Source: Paramecium tetraurelia
Taxonomy: Eukaryota; Ciliophora; Oligohymenophorea; Peniculida; Parameciidae
Assembly (NCBI RefSeq): GCF_000165425.1
Contig: NW_001799499.1
Coordinates: 310,001-374,000, forward strand
DNA: 64,000 nucleotides
Reading direction: 5' to 3'
Shown: positions 1-64,000 of the stretch, in pieces
How the letters are laid out: the number at the start of each line of letters is the position of its first letter
Numbering within the stretch: position 1 is the first letter of the stretch
Translations under genes and position numbers: made by a program
Notes under the pieces: generated by a model
What the model saw: only the letters and a program-made list of their open reading frames with translations
Databases searched by the model: none
What the model was told of the DNA's origin: nothing

Positions 1-747
1 TATTTAAGTTGGCATTTTGATAAGTAAAGAAGCTTAATTGAAATTATTAAGTAATTTATATTAATTTATTTAAAACAGATCTTAAATTTCAACTTTACTT
101 GATCAAAGTTTGTATGAATGTGCGTAATATATTTCAGTGGGGAGCTCATAAGAAAATCATATCACATTATCATTGTATTCTAATAGATTTGTCCTTATTT
201 AAGAATAAGCAATTTTATTGCTCTCTTTTGAAATATTAATTTATTAATATTTAAGGAGATTGTACAAGATTCAAATTTAAAAATAAATGATTATTTTAAG
301 ATTATTACTCGGTCTAATATGGATAAAAGTGATGAATAGAAAGATTAAATTGAATTTCTTTTTAGTTTTCAATTTACATCTTTTGATATAGCAATTAAAT
401 CAATGATTAAGTGAAATATCCTTCAAAATTTGGATGATATGGTACCATTAGAAATTTGAATGAAATTTAATGAATTATTTTTATATAAAATAAAGTAGAT
501 TGAATAAGAACTATTGAGAACCCTTGTTAATTTGTCTTCAATTAATTAGAATTCATATTTGTAGCTTAAAACTCTTTTGATTAAATTTATTTTTCATTAT
601 ATCCTCTTAAATTGAGCGTTGATTTTTATAGGAAAAATTACAAATTATTATTATTACCTGTAAGTTAGTTATGAGTTCTAATTTATCAATTTCACAAAGT
701 TGTTTTAGTTGATGCTATTTATAATTTAATATTTATATAATTAATTT
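1..747. other. Unassigned left edge, no supported gene
   Basis: I cannot support a complete gene here. On the + strand a frame with MDKSDEQKDQIEFLF (from about position 319) stays open to a TGA near 412. Further open stretches follow, separated by TGA codons. This could be the tail of a gene that begins left of the window, a decayed gene copy, or chance, because TGA is the only stop and open frames of 60 codons are common by chance. The last 100 bases are AT-rich and probably hold the promoter of the SLC44 gene that starts at 748. Confidence 0.3.
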
Positions 748-3373
748 ATGCTTAATACTACTGAGCTTGACTAGACATTAAAAACTAATAAGGAGGCTTT
801 AGAAATTCCAAAGTTAATCGTTAACTCATCAAAAATTACTGTGGCTTCTTCAAATAATTTAAATAATAATAGTTAGGTTCCAGAAAAAAAAACTACTTTT
901 TTTCGTACTGAGGACAAGTTCTCAAGATTGGAGTAATATGAAGAAATTGATCGAAATGATGAATTGAACCTTCCTTTTGTTCCACCATAGGGATTCAAAG
1001 GACCAGTTGGTAAGTAAGTTTAATTTACTGATTAGTTGATCGGAAGGCAACTGATAAAGCATGGATAGGTTTATTTCTTATTGTATATGTGTTATACGGA
1101 GTTTACTCTTATTTTGTAATTGCAGGTGGAAATCCTGATAGATTGGCCAAATGGAATAGACTTTAGAGGCGAGATTTGTGGCATAGGGAGTTTAAAGAAT
1201 AAGCCCTTCTTATATTATGCTGGCCCAGTGATGGATATAGATGTGACCTGGTGTATTAGGTAATGTCCCCCATCGACAGGGAGAGAAACCTGCATGTACG
1301 ACACGGATCATATGACGGTGACTTCCTTTTGTTACATCCAAATGCAAGCAGATTAGATGGGTTATTACTGTATACCAAAAGAGCCCAAGAGCAGAGAACT
1401 TGTATTTGAATAGTTGGGATCAACGAGGAACACAATGAGAAGGATAGGATCAGATTTATGGCAATCTTGGGACATTACATTATGCGGCTTTGGCTTATCA
1501 ATTATTTTAAGTTATTTGTTTACAGTTCTGGCTAAATTTGAAAAAATCGCCGCTGGATTAATATGGGGAGCCATTATATTTGCAGAGGCTGGCTTACTTC
1601 TATACGGTTGGCTTTTCTATCTGGAATCAATTAGAGTAAATTATGGAATGAATTTAGGCCCACGAATTTAGATGTATTGATGGTATGAACTCAGATACTT
1701 GTGGTGGCCAAATAGTAACCACCTATTAGATATTAGCAATCGTATTTCTGGCTTTAGCAGCCATTTACTTAATTGTTACTTTAATACTTTTTAAGAGAAT
1801 TCAGAGAGGAATTTCCTTATTAAAAACTGCATAGCACATTATCCAAGTTTTAAGTTAGATTCGGTCATTTCCATTTATTGTTGCATTCATTGGATTGGTA
1901 GTGTGTTGTTTGGCATTTATCTTGGTATGTTTTGCAATGACAGTGGGGACAACAGAATTAACAAGAGCAAAATGTATAGATTTTATATATTAATTACTAA
2001 GATATTGATGGACATCTTCTTTACAAGGTCATCTACAATGATTACATATAGATGGGGCTAATCTATGTTGCATTTACTGTGTTTTTTACTTTAACTTTAA
2101 TTTTAACTATGAATGATATGTTCACGAGTTATGCCTTATCAGTTTGGTTTTTCACAAAATAGAAAGACACTGTCAGAATCCCTTATTGTTTTTCTTTCAA
2201 AACATTATTTCGTTACCATTTTGGTACTTGCGTGTTTATTGCTTTTAATCTCATGTTTCTTACAATTCCTCAATCAATAATGGATTATTCAAGAGTAGAT
2301 ATATTTATTATTCATAGAGTATTATGAGATTTCTTCCTTAAACCAGTAGTTGTGTAAGGTACACTTAGGCAAGTTGTATGGCATGTATTCATGCTTTTGA
2401 GGTGTTTTTAAGATATATATCTAAACATTCAGTTGTTTAAGTAGCCATTTGGTCTGAACCATATTATTAAAGTGCTAAGAAGGCTTACTTTTTAATCTTT
2501 AGAAATTAGGACAAAATTAAAGATTTAGATTTCCTTTAAACATTGATTGTATTCTAAATTAGAATGGCAACAGCATTTATGGCATCTATTCCAATTTATA
2601 TTTACATCAATTTTGCTGAATAAACATTTATGGGAAAACCAACATCAGGAATTGAATCACCAATCATCCCAACATTATATGTTTTCATTTGTGGAATGTT
2701 CTTTTCAAATATCTTCTAAGGCTCATATGATATTACTTGTAAAACCATTATCTAATTGTATTGCATGGACAGTGAAATGTTTTTTGGTGAATAAAGATTT
2801 GTGGAATAATTCATTCGAGAGTTTATGGAATTCGTAGGAAAAATAGAGGACAAGGAATGGAAGATAGGATTTACAAAATAAATTAAATTTAATAAAGATA
2901 AATTCAATGAGAAATTGAAAAATTATAATGATTCAGACAATGATTCGGAATCAGAATAAGAATATGATATTAATGAAGATGAAGAACCATAAAGTGATGA
3001 AAAAAAAGCAACTTAAAAAAAGAAAATCGAAGATGATCAATATTTTGATTATGATGAAAAAGTTGATAGAGGTAACGCTTTCATTGGATTACCTTTGGAG
3101 TATAAACCAAAAAATGATGTAACCAAGAAACCACCTGAAGAATTAGGAAATGCATCTCAATCTGTTATTCAAGATTAGACTATGGTCGCAGGAGATCAAA
3201 CTATGGCTTTAGGTAGCAATAAATAATTAAGACTCAAAACTCCCATTCTTAATACCAGTCAGTAGTCTTTCTAAATTTTATTAAACGCGAACGATAAAAG
3301 TTAAATTAGTTAAGTTAGTGATTTGGATGAAAAACCTTAAAGAGAGAAAGTTATCAAAAAATAAAGAATATGA
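748..3373 (+). CDS. Choline transporter-like protein (SLC44/CTL family)
   Basis: Multi-pass membrane protein of the SLC44 family, which moves choline and related substrates across membranes. The N-terminal 75 residues are hydrophilic. They are followed by DRKATDKAWIGLFLIVYV (first membrane helix), GGNPDRL, the extracellular DFRGEICG and CPPSTGRETC cysteine motifs, and about nine further hydrophobic segments. The C-terminus is a long acidic, then Q/K-rich tail ending KPQREKVIKKQRI. Introns are visible at about 1011-1036 (GTAAGT...TTAG), 1637-1658, near 1975-2003 and near 2297-2320; each restores the frame. Between GGNPDRLA and NGIDFRGEICG the frame slips by one base (about 1140-1155), which only an unusual intron choice would explain. 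It resembles the SLC44 gene at 61897-63905 in family but not closely in detail. Family assignment is confident; substrate is inferred. Confidence 0.85.
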
Positions 3374-3388
3374 TCAATAAAATATATA

Positions 3389-4715
3389 TCAATCAATAAA
3401 TATTTTTAATAGTGAAGAGCATATTTAGTTTTCTAATCTTACTCGTATATCTATATCAACTCTCATTTCATCATTTCCTTTCATGGGATATTTGCATCTA
3501 TATCTTAATGATAAAAGTCTAAATAAATGTTGAAACTCAGCATCCTCTTCATTATTCTTATCACTCTTTCGCTTTTGAGTAGATAATTGAGCCAAGCATT
3601 CCTCTAACCATAAGTTTGTATTGTCTCTTCTTTCAGATAAATTAAATTGATCCTCCCCAAGTGCTATCCTTGCCATATGGTCATTCAAAATCAATTTGCC
3701 ATAATAAGGGAAATATATCTTGATAAATGATTTCATTCTATTATTGTTTACAATATTTACTTTCTGTACAAATATAAAACAACTAGAAATCCTCTGACAT
3801 TTCTACTTTTTAGTTCCTTTGCATTTATTGAGAATAATATGGCAGAACTCTATTTTCTATTGAAAGCTTGATTAGCAGATCTAACAAAAATTTCAAAAAT
3901 GATATCCGTAACAGATTCTCTCATATAATGCATCAATGCCAGAATTCCATCTAATAAATTTTTATCTTCTGAGATTTTAACATAGACAGGTTATGATTTC
4001 TATTTCATATCATCTTTATCTGCATTCATTTATAGACAATCTTTTAATTTACGTTATGTTTTGGCCAATTCAGTATTTGCATCATTCAATTCAGATTTTA
4101 ATTTGTTTATTTCATCTTATAAATTTTTAACTTAACGATTCAAATCTGAATTTGCTTTTTTCAAATTATCATTCTCAACTAAAACAGGTAGATTCATCTC
4201 CTTCTATTCATTCTAAACCTTTTTTCTTTCTTAGTTGATTGCTTCTTAAATTCTATTCGCAATTTGTGCTTTGAGCAATTAAAGTTCATTAGTGAGATCT
4301 TGAATTTATTAATCCTTCAATTTTAGAGTTCTCTCTAATTCTCTGAGTTTAGAAGGATCAAATTCATCTTTATTAGAAATTTGATATTTATTCTGCGGCA
4401 ATCTATTCAAATGGTAAAGTTCTTCTTCTAAATATTTCACTCTTCCATTTAGTCTAGAGAGTTCAATATTTCTTTTAATTAATCAAAAAAATACTTTTAT
4501 GCCACAACAGCTTCAAAATTGTATTACATATCCGTGATTATAGCTCTCAATCTCAAATTATCTTCCTCATGTAAACCCTTGATAAAATGCAATCTATCTA
4601 AGGTTTAGGATAGTGATGAGATTTCCTGAATATTGAACAAATTAAATACACTATTTCTGATATCAATTCCTTGAAGGAGATTTGGAATGAGATACTCGTC
4701 GTTAGCAATTTACAT
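3389..4715 (-). CDS. Coiled-coil protein, unknown function
   Basis: Begins MQIANDEYLIPNLLQGIDI and has about 425 residues. The middle (roughly residues 90-250) is a long charged coiled coil, with heptad-like stretches such as LRELERTLKLKDQQIQDL. The C-terminal 130 residues are a different, more globular region (LLDGILALMHYMRESVTDII, then HLFRLLSLRYRCKYP). Two introns restore the frame: one of about 23 nt near 4480-4503 and one at 3738-3760 (GTAAATATTGTAAACAATAATAG). The gene ends at a TGA 15 bases from the convergent SLC44 gene. I do not recognise a family. The coiled coil suggests a cytoskeletal or centriolar role, but that is only a guess. Confidence 0.75.
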
Positions 4716-4883
4716 TTAATAATTTAATTTTACAATTAATGAAAATACAGCTCTGTATGTAATAACATTAGCATTATATGAGATTTCAAGATGGGTATTT
4801 TTATGTGCAATCAGATTTACTTGATTAGCATAATGAGACCCAAACTTTTTTGATTTATTAATATAATATATAAATTATTAAAC

Positions 4884-5160
4884 ATGTCTCAAGAACACGA
4901 TTTAGATGACATAGCTGAACAACAATTGGCAGAATAAACTGCTCTAAGCTAGATTCCTTCAATTCCTGATCAGGCCTTGCCAACTCGACAATATTTAGAG
5001 AAAGCAGTTATCGATCAATTGCATGGTAGATTTAGTTAATTAAATTCAAGATGCCTTAAAGGCTTTGGCAAGGGAGAGACCCAAAAATCCAATCGAATTT
5101 TTTTCATATTATTTGTTGACTCAGCATTGCAACAAAAAGCAAGAATTACAAGAATAATGA
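4884..5160 (+). CDS. DPY30: DPY30 homologue, histone methyltransferase complex subunit
   Basis: A protein of about 84 residues with one intron of 25 nt near 5028-5052. The C-terminal half carries the Dpy-30 motif: LPTRQYLEKAVIDQL, then ALKALARERPKNPIEFFSYY. This two-helix motif dimerises and binds ASH2L in SET1/COMPASS H3K4 methyltransferase complexes, and can dock onto A-kinase-anchor-like helices in ciliary proteins such as radial spokes. Ciliates use Dpy-30 domains in both settings, so nuclear versus ciliary location cannot be decided here. The acidic/Q-rich N-terminus (MSQEHDLDDIAEQQLAEQ) is typical of the nuclear form. Length and motif match the family well. Confidence 0.9.
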
Positions 5161-5216
5161 AATTAACTGCAGTATAATTGTATAATCCCAATGTGATAAT
5201 AATTATTTAAATATTA

Positions 5217-6038
5217 ATGCTTAAGCATCTTTATGATACAGATTGCGTAACTTGGTCTCCACAAGGAAAATTGTTTCAAGTGGAATATGCTATGGAGGCA
5301 GTCAAATAGGGAAGTATTTGTTTAGGCCTCAAATCAAATGATTTTGTTGTATTATGCAGTCTGAAACGATAACCATCTGAATTAGCTGGTTATTAAGAAA
5401 AGTAATTCAAAATTGATGATCACATGGCAATTGCAATAGCTGGCTTAACTGCTGATGCTCGTAATATCCATTTATAATTTATTTAGGGGTACTCTGTAAA
5501 TATATGAGAACAGAATGTTTAGAATATAAATATACATATGAATCTCATCATCCAGTTGGAAGACTAGTATTCAAAGTGGCAGAAAGTATTTTAATACCAC
5601 ATAATTCAAGAGTCACAACATAAAACATAGAGTGGAGCCAAAAGACCCTATGGAGTAGGATTATTAGTTGCAGGCATCGATCCAAATGGTGTACATTTGT
5701 TTGAGACTTGCCCATCAGGAAACTATTATGAATATAAGTGTCAAGCAATAGGTTCAAGATCATAGGCAGCCAGAACTTATTTTGAAAGTTGGTTCCATCT
5801 ATTCGAGAAAAGCACTTTAGAATAGCTAATTCTACATGGCTTGAGTGCTCTTAAGAAGGCAATCATGGAAGACGAAGAGTATTTATTCAATTGCTATTTT
5901 AGATTAAATGAAAAAAATGTAGAAGTGGGAATTCTAGGGAAAAATCAGAAATTCATTCATCTTAATGCATAAGAATTAAAAGACTATATAGTAAAATTAG
6001 AAACATTCAATGCAAACACTTAAATTCAGCAAGAGTGA
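5217..6038 (+). CDS. PSMA1: 20S proteasome subunit alpha-6 (PSMA1 type)
   Basis: Structural alpha subunit of the 20S proteasome outer ring. The N-terminal alpha signature is present: [20 protein letters not shown], then MEAVKQGS. Later blocks follow PSMA1 closely: [47 protein letters not shown] and RSQAARTYFE. There are two introns, at 5461-5486 and 5586-5610 (GTATTTTAATACCACATAATTCAAG). Removing the second joins AEK to SQHKTQSG in frame. The gene ends with a polar tail and a TGA, 54 bases before the convergent coiled-coil gene. No catalytic threonine is expected in an alpha subunit. Assignment to the alpha-6 paralogue rests on the ALKR-like region (CSLKRQPSELAGYQEKQ) and TADAR. Confidence 0.95.
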
Positions 6039-6092
6039 TGGTTAAATATTAATAATATTGGATATATTTATATAGAAACACTTGAGGTCCAA

Positions 6093-8399
6093 TCATTTTT
6101 CTATATTAAACTTTTATCCATATGCAAAGTTAGTATTTAGCTTTGTATCTCTTCTATCTGGTTACTTTTGTTTTTCTAGAAATTATTACTATTAATACTA
6201 ATTTGCTCCTTTTCTTCCTTTCCCCACTCTTCAATCACTAATTTGTAATCAAATCTACGGACATCTGATTCGCCTTATAACTCAAATAATCTTAAAAAGA
6301 AATAATCAAAGGCTTCACTGCTGAGATTTATTCCAATATAGTTAAATGCCTTAGTTAACTAATCTTTTGTCAATAGAGCCTAATTAAATGTGGGCAAATA
6401 GGATAAAATTGACTTTTTAAATTTAATTATTTAAGCACTAATCTCATTATTATATTATCGTTCTTCATCCTCTGTGAATAATCTACATTTTCCTACTATT
6501 TGTTTAAAAATGCTTCTCACTATTTATAATTGACTGGATGCCTCTTCATCATATTCTACAAAATCTTATGAGTTATCTTCAATCATATATCTAGCCAATA
6601 AGTACATTTTCTCGACGTCTTTTAACTCAAAAGGTCTGTCACTTAATTTTAAAGCAATATCTTTTATTGAGATCTTGCCTTTTTATTTTATCTAAGGATC
6701 AAAAAAGTCATTTTCAACTACATCTTCTAATTTTAATTTCCTCAATCTAAATCTCATATTCAATTCTAAGCCTAAGTCTTTAATATCTTCTTATTTAACT
6801 GTTCTTCTTCTTCTGATACCACCACTCTATGGTCGCTGTTTATTATTTGATTTATCTTCCTAGTGTAATCCTAATTGGTTGCCATAATTATGGTTTTATA
6901 GTTAATTTATAGGTAATTAAGACAGAGGGGGTTTGGAATCCTTTTCAAAACTTGGTATAACACCCATAGTACCCATTTTTGCTAATTTAGTTGTTGAAGT
7001 TCTTTCACTTTTTCTCTCAGATTTCTAATACTATAGATATTCTTCAGAGATATCTTACTATGCAACTTATAATAATAAATTCTTAAATTTATCGTCTACT
7101 AATTCAAATTAATTCTTATAATATTCCATATCATTTTCTAATTACTTTCTTTCTTTTTCTAATTATTTAAAGTTCTCTTATTCATAATATTTCATTTCCT
7201 ATATTTGTTTTTCTAATTGAGTTATAGTTTCATTCTTTTCATCATTATTAATTTTAAATTCAATAATATTTTATTCTAATTCTCTAATGTGCAAATCATC
7301 ATTATGAGTTTTGGTTGCTTTAATAATTAAATTGTTGTTAATGGTCTTTAAATTTTAGATTTCTTATTATAAAATTTCGCATTTATTATTGTATTCTTAT
7401 ACTTATTATTATAATTGCTTTGTTTGTTCCTCCGCTCTTATTTTCAATGAATCAAATTATTCACATTTAACTTATGCATCGAGCAATTCTTCATCCTTTA
7501 ATTTAATCAGTCCATTAAATTAATCCATTTCCTATTAAAGAGAATTGATAACTTTCATCTGAACATAAAATTTCTCTTCAAAATTATCCATCTAAACAGC
7601 CCTAATATCAAAAATGTTAATACATCTTTTAAGCTGCCTAATTTCTTAATGCTTAATCCAACAAACTTCTAAGTCTGATTGATTCTTCTATATAGTTTTT
7701 TAACTCAGCTTCAATTTCTTAAATTTTTGTTAATTTTATATGTTTCTTCAATATTGTTAATTCTGCCTCTCTCTCTGTCAACTATGACTTTACATCTTTC
7801 AGAGTTTTTTTAAGGTTGTTCATCAAAAGATAATCACCTAATGGTTGATGTCCTTGACCAGTTTGGATGTAATTATCCAAATTATCAAGAAGTTTTTCTA
7901 ATTTTGAATTCTCCTTTTAAAGTTACCCATTTTTAGTTTTGGATCTAATATTCTCCTCTGTCAATTTATTTATTTATTATTTGAGTTCAAATTATTCCTC
8001 ATAAAGTGTTTCTTTTTCTTTCTTGATATTTTTAGGTAACTTCTTATCTGCAAACTATGAAGGCGGATGTAATAAGATGGCATTAATACTTAATTTTAAC
8101 AATCATTATATACTCTATTCCTTGCTTATCAAAATTATCATAATCTTACTCTTCTATAATGACTTCTTCGTCAGTTCTTTTCTTCCCTCTGGATTAAGAA
8201 GTAAATGTTACAATTTAGAATTTTTTGTTACTATGGCTGAATGTGGTCTAACATTAGGTAACTTCTTTGTGCCTCCATAGGTGTTTGCCAATTAAGCAGG
8301 CATACGAGACTTCGCACTATCAGGACGCCCTTTTAAATTGTATGCCTAAATTTCATTAAATTTTACTGAAGAAGGTCGACTTTAAAAATCGAATTCCAT
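6093..8399 (-). CDS. Coiled-coil protein with C-terminal EF-hand-like region
   Basis: A protein of about 740 residues starting MEFDFQSRPSSVKFNEIQAY. The first 120 residues are basic and P/S-rich. A long coiled coil follows (KKEKETLYEEQFELKQQINK onward), including a conserved-looking block GQGHQPLGDYLLMNNLKKTL. The C-terminus (DYFFLRLFELQGESDVRRF region) looks like paired EF-hand helices without clear calcium loops. The coiled-coil part recalls IQCE-type ciliary proteins, but I cannot confirm this. Near 8130-8190 the frame closes only if two introns flank a 7-base exon (GAATAGA). A final intron of 23 nt near 6173-6195 leads to the ending DTKLNTNFAYGQKFNIEK. Confidence 0.75.
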
Positions 8400-8426
8400 T
8401 TATAATTTAAATAATAATTGATTCAT

Positions 8427-8930
8427 TCATTCAACAATAATATCTATATTATTGATTTCATCCTCTACTTTATTTTTATTAAATAATTAAATTTAGATAT
8501 CATCATCATCCCAATACAGCCTTATTCCTCTACTTTCCCATTTGTGATTATATTCATCCAATTTTAATTAAACTTATTTTTCTGCTCTTTCGAAACTAAA
8601 GAATGGACAGAGCAAAGAAAACCCACAACTGAATGGAATTAACATATATGAAAGTGTGATTAGTTTTTAAGAAGGCCAATTAATTGCTATTGTTTTATTT
8701 AGATCATCAAAAAATAACCTTAGATCTTGATCACTAATGTACTCAATAATTAATGTATTTTGTCTCAAAAAATAGTAAGGATATAGTTTAGATAACACAA
8801 ATCTACTGCCTTTTGTTTTTAAATTAATTACCGCGTTGGCGTCATATAATTAACTGTATTGTCTCTTTAATTTATTTTTAGTTGTTTATGTATGAGTTTA
8901 TATTTCCGAAGATTTTTTATTTTAAAACAT
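8427..8930 (-). CDS. GOLGA7/Erf4-family protein (palmitoyltransferase cofactor)
   Basis: A protein of 167 residues without introns, starting MFQNKKSSEIQTHTQTTKN. After a basic N-terminus comes SRFVLSKLYPYYF. Then the Erf4/GOLGA7 fold appears: LRLFFDDLNKTIAINW, a short hydrophobic hairpin (LSYMLIPFSCGFSLLCPFFS), FERAEKQVQLKLDEYNHKW and RGIRLYW near the end. In animals and yeast, GOLGA7/Erf4 proteins bind DHHC9/Erf2-type S-acyltransferases and are needed for palmitoylation of Ras-like GTPases at Golgi or ER. The order of blocks and the length fit that family; overall similarity is modest. The next gene on the same strand begins 28 bases after its stop. Confidence 0.65.
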
Positions 8931-9117
8931 AATTATATTTATCTAAGTTTTGAATTTACTTTTATGAATAAAAATCAAAGTATGAATTAGATAAAGGGCG
9001 ATATTAATGTTTATCTAAAATTATAAAACTAGGATATCAATTAATATTTATTTGAGTAAAGCAAATGAAATTACTAAATTATTTAATATGATTAATTGTT
9101 TAATATTATTAATCGTT

Positions 9118-10828
9118 TCATTCGGCATGTCCAAGTTTTGCTGCTTTATAATCTTCTGCAAAATGCAACAAAGAAGCTGTAAAGACTGCTAACATTTTTG
9201 CTTTACCCTAAGTTAAGATAAATGAAATGGTCTACATCTCTTATTTATTCCCAAATTAAAAACACTGTAGCGCCCAATCTTCTAGCAACTGAGATCACAT
9301 ACTTGGCATTACTCTCGATTTCTTCTGGGGTTTCACCTTAAGAATTGAATGATTAACCATAATTACCTTTTTAAACAAAGTCCCAATCAATAGCTCTTGG
9401 CTCAATTGAATTCAAAAGTCTGAAGAAGAAATGACTTGTCTTAGCCTTTGGATCCTTGAATGAAGCTAATCTCTCAGCTTCAGGGACCTTCTTATTGGCT
9501 GCCTCTAAGATTTGGTCATCCTTTTGGTCTCCCATTGTCTATTGGATTATGATAAAATGAATTACCTTTAAGACATCTAATCTAAACAATTACCAGATGA
9601 CACCCAAGATGAGTTTCTTCTTTCCATCTACAAAATCAACTCCACCAACGTTGACAAGAGTAATTTTGAATGTTTTAGCTTATTCCAAAGAGTAGTTAGC
9701 ATTTTGAACTTTAATAATTCTTGATTTGGCTGGGATTTTAACATTCTTCCAATTAATTGTTTATGGCTTTAATCTTTCTAACAATCTATTGAGATTGATT
9801 CCATCTCTCATGTCTTCAATTAAATTATTGATGTATCCATCTTCTATATTAAGACTGTTAATCCACATTTTGAATACTCTTTCATCCATGCTGCTTTCAG
9901 GATCATCATCTTCTTATAACATTTTCGTTTTTTCATAATCTTCTTGACTTGGTGTCAATCCAGGACAAGCATTGAAAATTTAAGCACAGAACAACAAGTT
10001 CAATTTTGAATTTCCTTTAACTATATGGACTGGTCTCATGAATTTAGGAACACCAATAGATTCAGCATTTTATATAATAGTTTTAGCTCTGTTTTCTGGA
10101 TCTTAACCGAGTCCATCCAAGCTACATCTATCCTTATCTAATTGATTGAGCAAGACTATATAGTTTTCACCATCTTGCAAGTCCTTATCAAAGTTATTTA
10201 CTTGTCTTTGAGCTTTGGCTTCTTTCAAATGATGATTGAACCATCTTAAAAGCAATTAATCAGGTGGTAATTTAAGAATGTCTCCTATTTCTTCTTCCTC
10301 CTTTTTGAGTCTTATCAAGAATGGATTTTCTTTCAAATTTACCATTTTTGTTGTTTAAATCTATTACATTATGGAATAATAATACCTTAATGATTTACCA
10401 AACCAATCCAAGAATAATGTGCTCTCTTCTATCTTTAATTAAGTCGGGTCTGATATTAACAACTACACATCCGATTGATTTGGCTGATTGGATGGCTAAA
10501 TTCAAGTTGATCTATAAGAATATATGTCATTCAGAAATACATTTTCATTGAAGATGTTGAGTGGCTTCTTCACATTTATGGCTCTTGGATCAATTGCTCT
10601 ATGTTATGCCAAATTGATGATTTTACAAAGAAGAATACCATCTCCCACTTTGATAAACATATCATTTGTTTCTGGATCCATTGGCAAAATGTCAGCAACA
10701 TCTTTGTCGTCTCTAAGGTAGTAATTGATGTGATCACAAAAGGATGACACCTCGTCTTGAGAATAAGTGTGATGAGATCCATCACCCTTTTCTACCTTTA
10801 AGGCTTGCATTTGCTTCAGATTATCCAT
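9118..10828 (-). CDS. Fimbrin/plastin-type actin-bundling protein (calponin homology repeats)
   Basis: A protein of about 530 residues made of tandem calponin-homology (CH) domains, the actin-bundling core of fimbrin. Diagnostic blocks in order: VGDGILLCKIINLA and RAINVKKPLNIFNEN (CH1); SIGCVVVNIRPDLI and ILGLVWQIIK; LKLPPDQLLLRWFNHHL and the CH2 block with ENRAKTIIQNAESIGVPKF; NACPGLTPSQEDYE (linker and CH3); MWINSLNIEDGYINNLIEDM; VGGVDFVDGKKKLILGVIWQ; and the CH4 block LNSIEPRAIDWDFVQKGNYG. Introns of 25-29 nt near 9217, 9540-9566, 10350 and 10510-10540 all restore the frame; one excises a segment that would otherwise read through. There is no N-terminal EF-hand pair, unlike animal plastins but as in some protists. 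Confidence 0.92.
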
Positions 10829-10850
10829 GTTATTTAATAATATAATTTAA

Positions 10851-11375
10851 TCAAGATATTTCTTTGTCTTAAATTGCGGAATTTTATTACAACGCTATAT
10901 CTTCCTGGTGTTACTTTTCAATCACTTATTCTGTTTTCTCTTTATTTTTATTTTTTTTCTTAGCACTCTTATTTTTAGACTCCACTGTATGCTTTTTCAA
11001 TATTGCTATTCTCTTTTTGTATTCTATCGATTTTTGAAAATCCTTTAGATTGCAAATGCACATATGATAATCATCCAGTTCAGTCTCCGGAATCACCATA
11101 GCATGGTTTTCCTTATCTATCTCCTCATCATCTATAAAGGAGTCCTCTTGATCATACACATTTTGACCCTTTTCATAAGCAATATCCTTTTGCATAGCTC
11201 CTGTTTTCCGAGCAATTTAATAAGGGTTGTCTAATTTACCGTATTGAGCGCATCTTTAGACGATATTATCAATTAGATTCCTTTTTACATTATGAATTTG
11301 CTCTTCCTAATATATGGGAGACTTAAAGAATTTCCCTTCAGGGGTCTCAATATCAATTACAATCCATTCATCCAT
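10851..11375 (-). CDS. Ubinuclein/HPC2 (HRD) domain protein, HIRA-complex candidate
   Basis: An intronless protein of 174 residues. The centre carries the Hpc2-related domain signature: NVYDQEDSFIDDEEIDKE followed by ETELDDYHMCICNLKDFQ. This resembles the ubinuclein/Hpc2 pattern YD..DSFID..E and the small hydrophobic block that binds HIRA, a chaperone for replication-independent histone H3.3 deposition. The N-terminus (MDEWIVIDIETPEGKFF) is acidic, and the C-terminus is K/N/Q-rich with a strong basic patch KNKSAKKKNKNKEK that could act as a nuclear signal. It is short for ubinuclein but near the minimum containing this domain. Its stop lies 22 bases from the fimbrin start. Confidence 0.65.
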
Positions 11376-11589
11376 TTCTAATACAATTTTATTTAGTTTT
11401 AAAATTATCTTGCAATATATAATATATTGATAAAAATTAATTGTTACAACATAAATAAATTTACTCAGTTTTTCATATAATATGTATAATATCTCCTAAT
11501 AAACTTAACTCATCATTGATAGTATTTAAATAATACATTAATTACTTACTTTTAATCATTTTAATATACTTAGTTTTTTCCTATTTGAA

Positions 11590-12030
11590 TCAGCACTTTA
11601 ATTTTACAATGTTATTTATTATTAATACTCCATCTTTCACTCTTAATAGTAAAACACATCTTCTAATACTTGGATTCAAAAATTCTATTTATTTCTAATA
11701 TAAATCATTTAGAACTTTATTCTAAAACTTTTTCAACTAAAAATACAAATCTTCTTCTAATAATAGTTTTTTCCACAAAAAATTAGTATCATCTAGCTAT
11801 TTTTTCAAATTAATATTCATGTATAGGTAAAGATGCTATAAAAAACTATTGAATTTCACTATCAATACATTTTGATCGAAATTGAACTTAATATTAAATG
11901 ATTCTTTATATATATCCCATTTAATTGGATAATATAATTTCGTGTTATAGCCTAAAAAAAATGATTCAAATTAATCTCTAACAATAGAAAATTAATGTGA
12001 TTTACAAATTATCCAATTTTATTGAATCAT
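11590..12030 (-). CDS. Small unknown protein
   Basis: An intronless open frame of 146 codons from MIQQNWIICKSHQFSIVRD to VKDGVLIINNIVKLKC. The middle is charged and leucine/lysine-rich (LDDTNFLWKKLLLEEDLYFQ), with helical potential. I recognise no family. The + strand shows no better candidate over the same bases. Composition resembles the neighbours. The gene could be real or an old decaying copy; the absence of introns gives no splice-based support. Confidence 0.5.
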
Positions 12031-12341
12031 ATCATTTTAATTGTTATCAAGTTAATACAGATTTATTTTATGTCTTAAGACTAAATTTTTGGCTTGGAGT
12101 TAATAAGAATTGTACTTGGAGAATCTACATTCTACTTCTATGGAAAGGAAGAAATATTGATTATTTATAATATTGTTGGTTAGAGAATAGATATAATTTA
12201 TTTAATTTTATTCATAACTTATTTAAATAAAATGATACTGAAGTTTATTTGCAATATGCTAGATATAATTCATCAACAAAATTAGTAAATTAGAATAAAA
12301 TAAATCTATTATTTCTCATATTTATCATAATAAAAATTAAT
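12031..12341. other. Intergenic stretch with a weak open frame
   Basis: A + strand frame starting MSQDQIFGLELIRIVLGES near 12070 stays open until a TGA that overlaps the ATG of the next gene. The first 40 codons look somewhat protein-like, the rest is AT-rich filler. Because it would run into the start of the 12342 gene, I regard it as a possible gene relic or chance. The stretch must also contain the divergent promoters of the genes on both sides. Confidence 0.3.
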
Positions 12342-13272
12342 ATGAGTTTGTCATTTTCTTCATTTGGAAAAATTCTTGAAAAAACCAAACCAATCGCAGT
12401 TGATGAAGTTATAAATCTCAATGGACACATTCTACCCACTATTTAAAAGGATAAGAAGTAAAGAAATTGAAATGATAAAGCAAGCTCTAAATGTTTTCTC
12501 TGTTAAGAAAATTTGAAGGGAGACAGGTAAACGAATCGTTTCCATTTAATTCTGTCTCTAGGAGAGCTAAACCAGCTCTGTGTTGTTTAATGCCTGAGAA
12601 ATCATACGAAGCAAAATACACACCAAAATTTGATGTAGTTTAGTGTAAGTCTCCTTCTTTTGATTTTGGATAAAGATCTAAAAGTTAAATCAGAACAAGG
12701 TCTATCTCAATTTGTAGTCAAGATTACTATATCGATTAATACACATCGTTTAGAACAATATCAAAATCATCAAAAGGGTAAGCTGAAAAGAAAAGCACAA
12801 GCTCTCAAACAAGAGAAGAATGTCCCAAATTTTAGCATTACTTAAAAGTATAACTTACAAAGAATAAGAGAAGCAAAACTAATAATTGCTCTCCTGATTT
12901 CAACAAATATACAGATCGGAAGTGTAATTAGAGAGAGTTTTTACAATAATATGATTTACTAGGAGTAAATTATGCAAGAATAGTAAAATTTATATAAAAT
13001 AATGAAAGAATAAAAGACTTGATGTGGGGTATGTTGAGTTTGGTAAATTTACTGACAAAGTAGTCATGAAGTAAGACAGAGCCGAAACACCTCCATCAGT
13101 TCGTTTGGATTACGACTTTGATAAGCCAAAATAAGTCAGAAACATTTATTTAAGCAACAATAAACCAACGCAACCAAAACTAAAGCCTAAGTTACTACTA
13201 CCATTAATTAATGATTCTAGGTAAAGATATGTAAAAAGAATGCAAGAGTTAATTTCCTGGTCGAATTAATGA
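12342..13272 (+). CDS. Unknown protein, P/K-rich with structural-protein character
   Basis: About 290 residues starting MSLSFSSFGKILEKTKPIAV. Removing introns at 12458-12480 (23 nt) and 12983-13008 (26 nt) makes one continuous frame. Without the second intron the frame would leave the convincing block DKRAETPPSVRLDYDFDKP-like tail (AETPPSVRLDYDFDKPKQ). Short segments such as YEAKYTPKFDVVQCKSPSFD recall proline/glycine-containing sperm-tail or axonemal repeat proteins, but the match is too weak to name a family. Composition is S/K/Q-rich, with no membrane segments. A cytoskeletal or ciliary role is only inferred. Confidence 0.7.
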
Positions 13273-13325
13273 ATAATATTATTAATTTATATAATAAATA
13301 TATATAGATAGATCTAAATTATTTA

Positions 13326-13971
13326 TCAGCAGCATTTTTTGTTTTTTTGTTAAACTTAATACAGACTTTTAGACGTACCTCTAACAAATTCAGGATTCTC
13401 TAATTCCATTTGGGATGCCATGGTGCCAACTTTATCGAACATTTCCTCGATATTTTATTTATATCAAACCTTCTATTCCTTATCCAGTCTTTGCGGATAC
13501 TAAAAATAGCTCAGCATTAATTGAAACTGCAAATTTCTTAGCTTCCGTATAGGTGACAACGTCATTCTCCAAATCAACTTTATTCCCACATAAAGCCAAA
13601 ATCATCCTCTTTCCATCGCAATTCTCCTTCAAATCCTCATGCCATCTTGCTAAACTGCGAAAAGAATCCTTATTTGTAATATCATACACCAAAATGGCAA
13701 TTTAGGATTCTAATATTCTATATATCAAGTTCAAACGAATACATCTATAATATATTTTAGTAAGGGCACGAAAAGCTTCTTGACCTGCTGTGTCCCACAA
13801 TTGAAATGTTATATCCTCTCCATTTATGTTAATGGTTTTAGATAGAAATGAACTTCCAATTGTTGGTTCCGTCTTCCCATCGTATTAATTGTTGACTATT
13901 CTTTTTACAATGCAACTTTTTCCCACATTTGAACTTCCTAAAAACACTGTTTTAAATTATCTATTGTTCAT
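13326..13971 (-). CDS. Rab-family small GTPase
   Basis: A canonical Rab. G1 P-loop GSSNVGKSC, switch I threonine in EPTIGSSF, G3 DTAGQEAF, G4 GNKVDL and G5 SAKTG are all intact, so it should bind and hydrolyse GTP. RabF-like blocks (IYYRQSQIAILVYDIT, ARWHEDLKE) fit Rab5/21/22-type proteins, but I would not fix the subfamily. A 33-nt intron lies near 13711-13743. The C-terminus ends KNKKCC, a Rab dicysteine prenylation signal. It is reached only if about one net base (for example a 25- or 40-nt intron) is removed near 13430-13475. Without that, the frame ends early in IPNGIRES. The convergent gene at 12342-13272 ends 53 bases away. Confidence 0.9.
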
Positions 13972-13999
13972 CTTACTTTTATAAAATATTACAAATTAA

Positions 14000-14569
14000 A
14001 TGGGTCAGAGCTGCATGAATAAAAAAAAAGAATAAAACGATCCTATGCATTAATCCATAAAACCTTAGCACAGAACAAAAAAACCAACTTGGGAATTGCA
14101 TTATAATGAAAGCAGGCCAGAGACTCAAGAGGATCTTGACTTTGACATTGAAACCAGAAATCCTAAAAAAAAAGAAGTTCGTTTCACTACTCCTGAGAGA
14201 AGTCGACGGTCCTTCTCCTAAGGAGTTAAATATCAAAAAGAATTACTGATGAAGCAGATGTTTGGTGATATGTTTGCTAGAAAAAAATATAGTTTAATAA
14301 GATCTGATAGAGAATTGAGATAAAAAGAATACAACAATAGGATCAATAAAACATAAAATGTTGATATCAGTTTCTCCCCTGGGTAATTTTCACTCAAACA
14401 AATTCATGTAAACCATTCAGATCAAACATCAACTTTGAAAGAAGATGTTAAATCTCAGAAGTCTGTTAAATCTAATAGTTAGCCTTAATCAAGCATATTA
14501 AAACAAAAAAGCACTAAAGCGAAATCGCTTTATTCTGGATCCAGAAGAAGTGTTAGGTTTCAATTTTGA
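14000..14569 (+). CDS. Small basic protein, probable N-myristoylation, two RVxF motifs
   Basis: An intronless protein of 189 residues starting MGQSCMNKKKE. Gly2 followed by a small polar residue and Cys5 is a plausible dual acylation (myristoyl/palmitoyl) site. Two segments, KKEVRFTTPERS (about residue 68) and RRSVRFQF (the very C-terminus), fit the [R/K]-x-[V]-x-F docking motif used by protein phosphatase 1 partners, each inside a basic context. The rest is S/K/Q-rich and probably disordered. A role as a membrane-anchored PP1 targeting protein is my inference from motifs only. The Rab gene is divergent, with only 28 bases between the two start codons. Confidence 0.75.
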
Positions 14570-14805
14570 TTAAGTTATATTTATTATTTAATTATGCTTT
14601 ATTCACTTTGATAAATATCAGATTACTGACTTGTTTAATCTTGGTATACTTGAATAAGGGCTGCACTTCTTAACTATTCACTGGGACAAATTAAGTAAAT
14701 CGTATCAACTATCAATTATATTCTTGAATTTAATTAAAGATTAATCTAAATTAAAATATCATAAAATTTATCACCTTCCTCATCCCAATGATCCTAGGCA
14801 TTCAT
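14560..14805 (-). CDS. Small acidic protein, unknown
   Basis: About 81 residues from MNAQDHWDEEGDKFYDILIQ, followed by NLQLNSRIQLIVDTIYLICP and EQLRSAALIQVYQDQT. The composition is clearly protein-like, with an amphipathic helix. The straight reading ends in a TGA that overlaps the last 10 bases of the convergent 14000-14569 gene. An alternative with a 20-nt intron (GTATACCAAGATTAAACAAG) ends at 14618 and avoids the overlap. I recognise no family. Confidence 0.5.
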
Positions 14806-15408
14806 TTAATCTCATTTTCTATTCCTATAATTTCATAAGAAAATGTTTATAGTTACACACGGTTTCCATATAATCAAGTAAAAAGATTCTCAATTATTAT
14901 AAATTAATATATTTATAGATTTTAAATCGAGTTATATCAGGCTCTACTTAATTTTTTGCCCATTATAGTAAAGTTTAAGATAAAAATATATGTCATACGT
15001 ATAATTTTAATCAAATTTATTTAGATTTATCAAATTTAAATCTTGAAGCTAATAGAAAATACTATTCTCTTAATTTAAAATTAATATACTATCCCTAAAA
15101 ACAAAACAATGAATTTATGTTTAAATTAATATTGAAAAAAAAATATTAATTCTTATATAAATAATTAAATAAATTATTAACTAATTATAATTGAAATTGT
15201 ATTCTCTAAATATCTCAATTTCATAAGACGAATTATCTCAACTTCATAATACAAACTATCTACTTACTATATTGAATTCAAAATTTTAATTGTTATTAAT
15301 TCTAAAATTATAATGCATAAAAATATTATTATTTACTATAAATATCTTTGAAAATGCATGTTTTGCAATTAACTAAAATTGTAAAATGAAAATTTAATAT
15401 TAAAACAT
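14806..15408. other. AT-rich intergenic DNA upstream of tRNA-Asn
   Basis: A long + strand frame without an ATG runs through here and through the antisense of the small gene at 14560-14805. It is best explained as chance in a code with one stop. I see no other gene. Several imperfect repeats of the type TTTCATAA/CTTCATAA with TACAAACTATC occur around 15200-15260. Confidence 0.4.
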
Positions 15409-15481
15409 GCTGGTGTAGCTCCAAAGGTAGAGCAGTTGGCTGTTAACCAATTGGTTGAAGGTTCAAATCCTTCCATTAGCG
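15409..15481 (+). tRNA. tRNA-Asn (anticodon GUU)
   Basis: A 73-base cloverleaf with no intron. The acceptor arms GCTGGTG and CATTAGC pair with two G-U pairs, followed by the discriminator G. The D arm is GCTC...GAGC. The anticodon arm GTTGG-CTGTTAA-CCAAT carries GTT at the anticodon. The T arm is GAAGG-TTCAAAT-CCTTC. Internal A box (TAGCTCCAAAGGTAGAG) and B box (GGTTCAAATCC) are good. CCA is not encoded, as usual for eukaryotes. Confidence 0.95.
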
Positions 15482-15486
15482 TTTTT
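15482..15486 (+). terminator. RNA polymerase III terminator of tRNA-Asn
   Basis: A run of five T residues directly after the tRNA discriminator base, the standard pol III stop signal. Confidence 0.8.
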
Positions 15487-15547
15487 ATATCTTTTACATT
15501 TAAAACCAAAGTTAGATAAACCTCATTTAATTATATTAACATAAATA

Positions 15548-15841
15548 ATGGATTAAGACCCAGAACCTCCTAAATCTAGGCTTACTAAATTCTTTTAAAA
15601 GGTTGACAATTGGATTGGACCATCGAGGCTTTAGTATAAGCCTGCGTGTCATGATTTAAAAGAAATGATAGTAGAATGTGTATTAGAGTCGGATTGCATG
15701 AAAAACAATGAAGGAGATTTTAGATTCTGCTTAACTGAAGGAATAAATAAAGAATGTAAAGCCATAAGACATGATTGGTATATTTGCAGAAAATCATAAG
15801 TGGATTGGAATAAACATCATTTTAAGGATGATCCTCGTTGA
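15548..15841 (+). CDS. COA5: Cytochrome c oxidase assembly factor COA5/Pet191
   Basis: An intronless protein of 97 residues. The twin cysteine motif is clear: ACHDLKEMIVECVLESDCM with LKEMIVEC matching the Pet191 pattern. Next comes FRFCLTEGINKECKAIRHDW, then YICRKSQVDW. These cysteines form the disulfide-linked helical hairpin (CHCH-like) imported by the Mia40 pathway into the mitochondrial intermembrane space, where the protein supports complex IV assembly. Human COA5 has 74 residues; this protein has an extra N-terminus of about 25 residues (MDQDPEPPKSRLTKFFQ). The match is good across the whole conserved core. Confidence 0.85.
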
Positions 15842-15875
15842 TTTTGTTATATAATACATTCTAGATAATATTATT

Positions 15876-17149
15876 TCACTCAATTTTAGTTGATGCTTAC
15901 TAGGATTCCTCTACATCTATTTTACCTTTCAAGAAATCATTTGACTATTTGTAAATTTAATATGTATTTTGTATATCAATACCAAGTGTATTACAATAAT
16001 TATGTTCAGCCATGAATTAATAAAGATCTAAAGAATCATCTTCATCAAGTTCTGAGCCAAAACATTTTTCAAATTAATCCTTAAATTGATGTTACATGTC
16101 CTTTTTTTCAATTTATAATAAAAATTTGGCCACTTGACTTGGTTTCAATTCTTTTCTTAATTATTCTAGAGTCTGCCCATAAGCACCTAATTCAAGTTAG
16201 ACTTAATTTTTAATATCTTGAAATGATGAAAGAGTACTATAATATTGAATAATTCGAAAATACTTAGTCAATTCATTTTAAAATCTGATCAATTTTTTCT
16301 ACTTCTTCTACAGTATTTGTTTTTACTTATCTGTTAATTTTAAACTCCTCAATACACCATGTTCAGACTAAACCTCAGATGTTGAGAAAACATCCTAATC
16401 TGTTTTAGCTACTCCAATAACGTAATTTAAATATGGAGATAGGCAATTCTCATATATTTGACGAGCGTAATGATCTATTTATTGTTGTCTCTCTAAAGCT
16501 CCTGATCCGAATTTTTTCTTTTTAATCATACTTGAAATTAATTACATTCAGAGATTCTATGATTGTGTCAATATTCATTTCATTAATATTACTTTAAACT
16601 GAGTTTTGTAAATTCTAAAACAATGTTATTTTATTCTAATCCTAATCTTATTTCTAACATTAATATTCTGTTACCTAATGTATTTTGTTTTACAAATTTG
16701 TCGCCAACTCCGTTGTTTATTCATTTACTCTTTTAAAAATTTCTAATTGCTCAGATAATTTAGTGACCTTAGTTTCAAGTAGTTCTAGGTAGATTTTCTT
16801 TCTTTTTCTACTATTTCTCGCCGATTCTCTATTTTTGGCCAACTTGTCTTCTTTATCACAATTAGAACTTCCAACAATGAGTTGGCTTTAGATCTTACTA
16901 GGAACTTGTCTTTTGCCGACTCTATTAATACTTTATTTGCCTTTACTTTTCGTCTGATTGCTACTCTTAATTCGTAATCTTAATCAAGGAAGATATCTTG
17001 TTTATATATGTGTTTTTTGTGTTTGGTCTTTGCTTTTTATTCTTGGAGCTATTATTTTACCTTTTGCTGGGTTACTCATCTTGTTCGAATTACAAATCAC
17101 TTGAATTTGAATCGTAATTAAGTTAGTCTATATAATCAGGGAAACTCAT
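15876..17149 (-). CDS. bZIP-type transcription factor
   Basis: About 405 residues starting MSFPDYIDQLNYDSNSSD. A bZIP DNA-binding domain lies around residues 95-140. The basic region is KLAKNRESARNSRKRKKIYL (the N..(S/A)AR.SR.RK pattern is intact), and leucines follow at heptad spacing in LELLETKVTKLSEQLEIF. This is a bona fide eukaryotic nuclear factor signature. The N-terminus is acidic, then K/N-rich. The long C-terminal part (FGSGALERQQQIDHYARQIY onward) is helical and has no domain I recognise. Introns of 25 and 28 nt near 16905-16930 and 16523-16550 restore the frame. The start was chosen at 17149, because a later ATG would need several weaker introns. Confidence 0.85.
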
Positions 17150-17199
17150 TTATTTTATATTTTAATAGATAATTAGTAAATAAATTAATTAATTATTTA

Positions 17200-20180
17200 A
17201 TGTTATTTACTTTGAAGAACATTTAATAATTTTAGAGTGTCTTTACATTCTAATAGTATCTATTATTCATCGGAGCAGAGTTTGATTAAAATACCATATT
17301 TTATTAAACAACATTAATATGTTCAGATAATATTCCATTAAAAAAATTCCCAATAATAAAACCTTCTAATTTTTTATACTAAGTATATTTAATATGAATT
17401 TTAGAAACTCTTTGAAGAAAAAAAAAAGGATGAGAACAAATGTATACAATATTCTAACAACGAAAACAATTTTTAAAATAAAAAATATTTTTTGGTTAGT
17501 CAAAAGTTAATACTTTCTGATGAAATGGAAACTTTTTATAAAATAGTGGGGGAACAAAATATTGACTTCATATTATAAAATTTTAAAGTAAAAAGTCCAT
17601 TTTATTAGATATTAATCAAAGAGGACACCAATAAAGAGACTTATATTCAAATATGGGGAGAACCGATTATGAAAAATACAATAAAATAAAAATCAAACAA
17701 CCAAGAAAAAATTTGCAGGTAATAAATTCTTTATTGCAATCATATGTCCAGACAAGTAGGCTTCTTTAAGAAAAGTATTGCATCAACTATTATTTTTAGA
17801 TTTCATAAGTCAGGCCAAAAAAGAGATAATTATGAGGAACTTTATCCCAAAAGAATAAATATCAAATGAAATGATATCTATGAAAGCCACATCAAACATT
17901 TTTGATTAATGTTTTTTTGAGGGAAAATTTAAAGAACAAGAAAAATAGTAATTGAGAATTTTAACTTAAAAATTGATCACCAACATGTAAAAATTCAATT
18001 TTCCCTAAGCTTTCAAGATATTCGTTCCTCTACCTACTAATTATTTAAATTTAAAAAAAGAAGTCTCTCAATCAATTAAATAAAACCTCTATTACATACC
18101 TAATCTATATGATGAAATTTATAAGAACTTTTTAAGTTATGATTAAGTAATTTCAATATTAAGATACTTTCTTCGTACTATCATACCTATTGACTTTTTG
18201 GGATAATCAAACTTATATACTTTCCTAAAAGATTTATCCCAATTTATTACATTCCTAAGATTTGAAGATTAAAATTATTTAGATTATATTAATCGACTTA
18301 ATGTTTTCTAAATTCCATGGATGAATAGTTATTTTTCAAAAAAGAAATAAAAAATTTTAATTTCCAAAAAAAGATAATAACTACTGCCCATCTTTAGGTT
18401 TTTATTCCAACTAATCATCATACCTTTTCTTAGACATAACTTTTACATCACTGAAAGAATGAAAGATGATTGGAAATTATTTTACTATAGAAAAGAAATC
18501 TGGACTTTGGTACTTAAATTATCATTAAATCAATTATCTTCCAATAATTTGAAATAAATATCTCCAGAAAAAATTACAACCCAATATATTGGTAAACTCA
18601 GAATAGTACCTAAACCAGGTACTTTTAGACCAATAGTTACCTATAATAGGAAATCAAGAAGTATATTTTTATTTCAAAATAGTTTCTAAATTGTCACTTA
18701 ATAAAAAATTATTAGATATTAAGTATGTCCTTAGAAATTTAAGAAGCCAACAACTAGGCTTTTCAGTATTTGGAAATCCTTAAATATTCAACAGATTGGA
18801 GGAATTCAAAAAACTATGGATCAAGTATTAATTTCCATAAACTTATTTTATGTCAATGGATATTCATAAATGCTATGATTCTATCCAACTTGAATTTTTA
18901 CTTAAATTTATTGAAGAAAGTAACTTGATTTAAAGTGCCTATGTCATTAATAAATATTATCTGATTATTAGAAATAATAGGTAAAGCAGGGGATCAAAAT
19001 AAATGAGAGAACTATTTAATATTTTTGATAGAACTTGTGCCATTCCTATTAACAATCCTTAAGCTCTTTAAAAGGGATACATCGAATACATTTAATAGAA
19101 TAAATTAGCCATTATCGCTAACCTAGGAATACAAACAACTGTCACATTTAGTGAATTCTTACTTAGCATCAAGGAATTATGTTAGAATAATATTGTTCAA
19201 TTTGAAGATAGATATTTTATTTAGACTCTTGGAATTCCTTAAGGATTAAATATATCTGGAATTTTATGTTCTTTCTACATAGCCAATATAGAAAAAAACT
19301 TGACTAGGAAGTTAATAGGAGATACTTTGATTATGAGATTGACTGATGATTATTGTTGTTTAACATTTGATAAGCAAAATTTAGTAAATTTCATTTGTAA
19401 TTAGATTACTATTAAAAATAATTTTAAAGAAGTTGAAAAGTAGTATAGCATCCATCTGAATGACGATAAAACACAACATAATATAGATTAAAAGATAGTC
19501 AGTTTTAAATGGATTGGCAAAATAATTAATTTGGATAAATTGACCTTAAAACCTGCTTTTGCTTAGGAAAAGGACAGTAGTAAGGAATAAATCTATTTAT
19601 AGAATTTTCAAATTAAATCAATGTTAATCTACCATCAAGAATTAATTCTTATTTTTTTAAGGCCAAGTTGAAATCCTTAATGCTTAATTAATTTAAATTT
19701 TTTTTTAATCCAAAAATAAATGACCAACCAACTTTGATTAAAATAGCCAAAACATTTATACATGCTGGACTGATAAAGTTAATAAATTTTATGGAGAAAG
19801 CCAAATTATTCAAGGTATCAAAGTAAAAGAGTAACAAAATTGATTTTTTAAGTAAAATCATATTTTATCATAGAAATAATCAAATAAGTCCAAATAGAAA
19901 TTGCAAATTATTGCTTCTAATAAGCATAGGAGAGAGGATCAGAATTAGATCAGAATTACATTTTGAGAATAATTAAGAAGTAATTACAAAAAACAATAAA
20001 AAATCACAAAAAATTGAAAACCATTATTAATTATAAAAATTTATGAATCAATATATTTATAACTTTCTCAATATACCAATTACTCACAATATGAATTTTG
20101 AATTAATAAGAGTACGATTGGATAAGTTTTACATATTTTCATCACATGGAAAATCAATTCATAATGATGAATCATTATGA
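17200..20180 (+). CDS. TERT: Telomerase reverse transcriptase
   Basis: About 960 residues. It adds telomeric repeats to chromosome ends using the telomerase RNA template; in ciliates it also caps the many new macronuclear ends made during development. RT motifs in order: T (IIPFLRHNFYITE, then YYRKEIW), 1 and 2 (GKLRIVPKPGTFRPIVTYN), A (MSMDIHKCYDSI), B (LGIPQGLNISGILCSFYIAN), C (MRLTDDYCCLT), D/E (KQYSIHLNDDKTQ, FKWIGKIIN). The three catalytic aspartates are present. Introns removed: 17383-17404 (22 nt), a 25-nt one near 17770-17795, 18662-18683 and a 26-nt one near 19578-19603. Each removal restores the frame. The N-terminal domain (MLFTLKNIQQF start) is short of recognisable landmarks. The ORF runs to a TGA at 20178. 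Confidence 0.95.
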
Positions 20181-20359
20181 ATTGATTATAAGTCAGAAAA
20201 TTGATAATTAACTCAATAATACTATATGCTATTAAATACTATGATCTCAAATCTTAAGATGTTCATAGATCAGCAAAAGGTATATTGATAACGTTTGTGA
20301 GATAAGTCTGAATAAACTTACTATCATGTTACTCATGGTTATTAGCCATTCTTTGATAA

Positions 20360-21046
20360 TCATAGATTATTATATTAATATAATTATATGGTATTCACTA
20401 TTTCACCAAAATATTGATGATTGGAATATTTTGGAGTTTAAATAATAAATCCAAAGACATATATAATTTCATTACTCTCAACTTTAAACCTCCTAGCTTT
20501 AAATAATTGCTTAAACTGAATGCTTAGTTATATCATACTTAAATCTCTTCATAAAAACTGGATTAAGCATTTTGAGCTAAATAATTCACTAAATCTACCC
20601 TATAATTTTAAACCTTTATTCATAAATGAATTTGTAATATATGTATTGAAATAAATCATTAAATATTTTGTAAAAAACAAAATAACTAAATTGATAACAT
20701 CAATTAATACATATCTAGACACAAAATCAACATAAGATTGGCCTTAAATTTATAAATAAAAGCTTTTTCTTCTAATAATAGAATTATTTAAATGATAACT
20801 TGCTTTCTTAATCTAAAAAATGATTATACAGACTAGATTGGAACTATCGAAAGTTAATATTTAAGAGAACTCATCTTAATGACACATTATTGAAACATAT
20901 ATATTTTTAATTTTTAATTTCTAATCCCAATTTCACTAATCTATAATTTGGTTTGATACTTAAATTATAGGCTTCAATTTAGGGCTGAGGAAGATATAGA
21001 TAGTACCCTCTTTATTTAAACAGACCTTTTAAGATTTTGAATCCAT
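20360..21046 (-). CDS. Unknown protein, intron-rich
   Basis: Begins MDSKSQKVCLNKEGTIYIFL. It can be read continuously to a TGA at 20360 by removing four candidate introns: 19 nt near 20955, 25 nt near 20680, 22 nt near 20598 (GTAGATTTAGTGAATTATTTAG) and 29 nt near 20520. The joined C-terminal half is protein-like: LDIYFVFYKIFNDLFQYIYY, then NAQSSFYEEIQQLFKARRF and VESNEIIYVFGFII. It has an aromatic-rich, possibly membrane-embedded centre. No family is recognised. Several alternative splicings exist in the first half, so the N-terminal model is weak. Confidence 0.5.
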
Positions 21047-21281
21047 TTATTAATTATTAAATAATTCTCAAAAAAAATTTAATATTTTATGATAACTAAT
21101 ATTTGAGTTTATCATTTTAACAATATCGCTTAAATTAAATTTATTGATATCCTTTACTATAGTAAATGAATAAATTTCTAATTTTTCTTTAACAATAATA
21201 CTGTCTCATATAATAATGATGTGTTTGTTAATTTGTTTTATTTATTATGATTTATATTTTTATTTTAAGAAGCCATTTTAT
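21047..21281. other. Divergent intergenic region
   Basis: About 235 bases between two divergent genes (20360-21046 on the minus strand, 21282-21732 on the plus strand). It is AT-rich and presumably contains both promoters; I see no further gene or structured RNA. Confidence 0.4.
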
Positions 21282-21732
21282 ATGATAGAGAATGATCTCG
21301 AAAATATGAAAATGTAATGCATGCTTTTATTCTAGTATGTTAAATAATGATAATCCAATGCCAATAAGTACTTTATAATATGTTTTACTACCAAAATGCA
21401 AAGATGAAATTTTCACCAGAAAGAATAACTAAAATTATATAAAGTCATATTTATCTTAGGGAGTAAACCCTAAAAATATAGTTCCAACCAATCTTGAGGA
21501 TGGAATTTGGGTTGGTCTTCCAAATCAAACCCAAAATTAGTTTACGAAGTCAATACTTAAGGATGCCTAAAAATATACTGAACAGTTAAATTACACCATA
21601 AACAGATATTCTGAATATACTTAAATGAATAGTATAATAAAATCGTGTAACACATCAAGAAAAGGTACAAAACGAGTGACTTTCGAGAATTCGGAAACAT
21701 TACCTGAAAAATATTATTAACCTAAATAATGA
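21282..21732 (+). CDS. Small unknown protein with an RVxF-type motif
   Basis: About 142 residues starting MIENDLENMK; a 22-nt intron at 21314-21335 joins this to IMLNNDNPMPISTLQYVL. The protein is polar and Q/N-rich, with a central block LEDGIWVGLPNQTQ. Near the C-terminus it carries SRKGTKRVTFENSE, in which K-R-V-T-F fits the protein phosphatase 1 docking motif. No domain is recognised. If no intron is used, a start at 21337 gives a protein only slightly shorter. Confidence 0.7.
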
Positions 21733-22183
21733 TTTGTACCATTTACATTTACTTAAATAACCAGAATATATTTAAAGGGTTTCTTATGATTAATAATAAA
21801 CAATCTATAATCAAGTATTTAAACTTTAATTAAACATTTATTTGGAAATAGGACAAATTGGTTATAATTGTGAAAAATTATGAATAACATTCTTGTTAAT
21901 ATTTATTTGTCCTTCTAAGTTTCCAACTTTACTTTCCTTTTTATCTACTCTTCATTTTTATGATAAGTAATAATATTGATATTAATTTGAGGTTATTTCA
22001 TTTAAATTTCATATGCTCTTATATATATTAATAATTGTTATAGCTCTTTAATAAGACATATATTCATTGTCTTCAGTAAGTTAAATTCGGATCAAATTTT
22101 ATAGTAAGTTCTTAGTACATTAGATTGAATTTATATTTATGTAAAATTATATATTATTATAATCAATAAATCTATCTACTAAA
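21733..22183. other. Intergenic, nothing recognised
   Basis: About 450 AT-rich bases between two convergent genes. No coding frame with plausible composition, tRNA or repeat could be supported on either strand. Confidence 0.5.
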
Positions 22184-25100
22184 TCAAATTAATTTTCTTT
22201 ATGATTATTCTGGTCTTGATGTTTGCGCATTTAGGCCAGCATTAGGTTCGCTTATTTTTCTAAAAATAAATTTTAATAATATACTTTTGCAAGGACATAA
22301 GGGAATTGACTTTTTGATTTAGTTATGTTTTCGTTTTGATTAACTTCATGTTCCTCTCTTCATTCTTTTTAGGTACTACTTTTTCTACTTATTTCGGCTA
22401 TTCTACATTAATTAATTAATCTGCATTTCTCAGGGCCATCGGGTTTTCAAATGGTTGAGCTTATTCTAATTGTTACCATGAATCTAATATTATAAGAGCA
22501 CTTTGTAGATCACTTAAATTTCTCACTTTTATTGCATTTCTTATAATGTAATTTATTAATAGAATATAAAAAAAAATGCCTTCCACGTATGATGTGTCCT
22601 TAATTTCATTTTAATAAAACTTTGTATATGCATTATATAAGGAACTTACTAATCCTAACTTAAAAATAATGTTTGATAAGATAAGGCATAGGAGCTCCTG
22701 GCAAAAAATATGGTAAATAAATTTAGTGAAAGTCTGTTCAATAAATTGTATTCTACCTAACTATCTGAAAACCAAATGATAATAATATGGAGCATGGTGT
22801 CTGTTAGATTTCTGAAAACACTTTTCAAATTTTTATCTACTTTGATCATATAATTTTATCTGTCATATAATTGCAATCCATTGGTCATCAAGGAAACCAA
22901 AATGTATTATTTAAAGGCAAAGGATGAAGAATCTAATTTTTATTTAATTGAATTTAATTAAACTATGCATTTAACTAAATAATCAATTACTAATTAAAAT
23001 TAATTTTTTAACATCTCCTTGTAATTGTCAAATATTTATATAGTCTTAACTTTTATGTAAAGTTTATGTAATAAGAGTCCACATTCCACAGACATGGAGT
23101 TTGGATTATGTGGGATTTCCAAAATTGAATATAGAAAAACTTTAAACAATGAATAGATATTCTTTTCAGTTATTATTAATTCTGCAAATTTATCAACATT
23201 AAAAATTTATGTTTTTGGTTATCGTTTCTGCAATTCTTATTGCTTTTCAGCATAGACAATTAATTAATCAAATAAATGAAGTAACATTTTTAAATGAAGT
23301 TCTGATATACTATTTTTATTAAACTAAGATTTTTCTTTTTCAAAATCTGATAAAAATATGACTGATTTAGTTGTAGGATATATTTAAACGAGTTTACTGC
23401 TTGAAAATCCATCATTTGAATATAATTCAGTATCTTATTCAGTTTTCATTTTATTTTTGCCTTAATGTTGAGAATTCTAATTTCTTTTTCTCATTAAAGG
23501 AGATGTCTTTATGTTTCCAGAATTTATTTTATTATCTATACTTTAACTATTATTGATTAACTTACCATCGCAATCTTAACAAGATGTATTTGATGATATT
23601 TTTGGTAAATAAAAATTATTTGATTTTCTTTTTTAGACTTAATGAACCTTGCTATTACTTTGATTGATTGAAATAGATGATTGTCTTTTGAACTAATCAT
23701 CTTCTGCTCTTTTCAGTTTTTCTTATTTTTCATTTTAAAACACTTCTAAATTATCATAATCGTTTTTAGATTGCATTGCGTTCATTTCTTAAATATCTAA
23801 TGTTTCTTATTTAAGCAACTTTTTTTACATTCTCTGTGGATCAAATATAGATAAAGCTTTAATTACTTAAAATATTTCATTGTAAGCCTTTCATAGTAAT
23901 GATTATTACTGTTTAATCAGGAGTGGGAATGTCTACAACTAGTTATGCATCAAATGAATAATTAGAAAGTAATTACAAAAAATGAAATGAGTGTAAGTAT
24001 GACCATAACTATTCTAAATAGTAAATTCCCAACTTAACAATGTCTTCATTAAAATTGATCATTTCTGTCAACAGTTAGTTAACTTAAGGATTGTAAGACA
24101 ATTCTAATAGTTTAGGGAATATCTTTTGTTCTATAAGTTACTTAATACAAAACTTAGGCTATAGAGTGATTAAGAATTTTATCATCACAGCCAGATGATA
24201 CAAATTGATATTTTTAGTCTCATCATACAAATTGATATTTATAAAGGAAACTAATTTTTAATGATTCATTTACATGTTTTAGCAAAAATTTGTGAATATT
24301 GACCCAACAAATTTTTAAAGTTTTCTATGTTTGTGAGTATTTACAAGGCTCTATAAGATCTAAAAACTTGATATTTACTCAAATTGTTGGTCGATTTGTA
24401 TTTAAAGATATTTTTTTCATTGTCTATGATATCAGGCAATTTTGGGAAATTTTCATTCTAAATTGTTTTAAATGATTACCCAAAGAGAGGCTATTGAAAT
24501 TTGAGTGGGATCTAAAACAAATTAAATCAAAATGTCGATATTCTCAATTTCTTCAAATACTGAATTATGTTGTAGTGGTTAGTCTGGGTCTTATTTACAG
24601 CATAAGTTTTATATATATAAACTAGGGTCTTATTCAGATGAAACATAAGACCTTCTTTTATTTTATTGTTAAGTTACAGTAATTTAAGTTTAACTAACAA
24701 TCTCCGTATCTGAATCTTCTTCAATTACTACTATTTTGTATTTAGAGTAAGATGGAAATAACTTTGGAGTGTTCTTAAAAACTAAAGCTATAAACCAAAT
24801 ATTATTACAAATAATAATTTCCTCGCTAAATTAATTAACCCAACTACATTTATCAAATATTGTAAATCTTAAGTCCTAAAAGCAATCCATCACTTTTTCT
24901 AATAATTTTTGATTAGTAGTGTTTTGAATATAATGTTTAAACATTAAGCAATAAAGTTGGAAGTCCAACTACAAATTATTTGCCAATTCAAAGAATTTCT
25001 TTAAGTAATTAACAGTAAACAATTTAATCGTCACTATTTCCGAAGAAACTGCCTAGCTGAACTGTTATCCATCATGACCATCCTTTGGTTTGCTTTGAAT

Positions 25101-25528
25101 TTTAATTGATAAATACTTATTAAACCGTTATAACATTGTAATTCTTTGCTTTAAGGACTAAGTACTGGTTTCTTGGAGCATAGAAATGTCTGATGTAGCT
25201 TCAAAAAAGCAACTTATGAAACGAAAATCCTGGAAATACTCAAAAAATGCAGAAATCAAAGATTCTATGTTGGATTTTTAAAAGGGGTATAAACACATTA
25301 CTATCAAATTAGTGAAATAGAGCTTACGTTAAAACAATAGTTTTGAACTAGAAAATGTAGTTGCTTGGGGTAATTTTTAAGTTACATATTTTATACCTTC
25401 TGTAATTTTCAACAACCTCAAGTAATCATCATTTGCGTTGAGCTATATATTAAGAATGGATTTACTGCTTAGTCAAATACCAAAGCTATATTTTGGTCTG
25501 GAACTAACTTAAATGATTAATCCCACAT
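22184..25528 (-). CDS. SAPS-like (PP6/Sit4-associated) large protein, copy A
   Basis: About 1,050 residues starting MWDQSFKLVPDQNIALVFDQ. Introns of 22-25 nt (for example near 24460, 24265-24287, 23900, 22785 and 22262) restore one long frame. The middle resembles the helical-repeat SAPS domain that binds PP6/Sit4-type phosphatases: YQVFRSYRALQILTNIENF, INLYHLAVMIKFLITLQPKF, LIEQKIFPKLLELSYNPQVN. A late block YVEGIFFYILLINYIIRN and ALIILDSWQQLE recalls the SAPS end. No catalytic residues are expected. The C-terminus is K/Q-rich (PKQVEKVVPKKNEERN). The gene is a tandem paralogue of 25888-29426. The gene model is firm; the SAPS assignment is moderate and rests on helix-block pattern only. Confidence 0.75.
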
Positions 25529-25887
25529 AAAGCTTGTCATTTAATAAATTAAATATTAACTTTATCAATTCATATAAAAATGTTGTCACATAACCAAAGT
25601 CCTTCAAATTATACTAAATAATGTAAAAATATAATAATATTAATTTTATGCATTGATATAATAATTCGTTTTTCCTACCAATTATTTCTTCCTCATCCTT
25701 TCTCTCCATCTTCAGCAATTTAACAAAGATATTCGAAACTGCCTTCTGATGTCAGAAGCCAAGATGGATTTTATTTTAAAATAAATATAAATTTAAGTTT
25801 TTACAGATTTATATTATTTTAACCTACAACAACAAATAAGATTCTAAGGGTTCTCTTTAAGTAATATAATTACTAAAATTTATATGA
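25529..25887. other. Spacer between tandem paralogues
   Basis: On the minus strand an open frame containing KAVSNIFVKLLKMERKDEEE and IGRKNELLYQC runs through about 200 bases of this spacer, without a usable junction to either neighbour. It may be left over from the tandem duplication or be an unrecognised upstream exon of copy A. The rest is AT-rich. Confidence 0.3.
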
Positions 25888-28800
25888 TCAATTGTCGTTC
25901 TTCAGACTTGTTCGGTTTCTAAATGATCTTTAACTTAATCTGGGTGGTAGTTTCTTCCCTTATTATGGAATTTTGGGAGTAGATTATAATTTTTGTTTCT
26001 CTTATTAAGCCTATTCAAATTATTTAATCTCTCTTAATTTGCTATCAAAACAATCAACAGTCAATTAAGATTTTAATTTTTCGAGTTTGGTTCTTTTGAG
26101 TTGAATTCTTCTAATAGGGGTTTATCCAGTTTTGAGTAGTTCCTGCAATTCAATCATATAATTTGAATCTTCTTCAGGTATTAGCTTGCAAACACCTTTC
26201 CAAGATTCTAATGGTTGCAAATACTCTTTTAAAATCTATATATTTCTATGATTTAGTGCCTTGTTTATAACGTAAACTATCATTCTCATATAAAAATAGA
26301 CTCCTGCCTCAAAGCAGCTGCTCTTCATGCCATTAACCCAGAACTATTGTAAAGCATTGTATATTGAATTTATTAATCCAATATTAAACAAAATATTAGA
26401 TAGTGATTAAAAGGGAGCCTTTGCAAATAAAATGGTTAAAAACTTGGTAAAGAAGTACTAATAGCAATTATTTTGTTGACTATCAAAATACCAAATTATA
26501 AATATGTGCATAACAGTTTCATTTAGGTGTTTATAAATGTTTGATGTGCTTATTAACTAAGTATGTATGCTAAACAAATTGAACCCAAAAAAGTAAGTTT
26601 ATAACAAAAGCTATAATTAACACTTGTTCACAAATTTTGATGTTAATCTCATCTATTTATTTAATGCCACAATAGCCCTTGTTAAATTGTCAACATTAGC
26701 AAGGAAGATCGTTCTTAGCTATTCTCTTAACAATTAAAAGAGTTCAATATGATGGCTTTTATGATATATTAAATTAATGAGCTATCCACAACTTTCTCCA
26801 ATTTTTTACTATGAAACATTTTAATCTATAATGCTTGACAAGTATATTTCAAAGATTGAATTTAAGAAGTTCATACTCAATATTTGTTGAATGAGAATTT
26901 ATTCATTTAATTACTACAAATTAGTCTTATTTGGCTACTAAAAGTAATCTAGTATAGTTTTTAGTATTTCACTAAAAAAGCTTAGACAATTTTCCACAAC
27001 GCTTTAGTCTTATCGTTAAACAATCTTTGATTATTCAAATTTAATTTATGCTTGTTTGGATGGATATATAGTTATAAGTCTGCTGCTAGAAAAACCATCA
27101 TTCGACTAAATAGAATTCATAGCAGCATCATCATTTTCTGTTTTAAGTCTTCTTTAACTGGCTAAACCAAGTTTACTATTTTTAGGAGATTATCCAAATA
27201 TACTTATATTCCTACTTTTTAAATCGAGACTAATTTCTCCCTAGGAGCCATAGTTTGAGAATTTGGATTCATTGTATTAACTGTTCCCATATATAGACGG
27301 CAATTTAATAGAGCGACTGCTATTAGGTTAGCTATTAGTTTGACTTTAATTAGGTGAGGTTGACTAGAATATAAGTTTGGAGTTAGACATAGGCGATTTA
27401 CAAAGGCTACTGTTGACTTATGACATGCGAACTCTTGAAGTTCTCTTTAATTGTATATTATCAATTTAGATCTACAATTCATCTTAAATTTTTTATTCCA
27501 ATTACTATTTATATATTTAGTCTCTCTATTTGATAAAATCCATTAGGTTATCATAATCTTAAGACTTAAATTCTTCAAGCGTTAAATGCTCTTTTACTTT
27601 TGAGTTCACTTTCCAATTGTCATAATCTTTGGCATTTTACACCATCAAACTTTTCCCAGCCTAAAGTGATCCGAACAAAGATGTCAATTTAATTTTATTA
27701 TCTTCTGAAGTTTTTGACTTTGCAATTTTCTATTCTTTTTTACTCAATTCTTTCAGACATCTAATTATGAATATCTAGTATAAATAAGAAATTTACAAGG
27801 TTATCTCCCTTATATTATTGATCTAATAGTTTTTAATCATTCTCTTTTTCGAATAATATGTTCTATAACCACATAAACCAATCAGTAAAGAGTTAGTATT
27901 TCCAAATTTATTCAGTAAAAGCAGGGCCGAAATCATATTTGTTAAATTAGATCTAATGTATATCAATTAATAATCCCATGATTAATGGATTATATATATA
28001 ACTAGAAAATGCAAATAGTAATTAATTTTCTAAAATTAGAGCCATAGAACTTTTAGGAAAGGAAGATAAACAAGAATCTATAGTTAGAGCTAGATGATAC
28101 AAATTTAAATTTCTATTCTTATTTTAAAAAGATTCCGAAGTTTGCCTAACTAATTAATATTTATTAAACTTACAAAACTTCTATAAGAATGTTGGATTAT
28201 ATTGTTGCAGTTTTTCTAGATTTTATCTGTGATGAAACATTTAAGCAGTATTAAAAGATCTGACTGTGGCATAAAATTCAATTTTCTGATTTCTTATCTT
28301 ATTAGATAATCCATCATCAGTAATATCTACCATTGGATATTGATCTTTCTGAAATATTAAATTACACTACCCAACAATCATCTATTTATTACTCAATTGG
28401 ATTTAAGATAAAATCAATTAAGGCAAGTAAATTTTCTTCCCTAGAAACTATTTCGATTTATTATTATTCAAAAATTAATTATTTTTATGCAATCCACCTT
28501 TACAACAACTCTTCTTCATCAACTATGGATTATTTCTCGCTACTAGAATTCGAATTATGTTATTTATTTTATTAATGAAATTCACCATCATCTGAACTAC
28601 TGTCAGATGAATTTTACTCATATTATTTAGGTTTATTTTACTTTTCTATAAAAAGAGGTACTAAAATATTGTTTTAAGCACAATCTAAATTTATTAATTT
28701 ATATATATACAATGCTCGATGTCTTGATCAAAATCGACTACCCATTTTTAATCCTTCAATTCAGTTTGTTTTAATTCTTCGAATGTATTTATTAGTAATA

Positions 28801-29426
28801 TTATAAAATGGTGATCTCTAGTATTCACCACGAAATCCTTTATTATGAAAACTCTTTGTTTAATGTCTTAATTTAGAGTTTTTGCTAATACAAGGTACTT
28901 TTTAATATAGGAAGCTGCGAATTTCTTTGCCACTGTCAATTGCTCTATCACAGCCTTAGCAAATGGAATAGCACTTTATTTTAGCTACTCTTTTCTTATA
29001 TTCAGATTATTATAACTAATTTCTAATAATAATTGCTACTTTTGCTAAAGAACCCCTATCCTTAGAGATTGCGATCTCGTGCTTAGAAACACTCTTTATT
29101 CTTTCAACTAAGCTATCTCCAGTAATGTTTTTTCGAAAGCATTCAGAAATTCAATATCTTAAAAATAGTCAAAGATTGTGTTCATCAATAACTGTATTAC
29201 CTCCTACTGAAAGGGATAAGAACAAATCACTATTTAGTTTGCTAATGAATTCTTACTGTATTTTAAAATTTGCCAATTATTAAAAGTTTTAATCCTCATT
29301 ATCGCTCCTGCAACGAGTTTGATAGCATCGCTTATTTTTGTTAATCTTTGATATTCATCTTCTTCTCCAAGCTGTAATTTAGAATAAGAAATTCATTACC
29401 GCTTCTTCGAATAATAAATGGTTCAT
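25888..29426 (-). CDS. SAPS-like (PP6/Sit4-associated) large protein, copy B
   Basis: About 1,100 residues starting MNHLLFEEA, with a 28-nt intron directly after this exon. Parallels with copy A occur along the length: EEDEYQRLTKISDAIKLVAG against NANDDYLRLLKITEGIKYVT; VICSYPFQQ against VMCLYPFQK; LNLYHLALTIDSCLSSFPKS against INLYHLAVMIKFLITLQPKF; and YNPLIMGLLIDIHQ against YNPQVNQLLTEMIN. These blocks resemble SAPS helical repeats of PP6 regulatory subunits. The C-terminus differs from copy A and is basic (LKTGQTPIRRIQLKRTKLEK, then QQGKKLPPRLSQRSFRNR). Not every intron was placed, but stops in the three frames always sit beside a good GT...AG pair. Confidence 0.72.
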
Positions 29427-29816
29427 CTCAATAATATGACAAAAATAGTTACTAAAATTATTTATTATCATTTAATCACAACTAGATAATTAATAAAAGT
29501 AACACAGAATCCTGATTAAATATTTCTTATATTTTTAGGATTGGATTTTAATAATAAAAAGAGGTGTTATGAGAATTCTTAAGTCAGGAGTATATTGGCA
29601 GATTATACTTTAAAATAAATAATCTAAATTATCTAATTATTTTAATCAAATGAAATTTTTATTTATTTCTTTGAAGTTGAGAAGATTTATTATTCCCACC
29701 TACTTTGAATTTATTTCATTAATTTGAATAAGCTAATTTATTGATGGATTTTTAAGAAATCTTTAGTCAAAATTAAATGGGTTCATAAATATGTATAAAA
29801 AATATAATTATCATAA
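29427..29816. other. Divergent intergenic region
   Basis: About 390 AT-rich bases between SAPS-like copy B (minus) and the YEATS gene (plus). No gene or structured RNA is seen; both promoters must lie here. Confidence 0.5.
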
Positions 29817-30597
29817 ATGCAAATATCAAAAGCAATAATTTATGGAACGATCGCTACTTGGCTTGGCAGAAGATCAGATGAAAAGAAAACTCATTCATGG
29901 ATTTGTTATGTAAGAGGGGCTCATAATGAAGACTTATCCTATTTCATTGATAAAGTAGTATTTGTATTACATAGTTCATTTGAAAACACCAATAGAGGTA
30001 AAATATACAATTATATTTTAGTTGTCTCCCAACACCCATTTGTGATTGCAGAAACAGGTTGGGGTTAATTCGATATCATAATAAAAATATATTTGAAGGG
30101 CGATTATGATTAGCCCTTGGTTACAGTGCATCCATTAAAACTATATCAAAACTAAACACAAAATATTCCATTAACTAGGAAACCGGTTGTGAGTGAATAA
30201 TACGATGAAATTGTATTTATTAACCCAAAAGTAATCAATTACTCTTAACATAGCCTGAACTCTTAGAAATCTTAAATGCAAAGCCAACCTAAGAAAACAA
30301 CCAAGTAGAAGAGGAAGTTTAAGTAGATTAAAAAGAGCCTGATTTTGAACAGATGACTCCTGCATAAATATTGAAATATAATTAGCCGCATTTTACAATT
30401 TTTGATATAAATGAATCTAAGGTAACAATTGAAAAGGCCATCTAAATTGTAAGTCAAGACATATTAGCTGATTATAAAAAAAAAGTAAAGTATCATAAAT
30501 ATAAATAAATTAGAATCATCAATTAGATACAGAAATTTAAGAATTATAAATTGAATATGAAAATCTGTAAAATAAAGTAACCCAAACACAATAATGA
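29817..30597 (+). CDS. YEATS-domain protein (GAS41/YEATS4-like)
   Basis: About 230 residues starting MQISKAIIYGTIATWLGRR. The YEATS domain fills the first 140 residues: HSWICYVRGAHNEDLSYFID, VVFVLHSSFENTNR, then PFVIAETGWGQFDIIIKIYL. YEATS domains read acetylated or crotonylated histone lysines; the aromatic residues of the ETGWGQF loop are typical. The C-terminus is a coiled coil (LDTEIQELQIEYENLQNKV), as in GAS41/Yaf9 of NuA4 and SWR1 complexes. Introns: 24 nt at about 29997-30020, 23 nt near 30223-30245 and 29 nt near 30484-30512. Without the first, the conserved V-V pair after NTNR would be missing. Confidence 0.9.
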
Positions 30598-30789
30598 GTT
30601 ATTTTTTTATATAATCATTCTGCTGATTATCATTACCTTATAAAAATAAATTTATTAAACTTATTGGCGCAAAATTAAAAACATTATTCTTATGGATTAT
30701 GGTAAGTAAATTTGCATTAACTTTTATTTCGAATTGATTAATTAAATTACTGGATAAAAGACTTGAAGGAAGATAATAATTTATTAAAA

Positions 30790-32059
30790 TCAAATATAAT
30801 GATTAACGTAGGAATCATTTTGGAAGAAAATACTTTCAGTTTTTTATTAGGATTGTATGTTAGAATTTCTCAGAGCTTGTGAAGTGATATTTTCTTTTAT
30901 TCTTTCAGTAATGTTATATTCAGTGGTCACTTGTTTCCTATTTTTTAATTCTTTTCTTTGCTTATTTATAATCGTCGATCTTGGTCTCGAATAGAAGGTT
31001 TTAGTGATTTATTGTATTCCTTAATTTATTTTGCTTTAAATTTCTTTATGGTTATTTGCTGGAGAATAGTATTCAAGTCTTTCATCCATACTGACAACTC
31101 GATTTGCAGATCTTTTATTAATAGACATCAACGATTAAGATCTGCTTAAGGCATTATCAATCAACCAATTGAAAGAGTGAACATTAAAGTTCATCTTACC
31201 TCCATAGGGTTTATTGAGAATGCCTTCTAGTTCTTTTCTTTTATCTTGAGCCCAAATGATTGGTTGTCTTTTTCCCTTACTCGATTCTACAATCATCATT
31301 CCCAAAAGTTTATTGGCCACTTTTAAAGTTAAAAACTTGCTAGATCCTTCATCATTTGTGTTTTAATTGATACTCTCTGAAAATTCACTGCTAAACAAAC
31401 TACATCAAATATAAGGATTTAATTACTCAAATTAAGAGTTTTTTTTTTATAATTGTTAATCTGAATTTGTTGAAGTCATCTTTTGTTTTTGTGGATTGGG
31501 TTGAATAATATTAGGTTGATTATCCAATTTTTAGAAGATTTCCTATTAAAACTCTGGAGGAAATTGCATAATACGTTTGTCATCCTTGTGGGCAATCCTG
31601 AATGCTTCAAATGTTTTCATTTAAGGATCTAAAAATGAAAATATTGTTACTCTCCTCATGTTATCTATCTTTAATGAACAATCTAATTTTTTTTTCGATA
31701 TAGTATTAAAGTTTTTTCAACACTTCTATTTCTTTAATTTTATTCAATTTTCCCCTCAATTCCAATCTTTCATTCATTTTTCTCTCAATATTTTTCTGCT
31801 TAAGCTTTTCTGAGATATAAAGAAACTCTTTAACCGATCTAATTTCATTGATATGTGAGTAATATTTGAGAGGTATTTTTGATTGAGATTCCATAGCCTT
31901 ATTGATCTTTTCCTATTTCTGTATGAATTCCTCTTTAGGTATAAAAGCTTCTGTTTCTTTTAATCTTTTAATGTAAATTTATTCTGCAGTTGTTCGATGA
32001 GGAATTTATATTTTAGTTGTAACTGCAGATTGCTTAGAATTAATAATTTATTTATCCAT
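30790..32059 (-). CDS. Coiled-coil/K-rich unknown protein
   Basis: About 400 residues starting MDKQIINSKQSAVTTKIQIP. The first third is a charged helix (KQKNIERKMNERLELRGKLN). It is followed by EAFRIAHKDDKRIMQFPPEF and a compact C-terminal region with FLTLKVANKLLGMMIVESSK and NVHSFNWLIDNAL. Introns: 22 nt near 31637-31658, and 27 nt near 31402-31428 (which contains the only in-frame TGA, so its excision is needed). No domain is recognised. The length of helix suggests a structural protein. Confidence 0.75.
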
Positions 32060-32097
32060 GGGGTTTTATAATATTTATTTTATTTATGATATGACTT

Positions 32098-33521
<1,424 letters not shown>

Positions 33522-33982
33522 TTAAAAAGATATTTTTAATCTATATAATTAAAATTAATGTATATTTATATCTCAATACTATTATTACGATAAGATCTTC
33601 CATCCTAAAAATAGATATTTTATATTTATTTTTAACTCTAGACTTTGTTTATTAATATTCCTAATAAATAAGTTCCTCCTATTTTCCTAGTTTCCTATCC
33701 CTTAAATATCATACATTTATATCAATAGTTATAATTGATGTGTTGTGCACTACCAAGTATATTTAATAAATTTAAAGATAACCCAATTTCAAATTTAAGC
33801 TTATTTTTACACCTTTTTTTCACAGTAAGGTGAAAACTCTACTAATGCAATCAAATTTTATGCAATTTTATACTTTTACTCAACAAATGTTAAAAAATTT
33901 GATACTTTTATACAAAATTTACTTTAATCATTTTTTTCTAAATATTGTTTTGTCAATATACAATTTCATTTATTTAAAAATA
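33522..33982. other. Divergent intergenic region upstream of enolase
   Basis: About 460 AT-rich bases between enolase (minus) and the gene at 33983 (plus). No coding frame or RNA gene is supported. The enolase promoter must lie in the right-hand neighbourhood of its start. Confidence 0.5.
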
Positions 33983-34742
33983 ATGGGTCTATTATTTATT
34001 ATATAGGATGAGGAATATTCACGAATAGGTCTTGACATTTTTTGCAGTTAATTTTATTAATTTATGAATTAATGTTTCAATAAGTTATTGGGATCGCTAG
34101 ATCACATGTACGAGGCTCTATTTCAAAAAATAATTGAAATATTTGCAAGAAGGGGGATCATTCGACCATTAATTAGAAGACCAACAGTCCCAGTCATAGA
34201 ACTCTAAACTATTGATCCTTCATTAAAATAGCCATTAGTTTTACACTCTTGTACATCAACGCCAGTGTTTGCTAAATGTGAGTCAATTTATCGCAGAGCA
34301 GAATCAGAGAAAGATTTCAGAAAATGCTTCATACCTAAGTATATTAGTTAATTAATTAAGTCTAGGTGATACTATAAATAAAGTGGACTCTTATTCGAGA
34401 GATGCAAGTTTGTTGAATTTATTTGATGATCAACAGGAGCAACACTAAAATTTGAATTAATAGGATAATCATCAAATTGGACACAGATTGCAAACTATAA
34501 TCGAGGAAAATAAAATTTAAAATAATAGTCACGAAGGATATCAAAGTCAAAATTAATCATAATAGTTCATAAGACAATAGTAATAGCCAAAAGATAGTAA
34601 TCCTCAAGAATAGGATCAAACTGAGTAGTTTTTTTCTATAATCGAAAATCCAATGAAAATTACTTAAACTGAATAGTTTTATAGCATAATTGATAGAAGT
34701 TCTTTTAGAGTCAGCTTTAATAAATAATAATCTAAGAAATGA
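33983..34742 (+). CDS. Q/N-rich unknown protein
   Basis: About 245 residues starting MGLLFIIQDEEYSRIGLDIF; a 22-nt intron near 34340-34361 joins FRKCFIP to LGDTINKVDSYSRD. The N-terminal half contains RRGIIRPLIRRPTVPVIE and cysteines in LHSCTSTPVFAKCE. The C-terminal half is very Q/N-rich. It ends with a short tandem repeat, TEQFFSIIE and TEQFYSIID. A later start at 34064 is possible. No family recognised. Confidence 0.7.
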
Positions 34743-34816
34743 TTCAATTAGTGTATATTTAAATAGTTTAATCAATTTATCCTTGATTATTAATGTGAAG
34801 ATTTATAATTCAATTA

Positions 34817-37800
34817 TCAAATATTTTATTATGAAATCTATTAATCTATCATTATCTAAAGTTTTTAAGTGAAACAATTATTTTAATTGAAAGTTTAAAA
34901 TATTGCTTAAGCCTAAATATTAGAGTTTCATAATTACATCCATTAAAATATTTACTCCATTAAAATCGAAAGCTGATAATGTAGTCACCTGCTTTAACAG
35001 TATCTCTGGATCATTACTTTGGCATAATTGAAAAATGTCGACATAAACTTATTAACTCTCATCCAACCCCTTGAGATATAAAAGAAGATTGATTTCTAGA
35101 TTTATCAGATCTTAATTATTCTACTCAAATATTTAGAGCAATTTTCTATTTTGAAGTAATAACCCTCTGATGACGGTGAAAATATTTAATCTGTTTAATC
35201 GAGGCAGTTCATTCATCCATGATATATACAAGACGTATTATTCCTATATCCAAGGTCTGAGAGCCCCTTATTTCATTAGAAAATGAGCCTTCAGGGGGTG
35301 TTTGTTCTATTTAAACCAATTCATTAATTCATCTTCCGCTGCTTCCAAGTGAAATATGATCGTGGACAATTACTCCAATTAAATAAAGCAGTCAGTTAAG
35401 ATCAGATGTATGTCTGGAATCTGATAATGAGTCTATCTCTGAAATGACTTGCTCACTATTCTGAATCCAATAAGTGCTTTTTCAGAAGCAGATATACTCC
35501 AGGTTAGTAATGTTTTGTTGGTGATTCCTTTACTAATCCCTTCATAAATTCCTATGGCAAAATTATACAGATTGATTTGAGAATTAATTCTATTACTTTC
35601 CTCAATGCTTAATTATTTGATCAGGAACAAATGATTTAACCTCTCCTTCAACTAATTTCTTTATTAAACATAAGTTTGTATCTTGAATAAATTTGAATTA
35701 TTACTTATAACTCATATGAGTTTCCTATCTATTCTTGCACAAGTTCCACTCCAATAGGAGATGAATAACACAAAAAGATCTAAGACAATACCTTAAATAG
35801 ATTCTGTTGAGTTTAAAAATTTCTAACTTAAAAGAAAAATGAAAGTATAGTTTGAATACTTGGCAGAATGATTTTATCATTTTGTATATTAGCTAGCACT
35901 TCTAAATAATTTATGATTGTTTCTTATATAAATTACTCATCAATTAAATGGTAATATAGATTATCAGAATCTTCTGTTAGTATCTCTAATTATTAAACAT
36001 CAAAAAGCATCTTGAAAATGGGCATGTTATTGTAAATTTTCTATCATAATGTATTGAATAATATATTTACATAATTAGCTTTATCAACATACAGCATAAA
36101 ATTAGATTTCATTTAAATAGTGTAAAGAAATGAGATTAGCTCTTCAAGCAATGGTTTTGCTTCTTCATAATCCTTCAAGTTTGTGTGATATCTTGCCAAA
36201 AGACTCTTTATTATTGAAGAATAAACAGTTACGTTTTCAAATTACATTTTAAGGAATCTAAATTATATTCAAACTTACATATCAATTTCTTCAAATGGAG
36301 CTTCGCCCTTAATCGATTTCTGTACTGATATGTACAATTAGTAAATATTCTTCAATTTGATTAAATGAGGATAAGTAGCAAATATTTTCAGATGATCTTC
36401 CAATATGTCAATATTGAAATCTGCATCTTAATGAAAAAACTAATTGTAAATTAGATATTTGAGATTTAAAATTTGTTGATTTAATGAGAAAGATCGAAGG
36501 TCTATTGTTCTTTTAAATAAACAATCATAGGGGTATAGATACTCAACCACATCTTAATTACATTCAAGTAAACTTATATGTAAGTCATCCACAAAAGATA
36601 GATGAGCATTTTAGAAAAGTTATGCGTCTAAATGAATTAATTTGACTGCTGTTTTAACTACTAATTGAACAATTTCCTTCTATCCTTTAGATATGTAAAA
36701 ATGGATTAATGCTAACACTACCAAAGAAGGCTTTACTTATTCTCCATATAAATCAAGTATATTTTTAAAGTATTACTCCTTTTCTTACATGCTATAATTT
36801 TGAGACACAAAGAAAAATGCACTCACTATTTAATTAATTTAGTTTGGCCTCACATTAGATTTCAATTCAAATAATGAATAAGGTCTTTATAATATTTGAA
36901 ATGCCTTCAAGCGATGCACATCATTTTAATGATCATATGATATTTATTGTAATGCTATTTCAGCTAAATATAAAAGATTGCTGGACTCACAACACATATT
37001 TTCGAAATGTTTCCTAGAAAATGTGAAACATAAAGATTAGAAATAGAATACTCTAAATTATAACAATCCTGTACTATGAAACCAAGAATTAGATTCTATT
37101 GATATTTCATTATGTAATGTCTTAAGTCTGACAATTAAACTGGTCTTTAAAAATTCATGGTTTAAATTAGATATATCCAAATTTTAGAGATTAATTGAAT
37201 TATCTAATGGTCTATAATTATCTAGATGTAATATTTGATGAATTGCTCTAATTTCGTATAATAAATAAGCTTGCTCCAATTTTTGCTATCCCACTATTTT
37301 GCTTAAGAATAGTCGATTTTCTAAAGATTATTCTATTGTGCTATAGGTTAATACTTATTTCCAATTGAATTAGAAATCGTTGGATGGTTCATAGTTTGAT
37401 GGAGTTAAATAAGTTTGTTCTATCCATTTATTCATTTTAACAACAATAAATTTACCAATTTGACAAGTCTTATTAGATTCCATGTATTCCATTGGCAATT
37501 CAGATTTCTACATCACTTTTAATTGGGAGCAGAAGTAATCATAAACTGGTGATTAAATTTAATGTTAAATGAAATCTATGCAATCATTTTAAAAAGTTTC
37601 TTTGCCCCCATCATACCAAACCAATAGTTGTAAATACTTATAAAAAAGTAACTAAGAACAATAATTGGGAGATTCATAAAATTCCTTTTGTAATTCAAAT
37701 GCATTTTCCTGATATTACTTTAGTGTAGCATCTAAAGTAGGAGATTATTAATCAAAGTTAAATTGACTTGGACTAAGATCCTAAGGTTCCTCAACCACTA

Positions 37801-39040
37801 ATTAGATTTTATGATCCTGATGAATTATTTCAGTTTAGATCTTCTGAATGTTTTCTAATAGTTATGCAGAATATAAAAAATTCTTATTAAAATATAAGTA
37901 GATAGAATGTAAAGCCTGCAATTATAAAGCGTACCTCTATAATTCTTTTTTAAGTTAACAAATGACTTTGATGTAGTTTGGATGCTTTCTTATTTTGTTT
38001 ATTAAAATCATTCTATCAGCAGCTTGTAAATCAATTTAGGATTTGGATCTGGTCTGTTTTCGTCTTAATAAGATTTTTTATTCAGTGGTGCTCAATTGTT
38101 CTAATTTGACATTTAAACTAAGCTATTTGATTAAATCATCAATATTGTCAATAGATCGAGTTAAGGAATGGTATAATTATTCCATTTCAAATTAAAAGTT
38201 TTTTCTCATCTACAGTAGAGTGGCTAGTTTAATATAGATTATCAACAAAATATTTTGTAATAGTTTAATTTCAGATTATTTAGAGATGATTCTATTTTGA
38301 TTAACTATTAAATAAGTGAGAAACGAGTCTAAGAATTCTTAGTTTTCTTCAAACTTTTTTTACATTAAAAATTTTTCAATAATAATAATTTCAGAGAGGG
38401 TTTCTTCATATTTTTTCATACGAAAATTTAAGTTTATTTAATGGGTTGCTAATGCCAACTATCCAAGAATAGTATCTTCTTGTTTTATTGATTTATGTCG
38501 ATCGTCTTGATTGATATTATACTCCATAAAAGAGTGCTTGCTAATCAATTTCTCAATTATTTCATCAATAGTCGGTGATTCATATATCATTATCATTAAG
38601 ATTGGCCGTAAGGAATGCAGAGTATATAGTTCTTAGTAGCCTTTTACTGCATTTTCGACTGGATGCAACAGGATCATTTCAATTACTACTTATGCTAAAT
38701 TGATTAGGTCATTTTCTTCTTTGTTTGATTACAATAAGACGTAACTCCTACCATAAAGATAGTAATTATTAATATTTAGATTTCCATGACTCTATTATTT
38801 TATTAGAATCAAGTTCGCATGTAAAAATTCATGCAAATCAGTCAAAGAGTATTCTAAACTATAGAGTGATCTATATTTTATGATTTACTTTAAGGTGTAC
38901 TATGACAATATCTCATACTTAAATATACAGTAACCTTTAATATAGAAATCATCAATTTAATCAACAATATTGGATAGTCTGATTTAAGGATATGCTTTTA
39001 CATAAAATACACCAGAGTTAATATTGCAATCAACATTCAT
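34817..39040 (-). CDS. Very large helical protein, unknown
   Basis: About 1,390 residues starting MNVDCNINSGVFYVKAYPQI. It is helical and leucine-rich throughout, with no membrane segments or catalytic motifs I can recognise. Representative blocks: ILGQLALATHQINLNFRMKK, WFGMMG-like YLQLLVWYDGGKE, VYDYFCSQLKVMQKSELP. Introns were identified near 36260 (21 nt) and at 34900-34924 (25 nt); the latter lets the gene end at 34817 rather than overlap the convergent gene. Its first ATG lies in the same frame as the end of the anoctamin gene, so the two may be one gene (see the finding). Confidence 0.65.
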
Positions 39041-39053
39041 TTTTAATTGTTAT

Positions 39054-42000
39054 TCATGTCGAATCTATAAAAATTAGATTAAACATTATTTGTTTTTTTT
39101 ATCAGTGCAAATCCAAACAGTTTCACTCAATTGTCTTTATAATTTAATGGATTCAATAGGAAACATCTCCTCTTCCAAATATTGCATCATGATTTCTTGC
39201 AATTTTTGATATTAATAGTCGAATACATAAGTATCTCTGAATCTATCCACAATGTGAATGTAAACTTCAGATTTCTTTTTGTTTTTGTAATAATCCATCA
39301 TATTTAATTCTCTTGAACATAAAGGAACTTCAAATTGATCTTTGGAACTAGATATAAAATATATTTTTACGTCATCCCTAAAGACCAAAAGGCTTTGATA
39401 AATGAATCCAAAGAAATCTATTCCAATTTATGAGGATCACCTAAAGCAGATTCTATTTGATCTTGCAAACCAGAATCTCCTTTTAGCTTGTCAATCAACT
39501 TTGTCTTAAAAAAGAAGTCTTTGACCATGCTCAATGATCTTGTTTTCACATTTGATTTACGGTATTGACTAAACCAAATGCCTTTCATTTTTATTATAAC
39601 TACTTTTGTACTGTCTAGCCAAACATGCTTATTCACATATGTATCGAATTTCTTCTATAATGCTTCCAACTCCTGAATTTCCTCTAGTCTTTTGCTCTTT
39701 GGATCAAGCATTTTGAATTGTTTTCTAAATTTACTTTTAGCCTTTTCTTTGTATTACTCAATGACTTTTTTCTCATTTCTTTTAAACACAATTAATTTTC
39801 TTAATTCTAATTGTCTCAACACTGATGTCTTCCTTTTAATGTATAAACATCTTTAAGATACTCTTAATTCACACCAAGTGATTCTGTGTTGATTTAACAA
39901 CTATTTTTAATATAGAAAATGCACTGATTTTAGAAATTTCTTAGGGAAATGTCTTTTCCAAGATTTGATTTCAAATGCCCAATTAAACTTTCTCTTTATG
40001 AAGTAATTTAACATAACTTGATCAGACATAACTTATTCTTTTAACATGTCTCTTTATTTCAATTCATTCATCTTCTGTTTTAGCATTTATTTCTCTTAAG
40101 TAACAACAGGCTTTTTAGACTTATCATTTACTACTTACTTTTTAGTTGTCTATTCTTTTTTGAAATCTGTTTTGCATAAGAATTTCATTTAATTTAAATC
40201 ATAATGACTTTCTAGATCATCTTCTGAACTTACAGTTTCAAAATCTCCACATTGTTGATCATAAACACTTGAAAATATTTTAAAAATTGGAAATCTTTTT
40301 AAAACATCTTATTTTGATTACTATCCACTTGATTAATTCTTGGAAAACTATTCAATTGTATTTTTTATTAGATATTTCTATCTATTTATAAATAGACCCA
40401 ATTCATAAGGAATCTAACCAAATGTTCCATTCATTATGAAGTTCATAAAAAAATTAAAAATCAGAAACATCAAATACACCATCAAAATCTCATAGCCATA
40501 CTTTCTATTATATTCCATAGTCATTTGACCGGTGTTTGTTAAAATGCAAACATAATTAATCAGTTCTAATATTTTATTCCAAACACCTAGTGATGAATTA
40601 TTTTGAGGCCAAGGTCTTTACAAGAAATACACAAACTTTGCTTTGTCAGCCTGCATCTATGCGATGTTTTACACCCATAAAAGAAAGAAGCTAAATGGAA
40701 AACTATAGCCAAATATTGAGAGAAGTGTGTTCTACAAAAATATCTCCATATAATCTTCTAAAGTTCCATATCTTTCTTGACTGATTGCATAGGATCTACG
40801 ATTAGATTACTCCTAAACGTATTTGGAGATGCTCACTTCTTCAAATTTGTATTTGAAAATAGGAATCTTTTTGACATTGATTATCAGTTGAAATATTTTG
40901 ACAGTCTTGAAAAAGAATACCCAAATAATCATTGTGGCAAAATGATACTGGATATGCTCTTAGCAATTGGTAGCCTTACAGTAAAGATTAAATGGTTCAT
41001 TCAAAAATGCTATAATTACTAAGGGACCCACATATGATATGAAATACAAAATGTATTTTTTAGTAACAAAACTCTCTTCATAATCTTTAACTGTCTTTTA
41101 ATTTTCAAAATCAGTCAATCTGGTTGCTATAATATTGTAAACTCTATCCAAAAATTAGATTATCACAATGTTAATAGTGGCAGTGACCATAACTTCAAAA
41201 GTGGCATCTCTTATTGTTTTATCCTCCTACATCTTCAATTTTAATGCAATTGTTAGAATATAAAGACAAATAACTATTCCACAATATAGAAGAATTAATA
41301 ACATCAAAATCAGTGTGGCTAAAACCATCCTCGAATATAACTCGAGTTCATTGATTCCAACATTATTCATCTAATCATTCTCTACCGATCTTCTATGCTT
41401 TCCAATAAAATTACTTCTCTGAACCTAAATCTCATCCTTTCCCGATTAACCAAATTATAAATTGAAGATCATTTGTTATTTCTACCAAATCACAACAAAC
41501 AAATTAGTCCACTAAATTTAAACAAAGGCAAAGATAATTCTCAACAAGTAAGTTAAATCTGATTTGTCATCCTAAATAACCCATTACACCAAATTACAGC
41601 CTAATGCAATAAAGGCTATCTTAAGTAACATCTTGGTATAATAAGTCTAATAATAAAAGTAGAGACCTATCTTCTAACCGTAATAATCACAAATTAGAAC
41701 AATCGGAGCACTCCAAGGCTTCTAAATATTGAATGCCCACTCAAATTCCAAATGATACAGCTTTTTCCTATAAAAATCATCCTCTAAAATCAAATCGTTT
41801 TAATTAGAACTTAAGTGTCCAAATAATTCATAATGATCATTAACACAAAAAAATTATGATACAACCTTTTGGTTAATCAAATCATTTAATTAGAACATGT
41901 TATTTATTGCTTAATCAGTTAATTTCAATCTTTCAGAAGTAGAAAATAATGATATTTTCTTAAATTCGTTTATTTGGTATTTACACCAACACATAATATG

Positions 42001-43805
42001 TTAAAATTTCATAATAGGAGATATAAGCATACTAGGTTTAGAATAAACAACATAAGGCTCTAATTTTTAAACATCAATTAAGTCCCATATTGTGAACAGC
42101 AACTTCTTTTAACTATTTGCTACTTTAAGAGCCTCTTCAAATATGCTTTAATAATTGGATGCTAAGCGTTCTTTCTTAAATAATTTAATTAGTTTTGAAT
42201 TCGGAACCTGATCCTCAGTTAAGAAGTCCTAATATTCCTATATTACACTAAACACTCTTTATTATATTTTCTTAATTTCTTATTAATGATATCTGTTGAC
42301 TTCCTCTTTGATGTTATTTTTATTCAGTTTTTTTATTTCCTCCTTCCTCTAATTTCTAATAACATATAAATCATATGGCTTTAATTATTTATTAATGATG
42401 GCAGCAACATCACTATCAATCTTAAAATGCTTCCGATGTTTTGATATCTCCTTCTCTAAATGAACTAAATATTAATAGTATGCAAACCATTACTCATCAG
42501 TTGGCTATTCTTCATCATCCTGCAAATCCATTTTCCCATATTAAAACAACTACCCATTGATCCTACTTTGATTAGTCTCTCTAGATACTCTTTTGAAATT
42601 GATTTCATCTAACAATTTGATTATTTTTGGTCTCAGATATAAAAACATCTCTGTAACGTCATCATAATCAATTGGTTTCCATATTCTATTATTCAATCTC
42701 AATGGCCTGAAACAATTGTCCACTGGTTCCAAAGAAAACAGATCTGTAAACCAAAAATTCAACTTCTTTTTAAGTTTCTACCTTTCTGCCAAACTTTTAA
42801 GATTCTCTTCATGAGCATATAATCTACATAAAATATACTTTCCATCATCTGTAATACAACTTTTTACACTAAATCCACCCATCATGATTTATATTAGCAT
42901 GATTTATCTAATCAATGTAAGTACATCATTGGTATCTTCGTGACTCCTATGCCATTTCCCATTCACATTTATAAAATAACCTCCTCCTTACATTATTTTG
43001 GGTTTCATTTCCTTAATAGCAGAATAATCTATATCAAAAGTGTCCGTTTGTTTATACTATTGCAAGTTTACAGCTTCGGTCCCCATCAACTTGTTTTGCA
43101 TTTACAAAAGTAAAATAGATAGGGGATCCATTTTTTTATAACTTGAAGATCTATACCATTGTCTGTGATGGATGCTCTCAAAGGGTGTTTGGATATTTTC
43201 TTAATCTAATGGAATCTATTCGAGAATTGTCTCTGATTTCAAATTTGAGTTTTACTTGAATCCAAACCTACTTTTGCTTCTTCTCAAGTAAGGACTCAGC
43301 TTTGTAAATACTCCTTCAATTGCTTTCATAAATATTTAATTGTCGATCTTCTTCATGTCCAATTTAAGAACCTTTTCTATAAAGAGGATAGCATCAATAG
43401 GGGGCATAATCTCTAACTATTCGCATTATGAACAATCAGGATTTGGAAACCTTCATAAATTGCCAATATTTACTTTAATACTGCCTCCGGAAGGATATTT
43501 TCATCAATCTACCCAATGAATCGACCAAATTTATAATTCATTCTTTATTCATCTTTACTTTTTATTTATCTTCCAAGCAATAGCTTTAAATAAATTTCAT
43601 ATGTTGCTAAATACTTGTTGACTGTTTTGACCATGTTCTACATTTTTTAATTCTTTAAAGATGCTCTGCCATTCTTTTGAATGTTACCATTATTTTTTTC
43701 CAAAACAGGGTCATGGATTACATCAAAATTCACAATGTTCTTTTTATTCCTTTACGAATTAGAATCACTCGATTGGCTTGAAGGAGATAGATTAGAATAA
43801 CTCAT
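39054..43805 (-). CDS. Anoctamin/TMEM16-family membrane protein
   Basis: About 1,560 residues starting MSYSNLSPSSQSSDSN. Anoctamins are dimeric membrane proteins with ten transmembrane helices, acting as calcium-gated chloride channels or lipid scramblases. Family blocks: APIVLICDYYGQKIGLYFYY (entry helix), INIVIIQFLDRVYNIIATRL with TDFENQKTVKDYEESFVTKK, ILYFISYVGPLVIIAFLNEP, and LGVWNKILELINYVCILTNT. The N-terminus is a cytosolic, helical region of about 450 residues. The C-terminus is unusually long, basic and coiled (KRDMLKEQVMSDQ region, KAKSKFRKQFKMLDPKSKRL). Introns seen: 23 nt near 43459-43481 and 23 nt near 39350-39372. The stop at 39054 depends on a 20-nt intron; otherwise the frame continues into the next gene. 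Confidence 0.85.
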
Positions 43806-44226
43806 TAAACTAAAATATTATTATTACATCTTATTCCCAATATCATTAATATTTTCAAAATTTCATTTATTATGCGAAAGACTGAATAATTATTTCATTC
43901 ATTTGCCATCTCGGCAATAATGAAAACAAAATGGTATATCTTTTTTCAGTAAAATGAACAAAGTAATAAAAAAATAGAAAAAATAGAAAATTTCTAAACC
44001 TTCACTCAAAAACTTAAGACTATTTTTGATTTTCATTATTTAATGTGATTTACAGCATTCTAAAAATAAATTCAAAATTTAATGTAAAATTTTCACATAA
44101 AGCCCGTTCAATTTATTCAAATTATCATTTTTATATCTGGAATATATGTGATATAACGATATTTTCAATTTTGAAATTCAAAAGTAAATCAGCTAAGCAT
44201 ACTTCACATTTTGGGAACCTTTAAAG
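43806..44226. other. Intergenic, nothing recognised
   Basis: About 420 AT-rich bases upstream of the anoctamin start. No gene, tRNA or repeat could be supported. It should contain the anoctamin promoter. Confidence 0.5.
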
Positions 44227-44485
44227 ATGAGTCGCCCTTTAAATGATTTAAAGAATAAAAAACCTAATTAAATAAAAGAATTTCTTGTTAGAATTTATTA
44301 TAATAGAAATTTACATCATTAATTTAAAAACAGACTTGTAAAGATATTTGCTTCATATATATTTTAAGAACTCTGACAAATCTGTCAACTTTTTTCCATT
44401 CAAATTAGATAATCAAAGAAAAATACTAATTATTTACCTAAAACAATTGGAAAATGAATTAATAATGAATAATTAAAATACTTGA
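44227..44485 (+). CDS. Possible small unknown gene
   Basis: From MSRPLNDLKNKKPNQIKEFL the frame runs to a TGA at 44483 if a 31-nt intron (GTAAAGATATTTGCTTCATATATATTTTAAG) is removed. This joins a basic N-terminus to SDKSVNFFPFKLDNQ and YLKQLENELIM. It would encode 75 residues. There is no homologue I recognise and the region is AT-rich, so it may be chance. Confidence 0.4.
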
Positions 44486-44709
44486 AATTTAATTAGTGTA
44501 ATGTTAAATCAATAAAATTAATATTACTTCTTAAAATATTTGGCCATTGGTTAATCAAATCTAATAAAAAAATTGCCTATTTTATATTAAGGTTAGAAAT
44601 AACTTCATAAGTAGTTAAACTTAATAGTCTTACTATTATAAGAAAAAAGAAATATATTAAGATACTTCCCTATTGTCATTTTTTTCTCCATACATAATAA
44701 ATAATTAAT

Positions 44710-46814
44710 ATGCTAATTTTCTTCCAAATACAATTCGCTAGAGCATAATGGCATCTTTATTATAGCTCCTTTAATCAACCTACTTTGATTTATTGTTCCG
44801 ATAATTAATGCCCATTTGGTTTCAAGGATATTTAGAGTTTAAAGAGCTCCCTTTATAGGAATAAAGGGAACTTTATATATTGTAGATCCGACAATTCTGG
44901 GAGGTATTTGGCAGGAGCATAAATGACTAGTGCAAATTGTCCAAATTATTTTTTGAAATGTAGTTGGGATTACGTTTGTTAATAATGTAAGGATGGCATG
45001 TCCAAAAACTTCAATACTTTAGGAAAATAATTGCATCTTATATGATTAAGTGACTAGATGTAAAACTGATTACTAAAATTAGACTCAAAATATTTCCTTC
45101 AACAATTTAATGATTTTACTGTTTCTGATAATATACAATCTTCTTTTGTGTTGGAGTCCTCAACAAGTAAAGACTTTTAAAAAGGTGATATAATCTATTG
45201 GTCTTATATTGATTCAAAATTTGTATTTGGAGGAAAGTATGTTTGTCCCACAGCCAGATTTCATAAATATATACAATTAATTAACCATTCCATTCATTAA
45301 ATATATATTTTGATGCTGTCTTTGGATACAATTTTGATGAGGCTTGTAGTGTAATGTAATGATCATGGATTATCTGCTGATATATGAACAATGTTTGCTA
45401 TGAGATATGTGGGGATGGTCTAGTATCAAAAAAAGAATAAATGTGATGATGATGATGATCTTCCAGATGATGGGTGTTATAATTGTAAATATTCATGTTA
45501 TCCAGCTTGTCCACTCTGTATTTTAGGTGAATGTGTTGATGATTGTAGTGCTTGTAAAGAGGGTTTCTATTTGATATATAAATAGCACAATTTTAAAAAA
45601 TATGTGGCGATGGAATTTTAGTAAAACCTGATGAAGAATGTGATTAGTTTTCAAATGAGGAAGATTTTCAATTTTAAAATTGTAAGAAGATTTGTAATTA
45701 GCATTGTTATATTTGTGATGATAATAAAAAGTGTATTTAATGCAAGATAAACTATGAATTATTTGATGGGAAATGTTACGCTAATTAATTGAACAATGAT
45801 CACTCTTTGATAAATAATTGTATATATTATGAAGACTCTTAATGTAAACAATGTTCAATTGATTATTTCTACCATCCATTTGAAAATAAATGTGTACCTG
45901 TTTGTTGCGATGGAATCATTCTTGATGGAAAACTTTGCGATGATGGTAACAAAATTAATGGAGATGGTTGTGATTCAAAATGTAAACCATCAATAGATAG
46001 TCAATGTGTAAATAAATAAGGCATTTCTTTTCCTCGTCCAATACCTTTATTGAAACTTATAAAAGAAATAGGTAACTCTTAAATAGTTTATTTGACTATG
46101 ATTCATAGGTAAAATTATCAGACGATTATTCAATTCAAATTTTTATAAACTCCATCAAATTTTAAATAAATAATGGAGTTATAAATAAATAGTTTTCTGA
46201 AATTAGTTAGCTAGATTAAGAATCTTATTAATACCTTCAAATGGAAATTAACACTCTTATCTATTATATATTAGGATTATGACTCAATAGCCGAAAAAAT
46301 TGAGTTTAATAATGAATAGTGGCATAATCTACTTATTATTTTATTATTTATTATTCCAGAAGCATTTAAACAATAAAATACATATTTAATTTGGATTCTC
46401 ATGTCTATAAAAAATGTTTTTGAACTATACTTACTGGTCATTTGTTTTAAGTCTCCCATACTTTAAATTTAATACTGTGCTTTAAATGAATTCATGTATT
46501 TTTACTATTTATCTCTTTAAAAAAAATAGCTTCATAAAATTGAATTATTCAAAAAATAATTCACTCATTTCAATTTATTTGTAATAAATTTTATGTATTT
46601 GAAAAATGAATTATTGAAGAATGATCCATTCAAAATAATATTAATAGGTTGGGTTATCATTGCTTTGATGATTTCAATAATAAGCATAACATTGTTAGTT
46701 GATATTTGCAAAATATTATATCCCTTAGTATAAAACCTGTTGGATTAAAATTTAATAAAGAAACTTAATGTGAATATTCAATTGATTTTGTAATAAATAT
46801 CATTTAATAGTTGA
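44710..46814 (+). pseudogene. Decayed cysteine-rich surface-protein gene (DUF4215-like repeats)
   Basis: The sequence encodes pieces of a large family, common in ciliates, of secreted or membrane proteins with cysteine-rich repeats of the CGDGxxxxxExCDDGN...GDGC type. Recognisable pieces: an N-terminal part with SANCPNYFLKCSWDYVCQQC; ICGDGLVSKKE then CDDDDDLPDDGCYNC; CGDGILVKPDEECDQ; and LCDDGNKINGDGCDSKC near 45930. A hydrophobic C-terminus follows (WVIIALMISIISITLLVDIC). The copy is broken by in-frame TGA codons near 45042, 45352 and 45385, by a one-base slip in a run of seven A near 45432, and by a further shift near 46100. No short intron repairs these. The piece from about 45600 to 46090 is still fully open, so decay may be recent. 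Confidence 0.7.
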
Positions 46815-47260
46815 TAAATTAATAGATTACTATAATTTTAATATTCTTATTCTTTTCCTTTCTCCCTAAAATTATATCTTTTTAGATATATAATTTATTA
46901 TTTATTACTATATTAAATTATTGAAATATAAATAAATTTATAGTACACATTTTATTATGAATAAAAATTCAAATATTAATATTCAAACCTATATTCCATT
47001 AGTTTTTTCGATATGAATAAATGGAGGGGTTATATTTTCAGACAATATAAAAGAAATAATGAAAAAATGATTTAACTGTAACAACAAATTGGAATTTTTA
47101 TGTATAAATTAAAAAAACAATTTTATGGATATCTAATAAGTCTTCCTATTATTTTAAATTAATTTTAATTTTACCTCAAAATTAATTTTACAGTTCTAAG
47201 GTCGATTATTTTATGAGATATGTGTATTAAGTAAATAATTGAACAAAATAAATATCATTT
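46815..47260. other. Intergenic, nothing recognised
   Basis: About 445 AT-rich bases after the pseudogene. No coding frame with plausible composition and no RNA gene are seen. Confidence 0.5.
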
Positions 47261-48556
47261 TCAATGGGCATCTTTTAAAATGAATTTCAAAATGTCTGAA
47301 ATTGTTATAATTGCTTAAACTTCTTTATTTTCAGCCAAACAAATCAAAGCTGAACTGTCTGATAAGACTAGATTTTCAACAACCTATTAAAATTATTTCT
47401 TTTACTTCTTTTATGGTTTAATCCATACTAAAGAACTGTTTAGAATAATAAATATAGGCAGGTATATGTGCTTTTTCATTTTATAAGAACACTAATAATT
47501 AAGAGGCTGTCTAAGAAAACTATTGTTCTATTTAGATTATTTACCAATTCAAATAACCCATTTTTTATAATTAATACGATGTCTCTTCTGTTTATTTATC
47601 CAATATATTAATTATTGCTATTAACAATAGGAATGATAAAAGATTTATTATTATGCATCATAGTATAAAATACTCTTGTTTAAAATTAAATAGATACTAA
47701 TAAACAGTTTCATTTTCTTTACAAGTTATAATTTCTTTTGATAGATAATGATTGGAAAAAAATGCTTTAATACTTAATTAATGTTAAGATAGAATGTTAT
47801 TTTATTATTTTAATACTGCTCCTAAATATTGAGTAAAGCCTTTGATTAAAAATGATAGTATATCTTTTTGATGAATAACCCCTTAAAACATTAAAGTCTC
47901 TGGATCGATCACAAAAAGTCTACTATTGCCAGACTTCACAATTTTAACACAAGCATCATATAATCTTTCATCATTTCTACCTTGAACAAACCCAGAAGAT
48001 TCCAACTATTTGAATAAAGAATTAGAAATTACATCGTCTTTCACTATGCGATTCCACTGTTTTATCGAAATAGTCTTCATTTCATAAATTAATCTTAGTT
48101 TTTAATCATCGTTCAATTCACTTGGTTGTTGTTTCTGATATTATTTTTTCTAAATAATTTCTTCTTGGTCTTCACTCTCCTCTTCAATTACATTAAATAA
48201 GGGACCATTCTGTTGTACTAAATTAATTATAATTTTATACATGAAGATTTATTGTTAAATGCATTTTCGTACAGTTTTAAGAGCACTTTAATCAAATCTG
48301 AGTGTGTGAATACTCCATCATAGTTCGAAATGTCTGAATTCCAGAATAATGTTTCTTCTAAGTTTTCCTCAACAAAGATGTAAAATACTTCCCAACAAGT
48401 GAATGTCTAATCCATTACGACTAACTTTTTAATTAATCACACTAATACTTAGTTGTGATGGGCTAAACAATCATATAGATTATTATCTTTTAGAAATTGA
48501 GTGATTGTGTCTTTGTATTTGCTATACTCTTAAGTTGAGATTTATAATTAATTCAT
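47261..48556 (-). CDS. CBS-domain protein, AMPK gamma/SNF4-like
   Basis: About 400 residues starting MNQLQISTQEYSKYKD. The order of blocks follows the AMPK gamma subunit: FLKDNNLYDCLAHHNQLVVM then FYIFVEENLEETLFWNSD and YDGVFTHSDLIKVLLKLY (CBS1); NDERLYDACVKIVKSGNSRL with FVIDPETLMFQGVIHQKDIL (CBS2); NETVYQVFYTMMHNNKSFI with IPIVNSNNQYIG (CBS3); and a short fourth CBS with SSALICLAENKEVQAIITIS. The gamma subunit binds AMP/ATP and regulates the SNF1/AMPK kinase. Five introns of 22-25 nt restore the frame, the last one (GTTGTT...TCAG, near 47330) removing a TGA. Direct nucleotide-binding residues were not verified. Confidence 0.8.
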
Positions 48557-48599
48557 AATATAAATTTTATATCATTAATTGAGCTCTTTACTTATTGAA

Positions 48600-49904
48600 T
48601 CAATAAATCTTAAATTCTACATTTAATTTATGAATAATTATCTATTCAAGTACATTAAAGTCTAAGGGCATCTCAGATTCCTTCATTTCTAAAGGATCAT
48701 AGATTACTATTTTGAATGGCACATATTCTAATTTAAAATAATGTAAATCATGTTTAATTGACTTATTAATCTTAGCTTGTAACCCATTTCTAAGACATGC
48801 TTAACTTAATTCATTGGATAAAGGGAAATCATTAAAATCATACACAAATCTATACTTTCCATCCTATTTTTATAGTTTTATCATTATCAAGAAGGTTTCT
48901 AATTAAACTTTCTATAACATGTAACAGAGGTGTAAAAATTCTAAAAGCGTGAAATTTTGTCTAAAAATTGTTTTTTTGAGTTATTTCAAGATTAACTGAG
49001 GTGGATGTAATGTTAAGATTACATAATTGGAATCAATTTCACACACTTGTTTTAAACATTTTTTATTGAGATCGATTATGCATTCTTATAATTAATCTTA
49101 ATTTACTTGCTTGTTTAATTTATAATTATTTTAAAGTGCTTTGATCATATATGTCAATCCCTATTTCTTTAATCCTCAAATTATAAAATTATCTAATGTA
49201 AGTTCTCTATTTTCCAAAATTGATCCTTTAACACTATGCTAAAAGATAATTCATACATATTATTAAATTGTGCTAAATTTATTTCCTATTAAATGCAAAA
49301 CATCTGTATTTGTTAAATAGATGTTTTCACATTATCCTGAATCCTAAAAGTAAGCTTATAATCTTGGATATTGAATTTCGATGATACCCAGATCTTCCAA
49401 AGATACTGTAATAGGAGTAGATGGAATTGAAAATTTTTAAAATTGATCTTGATGTTAACCAATGTTTATATTTATGTTTTCATTTTGATTCAACTAAAGA
49501 TTTTCACAAATGTATTTTGTGATTATATCAATAGATTCTAGATGCATTAATTGAGTTGTTTCTTCAAAATTCAAATTTCTTATGAAATTTCCAAATTTTA
49601 TCGTAAAAGAATGAAAAGTCAGTATAACAGCATATGAATCAGTGAGCACTACCTTTTCATAACAAATTTATGTTTTAGGGATGATTTCAACTAATTTTTG
49701 AATTTCTTCCTCTTGAAAGGAAATTTGATTTATTTGCTTTTCAATTTAGTGTTTTTGTGGAGATCGCTATCCAAATTTTTACTCTTGATAAACTTAACTA
49801 GTTTCCATTTAATCATTGTCACATAGATATTAGAAATTTTTAATATCTACATTTTTTTTTAGAGGCGAGAGAATTCTAGGTTTTCTTAAATTAAAATTAA
49901 TCAT
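48600..49904 (-). CDS. Unknown helical protein
   Basis: About 415 residues starting MINFNLRKPRILSPLKKNVD; a later start, METSQVYQEQKFGQ at about 49812, is also possible. Repeated-looking blocks occur at AVILTFHSFTIKFGNFIRNL, LEDLGIIEIQYPRLQAYFQD and YVILTLHPPQLILKQLKKT, suggesting about three degenerate copies of a 100-residue unit. Introns of 22-23 nt near 49228-49250 and 49100-49122 restore the frame. No family is recognised. With the first start, its ATG overlaps the TGA of the upstream PP2C-like gene (ATGA). Confidence 0.65.
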
Positions 49905-51561
49905 TTTGGCTCTTTTTATTAAACAAGCCATAATAATATAATAGTCATATCTTCAAACATTCCTTCATTTAATATCCAGCTATTTTTGCATTGCTTGTAT
50001 AATGAGTCACAAGCTGACTTGATTTCATGCAGAGAAAAACCTTTCAGTTGACTCATAATGTCGTTTTCCTCTTGATACGCATAGACTGATGCAGTTGATA
50101 ATATTAAGAAGGTATCCTTAATAGTTATATCATATTCGCGAAAAAATGGTTGAGATGATACTCCGATTACATGGGCAATCACGTCGCCTAGACTTCTGGT
50201 CACATGCAACTACGGGTACAACCTGCCTCTTACAAATACGTATTCTTCCCCCTGAGGGATCTTTCTAACTTCGCCTCCGCTATTAAAAATCCTTGCTTTT
50301 TCAGAACTATCACTAGGGGTATGGATAGGTAATGTTTAGGCCATGATATTACTTTCTTTGGTCTAATTGACTTATTCTTTATAGATGTAAGCTCTGTTGT
50401 CTCCAATTTAAGCGCAATATAATTTGGAATCCCTTTAGATGATAACTAAGTATAAGCATTTGATTTACCTGTTATGACACAACCACTAAGCAAAATGTTG
50501 TGAGTGTCATCCAGTTTCTTTTTCTCAATGTACATTTTTAATTTGTTTTGTAACTTTTTAAATATAATCTCCAACCCTCTCATAGGATTCGTATAAAAGG
50601 TTGGTGTTCTAATTAAGTAATGAAATACCATTCTATAGGTTAGATTACTAATTTTTTCACCAAATTCTCCATGTCCATTACTCAAAATCAAGATCTTTTG
50701 ATAATTGTCATTGTAAATTAAATAATCTTAGGCTAAAGGGGCTGTTTCATTTTTATTTCCCTTTTTACTAATGACTGCTATTCCAATTTGGTTTAATAAT
50801 TATTCAGGGGAGTAATCAGTCTGGATTTCAGATTCTTGATCCTCCGATTCTGAGTCTATTAAATTTGATCGACAGGATAGTTTAACTAATTTATCTTTTC
50901 CTGGTAACAATTTCTAGTCACTTATTTGGGTTCTGATATATAATTGAGAAAGGGGATATTGATGAGGGAAAGATTATTATTTCAAATTAATAGTGTCAGC
51001 AACATCATTTATTTCAAAATTAGCTAAAAATTATTAATCAACTTTGGAATTTACACTACTTTTTCTGGATGTGACATTATCTTCAGCCTATTAGATTAGT
51101 TATTTAATTTTTTTAGTGTTTTCATCTCTTTCTTCAAAAGAATCATCACTCTAGAAGTTTTAGAATTTGGTTTATCTTCTATCATTATATAATTGTTTTT
51201 CTTCAATGTCGCTTTCTTCCTCACTGTCAGTATGAAAAGAATTCTTTTTCTTTTAATGTGAAAAATGCATTTTACTTGATTTAACTGATGGACTTGAAGA
51301 TTTTGATATCTAATCACTGTCATCAGAATAAACAACAGAAGGCTTTTATTCTAATTTTACAGTTTATCTAGGGGATTTATTTTAAAATTAGGATTCCATA
51401 AAATTCTTGGTTTCTAAATTTTTAAACATTGTCATTTTATTTGTCCATTTTCTTGATAATTATGATTATTCAATTCCAACTCCCTCATCAATAAATATAT
51501 TATTCTAGGCTGGTAAATTAAAATTTTATTATTCTTATTCTACACTTGCACCACTACCCAT
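49901..51561 (-). CDS. PP2C-like protein with damaged metal site, probable pseudophosphatase
   Basis: About 550 residues starting MGSGASVEQEQQ, a good N-myristoylation context. The first 260 residues are S/Q/E-rich and look disordered. The PP2C fold follows: IGIAVISKKGNKNETAPLAQ, ILILSNGHGEFGEKISNL, LSGCVITGKSNAYTQ, LHVTRSLGDVIAHVIGV and MFEDMTIILLWL. The metal-binding DGHGG motif reads SNGHGEF (Asp replaced by Asn) and the final DN(M/I)T motif reads EDMT, so catalysis is doubtful. The SRSLGD-type Asp is kept. No intron is needed over the whole length. A scaffold or decoy role is inferred. Confidence 0.8.
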
Positions 51562-52354
51562 AAATGAATCGATATTATTTTTATAATGCTTTATTAACTA
51601 ATTTATTATAAAATAACTTATAAACTAAACAATATTTATTACAATTTGAAATTGCTTTAAGCAAGAAATTACATTAATCTTAGCTAATCAAAATATTAGT
51701 TGATCTCCATTTCATAATTAAGATATATTGATTTCATAATTTAAAATATTTAGGCAGTAATTTCATATTCTCATTTTTAGAATTTAGCAAATTGTTTACA
51801 ATTATATAAGTGACCAAATAGTAACAAAAATCTCATCTATTATATGCCCAAACTTTGCCATATTTATTGAAATATCATTTAAAATGGTTATTTAAAGATA
51901 TGAATAGCAAATATATAAAAAGGACCAATCAAATGAAAAAAAACAATTTTGTCATCAAAAATTTAGTAACCTTAAGGTTTAATGAGGGCTATTAATAATG
52001 AACATCTGATTATTCATTTAATAAGAGCCAGGATGAATTAAAAAACAATATTTGACTTCTGGTTCGATTTAAAAGGATCAACATACATTGTTATCTTTTT
52101 ATTAATATATCTACTCCTAGATTATTTATTAAAATTGATTATATTTCATTATTCTAATGTTTTTTATTAAATTTTTGATTTTATTATATTTATATTCAGT
52201 TATGATTAAGTTTGAATTACAAAAATGTACATCACTAAATTTATCATTACTTCTTTAATGCCCCTATGCTAAATCTTATTAGAAATCTTATATAAATGTC
52301 TATTTGAATTGTTATTCACACAAATCTTGTTAATTTTTTTATAAAAATTATAAT
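51562..52354. other. Intergenic region with a weak open frame
   Basis: About 790 AT-rich bases between divergent genes. One + strand frame of 60 codons (52033-52215, MNQKTIFDFWFDLKGSTYIV then IFLLIYLLLDYLLK) is hydrophobic and could be a relic of a membrane protein or chance. Nothing else is supported. Confidence 0.35.
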
Positions 52355-54469
52355 ATGTAGAATTTCGAAGATGAAACATTTGTCCGCTAACTGATATCTG
52401 ATATAACTAGACCAATTGCTGATAAGTAACCAAATCATTTTTAGATAGACTTGAAAAGATATAGAAGGAATTCGAAAATATTAGGCTTAGTATCCACAAA
52501 CACAGTAGAATGATAGATATTATGTCAGATAAATCAGATCAATTATCTTTTGATATGTACTGCAACATCATTATCATAGCAAACTCACTAATGATACAAT
52601 CGAGAATCTCAGAAAGAATATAAAGGAAGATTAATAAAAAGTATTTGAAATTGAAAACCATTTTAATTTGGATTTCAATAATACCAGACTAGAATAAGGA
52701 GTCATAACACAAGAATAGGATAATCTAAAGAAGGAAATCAAAATTTTAGGCGATGTTTAATAAAGTTTGACTGAGAGAGTTGAAATATATAATAATTACC
52801 TAAGTCAGAAATTGTACTAACAAGAGTTTACAATTAGTAATGTCGATACCTCTAATTCAAAAGTCATCAAAGAAATAACAAATTTAAATCTCAAAGTATC
52901 TAATCAATCTATTTAATAGAATCAGGAAGAATTATAAGCTTAAAAAATATAAACTTAAGATATACTAGCAAAAATGTAAAAGAATTCATAAGATCTCAAT
53001 AAGACCCTCTGCAGTTAATAATGGATGTAGGATATGATCGTTGAATTAAGATAAAAATCATAATTCTATCTTACTATTGATTAAGTAGATTCGCAATAAA
53101 AGTAACAAACTCCTTAAAATAATACTCCTCCTGTGATTACTTAGAGTTGTTAAATTTCAAAGTATAAATCATATTGTTATTAGTTAAGTTGATTAATAAG
53201 ATTTCTCTGAAATTATTGCTGAAAAGCTTAATAAACTAAAAAATTAAATTAATACAGAAATGTAATAATAAAAAGAATAAAATTCTTTCTAAATAGAAGA
53301 ATTAAAAAAAGCATTAAATACTTTTAAGTCAGATTTTGTTAGAAGGCTTCAATTAATCTAATCGAATTTAAAGGACACAAATGATAAGTTATTAATCTCA
53401 GTAGGTGAAGTTCAAGAATAAAAGTTGAGTTTGAAATAACAAATCAGTTAAATTAATGAATTGCTCCAAAGATAATTTTCAAAGATTTCTTAAGATATTT
53501 AAACTATATAAACTAATATAACTGGTTTGGATCTTCGGATGGCAGAAACACATTCGACAGTTATTCACGTTTAAGATAAGTAAAAGGAGGCATTTGTCAA
53601 TCAGACACCCTTGGAGTATTTTAATAATTAAAATGATATTATCAGTCTACTGCCTATAAAATAAGAGTCCTAATTTTATGATTCTTTTTAATTCAATAAT
53701 ACTGTTACTTAAAAATTTATCAAAACAGATTAAACTTTATAATTTCAGCCTTAATAATTGAACAGTGTCAAAAAATAAAGAGAAATCTAATTTGTTGAGC
53801 CAGAATAAACTCAAACAGTTACAGAAAACTTAGAAAATTAAAATAATTTGATTACTCCCTAAAGAAAAGTTCAAAATGAAATAATTAAATTAAAGTCAGA
53901 CTTCTTTAATGAATAGCAATACAATCAAAATCAAATGAATAAATTGCTAAAATAGAAGACCATTACAGAATAAGCACTATAAGATGTTGACAAATAACTA
54001 AAATAGTTTCATTCATATTTTGGGGTCATTTTTTCTTTGATCTTACATAATGAGTTAACTGGGACAGATTACCAAGCCAAGATTGTAGGAAATGGGTTTA
54101 AATTTGAATTCTTACCCTTTTAATAGGATGAAAAAACAATGATGTTATATTAAAACAACAAGATTTCAAAAGTAGATCTGTTAATGAAGACTATTATTTG
54201 TACTAACTCTATGATAGCAAAACAAAAATAGAATGGCCTCTAGTTTTAATAAGAAAAATAGAAGTAAAATACAGAAATAATTCGAGAATTATAAAGTAAA
54301 ATTTATAAATATCCTTACAGCCATGTATATCAATAAAAAGAATAGACTCATAGATGACAAATACTAGACTGAAAGACTTAATTTATCTCTAGACACACCA
54401 GCATATTAGTAGACACCAAAATAGAAAGTGACGAAGGTCCTAGTAAAATATAAGAAATTATTGGATTGA
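52355..54469 (+). CDS. Long coiled-coil protein, unknown
   Basis: About 670 residues starting MQNFEDETFVRQLISDITRP. Nearly the whole length is Q/E/K/N-rich coiled coil (IENLRKNIKEDQQKVFEIEN; KLNKLKNQINTEMQQQKEQ). A more globular C-terminal part contains GTDYQAKIVGNGFKFEFLPF and ISKVDLLMKTIICTNSMIAK. Introns of 23-25 nt near 52425-52447 (GTAACC...GATAG), 52558-52580, 53171-53195 and 54301-54325 restore the frame. The composition, with many TAA/TAG glutamines, is typical of ciliate cytoskeletal proteins. No family is recognised. Confidence 0.75.
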
Positions 54470-54497
54470 TTATATTTTTGTAATTTAAACGATTAAC

Positions 54498-55992
54498 ATG
54501 GAGAATTAATTAATTGCTTTGGTGGGTGATCCTGCTGTTGGGAAGACTTCTATTGTCAAATATTTAAAGGGTCTAGAATTTGAGGAGGATTATAGTCCAA
54601 CAGAATAGATAGAAAGCACAGATGTTACAATTCAAGATAATGAAACTATAACTATTTATGATACTCCAGGGAATACAGCAGAGAGAAAATAGGTCATTGA
54701 AATACTGAAGAGTGTCCAAATAGTGTTTGTATGTTTTGATGTTGAAAATATCGATTCATTTGATTCAACATTACAATGGTTGGATGACATCAAAAAATAA
54801 ATAAACAATTCGATGCAAGTTTGTCTTGTAGCTTGTAAAATTGATTCTGATAACAGACAAATATCTTAAGAGCAAGCATTTGAATTTATTAATGATTATC
54901 CAAATGTTGAATATTTGGAAATTAGTGTAAAGACGGGTGAAAATATGGATATGCTCATCGATGTAACTAAAATTCATTATTCATCAGAAAATACCAGTAA
55001 CAACACCTTAAGGGGAAGGAGACCTATAATAATCTTACAGAACTTAACAATCTAATAAATAATCTGAGAAACCTCCCCATAGTCCCGAAAGATAATCATA
55101 GACCTATAAGTCTTAAACAAGTTTATTGAATAAGGAGGAACCTCTTTGGAAGGTCTATGACTTTTTATTTCCAACTGGGAGAGTTGCTAAACTAGTAAAG
55201 ATATCAGATGTCAATGCTAAAAACCTATCCATCTAAGATATATTGTTTAAATTGCAATTAAACTAAAGTTACCCAGTTGTAAATCTAATTGGAGCAAAGG
55301 AAACAAATAAGGGTAAATTCTATGCAGGAATTGCAAGAGCTTGCTTTAATACGGTATTAAATAGTTCTAATTGAATTTAGGATGCAGTAATAGTGGACAG
55401 TGGAATTTCAACAGGAATTGAAAAATATGCGATTAGAAGAGGAGTCAAACTGATTGGAGTTGCTCCTGAACAAGAAGTCAAATATCCAAATTAAAATACT
55501 GGATTTATAGACCCTTTTGAAATTAGTAATGGACATACTCACATATTTCTTTTAAGTAATCTTTACTAATTGCTATATAGACAATAAAGAGAAAATGATG
55601 GTTTTTGGATTGGAAGGGGTTTTTAAAATTAATTTGTGTAAAAAGTAAAAATTTAATTATTAAAATTTAGATTGGCTGAAGGTAGATTGGCCAAAAATGG
55701 TTAAAGAGAAAGTTTGAAAGTTGTTCACATACTTTTAGGTGAATAGGAAGGATTTTTAAATGAATTACAATAGGCAGTTATGGCTAATCATCCAATCATA
55801 GTGATAAAGGGATCTCCTTTGTGCGATTAATACTTTTAAAATTATAATAATCCTCATGCAAATTATTCAAATGCAAGTAATTATGTTATCTTATATAAAT
55901 AGGTTTTGGATAATTAGTAAGAAAAGGACACTTTTATGGACTAAACAGTTTAGATTCAGAAGATATTGCCTAGTACGTCCATTTCTTTTTGA
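54498..55992 (+). CDS. Small GTPase fused to a TRPM-type SLOG/LSDAT domain
   Basis: About 480 residues starting MENQLIALVGDPAVGKTSIV. Residues 1-165 are a Ras/Rab-like GTPase: P-loop GDPAVGKT, G3 DTPGN (normally DTAGQ), G4 ACKID (normally NKxD), G5-like SVKTG. The variants make normal GTP hydrolysis uncertain. A Q/S/K-rich linker follows. The second half matches the eukaryotic LSDAT/SLOG domain of TRPM channels: PVVNLIGAKETNKGKFYAGI, AVIVDSGISTGIEKYAIRR, LIGVAPEQEV, GHTHIFLLSN, VVHILLGEQEGFLNELQQAV and HPIIVIKGSPLCD. SLOG domains bind nucleotide-derived ligands such as ADP-ribose. Introns: 22 nt at 54997-55018 and 27 nt near 55353-55379. No ATG lies in frame between the halves, so they form one protein. 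No membrane helices are seen. Confidence 0.8.
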
Positions 55993-56158
55993 CTGTGACT
56001 CCATATAATTGATTAATTATTCTTATTGTCAATTAATGATACATATTTTGATGATTTAAAACTACTGATTCGTTTAGATTAAGCATCCTATGTTTATTGA
56101 AGAATCTAAAATAATTATTAATAAAAAAAGTTATAAAACTGATAGTATATGCTAAATA

Positions 56159-56353
56159 ATGATTGAATCTCAATTCATAAAGAACATCTTTCCCCCATAA
56201 TCGATTACAAAATAATGTTAATTGAGTTAGTCTAGAATTAACAATTTAAGATAATATTAGAATAAAATTTCGAACTTAAATTTCTAGCTTTAGATAACTT
56301 AGTTTGAAAGAAAAGAATAAAAAGTTTGCAAAAAAAATAAAAGTATAAGTTGA
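56159..56353 (+). CDS. Possible small basic protein
   Basis: An intronless frame of 64 codons from MIESQFIKNIFPPQSITKQ to KNKSIS. It is rich in Q, N, K and S and partly helical. A further intron could extend it beyond the TGA at 56351. The context is compact intergenic space, so a real small gene is possible, but there is no homologue support. Confidence 0.4.
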
Positions 56354-56518
56354 ATTAGCATTTGAAAAAAGATGAATAAGTTTGATTTATCATTTTTATA
56401 AAGATAATTCAGAAAATTCAATCTCATATTTATAAATGGAATATTTAAAATTAAATGCATAATGAAGTTAATTGATTGGAATACTTTTACAATGTTTTAC
56501 TTAGATAAATATATCATT

Positions 56519-57627
56519 TCAAATCTGCTTGATAAAAGTAAATTTTTAATCCGAAGGGTTAATTAAGTACTTCAAAACAGATTCTTCTGGCTTGAAGTTA
56601 TAATTAGACATAAAATTGAATCTGTTTGCAAAGATTTTAAAAATCTCCTTTATTTTAAAACTGCCACTTCCAATATCGTGATCAGGATCTTACGGACTTA
56701 TCAACGAAAACTTATCATCAGGAGTAGGTTTATTTGTTATACTTCCTCCATTTATCATCAAAATTCGCTTTCTTTGATAATCAAATTTCTAGCCATAGAA
56801 TTCTAAGAACCTTAATATATACTCTCCTAAAGTTATATTTTTCAATTGTTCTTATTTTTTATTCGCAAATGCCTCTTTTCTGATTTCTCTTAAGAAGGCT
56901 AAAATCATTTGAAAAAGTAAAAAGGAGCCGATTCCTCCACTATATGTTTCATTTAACTCGCGCTACTTCAACATACATTTTAAGATCATTATTAGATATT
57001 TGAATTCAGGGTAGATTGTAAATGCTTTTCGAATTTCATCAATTTATTTTAAGCCATCCATCTAATTAAATGATATATCAAATTGATATTGAGATTCAAC
57101 TTCAAAGAATTTTATAATTGGTACTTTTGCATTGGCAATTAAATTAACATTTTCAAACTTATCACTTTTCATCAAACTTTAGGCTACTTTTTTATACAAT
57201 TCTTTAGCAGACATACTTTTGTCTATCATCACAACATCAATATCTGCATTAGGCAAATAAAGTTTGGTTTTAAAACTACCAAATGCTTAGATATCAACTT
57301 CTGAAGCAAATTCCTTTATAAATGTTTCAACTCTCATGATTGCTTGTTCTCTTCTTCTATGTTCTTCAGATGTAGGAATGATGTAATCATAAAAATCAAT
57401 GATCTCATTGTGAAATCTAATTGTTGGATGTTTAATAGATGCTGTATTTTGACTAAGCCATGGAGTAATCTCGCCGTCAAATTAGTACTCATTTTACTTT
57501 ATTTATTTTTATCTATTTTGCAAATTCAATCTTACATATTAGGTTCGTCATCATCGATGGTTATTGCTTGATTTTTATTTTCAATATTCTTAATTCTCAG
57601 AGATATATTCTTATGTTTTTCTTACAT
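56519..57627 (-). CDS. Trf4/PAPD5-type non-canonical poly(A) polymerase
   Basis: About 355 residues starting MQEKHKNISLRIKNIENKN; the second codon is TAA (Gln) and a 23-nt intron near 57540-57562 joins this to TPWLSQNTASIKHPTIRFHN. The nucleotidyltransferase motif is FGSFKTKLYLPNADIDVVMI, with the two aspartates of the DxD pair intact. A third acidic position may lie in VPIIKFFE. The central domain has the block SGGIGSFLLFQMILAFLREI and the late block QKFDYQRKRILMINGGSI. Such enzymes add short tails to nuclear RNAs for exosome decay (TRAMP) or stabilise mRNAs. No zinc finger or C-terminal extension is present. Confidence 0.92.
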
Positions 57628-57984
57628 ATTGAACCAAAAATTTATTTAATTTATATGTATATTTCTAAAAACAAAGCTTAAAGAAAAATATAAGAAGGAA
57701 TTCTTACTTTCAAGTTAACCACAACTACTTAAAAAGGTAATTTTGAAGAAGATTTAAAAAATGAATTTTTATATTATCACCCCTAAGAACAATGAACGCT
57801 TCTTTTAAAATAAATCACTTCTGTTATTCTGTATATTATCTATTCTTAGAGTCTCTCTAGTAGGTTTGAGGGTTGCCTATTTTAGTTTAGTTAATTTTGA
57901 TTTAAATTTAATTTTAAGTCAATAAGTGTATGTTAAATAACATTGATGCATAGATTAATTTATGTTATATATTGCAAATTTAAA
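57628..57984. other. Intergenic, nothing recognised
   Basis: About 355 AT-rich bases. It must hold the promoter of the poly(A) polymerase gene and the 3' end of the uL14 gene. I looked for box C/D or H/ACA-like elements and tRNA and found none convincing. Confidence 0.5.
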
Positions 57985-58456
57985 TCAAAGAACTGAACCA
58001 GCAGCTGATGCTATCTTTGGCCATAAATCAGCGGCTTCCTTTCCAACTGGGCCTGTAATTGCAGATCCTTTCATTTCACCCTTTGGATTGATAATAACTC
58101 CAGCATTATCTAACAATTAGTTTCATAACTAACCTTCAAAGTAAATATAATATCCTTCTCGACGTCTGTATGGTTTTCTTTGTCTAACAACCACTGCTTA
58201 CATAACTAAGATTAAATATTCATTCATTACCCTTCTTTCTAAGTGCTGGTTTACCTTATTTGACTGAGCATAAAACCATATCACCAATAGAGGCAGAAGG
58301 CAATCTGCTTAAATGTCCCTTAATTCCAAAAGTTGAAATCACATAGATATTTTTTGCTCCTGAGTTATCAGCACAATTTAGAACAGCACCAACATTGCAT
58401 GCAAGTGTTATTCTCAATTTGATACCAACTTGACCTCCTCTTCCTCTCTTTGACAT
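57985..58456 (-). CDS. RPL23: Ribosomal protein uL14 (RPL23)
   Basis: Large-subunit ribosomal protein uL14 on the 60S interface. About 140 residues starting [19 protein letters not shown]. Conserved blocks: [76 protein letters not shown] and [15 protein letters not shown]. Introns: 25 nt near 58218-58242 and 24 nt near 58116-58139. The length equals human RPL23. No anomaly. Confidence 0.97.
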
Positions 58457-58678
58457 TGATAATTTTAATTAATTTTTAAAATAGATTTGTGAATATTTTA
58501 AGTCTTAACAACCCATTAATCAAAAGGGACTTAAACTTCGGAATATAATTATCATTGCATTCTTAGTTATCAATAACTTATACACATTAACACTTTAGTT
58601 CAAATAAACTAGCAAAAAGTTCTTAAATAAATAGTTAATCATTAAGATCTTATATATATATAGGTATTATTAATAAAT

Positions 58679-60565
58679 TCAGCCAAATTAAATTGCTATA
58701 CTACCAGGCATAGATCTGTGAATCATCACTTCATTTTCTTCAATCATCATACTCTTAAATTCTTATCCGAAGTAGGCATCCTTATTTTCATTAGTAAAAC
58801 AAGCTTTTTATCCTTCAAGTTTTGGTTCTTTAAATAAGCATATTCTCAATTAAGCAGAATTTGGGTATCTAATGTCTAACAAAGCAATCTATTAATTTAT
58901 ATATATATATGATTACTTCACACTTTCCCATAGATCCTAACAACTCAAATTATGCATTCATAAAATCCATTTGATTGCATATTACTGATGTGAAATAAAA
59001 CACTTCTCCTTCACAAGCATTCCATAATAGTACTACAACACATTTGGCTGTATCAGTTAAATAAATAGGATATTCAGCTGATGCAGACATTCCTTAATTT
59101 ATTAAGCATATCTCTGGCTTATCTAAGAATAAATAATCATTATGAAATGAGGCAATAACTATATCTTAATTTTTATCTCTTTTAAATTTACTAACTCCTA
59201 ATATAACAGTCTTATCACTGTGAAATTTAACTGAATTAGCTTAAACATCAGGTAAGTCCATTCCAATTTTTTATATTGGATTTTTATTCCCACAAATTTA
59301 TGTACTTGCACCACTCCAATCACAATCCTTGAGGAAATTCAAACAAACTTTCCTTTATTCAACCCATTAGCCTATTTCCCTTTTATTTGTTTCACATTTT
59401 CCATTCCTTTATCCCTATAATTACAATAAATTGCAATAGTCTGTTAAGGCCTTTCTATGTTAGTTAATGAAATACTTACTTTAAGTTTTATCCAATTTTT
59501 TAATATTCCTTGACTGATGATAATTATCCTTTTCCTTCCAAAACTAATTCGCTTAAGCTTTTTAATGTATATTTAATAGGCGTTGGTTCCAATTCTGTTT
59601 CTCTTAGCCAATCCTTAGGTGTATTTTCTGTGCTCTAAGGGCCAATTTCAATAGTGAAACTTTAAGTACTTAATTTTGATACATCACTATAGGCCTTGGC
59701 TTCTTGTTCCTTTGGTAGTATTTATTATCCTATCACACCTTTAAGAAGGGCAGATGTAATTGTAGCTGCTTATTTTAGATCAATTTCTTTAAACTTCTTT
59801 TAATCGAAATCATCAACTACTCCAGGTGGTAAAGTATATACAAAACCTACTTTTGATCCAAGTAATATATCAGTTGCATAATGTGTTCCAAAATTACTAA
59901 GAAATTCCAAATATTAAGGTGCTGAATATTCAACAGGGAGAGCAGATAATTGGTCAATAAAGCTTTGATGAAATTCTGCTAATTCAGGAACTTGTGTGAT
60001 TTAAGCTATTTAACAAGTAGCCATAGAAATAACAAATGTTGCAGATGTTTACTCTATTTTTTATTGCATATGATTGAATTCAGATGAAGCTGTGAATGCC
60101 CATGGAGTTATATCAATATTGGACACTAAATTTACTCTATATTGTTAGAGATACATACCCAACAAAAGAACTCATATAATTTTGAATTTACTCTGTATTC
60201 TTGATTACAAATGACTCAAAGTTGTATTTGCATCCTTTCTTTGTTATGACATTTAAATTGTCTGGAATTTTATGTCTTCCATCTGAAGTCACTTATTTTT
60301 TGCTATATGAATTCAGAAAGATGTTTCTCCCTGTAAATCCAGGATCCGAAGTTTCCCTCCAGGTTATAGGGTTTCCAAAAAATAAATTATATCCACTGAA
60401 AATGAAATCAATATTAGCAATCGCCTTAGGATCTGCTGCTTAAAAATTACCTCCATCATGTATTTCTTGCATTAACAAATGTTAGAGAGTTTTCTATTAC
60501 TTTTCATTTATTTCTAAGAATCCTCTTGTTAAAACAATAACAATAAGAAGTAATGCAATTCTCAT
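58679..60565 (-). CDS. MACPF-domain protein (membrane attack complex/perforin)
   Basis: About 615 residues starting MRIALLLIVIVLTRGFLEIN, a clear signal peptide. The MACPF signature FLSNFGTHYATDILLGSKVG lies near residue 220. Around it are expected blocks (NPITWRETSDPGFTGRN; VEYSAPQYLEFLS; a cysteine-poor helix cluster TSALLKGVIG). MACPF proteins can form pores; in ciliates and apicomplexans they are secreted proteins whose targets are mostly unknown. The C-terminal 170 residues form a cysteine-containing beta-rich region (CLNFLKDCDWSGASTQICG, VILGVSKFKRDKNQDIVIAS). At least two short introns are present (for example near 58895-58920). No key residue could be shown to be lost. Confidence 0.85.
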
Positions 60566-60599
60566 AAATAAAAACGTATTATAAATTAATAATATAATA

Positions 60600-61283
60600 A
60601 TGGATTTGATGGATAATTAGTTTTAGCAAAAATTTCAATAGTTGTTAAAGCTCAAAGAAATCTATTCTACTCGTAATGTTTTGCCTTAAAGATTACAGAG
60701 ATTGAAGCTAGTTGACATCAATTTTCAAATAAAATAAATACAATATAAACAACAAAATAAATTGAACTAAATAATCAACAGTTCTATTGTTTCTCAAAAT
60801 ATTCCGAAAAAGCAATCCACTGAAAGAAGCTTATCCAATTATACTAATCATCTTAATATTGCTGGCTAGTAAAACATTTGTGTAAGTTGTGAAAAATATA
60901 TTTTTGAAAAGAAAGTCACACTTAATTGCCAAAACAAATTTAATCATAATTACCATTCCACTTGTTTAGCTAATATAATGAAATAATAGTTGGCTAATTA
61001 GTGTATTAAATTCTAATGCTTGTGCAAAAGTTAAATCAACAATGGATAAATCTCTAGATAAAAAATATTAGAATTAGATGTTTACATAAACAGGTTAATG
61101 TTAAATTAGTTATATTACTTAAAAACCCATTACCAAAATATTAAATAATGTGCTAATAAGGATTGCGAATTTTTTTGGATCTATAAATAACAACAAAAAT
61201 AAATTAAATCGCGTTCTAACTCTCCTTTGAAGACATATAAAATTACCTATGTTAATTATTGTCCTGATTGTAGATTTTTATGA
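60600..61283 (+). CDS. RING/IBR-like zinc-binding protein
   Basis: An intronless protein of about 228 residues. After a helical, Q-rich N-terminus of about 95 residues come cysteines and histidines in RING-like spacing: NICVSCEKYIFEKKVTLNC, FNHNYHSTCLANIMKQQLAN, FQCLCKSQI, then further CANKDCEFFWIY and YCPDCRFL, as in RING-IBR ligases. Such proteins transfer ubiquitin, or only bind zinc. The pattern is loose, lacks a proline-tryptophan RING end, and the protein stops after what would be the second half of IBR. It may be a short, diverged RBR relative. Its start lies 35 bases from the MACPF start, divergent. Confidence 0.65.
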
Positions 61284-61896
61284 TTTCATGTAATTAATTT
61301 ATAATACTGAAATATTATTTTTTCAACAATTTTCAGCCATTATATATCTCCTTACCTTTTTTGAAAACATCTATTATTTAGTTATAGATTTATTTATTTT
61401 AAAAAAAAAATGACTGAGTAATATAATATTTAAATTTTGATTAACTTTAATATTTAACAATTAAATTGATGTATTATTTCAATATTTGCAGAATAATTAT
61501 GCATTTTTCTGTCATATTCTTTGAAATAAAGAAAAGATAGTTTTGCTTTGAAAAATCTATTCAATCAATTTGATTAATTTCAATAATTATTTTATTTTTT
61601 AGTGTTTTTGGGAAATTTCTATTTTTATAATTTAATTAAATAATATTAATTTTTATAATCACAATCAACATATTATTTATATTTTTATTTTGTATTTATT
61701 TAAGCTATAGAATTTTATTTGATAAATTTATGCAAACCAGAGCATTATATAAATACAAATTACTTATAAGGATATTAAGTAATTCTAATGATTGAAAAAC
61801 AAGATCACTTTTATATCACTCTATAGAATAGTAATAATATTAGATGTGCAATTATTTAAAATAATGTTATGAATTTATTGTATACTTTATATAATA
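61284..61896. other. Convergent intergenic AT-rich DNA
   Basis: About 610 bases of strongly AT-rich sequence between convergent genes, with poly-A/poly-T runs. No coding frame, RNA gene or repeat could be supported. Confidence 0.5.
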
Positions 61897-63905
61897 TCAT
61901 TGATCTTCCAAGAACTTCTCTAGTTTTGGTGGACAGCACAAAGCAACTCCTTTTCCATTTTATTTTTCCATTTCTTCATCCATTACAAAGACAATCAATA
62001 TTGCATCACATGCAACTCCATAGATTGACATGAATAGTGATCCAACAACTAAACCTATGGCACCACATAAAAGTGAAGGTGCTTCTGGATAAGTTACATT
62101 ATATTTGAACTTTTCAGTTCTTGTTATCACAATATAACAAAATAGACCTGTTAACAAGGCAATAAAACCTCTTCCTAAAGCTATAAATATTTCTCCAAAT
62201 CCTCCCACTGTTGCAAATCTAAGTGGGTTTCTTGCAATCAAGAAAATTGCCTCTTTGGCTGAATGGAAGAAACCTTTGCCTGTCATATTACTAACGACAT
62301 AAGCATTTTTGTTTATATATTAGACACATTTCTCGAAACACCACATACAACACATCAAGCATTTAAATAAGTATTCAAAGAACTTGTTTTTCTTAATTAA
62401 TTCTTCTTGTTATTTATAAAGGAAGGCTAACCAAATTCTAATGAATTCAATGATGGCTAAAATTAATGATCCAAAAGCAACTGTTCCTAAATGATATCTA
62501 AAGAATCTTCCAATAGCAGTTGGCAAAGGAATAGGACCTCCTTCTTAAGCTCTTGGTCCTTATTAGAAATACCAAATGCAGACAGAACCAGCAATAATAA
62601 ATTCAACTGATGCTATGATAAATGAAGAGTTCCATAGTAAACCAAATAAGTGAATGTTGGCGAATATTTTTTAATTTTAAGTAAATGAAAACTATCCAAA
62701 AGGCAATTGTTTAGGTTTGCTTGTAGTTTCCCCAGAACTGTATAAATACAATGCAACAACGAACCAATAGATGAAATAAAGAAGCATGATGAAAAAGGTT
62801 ACAAATGGAAGGACAACAACTGTAAAATTGGCTTGAACATAATCGCAGGCTGTCTATTAAATAATATATATAAAATCTACCTCAAGTATGGCAATTGCAA
62901 GCCGAATTCTCGAATACATACAACACACAACAAGTAATATCAATCCTGCTAAAGAAAATAATGTAATTCCTATATATAGATAGTTTTTAGGATTAACGTT
63001 CTCTGCTTATGCTTGTTCTTAAAGAGTTTGGGCATCGATTTCAGCTTGAGCTGAAGCTGGCAATTTTGAAGGATCAGTCAATGCATAGTAGTACCCAGTG
63101 GTATAGATTCCTCCAGCTATTAACACACTGAATAACAATAAGAGCAGCGTCCATATCACGCATCCAGCCAATGTTTCAATAAGGAACAAAAATATGAATC
63201 CAAGTACTAAAGATATACCAATGGAACCGAAAATAAGCCATTTAGTTGTGATCATATCATTTGATACTTTTTCCATAGTTTCAACATCAATTTTATCTTT
63301 TACTGTTTCATAATATTATTTGGTGGTTGGTAAACACACAGTTTTCATAACTTAAATAAATTTTATTTATGTACATAATTCAGTATTGTAAATTACTACG
63401 ACCTCTTCTGGATTAGTACTCAACATATTTTATTTACAACTCTTAACAATGGAATTTGGTTAACACTTTAATTCACTTGGTAATTTTGAGTTTGTTTTGG
63501 CTTCTTCCAAATGAGATATTTTAGTATGTCTGGCTGATGGTGCAGGCTCACTCTCCTCTTCTACAGACTAGATTATAACAATTACATGGACATTCAGATA
63601 CGCAGGTTGTCACATAAAGATACTTTGGATTAGTTGGGTTAGCAAAATAAATGTAGGGATAATCAGCTACATCCTCATCAACTCCACACGCCCGATCTTA
63701 ATTATTATAAAATTTTACGATCTGGATCATAAGGTTAGGCAATTCTATGAGGATCTCCATTTTTGAAAGCGTAACCACTTATGAAAAACATACCGAAAGT
63801 AAAGACAATAAAAAGCAATAGGCAAAAAATATCAGTGCATTCTCTATCGACGACTGGTCCATTTCTTAATTTTGGATCTGTTCCTTCACCCTTTTCACTA
63901 GACAT
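61897..63905 (-). CDS. Choline transporter-like protein (SLC44/CTL family)
   Basis: About 640 residues starting MSSEKGEGTDPKLRNGPVVD. SLC44 hallmarks: RECTDIFCLLLFIVFTFGMF (first helix) followed by KNGDPHRIA, the cysteine region CGVDEDVADYPYIYFANPTN and CVSECPCNC-like cluster, about ten helices (WLIFGSIGISLVLGFIFLFL; AGCVIWTLLLLLFSVLIAGG), then RFFRYHLGTVAFGSLILAII, CLMCCMWCFEKCVQYINKNA and AKEAIFLIARNPLRFATVGG. The tail ends LCCPPKLEKFLEDQ. It is closer to animal CTL proteins than the copy at 748-3373. An ATG at 63944 in the same frame would add 13 residues; I prefer 63905 because the extra part is AT-rich. Introns lie near 63690 and 63330. Confidence 0.9.
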
Positions 63906-64000
63906 TAAATAATTATTGGCAAATAAAAAATATATTAATATCAAATGAGTTTTTGAAATACTAAGTAGATAATATACTTGAATCTAATTATATGTCTGAA

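Follow-up and report, generated by a model that had tools for sequence, protein, structure and literature searches.

What role could a protein play in which a small GTPase is joined to a SLOG/LSDAT domain? The gene that raises this question lies on the forward strand at positions 54498-56012 of the window, the 64,000-nucleotide stretch of Paramecium tetraurelia DNA that was analyzed here. A first-pass annotation of this DNA had recognized a single gene in which a SLOG/LSDAT domain comes after a small-GTPase domain, and this architecture was confirmed by Pfam matches to Ras and LSDAT_prok and by a second copy of the gene. It does not follow, as had been proposed, that the protein is soluble, senses NAD-derived ligands, and links them to membrane traffic; among solved structures, the SLOG half is closest to a presumed component of the central pair at the ciliary tip. 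Based on the homology to that relative (PDB 9nw3, chain 6A), the presence of SPEF1 in the same entry, and the marginal matches to TRPM2, we consider the gene most likely to encode a SPIKE1-type ciliary-tip protein with an N-terminal Rab-like G domain, for which the location, the nucleotide binding, and the role as a switch are predicted. Among the matches listed from the open-licence literature (titles and abstract openings), none described a fusion of a GTPase with a SLOG domain.

Once its five introns (25-27 nt each) are spliced out, the gene yields a 461-aa product under translation table 6 (TAA/TAG = Gln), with an in-frame TGA at 54429 upstream of the ATG and a TGA stop at 56010-56012. Exon 1 (54498-54962) encodes the G domain (residues 1-155), at the end of which lies the joining intron (54963-54987, 25 nt, GTA...CAG, phase 0). 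A polar linker follows (54994-55143, residues 158-207), and the SPIKE1-type SLOG/LSDAT domain (55144-56009, residues 208-461) is split by the remaining four introns: intron 2 (55354-55380, 27 nt, phase 0), which contains an in-frame TGA, intron 3 (55556-55580, 25 nt, phase 1), intron 4 (55645-55670, 26 nt, phase 2), and intron 5 (55877-55902, 26 nt, phase 1). All five are found at the same residue and phase in the second copy, on contig C3 of the same genome, where the joining intron also has the same length. The model is further supported by more distant relatives, since intron 3 is shared with a gene on a ciliate contig (L031) and introns 4 and 5 match in place and phase those of C218, a SLOG-only gene of the same genome. 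The joining intron had earlier been placed at 54997-55018 (22 nt), a choice that looked plausible because it leaves the downstream frame unchanged; the intron at 54963-54987 takes its place. The end of the gene likewise moves from 55992 to 56012, as intron 5 shifts the stop from 55990-55992 to 56010-56012. With the resulting last exon, the product aligns with 9nw3 chain 6A up to the final residue of the chain; with the uncorrected exon, the match had ended at residue 297 of 346. Both changes, to the joining intron and to the gene end, were made on the strength of the second copy and the comparison with the 9nw3 chain; a previous 463-aa gene model had a wrong last exon.

The gene on C3 encodes the same GTPase-SLOG fusion, again as a 461-aa product, and the two SLOG halves are identical at 249 of 254 residues. 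Comparison of the two genes gave a dN/dS of 0.014 overall, 0.031 for the G domain, and 0.008 for the SLOG domain. The linker carries 27 synonymous and 2 non-synonymous differences, with its dS saturated. This pattern of substitution indicates that the protein sequence is maintained in the linker as well as in the two halves, and purifying selection on all three is strong.

The G domain matches Pfam Ras over residues 6-156 (E 3.2e-24, 85.8 bits against a cut-off of 21.6) and NCBIfam small_GTP (64 bits, cut-off 42.5). The G boxes appear in order: G1 GDPAVGKTS, switch-I Thr35, G3 DTPGN, G4 ACKID, and G5 SVKTG. Of these, DTPGN and ACKID had already been picked out in the first-pass annotation, and they are identical in both fusion copies. 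Read from the protein sequence, the P-loop Lys, the switch-I Thr, the DxxG, and the KxD of G4 are all retained. In Ras numbering, the domain has an Asn at the Gln61 position and a Cys in place of Asn116, and because of these two replacements GTP binding or hydrolysis may be poor. The best solved matches are Rab6 proteins, from E 4.6e-16; no 9nw3 chain is found among the best 60 of 748 PDB matches to the G domain. Like Rab-family GTPases, the domain thus has its G1-G5 boxes in order and the Ras profile over its whole length. Unlike them, it carries the replacements at Gln61 and in G4, is followed by a SLOG domain, and has no C-terminal prenylation cysteines, the protein ending in VTPYN. Rabs attach to membranes via such C-terminal cysteines, and their absence here, together with the TRPM2 arginines that are not kept (see below), disfavors a sensor acting in membrane traffic. 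No free-standing close relative of the G domain was seen in the same genome, where the best-scoring match apart from the two fusion genes (C64) has 33% identity to it. The window itself contains a small GTPase-like stretch at 13462-13944 on the reverse strand (323462-323944 of contig C188) that is 32% identical to the G domain (E 4.3e-6).

The SLOG half was assigned by profile to the same superfamily as the N-terminal MHR1/2 region of TRPM2 (LSDAT_euk), and the blocks by which it was originally recognized (VVNLIGA, DSGISTG, LIGVAPEQ, GHTHIFLL, HILLGEQEG, and IIVIKGS) are all confirmed. Its description as TRPM-like fared less well, as the best profile is Pfam LSDAT_prok (E 4e-26, residues 251-415, 92.0 bits against a cut-off of 25.4), whereas LSDAT_euk, the TRPM type, scores 23.7 bits with the 461-aa protein, below its cut-off of 25.7. 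A fragment carrying the earlier, wrong C-terminus scored 26.1 bits with LSDAT_euk. A six-frame search of the genome with LSDAT_euk was silent, and its controls were silent likewise. Of the 8 Pfam matches to the 461-aa protein at E <= 0.001, none is a channel family, nor is any of the 17 at E <= 10 for the previous 463-aa model. An AlphaFold2 prediction of a partial SLOG domain (exons 2-3, translated across the unspliced intron) had a mean pLDDT of 41.7 and was set aside. Two scans of viral contigs returned no relatives.

The closest solved relative gives the SLOG half its most specific context. It matches PDB 9nw3 chain 6A at E 4.3e-90, with 140 of 251 residues identical (56%), through the last residue of the chain. 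This chain, labeled 'Cation channel family protein', is present in three copies in the entry, as is a SPEF1-like 'Sperm flagellar protein', which is matched by a CH domain of the same Paramecium genome at E 2.1e-38. A preprint on the central pair at the Tetrahymena ciliary tip describes SPEF1 together with an LSDAT protein named SPIKE1 (TTHERM_000686039), a GFP fusion of which is found at ciliary tips (PMC11642885). In that study, SPIKE1 sits on TLP2 with an 8-nm repeat on the tip central pair, part of the spike density is left without an assigned protein, and the discussion states the function of SPIKE1 to be unknown (PMC11642885). Of the five open-licence papers that contain LSDAT as a whole word, no other concerns cilia, to go by the titles. 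Entry 9nw3 matches the tip study by virtue of SPEF1 in the same entry. A literature search found no paper with the code 9NW3, and the preprint gives placeholders instead of accession codes (its methods list has SPIKE2 where the figure has SPIKE1; PMC11642885). Because of these placeholders, we infer that 9nw3 chain 6A is the SPIKE1 of the tip study. Provided that it is, the homology along its length places the SLOG half of the window protein in the SPIKE1 family. The two proteins share the SLOG/LSDAT domain and the same C-terminal end. They differ in what precedes it: in the 346-aa chain 6A, 91 residues come ahead of the alignment, not enough to form a G domain, whereas the window protein has a complete Rab-like G domain and a linker.

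It was also considered whether 9nw3 could be a structure of the doublet microtubule or radial spoke. Neither a PACRG fragment (16 matches) nor a radial-spoke-head fragment (9 matches) hit a 9nw3 chain, and this candidate was rejected; passages from the papers on the A-C linker and radial spokes contain nothing pointing to 9nw3. Of three p25-alpha matches (L038, L039, and L040), L038 and L040 were compared with the PDB, and neither was identified as a TLP1/TLP2 homologue: no 9nw3 chain was hit, the former matching ordinary TPPP entries only and the latter only cullins, weakly. This result counts against a place at the tip. Two PACRG-like matches of equal score lie on contig C156, oppositely oriented and separated by about 7 kb, at 354411-355022 on the reverse strand and 362149-362760 on the forward strand.

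In our working model, a TLP2-like scaffold would attach the SLOG half to the central-pair microtubules of the tip at each 8-nm repeat, following the Tetrahymena pattern, and the linker would hold the G domain outward. The GTP/GDP state of the G domain would then control the binding of a tip partner, for example in IFT turn-around or tip assembly. Docking is probably the main role of the SLOG half, and a ligand pocket is possibly retained. The ciliary tip may in this way have a built-in GTP switch. The fusion of a conserved GTPase to a SPIKE1 relative also names a specific partner and a specific activity that could be tested there. Since part of the Tetrahymena spike is unassigned, it suggests that a GTPase partner of SPIKE1 should be looked for in Tetrahymena, where 17 Rab-like proteins lack prenylation sites (PMC2954822). 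More generally, it may indicate a GTPase partner of SPIKE1 in ciliates in which the two are separate proteins. That a Rab-like GTPase is the natural partner of SPIKE1, with a separate Rab-like protein filling the unassigned part, is a conjecture that we advance with considerable doubt. On that conjecture, every 8-nm repeat of the central-pair tip would bear a GTP-driven switch, a candidate for the control of IFT turn-around or tip assembly.

The first alternative is that the protein belongs to the SPIKE1 family but works away from the tip, for instance at basal bodies or on vesicles, with SLOG-only relatives doing the tip job. We regard this as unlikely, and it draws on the distribution of the family. 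In the same genome, LSDAT_prok has at least seven matches at four places: the window, C3, C218, and C228. The genes on C218 and C228 encode SLOG-only proteins with a short polar start before the SLOG domain, and the family members of Tetrahymena and of the ciliate contig L031 have no G domain either. The L031 gene uses ciliate codons, has a single 22-nt intron, and codes for a SLOG-only protein of 340 aa. This contig (DYPS01000045.1, 1-6781) is filed in a Desulfosporosinus MAG and has, by eye, a RUVBL-like neighbor. Identity to the window SLOG domain is 119/245 for C218, 120/245 for C228, and 117/252 for L031. The two SLOG-only copies count against placing the fusion at the tip, as does an incomplete C218 fragment that matches 9nw3 chain 6A at E 2.7e-69, its match starting 12 residues further upstream than that of the fusion. 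In addition, C218, C228, and L031 begin with a short polar N-terminus that is missing from the fusion. Against this, the SLOG half of the fusion is closer to the 9nw3 chain, at 56% identity versus 52-53% for C218 and C228 (128/243 for C218), and there are few differences between the two fusion copies. An unrooted tree of six sequences separates the fusion pair from the C218/C228 pair and, at a support of 60, does not single out either as orthologous to SPIKE1.

The second alternative retains the soluble nucleotide-sensor switch, in which the SLOG domain would bind ADP-ribose or a related nucleotide and thereby control the G domain. Membership in the SLOG family by profile speaks for it. The matches of the SLOG half to TRPM2 are marginal (E 0.08-1.2), compared with 4.3e-90 for the 9nw3 chain, and the protein has no channel. 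In zebrafish TRPM2, gating by ADP-ribose is lost when R278 and R334 are mutated together (PMC6914804). In alignments with positions counted by hand, the window protein has a Lys at the Arg278 position, and a counterpart of Arg334 is absent, so that neither of the two is kept as arginine. It also has a Phe at the position of Tyr271, which we take to be a residue of the ADP-ribose site of TRPM2. All six family sequences that were compared have the Lys, and this conserved basic residue can be read in favor of a sensor. The SLOG half may thus bind a ligand, but the TRPM2 site is not kept. We consider a SPIKE1-type tip protein more likely than a free sensor of ADP-ribose, and we would give a nucleotide-controlled switch only a small chance.

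The weakest alternative is that two separate genes merely look fused. The spliced protein has Met only at residues 1, 106, 150, 152, 341, 342, and 394, and the claim in the first-pass annotation that no in-frame ATG lies between the halves therefore stands after splicing, for the stretch from the G domain to the SLOG core; it does not stand if the joining intron is unspliced. In that case, the exon 2 frame extends back to an ATG at 54961-54963, with more ATGs further up, and a start at that position is allowed by the frame alone. Although this ATG, which overlaps the intron, would open the exon 2 frame in the window copy, and although, by eye, that frame is free of TGA in the C3 intron, we consider two genes very improbable, as the joining intron is the same in both copies, the linker is constrained at the protein level, and a separate promoter would be needed inside the GTPase coding sequence.

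The preceding gene on the forward strand has its apparent stop at 54469 (by eye), leaving about 28 bases (54469-54498) before the ATG of the fusion gene, and the corresponding gap at the C3 copy is about 34 bases (by eye). Downstream, an open frame on the reverse strand of the window (56519-57547) has, by eye, the look of a poly(A) polymerase-type nucleotidyltransferase.
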